From positions 1-14,078 of the forward strand of contig JACQVL010000334.1 in the NCBI GenBank assembly GCA_016209865.1: a DNA stretch of 14,078 bases, written 5' to 3'. Position 1 is the first letter of the stretch; each line of letters begins with the position of its first letter. Source of the stretch: Candidatus Latescibacterota bacterium (GTDB lineage: Bacteria > JAAXHH01 > JACQVL01). Positions 1 through 14,078 of the stretch are shown here, piece after piece. The translations under genes and the position numbers were made by a program. The notes beneath the pieces were generated by a model. It was not told the origin of the DNA. It did no database searches and saw only the letters and a program-made list of their open reading frames with translations.

Positions 1-1739
<1,739 letters not shown>

Positions 1740-1749
1740 GGTTAAGAAA

Positions 1750-1754
1750 TCCTT
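1750..1754 (-). promoter_or_regulatory. Ribosome binding site selecting the carB TTG start
   Basis: AAGGA on the minus strand, 10 bases before the TTG. It supports the unusual start codon, because no other start is available in this frame between here and the repeat block. Confidence 0.5.
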
Positions 1755-1760
1755 AATAAG

Positions 1761-1886
1761 GTCGAAGGACGAAGTAAGGACGAAAGCAGAAGGTCGAAAG
1801 AAACCTGAAAAGGCTTCCCTGTTCGTACGCTGACGTTCTCCTTCATCTCTCTTTGTTTTTTCGTCCTTCGTCCTTCATCCTTGCTT
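1761..1886. repeat. Palindrome of AAGGACG heptamers between the DUF4159 gene and carB
   Basis: On the minus strand, directly after the DUF4159 stop codon, heptamers related to AAGGACG run in tandem (plus strand 1859-1886). About 75 bases later the inverted arm appears (plus strand 1761-1800, including AAGGACGAAG at 1765-1774 and AAGGACGAAA at 1776-1785). These two pieces match the reverse complements at 1866-1875 and 1859-1868 exactly, so a long imperfect hairpin or two alternative registers can form. The middle, 1801-1858, shows no gene. It could end the upstream transcript or protect its 3' end; that is inference. Confidence 0.7.
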
Positions 1887-1887
1887 T

Positions 1888-2637
1888 TTAGTGCGTCATC
1901 GCATACACCGCGATGTTGATCCCCAGTTTATACGCCGCGACCGCATACTCTCTCGGATAGATGGGGTTGGCCGCGTTCTCCCATCCATCGCTGATATCCG
2001 TGTTCCAATTGACCATCACGATCACCCGTCCCCGGTCATCCGACAGCCCGTAACAGAGCGGTTCTCCCGGATAGAAAATCGTGCCGAACGGGGTCCCGGC
2101 TGGAATCTTTTGATACTCGTCGATGTCGTAAAAGCTGTGGAAGAGCGGATGGTCGGTTCTCAGCGGCTGGAGCGTCTTCGTGGGAAACACTTTCTTCAGT
2201 TCTCCGGCGAAATGACGTAACCCCTCCTCCCCACGGGCATCATCGACTAAGAGAAACCCCCCGCGAGTCAAGTATTCTCGGAGTCCGTCCACTTCCTCCG
2301 GGGTGAAGACCACGTCCTGCACCTCGCACAGGTAGGCGAACACATACTCGTTCAGCCGCGAGTCCGTCAGCTCGACGATCCCGCCATCCACCGCCCGGTC
2401 GATATCCCGCACGACGTCGATCGTCGTGTGTTCCTGGAGCTGCCGGAGGAGGTTCGCCTCGTTGACCGGATAGTCGTGGTTCCAGGCGTCCGGTCCCGTG
2501 AACCACCCGCCGCCTTGCGTCCACCGGATGCGGGCGATGGCGATGCGGTTGGACTCGGCCGCCGGCCCGGTGCTGGCCACCGTCACCGTCGAGAGCAGCA
2601 CGGTGAGACCCAGGACGAGGGACATGCGTCGGAACAT
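1888..2637 (-). CDS. Exported DUF4159 family protein
   Basis: A 249-residue protein of the DUF4159 family, whose biochemical role is unknown to me. It opens with a basic n-region and hydrophobic stretch (residues 1-23), then SNRIAIARIRW, consistent with a Sec signal peptide cut near AAES, so the protein is probably periplasmic. Family hallmarks are visible: YLTRGGFLLVDDA (122-134), DHPLFHSFYDI (162-172), NWNTDISDGWE (210-220) and the end GINIAVYAMTH (239-249). The fold resembles a glutamine-amidotransferase-like Rossmann domain in related proteins; no catalytic triad can be asserted here. The ATG is 9 bases after the stop of the TPR protease gene and an AGAGG overlaps that junction, so the two are probably translated together. 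The operon context suggests a shared envelope job with the TPR protein. Confidence 0.88.
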   Translation of the reverse strand: MFRRMSLVLGLTVLLSTVTVASTGPAAESNRIAIARIRWTQGGGWFTGPDAWNHDYPVNEANLLRQLQEHTTIDVVRDIDRAVDGGIVELTDSRLNEYVFAYLCEVQDVVFTPEEVDGLREYLTRGGFLLVDDARGEEGLRHFAGELKKVFPTKTLQPLRTDHPLFHSFYDIDEYQKIPAGTPFGTIFYPGEPLCYGLSDDRGRVIVMVNWNTDISDGWENAANPIYPREYAVAAYKLGINIAVYAMTH

Positions 2638-2646
2638 CAGAACCTC

Positions 2647-5268
2647 TCACTCCACCGCGCTCAACAAAATTCGCTGCGCCGCTTCGTAGTTGGGCGCGAT
2701 CTCTAAGGCGTGCAGGGCTTCACGTTTCGCGTCCGCTTTCAGGCCGGCCAACAGGTAGGCGCGGGCCAGGTTGCAGTACGCCTCCGCCCGGTCGGTCGTC
2801 TCGATCCCTAACGCCGCTTTGTACTCGGTGATGGCCAGGCCGAACAGCTTTTTCGCCTCGTACGCCGCCCCCAGCCCGTTCCGGACGTCCGGGTCGAACG
2901 GGTTGATCATCACCGCGCGCGAGAGGACACGAATGACATCGGCATCCCGGTTGCGCTCTGCGTACCGCCGGGCAAGCTCCTTGTTCGCATCCAGGTTATC
3001 CTCATCGATGGCGGCCAGGGCTTCTAACTCACGGATGACGGCCGCGTCGTCTCCCCGCTTTCGGTAGACGGTCGCCAGCAGCCGGTACGGGTTCTCCCCG
3101 TGCACGTACTTCGGCATCAGGACGCGCGCCCGCGTTAGATGCTGGATCGCCTCGTCCTCGTCCCCGCGCGAAAGGAGGAGTTGCCCCAGCAGCAGATGGG
3201 CGTGAAAACTGCCCGGACTACGCTCGATCTCCTCCCGCAAATCCGACTCCGACAGTTCTTTTCGACCCTTTGGCGAGAACTGGAGCGCCGCCCGGTCCGA
3301 CGCGGTCCGTTGTTTCGCGTACGCTAAGAACCCCTCGTCGAACGCCTGGAGCGAGACGTTCAGCACAGCGCGCACCACCTCCTCGGTCGTCCGATCCTCC
3401 CCGTACAGCCGGAGCATCTTCAGGAGGGCGTCGAACCCGTGCTGCTGGACGATGTACTCGACGACGATCGACGCCTGGTAGTACGAGAGGACGACCTGAT
3501 CCATCGTCTTCGGACGGGTGAACCCGCTGTTGAGGTCGCTCACCTTCAGGAGCTGGTTGCGCTCGACGGCAGTAGCGAACTCCGGGGCGAGGTCGAGGTC
3601 CCACTCCGGCCGCGCCCGCCGCGCCTCGTACACCGCGATCCCCTCGGCCAGCCACCGGGGGACCCGGTTACGGGTGAGCTGCAGGTGGAGGGCGTGGGCA
3701 AACTCGTGCCAGAGGGTCTGTCCCCAGTTAAACATCCCGCCCTGACGCGCCCGTGGGGAGTTGGCGACGATGACCTCGCCGAAGCACACCCCCAACAGCG
3801 CGCCCGCCCCAGTCAGCCCGGAGATGCGCACCGCGAAGTCCTTATGCTGCGGGAAGAGTTCGACGAGGATGGGCATCCTCGGCTCGAACTCGTACCGGGG
3901 GGAGACCGTCCGGTACGCCTCTTCGAGCAGGTCGATCGCCAGCGACCCGTAGACCGGGTCTTCATCCTTGTGCATCTTGAGGATGAAATGCTGGCTCTGA
4001 CGAGTGGCGTAGTCTTTGAACGAGTCGAACAGGTTCAGGGTGTTGAGCGTCCAGATGTTGAACGAATCGTGCTCGAACGCTTGGTCGAGGTACTGCCGTC
4101 CCTCCTCCTCCTGGCCGACGCGGGAGAGGTTGATCCCTACATTCGCGTATGCCGTCCACAACTCAGGGTCGAGCTGGATGGCTTTCTTGTCCATCTCGAT
4201 GGCCTCGTGGAACCGGTACCGGCGGGCTAAATTTTCCGCGATCGTGGCGTACAGCTCCCCGTAGGAGGGGTTGACTGCGAGCACACGCTGGCACTCGGCC
4301 TGGAACCCCGCCTCGTCCCGCATCCCCTGATAACACGCGGCGAGCAGCGACCGCGTCATCGGAGACGACGGGTTCACTTCTAAGGCCTGCTTCAACTGAG
4401 CGACCGCCGCGGCGTACTGCTCATCGATCAGGTACAGGCGGGCCAACAGGCGGCGCGCCTCGACCAGCTTCGGGTTGATGGTGAGCGCCTTCTGGCAGCC
4501 CGCTTCCGCCTGCGATCCCCGGTCTTCCATCTGGCATTCCGCCAGGCCGACTAAGGCAGCCGGGGACGACGGGTTGATCTTGAGCGCATCCTGGAACACC
4601 CCGGCCGCATCACGCCGGTTGTATTTCGTGAGGAAGAGATACCCCCAGGCGACGTACGCCTCGATGTGCCTGGGGTCGAGTTGCGTCGCCTCGGCGAACA
4701 GATCATTCGCGTCATGGAACATCCCTAAATGCTGGGCCGCCACCGCGACCGCCGCGACCCCGTCCCCATCCCGCGCTCCGCCCGTCCGGTAGAGTTGAAC
4801 GAGGTCCTCGAACATCCGCCGGGCGTCCGCCTTGCGGCCGGTCTCTTCGTACATCAGGCCGAGGTCAAGCCGCGCGCGCGGCCGGGCACCGGGGGACGAC
4901 AACGCCCGTTGCAGCGACGCCCCTGCTTCGGCGTACCGGCCGCGGAGGGCCAGGAGTTCGCCGACCGTCCGGTGCGCGTCCGCCGACGCAGGGTCGATCT
5001 CGACCGCCTTCCGCGCCTGGACGTCCGCGTCGTCGTACCGGCCGGTCGTCCGGTACGTCCGGCTCAGGCCGAGGTACGCCTCAACCTGGCGCGGCTGGAG
5101 ACGGATCGCCTCCTGGTACTGCTGGATCGCCTGGTCGTACTGGCCGGACGTCTCAGCATCCTGCGCGGCCGTCAGGGGATCGCTCGACCGCTGGCCGTGC
5201 GCGCTGCAGTTCCACCCGGCCGTAACGAGGAGGATCAGGATGATGATGGACGGATGACGCTGTACCAT
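2647..5268 (-). CDS. Secreted TPR protein with an inserted gluzincin-like (peptidase MA type) domain
   Basis: An 873-residue protein. A signal sequence (1-25) is followed by TPR repeats from about 31 to 400 (repeated A..Y..A...P units), a zinc-protease-like domain at about 420-655, then more TPRs at about 690-870. The protease motif is HEFAH (H521, E522, H525), with E542 in WLAEGIAVYE placed as the expected third zinc ligand, as in the peptidase MA-like gluzincins. Cys21 does not sit in a good lipobox (GWN before it), so I favour a cleaved secreted or periplasmic protein over a lipoprotein. The start ATG has AGAGG 6 bases upstream. The stop is 9 bases before the DUF4159 start, and comEC ends 42 bases upstream. 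The TPR-protease-TPR arrangement suggests a scaffold that presents the protease to partners. The substrate is unknown. Confidence 0.9.
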   Translation of the reverse strand: MVQRHPSIIILILLVTAGWNCSAHGQRSSDPLTAAQDAETSGQYDQAIQQYQEAIRLQPRQVEAYLGLSRTYRTTGRYDDADVQARKAVEIDPASADAHRTVGELLALRGRYAEAGASLQRALSSPGARPRARLDLGLMYEETGRKADARRMFEDLVQLYRTGGARDGDGVAAVAVAAQHLGMFHDANDLFAEATQLDPRHIEAYVAWGYLFLTKYNRRDAAGVFQDALKINPSSPAALVGLAECQMEDRGSQAEAGCQKALTINPKLVEARRLLARLYLIDEQYAAAVAQLKQALEVNPSSPMTRSLLAACYQGMRDEAGFQAECQRVLAVNPSYGELYATIAENLARRYRFHEAIEMDKKAIQLDPELWTAYANVGINLSRVGQEEEGRQYLDQAFEHDSFNIWTLNTLNLFDSFKDYATRQSQHFILKMHKDEDPVYGSLAIDLLEEAYRTVSPRYEFEPRMPILVELFPQHKDFAVRISGLTGAGALLGVCFGEVIVANSPRARQGGMFNWGQTLWHEFAHALHLQLTRNRVPRWLAEGIAVYEARRARPEWDLDLAPEFATAVERNQLLKVSDLNSGFTRPKTMDQVVLSYYQASIVVEYIVQQHGFDALLKMLRLYGEDRTTEEVVRAVLNVSLQAFDEGFLAYAKQRTASDRAALQFSPKGRKELSESDLREEIERSPGSFHAHLLLGQLLLSRGDEDEAIQHLTRARVLMPKYVHGENPYRLLATVYRKRGDDAAVIRELEALAAIDEDNLDANKELARRYAERNRDADVIRVLSRAVMINPFDPDVRNGLGAAYEAKKLFGLAITEYKAALGIETTDRAEAYCNLARAYLLAGLKADAKREALHALEIAPNYEAAQRILLSAVE

Positions 5269-5310
5269 AAGAGACCTCTCTGGCTCGACCCTTCCATCAC
5301 GTCAAACTTT

Positions 5311-7779
5311 TCAATATAGATTCTCCCGGAAGCCTGTCAAGAGAATACTCCCCAGCGCCTGAGACGGCGTCAGGAGCGGGCGTTCCCGGCCGCGACGGAT
5401 CGTCGGTTCGAGGCGAAACGACCGCCCGTCCGTCCGCAACACGACCGCCCCGGCCTCATCCGTCCGGTAGACCGCTGTGCCCAGCCGTCGGTACCGGTCG
5501 ATCACCTGCGGGTCGGGATGGCCGAACCGGTTCCACGCGCCGACGGAGATGACCGCCGCACGCGGCCGGACCGCCTCCACCCAGGTCAGCCCGCTGGAGG
5601 TGCTGCTCCCGTGATGGGGGACTTTGACGACCGTGCTGCGGAGTGGGACGTCCTGCTCGATCAACCCGGCCTCTGCCGGGTCCTCGACGTCGCCCGTCAA
5701 CAGCACGCTGATCGCCCGGTAGTCGAGCCGGAGGACGACCGACGCGTTGTTCAGCCCGTACGGCGGGTCGCCCGTCGAGCCGGTGAAGTCGGACGACGGG
5801 TGGAGGATCACGCCCCGGACGTCCCCCATCCCCCTGAGACTGTCCCCGGCGGCGGTCGTCCGGTACCGCACCCGCCGGGCTTTGATCGCATCGAGCCAGT
5901 GTCGAAACGCCGGCGTCTCCGGGGCGATCCCGCTGTCGATCACCTCATCCACCCCTACCCCCTCCAGCACCGCCGGGAGCCCGCCTAAGTGGTCGTTGTG
6001 CGGGTGCGTCAACAGCACCGCGTTGACGCGGCGGCTCCCCATGAACCGCAGGAACGGCAGGACGACCCGTTCCCCGGCGTCGAACTCCGGCTCCCGGTTC
6101 CCCCCGTCGACGAGCAGGACGTACCCGTTCGGACACTCCACGACGACCGCGTCCCCCTGACCGACGTCGAGGAACGTCACGACGAGGTCGCGCGGTCTCA
6201 GGAACATCTCCCATCCCAGTCCGGCCAGCCCGACGACCAGGAGCGCGACCAGCCCGCGCCGGCCGACGGGAGAGCGGGGCGGATGGATGATCAGCAGGAG
6301 AGTCAGGTAGTACCCCGCCATCACCGCCAGGGGCGGCCTGGACACGATGAGCGACGCCGACGGGATCGAGGCGCCCACCGCCGCAACGTGCATCATGCCC
6401 TGGAGCGCCAGCCAGTTGGCCGCGCTGAACAGCCGGGCGACCTCGACGCTGATCAGCCCGGACAGGACGGTCGCGCTCCCAAGCGCGGTGGCGATGAGGA
6501 CGAGCGGGGCGACGAACAGGTTGGCCGCCGGGGCGATCAACGACACCTTAGAGAACGCCCACGCGATCAGCGGCAGTGTCCCGACCTGAGCGGCGGACGA
6601 GACGACCAGCCCCTCGATCAGCCAGCGCTTCCACCAGGTATTCGCCCGTCGGAGCCCGGCGGGCAGCCGCTCCCGCATCCACGGGTAGACGACGATCAAG
6701 GATAGGGTGGCGGCGAAGGAGAGCTGAAAACTCAGGTCGAACACCGCCTGCGGCCAGAGGATGAGGATCAGGAGGGCGGCGACCGACAGGACGTTGAGCG
6801 GGTCCGTCTGCCGGTCGATCAGGTTGGCGATCAAGAACAGCCCCGCCATGATCGACGCCCGGACGACCGACGGGGTGAGGTTCGTGATGAAGGCGTACAG
6901 GATGATGACGACCAGCGTCCCGACCGTGGCCGGCGTCCGTGGAAGCCGCAACAGTCCCAGCACCGTCATGGCGATGATGGCGATCAGCCCGACGTTGAAC
7001 CCTGAGACCGCCAAGAGGTGGGTCAGTCCCGTGTCCGAGAACGCCGACAGGATGTCCTCGGGGAGCGCCTGTTTTTCCCCTAACAGGACGCCTTTCAGGA
7101 GCGCGGCAGACGGGCCGCGGAGGGTGGCGTCGATCGTCCGCTCGGCCGCCTGCTTCATCGGACGGATGAGGAAGGTGTGGAACGTCGGGGCCGTCCGGCG
7201 GGACAGGATCGTCAGGCGCGCCGGGTCTCTGACGCTCATCAGGCCCGCGATCCCGTGCTGCTCGTAGAAGGCGCGGGCATCGAACCCACCGGGGTTCCGG
7301 GCCGGGTCGGGACGCCTGAGCCGGCCGGTGACGCGCACCCGGTCGCCGTACGCGCATGAGGTCCGAGGCGCTCCGAGCCGGACGAGCAACCGCCCGGTGA
7401 GCCGCACCGGATGCCCGCCGATCACGGCCTGCGAGGCCTCGACCGTCACCAGCGTGTACCGCTCGCGGCAGTCCGGGTCGGCCGCGACCGTTCCGGCGAT
7501 GGTGATCGGCTCCGGGAGGTCGCAGACCCGGCTGAGATGATGGCGTGACGCGACCCCGGTCCGGACGGTATACCAGAACGCGCTCGCGCTCAGGAGGCTC
7601 AGGCAGGCGCAGAGGGCGATCACCCGTGGCAGTGTGGGATGGCGACGCCCCAGCCAGACGGCCAGCGTCCCGGAGAGCAGGCCTCCTGCAAGGAGAGGGA
7701 ACAGCGGAAGCGTGAGATAGTGGTCGGCCAGCAGACCGCAGAGGAAGACGAGCACCACAGTCAGGGCCGGACGGCGCAT
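5311..7779 (-). CDS. comEC: DNA internalization/competence protein ComEC/Rec2
   Basis: ComEC forms the inner-membrane channel that brings single-stranded DNA into the cytoplasm during transformation. The 822 residues show the full architecture: N-terminal membrane helices (4-75), an OB-like soluble region (90-190), and the Competence domain with GVLLGEKQALP (230-240) and HLLAVSGFNVGL (254-265). A multi-helix core follows to about 530. A C-terminal metallo-beta-lactamase domain begins at DVGQGDA (538-544), with THPHNDHLGG (591-600, metal-binding H592, H594, D596, H597), TGDVED (695-700) and VPHHGSS (720-726). The metal motif is intact, so the nuclease-like domain should be active, although many ComEC homologues lack it. 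No strong Shine-Dalgarno precedes the ATG. No comEA, comF or pilus genes are in the window. It stands 206 bases after the ABC ATPase. Confidence 0.95.
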   Translation of the reverse strand: MRRPALTVVLVFLCGLLADHYLTLPLFPLLAGGLLSGTLAVWLGRRHPTLPRVIALCACLSLLSASAFWYTVRTGVASRHHLSRVCDLPEPITIAGTVAADPDCRERYTLVTVEASQAVIGGHPVRLTGRLLVRLGAPRTSCAYGDRVRVTGRLRRPDPARNPGGFDARAFYEQHGIAGLMSVRDPARLTILSRRTAPTFHTFLIRPMKQAAERTIDATLRGPSAALLKGVLLGEKQALPEDILSAFSDTGLTHLLAVSGFNVGLIAIIAMTVLGLLRLPRTPATVGTLVVIILYAFITNLTPSVVRASIMAGLFLIANLIDRQTDPLNVLSVAALLILILWPQAVFDLSFQLSFAATLSLIVVYPWMRERLPAGLRRANTWWKRWLIEGLVVSSAAQVGTLPLIAWAFSKVSLIAPAANLFVAPLVLIATALGSATVLSGLISVEVARLFSAANWLALQGMMHVAAVGASIPSASLIVSRPPLAVMAGYYLTLLLIIHPPRSPVGRRGLVALLVVGLAGLGWEMFLRPRDLVVTFLDVGQGDAVVVECPNGYVLLVDGGNREPEFDAGERVVLPFLRFMGSRRVNAVLLTHPHNDHLGGLPAVLEGVGVDEVIDSGIAPETPAFRHWLDAIKARRVRYRTTAAGDSLRGMGDVRGVILHPSSDFTGSTGDPPYGLNNASVVLRLDYRAISVLLTGDVEDPAEAGLIEQDVPLRSTVVKVPHHGSSTSSGLTWVEAVRPRAAVISVGAWNRFGHPDPQVIDRYRRLGTAVYRTDEAGAVVLRTDGRSFRLEPTIRRGRERPLLTPSQALGSILLTGFRENLY

Positions 7780-7898
7780 GCCGGCACACCCAGATGGCGA
7801 GATGTTGGAAAAGAAGGGGCAACGTTCGTTTTCTCTGGATTAGTCGGAGGGAGAAGAAAAATCTCGGAGGGAGGGAAGCAGGGGCGAAAAGAAGACCA

Positions 7899-7983
7899 GG
7901 GGTCAGGAATCAGGGGTCAGGGGTCGGTACCTGCTTTTTGTCTTTTTCCGAACCCCCAATCCCGAATCCCGAACCCCGAGTCC
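7899..7983. repeat. Heptamer repeat palindrome between the ABC ATPase gene and comEC
   Basis: Four heptamers at 7899-7926 (GGGGTCA, GGAATCA, GGGGTCA, GGGGTCG) face five at 7948-7982 (CCGAACC, CCCAATC, CCGAATC, CCGAACC, CCGAGTC) across a 21-base T-rich centre. The arms are only imperfectly complementary. On the minus strand the block begins 2-3 bases after the ABC ATPase stop codon. The rest of this 206-base gap (7780-7898) is purine-rich and shows no gene or clear promoter. Confidence 0.7.
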
Positions 7984-7985
7984 TC

Positions 7986-8696
7986 TCATGCTTGCTTGCG
8001 CGGCGCGTCCGACTCGACCTGCCCGTCTTTCAGCCGGACAATCCGGCGGCTGTGTTCGGCGATGTTCTCTTCATGCGTGACCAGAATGATCGTATGACCA
8101 CTCTGGTTAAGCTGATCAAACACGACCATGATTTCTTCGCCTGTTTTGCTGTCGAGGTTCCCGGTCGGCTCGTCGGCAAGGATGATCGAGGGGTTGTTGA
8201 CGAGCGCCCGCGCGATCGCGACCCGCTGCCGCTGGCCGCCGGACAGTTCGTTCGGCCGATGGCGCATCCGGTCCTGCAGGCCGACCGCTTTCAGCGCCGC
8301 GATCGCCAGTTGCCGTCGTTCTTTTCCCGGTATCCCCCGGTAGATCAACGGGAGCTCGACGTTGTGGAGGGCATCCGCACGCGGCAACAGGTTGAACGTC
8401 TGGAAGACGAACCCGATCTCCCGGTTGCGAATCCGGGCGAGGTCGTCGTCGGAGAGCTGACTCACGACCTCGCCGTTCAACTCGTATACCCCGCTCGTCG
8501 GCGTATCCAGGCATCCGATGATGTTCATCAGCGTCGATTTGCCCGACCCGGATGGCCCCATGATGGCCACGTACTCGCCCCGCGTGATCTCGATCGATAC
8601 CCCGCGTAACGCCCTGACCTCTTCCGCCCCCATCTGGTAGACTTTTTCCAGGTCTGTGACGTGGATGAGCGAACGGTCGTGACCGTTGTCAGCCAT
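7986..8696 (-). CDS. ABC transporter ATP-binding protein, LolD/MacB-like
   Basis: A 236-residue complete ATPase: Walker [10 protein letters not shown] (47-55), Q-loop Q99 in VFQTFNLLP, signature LSGGQRQR (151-158), Walker [13 protein letters not shown] (171-182) and H-loop H208. GCLDTPTSG and [10 protein letters not shown] are typical of the LolD/MacB/FtsE-like branch, which works with FtsX-type permeases in lipoprotein extraction, macrolide or peptide efflux, or membrane remodelling. No permease or HlyD-type adaptor lies next to it: the upstream gene is the small MshEN protein and the downstream gene is comEC. The partner must be elsewhere or outside this operon, so the substrate cannot be named. 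Start ATG is preceded by GAGGAAGG a few bases upstream. Confidence 0.95.
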
Positions 8697-8840
8697 TGGC
8701 CTTCCTCTGTCCGTCAGAAAACGAACTCACCCCGTGAAGCATCAATCCTTCCAGGTTTCTCAGCGCTATCAGTAAGTATGACTGTTAAATGGGCAGAAAG
8801 GTTTCATGGGGAAGATGAGAGGAGGATGCACGCACGGAGT

Positions 8841-8874
8841 TTTCTCATCACTCGTCACTGGTCACTCGTCACTG
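8841..8874 (-). repeat. GTGACGA heptamer repeat, copy 1, after the MshEN gene
   Basis: Read on the minus strand, this carries GTGACGA, GTGACCA, GTGACGA and GTGATGA in tandem. It matches copy 2 (9830-9863) at 33 of 34 bases in inverted orientation. It starts 14 bases after the stop codon of the small MshEN gene, in that gene's sense direction. The 144 bases between it and the ABC ATPase start show no gene. Confidence 0.8.
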
Positions 8875-8887
8875 ATGTTCCCGCCTC

Positions 8888-9073
8888 TCACGCCATCTCA
8901 TCCATCTGAATCTTGACGACTTCATCGATATGCACCCGGGTGATCAGTCCCAACCGCATAGCCGCCTGACCGAGCCGTTCAACCCCTTTCTTCTGCGCCT
9001 TGAGCGCCTGGTCGAGTTGTTCCTCCGTGATGAATCCTTCATCCACCATGATCTCTCCGATTCGTCTGCGCAT
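8888..9073 (-). CDS. Free-standing MshEN-type (c-di-GMP-binding-like) domain protein, 61 aa
   Basis: A 61-residue protein that is nearly all one MshEN/GspE-N-like domain. Two 24-residue motifs are visible: residues 4-27 (RIG, MV, GFI, L20, L24, Q27) and 33-56 (RLG, AM, GLI, I49, V53, Q56), joined by a 5-residue linker KKGVE. The 24-5-24 spacing and the RLG...G-hydrophobic-hydrophobic...L...L..Q pattern are those of the c-di-GMP-binding MshEN domain known at the N-terminus of type II secretion and type IV pilus ATPases. Motif I fits well; motif II is looser (Ile and Val at the Leu positions). No ATPase follows. A reading frame continues upstream, but the start at 9073 is favoured: the family similarity starts there and a very strong AAGGAGG lies just before it. 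It is divergent from nuo and upstream of the ABC ATPase gene. Ligand binding is inferred, not shown. Confidence 0.82.
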   Translation of the reverse strand: MRRRIGEIMVDEGFITEEQLDQALKAQKKGVERLGQAAMRLGLITRVHIDEVVKIQMDEMA

Positions 9074-9080
9074 TTCGTGA

Positions 9081-9092
9081 CTCCCCCTCCTT
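9081..9092 (-). promoter_or_regulatory. Strong ribosome binding site fixing the MshEN start
   Basis: AAGGAGGGGGAG on the minus strand, ending 7 bases before the ATG at 9073. It is among the strongest Shine-Dalgarno sequences in the window. It argues for the short 61-residue product rather than a 153-residue extension that would cross the promoter region. Confidence 0.75.
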
Positions 9093-9152
9093 GATGACCA
9101 TCTTTCGGTCAGAGCCTGTCGTGCAGCCAGCCACTCTCCATACCAGACCACC

Positions 9153-9181
9153 AATCTAACGCAGCCCATCACATTTCGCAA
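9153..9181 (-). promoter_or_regulatory. Candidate promoter for the MshEN gene
   Basis: On the minus strand TTGCGA (9181-9176), a 17-base spacer, then TAGATT (9158-9153). Each hexamer matches 4 of 6 consensus bases. The start of transcription would be near 9146, giving a leader of about 73 bases. It lies back to back with the nuo promoter, 14 bases between the two -35 boxes. Confidence 0.4.
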
Positions 9182-9195
9182 GACCCTTTTTTTTA

Positions 9196-9224
9196 TTGAC
9201 AATACCCGGCTTCTCCCATAAGAT
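9196..9224 (+). promoter_or_regulatory. Sigma-70-type promoter of the nuoABCD operon
   Basis: TTGACA (9196-9201), a 17-base spacer and TAAGAT (9219-9224). The -35 box is perfect and the -10 box matches 4 of 6. It follows a T tract (9187-9194). Transcription would begin near 9231, leaving a leader of about 150 bases before nuoA. Confidence 0.7.
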
Positions 9225-9256
9225 GTGTCGGAAGTTTTTAAGGGGAGAGAAAAAGC

Positions 9257-9388
9257 TTGCGGCTGATTCAGACGTTTGTATATTTGTACGGCTGTGTCGT
9301 CCGGGGAAGACCCGACTGGCTTCTGGATGAACCGGCTGAATTGACCCATCCAGAGGGGACCGTGTTGAGAGGGGTCGTGGGATGCTGA
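9257..9388 (+). CDS. Possible 43-residue leader ORF overlapping the nuoA start
   Basis: Starting at TTG (9257), 43 codons run to a TGA at 9386-9388 that overlaps the nuoA ATG by 7 bases (ATGCTGA). AAGGGGAGAG (9240-9249) sits 7 bases before the TTG, a good Shine-Dalgarno more than 130 bases from nuoA, which otherwise has only a weak one (AGAGGGG). The predicted peptide (MRLIQTFVYLYG...) resembles nothing I recognise, and codon use is less GC-rich than in the neighbours. It could be a translationally coupled leader or a chance frame. Only the location and the ribosome site favour it. Confidence 0.22.
   Translation: MRLIQTFVYLYGCVVRGRPDWLLDEPAELTHPEGTVLRGVVGC
9320..9356 (+). promoter_or_regulatory. 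Stem-loop in the nuo leader
   Basis: TCTGGATG (9322-9329) pairs perfectly with CATCCAGA (9347-9354). Two more pairs, one of them G-T, extend the stem to 10, with a 17-base loop. It ends 25 bases before the nuoA ATG and could affect ribosome access or mRNA stability. No protein-binding or riboswitch class is recognisable. Confidence 0.45.
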
Positions 9389-9849
9389 CCGATTACATCA
9401 GTGTGCTGGTGTTCACCGTCGTGGCCGTCGCGTTCGTCGCCATCAACCTGTTTCTGAGCCGGCTGCTCCGGCCGCGCAACCCTTACCCGGAGAAACTCAC
9501 CTCGTACGAGTGTGGGGAAGACCCGGAAGGCCAGTCCTGGATTCAGTTTAACATCCGGTTCTACGTGGTCGCGCTCATCTTCCTGATCTTCGAAGTGGAA
9601 ATCGCTTTCCTCTACCCCTGGGGCGTGGTGATGAAGCAGCTCGGCCTGGCGGCGTACCTCGAAATGGCCGTCTTCATTCTCATCTTGGGGGCCGGGTTCG
9701 TGTACGTGTGGAAGAAAGGCGATCTGGAGTGGGTGAAGGAGTCGGACGTGATCGCCGTCTTAGAGCGCCGGCAGGCTGAGGAAGAAGCCCAGCGAGCACG
9801 ACGGACGAGTCCGCGCGACCTGCCCGAAGCAGTGACGAGTGACCAGTGA
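9382..9849 (+). CDS. nuoA: NADH-quinone oxidoreductase subunit A
   Basis: NuoA is a small membrane subunit of complex I; its loop contacts NuoB and NuoD at the quinone site. The 155 residues contain three membrane helices (about 7-28, 59-79 and 92-110), the conserved loop with SYECGEDP (41-48), and [11 protein letters not shown] (70-80). The C-terminal tail of about 45 residues is charged and longer than in many NuoA proteins. Its last residues and stop codon are encoded inside a GTGACGA repeat (copy 2), so the tail end may be derived from the repeat. ATG at 9382 is preceded by AGAGGGG at 7 bases. First gene of the four-gene nuo operon, behind the promoter at 9196. Confidence 0.96.
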
Positions 9850-9863
9850 CGAGTGACGAGAAA
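9830..9863 (+). repeat. GTGACGA heptamer repeat, copy 2, at the nuoA stop
   Basis: GTGACGA (9832-9838), GTGACCA (9839-9845), GTGACGA (9846-9852) and GTGACGA (9853-9859). The nuoA TGA at 9847-9849 lies within the third unit. It shares a 24-base identical core with copy 3 (9831-9854 = 10924-10947) and 33 of 34 bases with inverted copy 1. No inverted arm lies between it and nuoB. Confidence 0.85.
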
Positions 9864-9875
9864 GACCGGAGATTC

Positions 9876-9880
9876 GGAGG
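9876..9880 (+). promoter_or_regulatory. Ribosome binding site selecting the nuoB start
   Basis: GGAGG lies 7 bases before the ATG at 9888, but only 1 base before the ATG at 9882 and downstream of the GTG at 9846. This makes 9888 the likely start. Confidence 0.7.
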
Positions 9881-9887
9881 CATGAGG

Positions 9888-10421
9888 ATGGCCGAGATCG
9901 TTGGTCAGGACCTGGATGTTATAGATAAAGAACTCGAAGGCAATATCGTCTTCACCACCCTCGATAAGGCGGTCAACTGGGCGCGACTGTCGGCCATCTG
10001 GCCGATGACGTTCGGTCTGGCCTGCTGCGCGATCGAGATGATGGCCACCGGGGCCTCCCGGTACGACCTCGACCGCTTAGGGGTGATGTTTCGTCCCAGC
10101 CCTCGCCAGTCCGACCTGATGATCGTCGCCGGGACGGTGACGATCAAGATGGCCTCCCGCGTGAAGCGGCTATACGATCAGATGCCCGACCCCAAGTGGG
10201 TCATCTCGATGGGCAGTTGCGCGACGAGCGGCGGGCCATACTGGCAGTACGGGTACCACGTCCTGAAAGGGGTAGATCGAGTCATCCCGGTCGACGTGTA
10301 CGTCCCCGGCTGCCCGCCACGGCCCGAGGCGCTCATCGAGGGGATTCTCACCCTCCAGCGGAAGATTCGGACACAACGGAAGACGTTGCGCATCTTTCAC
10401 CTGTTCGACAGGGATCAATGA
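9888..10421 (+). CDS. nuoB: NADH-quinone oxidoreductase subunit B
   Basis: NuoB carries the terminal 4Fe-4S cluster N2, which hands electrons to quinone. In 177 residues all four expected ligands are present: the tandem C46-C47 in [11 protein letters not shown]111 in MGSCATSGG, and C142 in [11 protein letters not shown]. Also visible are SRYDLDRLG (57-65), [18 protein letters not shown] (68-85) and the PKWVISMG strand (102-109). Length is normal for the family. The start at 9888 is chosen from the GGAGG spacing; longer starts would translate the repeat. It lies 38 bases after nuoA and 1 base before nuoC, so translation with nuoC is probably coupled. Confidence 0.97.
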
Positions 10422-10422
10422 T

Positions 10423-10914
10423 ATGGACGCGTCCGCCATCTACGACACGCTCAAAGCCCGGTTCGGGGACGACATCCTGGGGTTCAACGGCGAGGGGATC
10501 GATCCCTCCATCACCGTGGCTCCGGCCGCGCTCGACCGGGTCGCCTCGTTTCTGAGCGATGAGCCGGCCTTCGCCTTCGATGCGCTGATGTGCCTGAGCG
10601 GGGTCGATCATGGGTCTGGCAAAGACCTCGGCGTCGTCTACCACCTCCACTCGATGACCCACCGCCATACGATCACGCTGAAAGTGGACGTCCCGCGCGA
10701 CGCCCCGCACGTGCCGACCGTCGAACACGTCTGGAAGACGGCCGACTGGCACGAGCGGGAAGCCTACGACATGGTCGGGATCATCTTCGACGGCCACAGC
10801 GACCTGCGCCGGATCCTCTGCCCGGACGACTGGGAAGGTCATCCGTTGCGGAAGGATTATCACACGCAGGAATACTACACGATCGGTGGAAAGCCGGTGA
10901 GGGTGCCAGTCTAA
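10423..10914 (+). CDS. nuoC: NADH-quinone oxidoreductase subunit C
   Basis: NuoC is the roughly 30-kDa-type connecting subunit of complex I and binds NuoD and NuoB on the cytoplasmic arm. The 163 residues hold the family signature in order: TADWHEREAYDMVGI (106-120), FDGHSDLRRILCPDDWEGHP (122-141) and LRKDY (142-146). It is a separate gene, not fused to nuoD as in E. coli. The ATG follows the nuoB stop by one base and the Shine-Dalgarno is weak, which fits re-initiation by ribosomes leaving nuoB. The stop is followed directly by GTGACGA repeat copy 3. Confidence 0.96.
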   Translation: MDASAIYDTLKARFGDDILGFNGEGIDPSITVAPAALDRVASFLSDEPAFAFDALMCLSGVDHGSGKDLGVVYHLHSMTHRHTITLKVDVPRDAPHVPTVEHVWKTADWHEREAYDMVGIIFDGHSDLRRILCPDDWEGHPLRKDYHTQEYYTIGGKPVRVPV

Positions 10915-10917
10915 TGA

Positions 10918-11006
10918 GTGACAAGTGACGAGTGACCAGTGACGAGTAAAACAATTCCTGCGGCAAGCTGTAATCTGAACCTACTCTTAACTCGTCACTC
11001 GTCACT
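10918..11006 (+). repeat. GTGACGA heptamer palindrome, copy 3, between nuoC and nuoD
   Basis: GTGACAA, GTGACGA, GTGACCA and GTGACGA run from 10918 to 10945, three bases after the nuoC stop. An inverted arm at 10991-11006 matches 10931-10946 at 15 of 16 bases across a 44-base loop. The right arm is followed by GCTTTT and then the nuoD ribosome site GAGGAG. A hairpin inside the operon at this point could reduce or tune nuoD expression; that is inference. Confidence 0.85.
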
Positions 11007-11023
11007 GCTTTTGAGGAGCCGTT

Positions 11024-12142
11024 ATGGCCGTTCAGACCGAAGAAATGGTCCTCAACATGGGCCCCCAGCATCCCAGCACGCACGGGGTGTTGCGCTTAGC
11101 GTTGCGGACCGACGGGGAGATCGTCACGCAGGTCACTCCCCACATCGGGTACCTCCATCGCTGCTTCGAGAAACACGCGGAGAACCTCCCGTACCAGCAG
11201 GTCATCCCGTTCACCGACCGGATGGACTATTTAGCGTCGATGAACAACAACTTAGGGTATGTGGTGACGGTCGAGAAACTGATGGGACTCGACATCCCGG
11301 AACGGGTGGAGTACATCCGGGTCCTGATGGCCGAGTTCAACCGGATCGCCAGTCACCTGATGGCGCTCGGCACGTACGGGATGGACATCGGCGCGTTCAC
11401 CCCGTTCCTGTTCGCCTTCCGCGACCGGGAGATGATCCTCGACCTGTTCGAGATGGCCTGCGGGGCACGGCTGCTGTACAACTACATCTGGGTCGGCGGC
11501 CTCTCCCACGATCTGCCGCCCGGCTGGACGGAGAAGGCGATCGAGTTCCTCGACCAGTTCGAGCCGCGGATCGAGCGGGAGTACAACCCGCTTCTTTCGT
11601 ACAACAAAATTTTTATTGAACGCACCGCAAAGGTGGGAATTCTGCCGCCGGAGACGGCCATCTCGTATGGGGTGACCGGGCCGAACCTGCGCGGGTCGGG
11701 GGTGAAATGGGACCTGCGCCGGGATGAGCCGTATTCGATCTACGACCGGTTCGAGTTCGAGGTCCCGGTCGGGCACGGCGAGTTCGGGCCGCTCGGCAGT
11801 TCCTGGGATCGGTACTACGTGCGTATCCTGGAGATGGCGGAATGTGTGAAAATCCTGCGTCAGGCGCTCGCCCAACTCCCGCCCGGCGACGTGAAAGCGG
11901 CCATTCCCAAGAACGTCAAGCCGCCGGTGGGTGACTGTTACGTGCGGACGGAGAACCCACGCGGGGAGCTGGGTTTCTACCTGATCAGCGACGGGTCGCC
12001 CAAGCCGTACCGCCTGAAGGTGCGGTCGCCGTGTTTCACCGCCATCAGCGCGCTGGATATCATGTCGCGAGGGGGCATGATCGCCGACCTGATCGCCATC
12101 GTGGGCAGCCTCGACATCGTGTTGGGAGAGATCGACCGGTAG
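11024..12142 (+). CDS. nuoD: NADH-quinone oxidoreductase subunit D
   Basis: NuoD is the 49-kDa-type subunit of complex I and forms the quinone pocket with NuoB. The 372 residues are the size of stand-alone NuoD. Motifs: NMGPQHPSTHGVLRL (11-25), HIGYLHRCFEKHAENLPYQQ (40-59), PFTDRMDYLASMNNNLGY (62-79), GVTGPNLRGSGVKWDLR (216-232), RLKVRSPCF (330-338) and the end IVLGEIDR (365-372). Cysteines at 47 and 337 stand where many homologues have small residues, but they are not the nickel ligands of related hydrogenases. GAGGAG precedes the ATG by about 6 bases. A short AT-rich stretch inside the gene (11598-11630) does not break the frame. It is the last nuo gene here; nuoE onward must be elsewhere. 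Confidence 0.97.
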   Translation: MAVQTEEMVLNMGPQHPSTHGVLRLALRTDGEIVTQVTPHIGYLHRCFEKHAENLPYQQVIPFTDRMDYLASMNNNLGYVVTVEKLMGLDIPERVEYIRVLMAEFNRIASHLMALGTYGMDIGAFTPFLFAFRDREMILDLFEMACGARLLYNYIWVGGLSHDLPPGWTEKAIEFLDQFEPRIEREYNPLLSYNKIFIERTAKVGILPPETAISYGVTGPNLRGSGVKWDLRRDEPYSIYDRFEFEVPVGHGEFGPLGSSWDRYYVRILEMAECVKILRQALAQLPPGDVKAAIPKNVKPPVGDCYVRTENPRGELGFYLISDGSPKPYRLKVRSPCFTAISALDIMSRGGMIADLIAIVGSLDIVLGEIDR

Positions 12143-12152
12143 GATCGCTGGC

Positions 12153-12240
12153 AACCACGAAGATCACGAAGACCACGAAGTAAAAACTGTCGTGAACCTC
12201 TTCGTGTGCTTCGTGTCCTTCGTGGTTCGTTTAAATTTTT
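12153..12240 (+). terminator. Long nonamer hairpin with T tract after nuoD
   Basis: Left arm 12153-12180 is built of ACCACGAAG, ATCACGAAG and ACCACGAAG. The right arm 12200-12227 is its inverse with 24 of 28 bases matching, the outer 10 perfectly, around a 19-base loop. TTTAAATTTTT follows at 12230-12240. It begins 10 bases after the nuoD stop. It could act as an intrinsic terminator or 3' stabiliser for the nuo mRNA, and it is also a member of the repeat-unit palindromes of this window. Confidence 0.6.
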
Positions 12241-12303
12241 AGGTTCATCCGACATTTTTACGGATCACGCTGATGAGAGTTTGATGATCAAAACAGGTCA
12301 TCC

Positions 12304-12442
12304 GTAGGGGCGATCCTTGTGATCGCCCGCATCGGGGCGAATACCAGATTCGCCCCGACAGGTTTTTACCGATTTGGGTCGTCAAATCTCATGAGGGGCG
12401 ACCCGGTGAGTCGCCCAGGGCGAGGCACCGCCTCGTCTCTAC
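12304..12442. repeat. MITE-like block of four GC-rich hairpins
   Basis: Stem-loops in series: GGGCGATC/GATCGCCC (12308-12328, 8 bp, loop 5); TCGGGGCGAAT/ATTCGCCCCGA (12332-12358, 11 bp, loop 5); GGGCGAC/GTCGCCC (12396-12416, 7 bp, loop 7); CGAGGC/GCCTCG (12421-12435, 6 bp, loop 3). The block begins GTAGGGGCG and ends CGTCTCTAC, which are inverse at 7 of 9 bases. No target-site duplication is clear and there is no ORF, so mobility is only suggested. Confidence 0.6.
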
Positions 12443-12541
12443 AGTCTTGCCCATGATTCCCGCCAAAATCCCGGATGAGCCTCCCTTATTCAGTCGAGAA
12501 GACCGCCCCGTTCCTCGACGTTCCATAAACAAGAGTGGTTA

Positions 12542-13420
12542 ATGAGCAGATTTGTACCGATAAACCTCCCGCTGCTCCTGAGTCTCATCCTCCTCATGCT
12601 CACCCGGACTCAGGCAATCACTTCGTCCCCTGTCTCTCCTCTCCCACCCGCCGATACCACCGCGATGGTGCTCGTCCCCGCCGGCTGGTTTGTGATGGGC
12701 AGCGATGAGGAGGCCGACGAACAACCGCTCCGCCGGGTGTACGTCGATGCGTTCTTCATCGACAAGCACGAAGTCACGAACGCCCAGTACAAACGGTTCT
12801 GCGATGAGATGGGAAGGCCATACCCGCCCGACCCCCATTGGGAGGGGGAGTACGCGAACTACGTTCTGAGCAAGCCGGACTACCCGGTGGTCAACGTCAC
12901 CTGGGATGAGGCGAAGGCGTACGCGGAATGGGCGGGCAAGCGGCTGCCGACCGAGGCGGAGTGGGAAAAAGCGGCGCGCGGGACCGACGGGCGGACGTAC
13001 CCGTGGGGGGATCAGTGGGATGTGACACGTGCCAACTTCGCCGACCGGCGGACCGATTTTCCCTGGAGTGATCCTCAGGCAGACGACGGCTACCCCTACA
13101 CCGCGCCGGTGGGACGCTACCCGCAGGGCGCCAGCCCGTACGGGGCGATGGATATGGCGGGCAACGTCCTGGAATGGGTAGCGGACTGGTACGCGCGCGA
13201 CTACTACAGGTTCGCCCCGGATCGAAACCCCACCGGCCCGGCGCTCAACGCGGTGACCGCGTCCTATCGCGTGTTTATCGTGATGCGCGGCGGGTCATGG
13301 CTCTACCCGGCCGCTTCCCTGCGCGCGTCCGCCCGCCGGTTCGACGGCCCCGGCTTCCGGTTCGGGGATGTGGGGTTCCGGTGCGTCTGGAGTCGTGCCA
13401 TTCCGTCCCTTCCATATTGA
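12542..13420 (+). CDS. Exported formylglycine-generating-enzyme-fold (SUMF1) protein without the catalytic cysteines
   Basis: A 292-residue protein with a hydrophobic signal segment (8-20) and an FGE/SUMF1 domain over about 40-283: MVLVPAGWFVMGSD (42-55), HEVTNAQYKRF (76-86), PVVNVTWDEAKAYAEW (115-130), RLPTEAEWEKAARG (134-147), YPWGD (153-157), MDMAGNVLEWVADWY (203-217), RGGSW (249-253) and GFRCV (278-282). True formylglycine-generating enzymes have two copper-binding cysteines after RGGS. Here that stretch reads LYPAASLRASARR and has none, so sulfatase activation is unlikely. A binding or structural role, or another reaction of this fold, is possible. No sulfatase gene is nearby. The ribosome site is weak (AAGAGTGG). 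Confidence 0.9.
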   Translation: MSRFVPINLPLLLSLILLMLTRTQAITSSPVSPLPPADTTAMVLVPAGWFVMGSDEEADEQPLRRVYVDAFFIDKHEVTNAQYKRFCDEMGRPYPPDPHWEGEYANYVLSKPDYPVVNVTWDEAKAYAEWAGKRLPTEAEWEKAARGTDGRTYPWGDQWDVTRANFADRRTDFPWSDPQADDGYPYTAPVGRYPQGASPYGAMDMAGNVLEWVADWYARDYYRFAPDRNPTGPALNAVTASYRVFIVMRGGSWLYPAASLRASARRFDGPGFRFGDVGFRCVWSRAIPSLPY

Positions 13421-13456
13421 GCCAGGATAGTGTCTTGCCTTCATCCCAAAACGGAT

Positions 13457-13485
13457 TGACACCCGCCAATACTGACTGTATTTTG
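13457..13485 (+). promoter_or_regulatory. Sigma-70-type promoter for uvrB
   Basis: TTGACA (13457-13462), a 17-base spacer, then TATTTT (13480-13485). The -35 is perfect and the -10 is 4 of 6. Transcription would start near 13492, about 45 bases before the uvrB ATG, which gives uvrB its own control independent of the FGE-fold gene. Confidence 0.7.
13469..13483. promoter_or_regulatory. Candidate operator in the uvrB promoter
   Basis: AATAC-TGACT-GTATT, a perfect 5-base inverted repeat with a 5-base centre, overlaps the spacer and -10 box. UvrB is a classic SOS gene, so a lineage-specific LexA site is one possibility. It does not match the Gram-negative CTGT-N8-ACAG or the Gram-positive GAAC-N4-GTTC box. 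Confidence 0.35.
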
Positions 13486-13536
13486 TGTTTGCTTGAGTCT
13501 ATCCTCGATTGATTGTACCGTCCGGAGCATGTCACA

Positions 13537-14078
13537 ATGCCATCATTCACCCTCGTCTCCGATTACACCCCGCAGGGCGACCAGCCGACGGCGATCGCGG
13601 AGCTGACGGACGGCATCCTCCGCGGGGAGAAATACCAGTGCCTGCTCGGCATCACGGGGAGTGGTAAGACGTACACGATGGCGCACGTCATCGCCAACGT
13701 ACAGAAGCCGACGCTCGTCATCTCCCCCAATAAGACGCTTGCGGCGCAACTGTACGGGGAGTTTAAGGGCTTCTTCCCGGACAACGCTGTCGAATATTTC
13801 ATCAGTTATTACGATTACTACCAGCCGGAGGCGTACGTCCCGACGACGGACACGTACATCGAGAAAGACTCGTCCGTCAACGATGACATCGACCGGTTGC
13901 GGCTGCGGGCGACGAGCGCCCTCCTCGAACGCCGGGATGTCATCATCGTCGCGTCCGTGTCCTGCATCTATAACATCGGGTCGCCGGATGACTGGAAGGA
14001 GTACATCCTCTTAGCCGAGCGTGGCCATCCGCTCGACCGGGACGACCTGCTCCACCGGCTGGTCGAGATGCACTACAC
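13537..14078 (+). CDS. uvrB: Excinuclease ABC subunit B (N-terminal part, runs off the right edge)
   Basis: UvrB is the helicase-like damage-verification subunit of UvrABC nucleotide excision repair. I read 180 residues, ending at the window edge in VEMHY; the full protein is usually about 660-700 residues. Seen are the opening [17 protein letters not shown] (4-20), Walker A GITGSGKT (38-45), [15 protein letters not shown] (63-77), the beta-hairpin region [20 protein letters not shown] (91-110), [11 protein letters not shown] (112-122) and [13 protein letters not shown] (138-150). All match the family with no gaps. The ATG is chosen because GGAG lies 9 bases upstream and it gives the normal N-terminus. 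A dedicated promoter with a possible operator precedes it. Confidence 0.97.

Follow-up and report, generated by a model that had tools for sequence, protein, structure and literature searches.

Short tandem arrays at gene ends of a Latescibacterota bacterium point to dispersed elements with many sequence families and one architecture

Results

The stretch of Latescibacterota DNA analysed here (the window, 14,078 nt) carries tandem arrays at six gene-end junctions, behind the DUF4159 gene, the ABC ATPase gene, a small gene called MshEN in an earlier note on the sequence, nuoA, nuoC, and nuoD. All of the arrays described in that note were recovered by TRF, with 7-base periods at 1860-1882, 7897-7925, 7948-7983, 8844-8873, 9831-9860, 10916-10947, and 10990-11006, and 9-base periods at 12154-12180 and 12200-12224. 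Also as described, four of the junctions have a facing inverted arm, and those of the MshEN gene and nuoA have only one arm each. Paired inverted arms lie at 1758-1793/1840-1875, 10924-10948/10982-11006, and 12153-12180/12200-12227. The arms are listed by position, with the basis for each in brackets.

1758..1801, + strand: degenerate AAGGACG-type arm, outer side toward the carB start, pairs with the 1860..1882 arm (inverted repeat)
1860..1882, - strand: AAGGACG-type arm (class D), three units, 5 nt past the TAA of the DUF4159 gene (TRF, period 7)
7897..7925, + strand: GGGGTCA-type arm (class E) on the comEC side, facing the 7948..7983 arm (TRF; hetero-class facing pair)
7948..7983, - strand: GGGGTTC/GGGATTC-type arm (class F), 2 nt past the ABC ATPase stop codon (TRF)
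8844..8873, - strand: single AGTGACG arm of about four units, 13-14 nt past the stop codon of the small (MshEN) gene (TRF)
9831..9860, + strand: single AGTGACG arm at the end of nuoA, AGTGACG-AGTGACC-AGTGACG-AGTGACG-AG (TRF, ORFs)
10916..10947, + strand: AGTGACG arm, four units, 2 nt past the nuoC stop codon (TRF; inverted repeats)
10985..11006, - strand: facing AGTGACG arm upstream of nuoD, with GCTTTT next on the + strand (inverted repeat)
12153..12180, + strand: ACCACGAAG arm, three units of 9, 11 nt past the nuoD stop codon and followed by TAAAAA (TRF; inverted repeat)
12200..12227, - strand: facing ACCACGAAG arm (inverted repeat)

The arrays had been said to begin at the stop codon or within about 15 bases of it. 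The distances bear this out at 2-14 nt, and at nuoA the array begins inside the open reading frame and supplies its stop codon (TGA 9847-9849). On the - strand, the arm at 1860..1882 reads TAAAAAGC, then AAGGATGAAGGACGAAGGACGAA, then AAAAC, and its class D boundaries agree with the genome-wide consensus. Behind the ABC ATPase gene, the units of the two arms differ (GGGGTCA and GGGGTTC), yet the arms fold together in a predicted hairpin of -50.3 kcal/mol (z -4.4). The predicted RNA folds of the other pairs are -45.2 kcal/mol (z -2.5) for the AAGGACG-type arms, -34.8 kcal/mol (z -4.5) for the AGTGACG arms, and -38.7 kcal/mol (z -7.0) for the ACCACGAAG arms, so that the four paired junctions span z -2.5 to -7. 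The single arms at 8844..8873 (z +0.9) and 9831..9860 have no stable self-fold and do no better than shuffles, and Rfam covariance models gave no match within the window.

The window's genome was sampled in stretches totalling 726 kb of the 3.75 Mb assembly, the first 20 largely from contigs with AGTGACG matches and 40 later ones by contig number. The 67 kb of intergenic DNA in this sample holds 148 period-7 arrays in about ten unit families, against 0 in ten trials with Markov-3 versions of the same DNA, in keeping with the earlier view that the arrays are not low-complexity drift. Across the assembly, GTGACGAGTGACGA occurs 239 times and its reversed control 0 times. Arm lengths in the sample have two peaks, one of 23-25 nt and one of 30-32 nt, for 3 or 4 units. 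The end phase is fixed, and the arms read away from the gene. Class A (AGTGACG) has a fixed context, with aaagC before the AGTGACG...AG array and taaaa after it. Four units are present in 43 of 82 class A arrays in this genome, and where there are only three units the middle one is AGTGACA in 19 of 32 copies and the outer ones are AGTGACG in 27 and 26 of 32 (p ~7e-5). Arms are flanked by AAAAGC ... GCTTTT on the outside and TAAAA ... TTTTA on the inside, with the ATTTTGG family having no A/T runs in its flanks. Single consensus arms fold weakly (-0.2 to -7.4 kcal/mol), and a longer composite of 121 nt recurs at 88% identity. The earlier note had held that this is not one mobile family, which is right in that many unit families coexist, but each unit type behaves as a dispersed family within a genome. 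An odd unit length is not the rule that it had seemed, as some arms have 8-base units, AACGTTYG and CCTTTGTG among them.

Arrays of this kind could be ordinary long SSRs, with slippage favouring a 7-base register and arrays arising independently at each gene end, where they are tolerated. Such a register was proposed by Mrazek et al. 2007, as cited by others, and heptamers are cited in the available text of PMC4679880 and PMC4692102 as the commonest long SSR class in many genomes. The end microhomology of an array of the form (XY)nX is also the expected leftover of slippage between short direct repeats. Slippage SSRs, however, have variable unit numbers and no fixed phase, unlike the length peaks and phase-locked flanks found here; the end phase and flanks are common to dozens of loci and between phyla, inner variants are position-specific, and arms are fixed at 3-4 units. 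We consider slippage a rather improbable origin. A different source for the number four would be a G-quadruplex in which four units provide four G-tracts, as proposed for repeats in Xanthomonas and Nostoc that have the same placement and facing pairs (PMC4692102). Unlike in those repeats, quadruplex-capable G-tracts are confined here to two families, GGGGTTC and GGGGTCA, and four-unit modes also characterize the AGTGACG, AAGGACG, and ATTTTGG families, which have no GGG. With no G-runs in most families, quadruplex folding fails as the reason for the four-unit preference; as a general cause it is contradicted by the non-G families, and as an account of the arms it has very little to recommend it.

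Facing pairs in the sample are of the same family in 33 of 41 cases (22% expected). Neighbours of the same family face each other in 33 cases and are otherwise oriented in 0, a bias that argues against slippage. Hetero-family facing pairs also exist, in the window's genome and at guaA. Where a junction is roomy, the block lies within 15 nt of the stop codon in 29 of 44 (6.5 expected), and 104 of 112 arms behind a gene 3' end lie within 50 nt of it. The comparison with shuffled sequence and distance to the stop that had been proposed thus came out far above chance. The reading of the arrays as a gene 3'-end feature holds for this strong stop proximity, but not for all copies, as some arms precede start codons and others lie in frame within a number of this genome's genes, and within guaA and bioA of other bacteria (below).

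Hairpins past stop codons, with a U-run and with A/T runs both outside and inside the arms, are what bidirectional intrinsic transcription terminators would look like. However, the loops between paired arms are mostly 20-150 nt, which exceeds the length for efficient intrinsic termination, one arm pair sits between nuoC and nuoD, which normally form one operon, and the ATTTTGG family does without the flanking runs, making terminators a very unlikely general explanation. Because partner arms match about as well as random same-family arms (no better in the window's genome and one Acidobacterium, only slightly above in the other Acidobacterium), base pairing between them is not tightly maintained. 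Compensatory pairing was looked for in partner arms and was largely absent. This weak complementarity, set against strict unit number and orientation, would suit a nucleoid or regulatory protein that binds tandem, heptad-spaced words in DNA or RNA, with opposite-strand pairs of sites dimerising, and elements in Geobacter metallireducens are annotated as putative global regulator sites in the available text of PMC2700814. Yet divergent promoter regions are avoided, with arms at 17% of divergent versus 41% of tandem junctions, and some ten unit families per genome would require many proteins or one sequence-blind protein. Binding sites therefore seem to us unlikely.

The AGTGAC arm is also present, with unchanged boundaries, in Acidobacteria and Nitrospirota. 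In two Acidobacteria the class A boundaries are aaaac on one side and AGttaaaa on the other, four units are the mode (64/80 and 77/92 arrays), and facing orientation prevails 75 to 1, again arguing against slippage; in the second of these genomes the distance from the stop is at most 15 nt in 8 of 8 cases (1.2 expected). The sequence thus varies while the architecture is kept, as first proposed, both genome-wide and across phyla: an arm of ~24-31 nt, a facing partner, and stop proximity. Orthologous class A arms retain their unit number between species at ~95% identity, contrary to slippage, while units of the ACAACTG family have been gained and lost between the two Acidobacteria, in its favour. 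No empty arm site was seen between the two close Acidobacteria, and within one Acidobacterium a composite of 154 nt recurs at 86% identity. Class A arms stand at 69 of 328 tandem but only 2 of 62 convergent junctions in the two genomes, a distribution that speaks against terminators. The near absence of these arms from convergent junctions also counts against a general 3'-end role.

Arms are mostly absent from relatives of the same order: three genomes have 0-2 per 100 kb, and two others 5 and 13 per 100 kb, with different units. The loci compared with the nuo junction in these relatives have no arrays, which says little about its history, as their best NuoD is only 46-48% identical to the window's and the window's genome has a second NuoD. 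Between phyla, summed exact matches of units exceed those of letter-shuffled units, and most families are lineage-specific. Viruses are not obvious carriers, because a 4-unit AGTGAC arm is present in 44 of 2.9 million viral contigs.

Among Nitrospirota, a single codon position in guaA, and another in bioA, hold in-frame arms of differing units. The left-arm units in guaA (AAGATGC, AGAAGAC, and GCRGTCA) are found in precisely those genomes in which the matching family is the most abundant one or is dispersed, as judged by pattern counts with reversed-pattern controls, of which the AGAAGAC control is not independent since the reversed unit is a rotation of AGAAGAC. Because the guaA units are families dispersed in the same species' genome, whole arms appear to have been copied, and local slippage alone would be insufficient to fill this codon family-specifically. 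That the in-frame copies in guaA and bioA carry unrelated words also argues against binding sites. Arms in frame inside genes count against a 3'-end hairpin role.

Discussion

Several described systems share parts of this pattern. Xanthomonas and Nostoc have heptameric repeats, GGGNATC and GGGGA(C/T)T, that were studied as one unit type per genome and explained by quadruplexes (Rehm et al. 2015, PMC4692102). These likewise prefer four units, sit on the sense strand within 50 nt of the stop, and form facing pairs, but the arms described here comprise roughly ten coexisting families, some units are 8 or 9 bases long, and one family takes another's place at orthologous sites. In Geobacter metallireducens, GGGACCG is repeated four times in tandem in an element with 49 copies, which lie both within genes and between them, and opposite-strand pairs consist of 3x TCTCCGTS(Y) or 5x MTYCTGA at variable distance (PMC2700814). 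These resemble the arms in their tandem heptanucleotides and opposite-strand pairs of 3-5 short units, and differ in their units and in being read as regulator-binding sites or regulatory RNA, with no cross-family rule stated in the text available. TAACTGA repeats, in 2-6 copies in Beggiatoaceae, Cyanobacteria, and Bacteroidetes and suspected of horizontal spread, are also heptamer arrays dispersed in unrelated phyla, but they lie mostly directly upstream of start codons and are direct, with almost no inverted partner (PMC4679880). The earlier note knew no name for the arrays, which holds for the class as a whole, although these three reports describe parts of it; we found no account in the literature that unites the Xanthomonas/Nostoc, Geobacter, and Beggiatoaceae pieces.

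A further parallel is with REP/REPIN elements, in which each REP by itself is palindromic (20-40 nt) and has a GTAG or CGTC tag, the GTAG REPs being tied to RAYTs (PMC3116915, PMC3733652). Like these, the arms are short, dispersed, downstream of genes, and of several families per genome, with some copies in genes and opposite-orientation doublets that form a hairpin. Unlike a REP, one arm alone is a tandem array and not a palindrome, and neither a RAYT transposase (PF01797, Y1_Tnp), for which controls were found in 5 genomes, nor a reverse transcriptase (PF00078) was matched in the window's genome, whose assembly is 83% complete. As actively moving elements the arms are candidates only, with no transposase found and no empty site seen between the two close Acidobacteria. 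Like some arms, the short Rickettsia palindromic elements insert in frame, in their case into essential genes, but they are palindromes of ~100-150 nt rather than heptad arrays.

The arms keep their architecture, placement, and orientation, and their family identity within a genome, and they persist between species. We consider them most likely to be REPIN-like, non-palindromic, many-family dispersed elements that form intercistronic RNA hairpins. In full, this reading of copied arms with many sequence families, one architecture, and a REP/BIME-like intercistronic stem-loop has in our estimate an even chance of being correct. Loose complementarity of partner arms, hetero-family pairs, in-frame copies in genes, and the scarcity of class A arms at convergent junctions of the two Acidobacteria weigh against it. 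The element would be an arm of ~24 or 31 nt, (XY)nX, made of usually 3-4 units of a word that is 7 (in some cases 8 or 9) bases long, with two facing arms of one family as the most frequent deposit. Whole arms would be copied within a genome, family identity would turn over between species, and arms in the gap from one gene's stop codon to the following start would be tolerated and probably used. Once transcribed, a pair could form a long imperfect stem-loop that, like REP/BIME, may act as a boundary or brake for 3'-5' RNA decay and tune intercistronic expression, rather than as a classical terminator. Both the RNA-level function and the copying mechanism are what we infer from these regularities. 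More tentatively, and with the balance against it, the arms could represent a pan-bacterial class in which a copying system spreads ~30-nt arms of a short word repeated 3-4 times, and each lineage's own words are written over at set positions (guaA, bioA), leaving length, orientation, and pairing unchanged. In that case selection would act on the architecture, and the word would be a replaceable payload.

Together, the results, with arms directly behind hundreds of genes in this bacterium and in other phyla, point to an under-described class of dispersed element and not to random repeat drift. Reports of heptamer repeats have so far dealt with a single unit type each, and their explanations have differed (quadruplex, regulator site, or slippage). 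The same rules of length, phase, orientation, and placement across several families of one genome, with swaps at one codon in genes of essential type, indicate that architecture is kept and not sequence. The questions of why seven bases and why four units become testable, and guaA and bioA offer natural experiments on element movement. The arms also matter for annotation, as they terminate or lengthen open reading frames (nuoA in the window) and give proteins extra heptad peptides, SSLVTRH for example.

Tandem word arrays at gene junctions

The earlier note on this DNA had described tandem arrays of short words at six gene junctions (after the DUF4159 gene, the ABC ATPase gene, the MshEN gene, nuoA, nuoC, and nuoD), and searches with TRF and for inverted repeats located arrays at all six. 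As the note had also described, the arrays start near stop codons, with an ORF search placing them from inside the gene to 14 nt past the stop, and a facing arm was seen at four of the six junctions. In one of these pairs, at 7897-7983, the two arms are built from different words. Predicted folding energies at the four paired junctions range from -35 to -50 kcal/mol (z -2.5 to -7), and the two single arms in the window gave no fold. Pfam supports most of the gene names (CarB, DUF4159, TPR/peptidase, ComEC, ABC ATPase, NuoA, NuoB, NuoC, and NuoD), with no convincing match for the MshEN gene. The following features were also observed.

Window 9846-9881: earliest possible nuoB start, GTG 9846, within the repeat array; the start is likely an ATG farther downstream.
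Window 12300-12430: several GC-rich palindrome-like stretches between nuoD and an FGE-sulfatase-like gene (GGGGCGATCC...GATCGCCC, CGGGGCGAATACCAGATTCGCCCCG, GGGGCGACCCGGTGAGTCGCCC); palindromes like these fill the bioA site discussed below in some Nitrospirota (L292).
Contig C237, 3686-4855: second NuoD gene of the genome, 46% identical to the window NuoD; the window nuo set may therefore differ in origin from that of same-order relatives.

Dispersed arms have fixed ends

The window belongs to a 3.75 Mb draft assembly that is 83% complete. From a 726 kb sample, about a fifth of the genome, 629 genes were called with our own hexamer model, a simple model with which gene starts are uncertain. 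TRF found 148 period-7 arrays between genes in this sample, and the comparison with shuffled sequence that the earlier note had suggested bore out their excess, with ten trials of Markov-3 versions of its 67 kb of intergenic DNA yielding none. Across the assembly, GTGACGAGTGACGA occurs 239 times and its reversed control not at all. Among the unit families of the sample are AGTGACG (84), GGTGGTC (29), AAGGACG (29), ATTTTGG (23), GGGGTTC (15), GGGGTCA (9), GATGAAC (7), GATTGCG (5), and GGGCAAT (5).

Array lengths in the sample peak at 23-25 nt and 30-32 nt, corresponding to three or four units plus 2-3 bases, and the arm can therefore be written (XY)nX, as in AG-TGACG-AG-TGACC-AG-TGACG-AG-TGACG-AG. 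A few families use 8- or 9-base words with a similar total arm length. Arm boundaries are phase-locked, with the pattern aaagC|...|AG-T-AAAA in class A (the AGTGACG family); A-runs also flank both sides of arms in classes D, B, F, E, and G, with none around ATTTTGG arms. Outer units hardly vary, and the variation of inner units follows set patterns: the middle unit is AGTGACA in 19 of 32 three-unit class A copies, and G occupies base 7 in 77/86 outer units versus 44/86 inner ones. Whole arms are shown to be dispersed units whose ends are fixed.

Arms face same-family partners and adjoin stop codons

Arms preferentially face partners of their own family. Among same-family neighbours at most 250 nt apart, 33 pairs face each other and none point apart. 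Of 41 facing pairs in all, 33 join arms of one family, versus 22% expected. Arms adjoin stop codons or lie in tolerant codons. Past a gene 3' end the median start distance is 3 nt (at most 15 nt in 92/112), and even where the junction offers at least 60 nt of room, the stop is no more than 15 nt away for 29 of 44 blocks, with 6.5 expected under uniform placement. When junctions 40 nt or longer are counted, arms are present at 41% of the tandem, 44% of the convergent, and 17% of the divergent ones.

Some long genes of this genome contain in-frame arms, which encode heptad peptides, DCGLRIA and GSGVRGQ among them (L033 16726-16792; L067 1715-1745 and 3561-3590; L032 6388-6419). Loops between arms often hold another dispersed, dRS3-like palindrome, GTCATTCCCGCG..AAGCGGGAATCC, which occurs 21 times in the 726 kb sampled, as if elements nest.

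Examples of the loop palindrome
L041 2567-2672
L053 1927-1976
L056 near 8320
L082 2305-2357

Class A arms in other phyla

When 84,980 genomes were scanned for exact copies of a four-unit AGTGAC arm, the matches listed included Acidobacteria, Nitrospirota, Chloroflexi, Cyanobacteria, Bacteroidota, Verrucomicrobia, Omnitrophota, Proteobacteria, and others. In two Pyrinomonadaceae genomes, 64/80 and 77/92 AGTGAC arms have four units, partners face each other 75 times versus once, and the flanks are nearly identical to those in the Latescibacterota genome. Other heptamer families, mostly in lineage-specific sets, are plentiful near AGTGAC loci, although their densities are biased because the loci were picked for AGTGAC arms. 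In ~28 kb of orthologous DNA (~95% identity) from the two Pyrinomonadaceae, which are Acidobacteria, class A unit number is kept, differences are substitutions, and one copy has decayed. Composite elements recur at separate loci in one Acidobacterium (154 nt, 86% identity) and in the Latescibacterota genome (121 nt, 85-88%). The arms could be taken for transcription terminators, but in the same two Acidobacteria class A arms shun convergent junctions (2/62 versus 69/328 tandem junctions, p = 0.0003), which speaks against that role. Pyrinomonadaceae also carry a dispersed nested composite of ~150 nt (78-86% identity), with a CGTGAAT pair within an AGTGACG pair.

Examples of the nested composite
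L116 7464-7610
L207 1260-1414
L171 1458-1605

In-frame insertion in bioA and guaA of Nitrospirota

Two Nitrospirota genes supply the strongest evidence on arm evolution. One bioA codon between the motifs HST and VFYSDNG (L149, L167, L214, L283-L331) has a short empty form in many species (e.g. APKGLS), holds a perfect in-frame 31-nt AGTGACG arm, ACTCGTCACTCGTCACTCGTCACTCGTCACT, in four species whose flanks are only 67-72% identical, and holds other words or GC palindromes in further species. This codon is an insertion hot spot. In guaA, one codon ahead of VVWMSH (L363-L392, Nitrospirota class, n=30) carries two facing in-frame arms at about a third of the loci, is empty in many other species, and holds GC palindromes in some. 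Left-arm words are AAGATGC, AAGTCAG, GCGGTCA, GCAGTCA, AAAGGGC, AAGAGTT, and AGAAGAC; right-arm words are AGTGACG, AGTTTTG, and GTGACGG. Three words were counted across ten genomes: AAGATGC was found only in the genome with AAGATGC in guaA, AGAAGAC only in the two with AGAAGAC there, and GCRGTCA was commonest in the three with GCRGTCA there. Because these counts track guaA content, the codon is filled from the host genome's own dispersed families, an outcome that local slippage would not readily produce.

Possible function and known relatives

A paired element is presumably transcribed and would form an intercistronic stem, which may affect RNA decay or coupling as REP/BIME do. A tight RNA role is harder to reconcile with partner arms that, in two of three genomes, are no more alike than random same-family arms, and with the existence of hetero-family pairs. 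REPs share placement and doublets with the arms, but single REPs are palindromes and GTAG types are tied to RAYTs (PMC3116915, PMC3733652). Searches of the 83% complete Latescibacterota assembly for Y1 transposase and reverse transcriptase gave no match.

G-rich repeats of Xanthomonas and Nostoc match the arms in unit length, favour four units, form facing pairs, and lie close to stop codons, and quadruplexes were proposed for them (PMC4692102). Non-G families here also obey the four-unit rule, and quadruplexes are therefore not needed to explain it. Geobacter metallireducens has elements of four heptamers, along with paired sites on opposite strands that were interpreted as regulator sites (PMC2700814), and Beggiatoaceae TAACTGA repeats lie upstream of starts (PMC4679880). 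We found no account in the open-licence literature uniting these repeats and REPs. The arms are relatives of known repeats and conceivably form a separate class.
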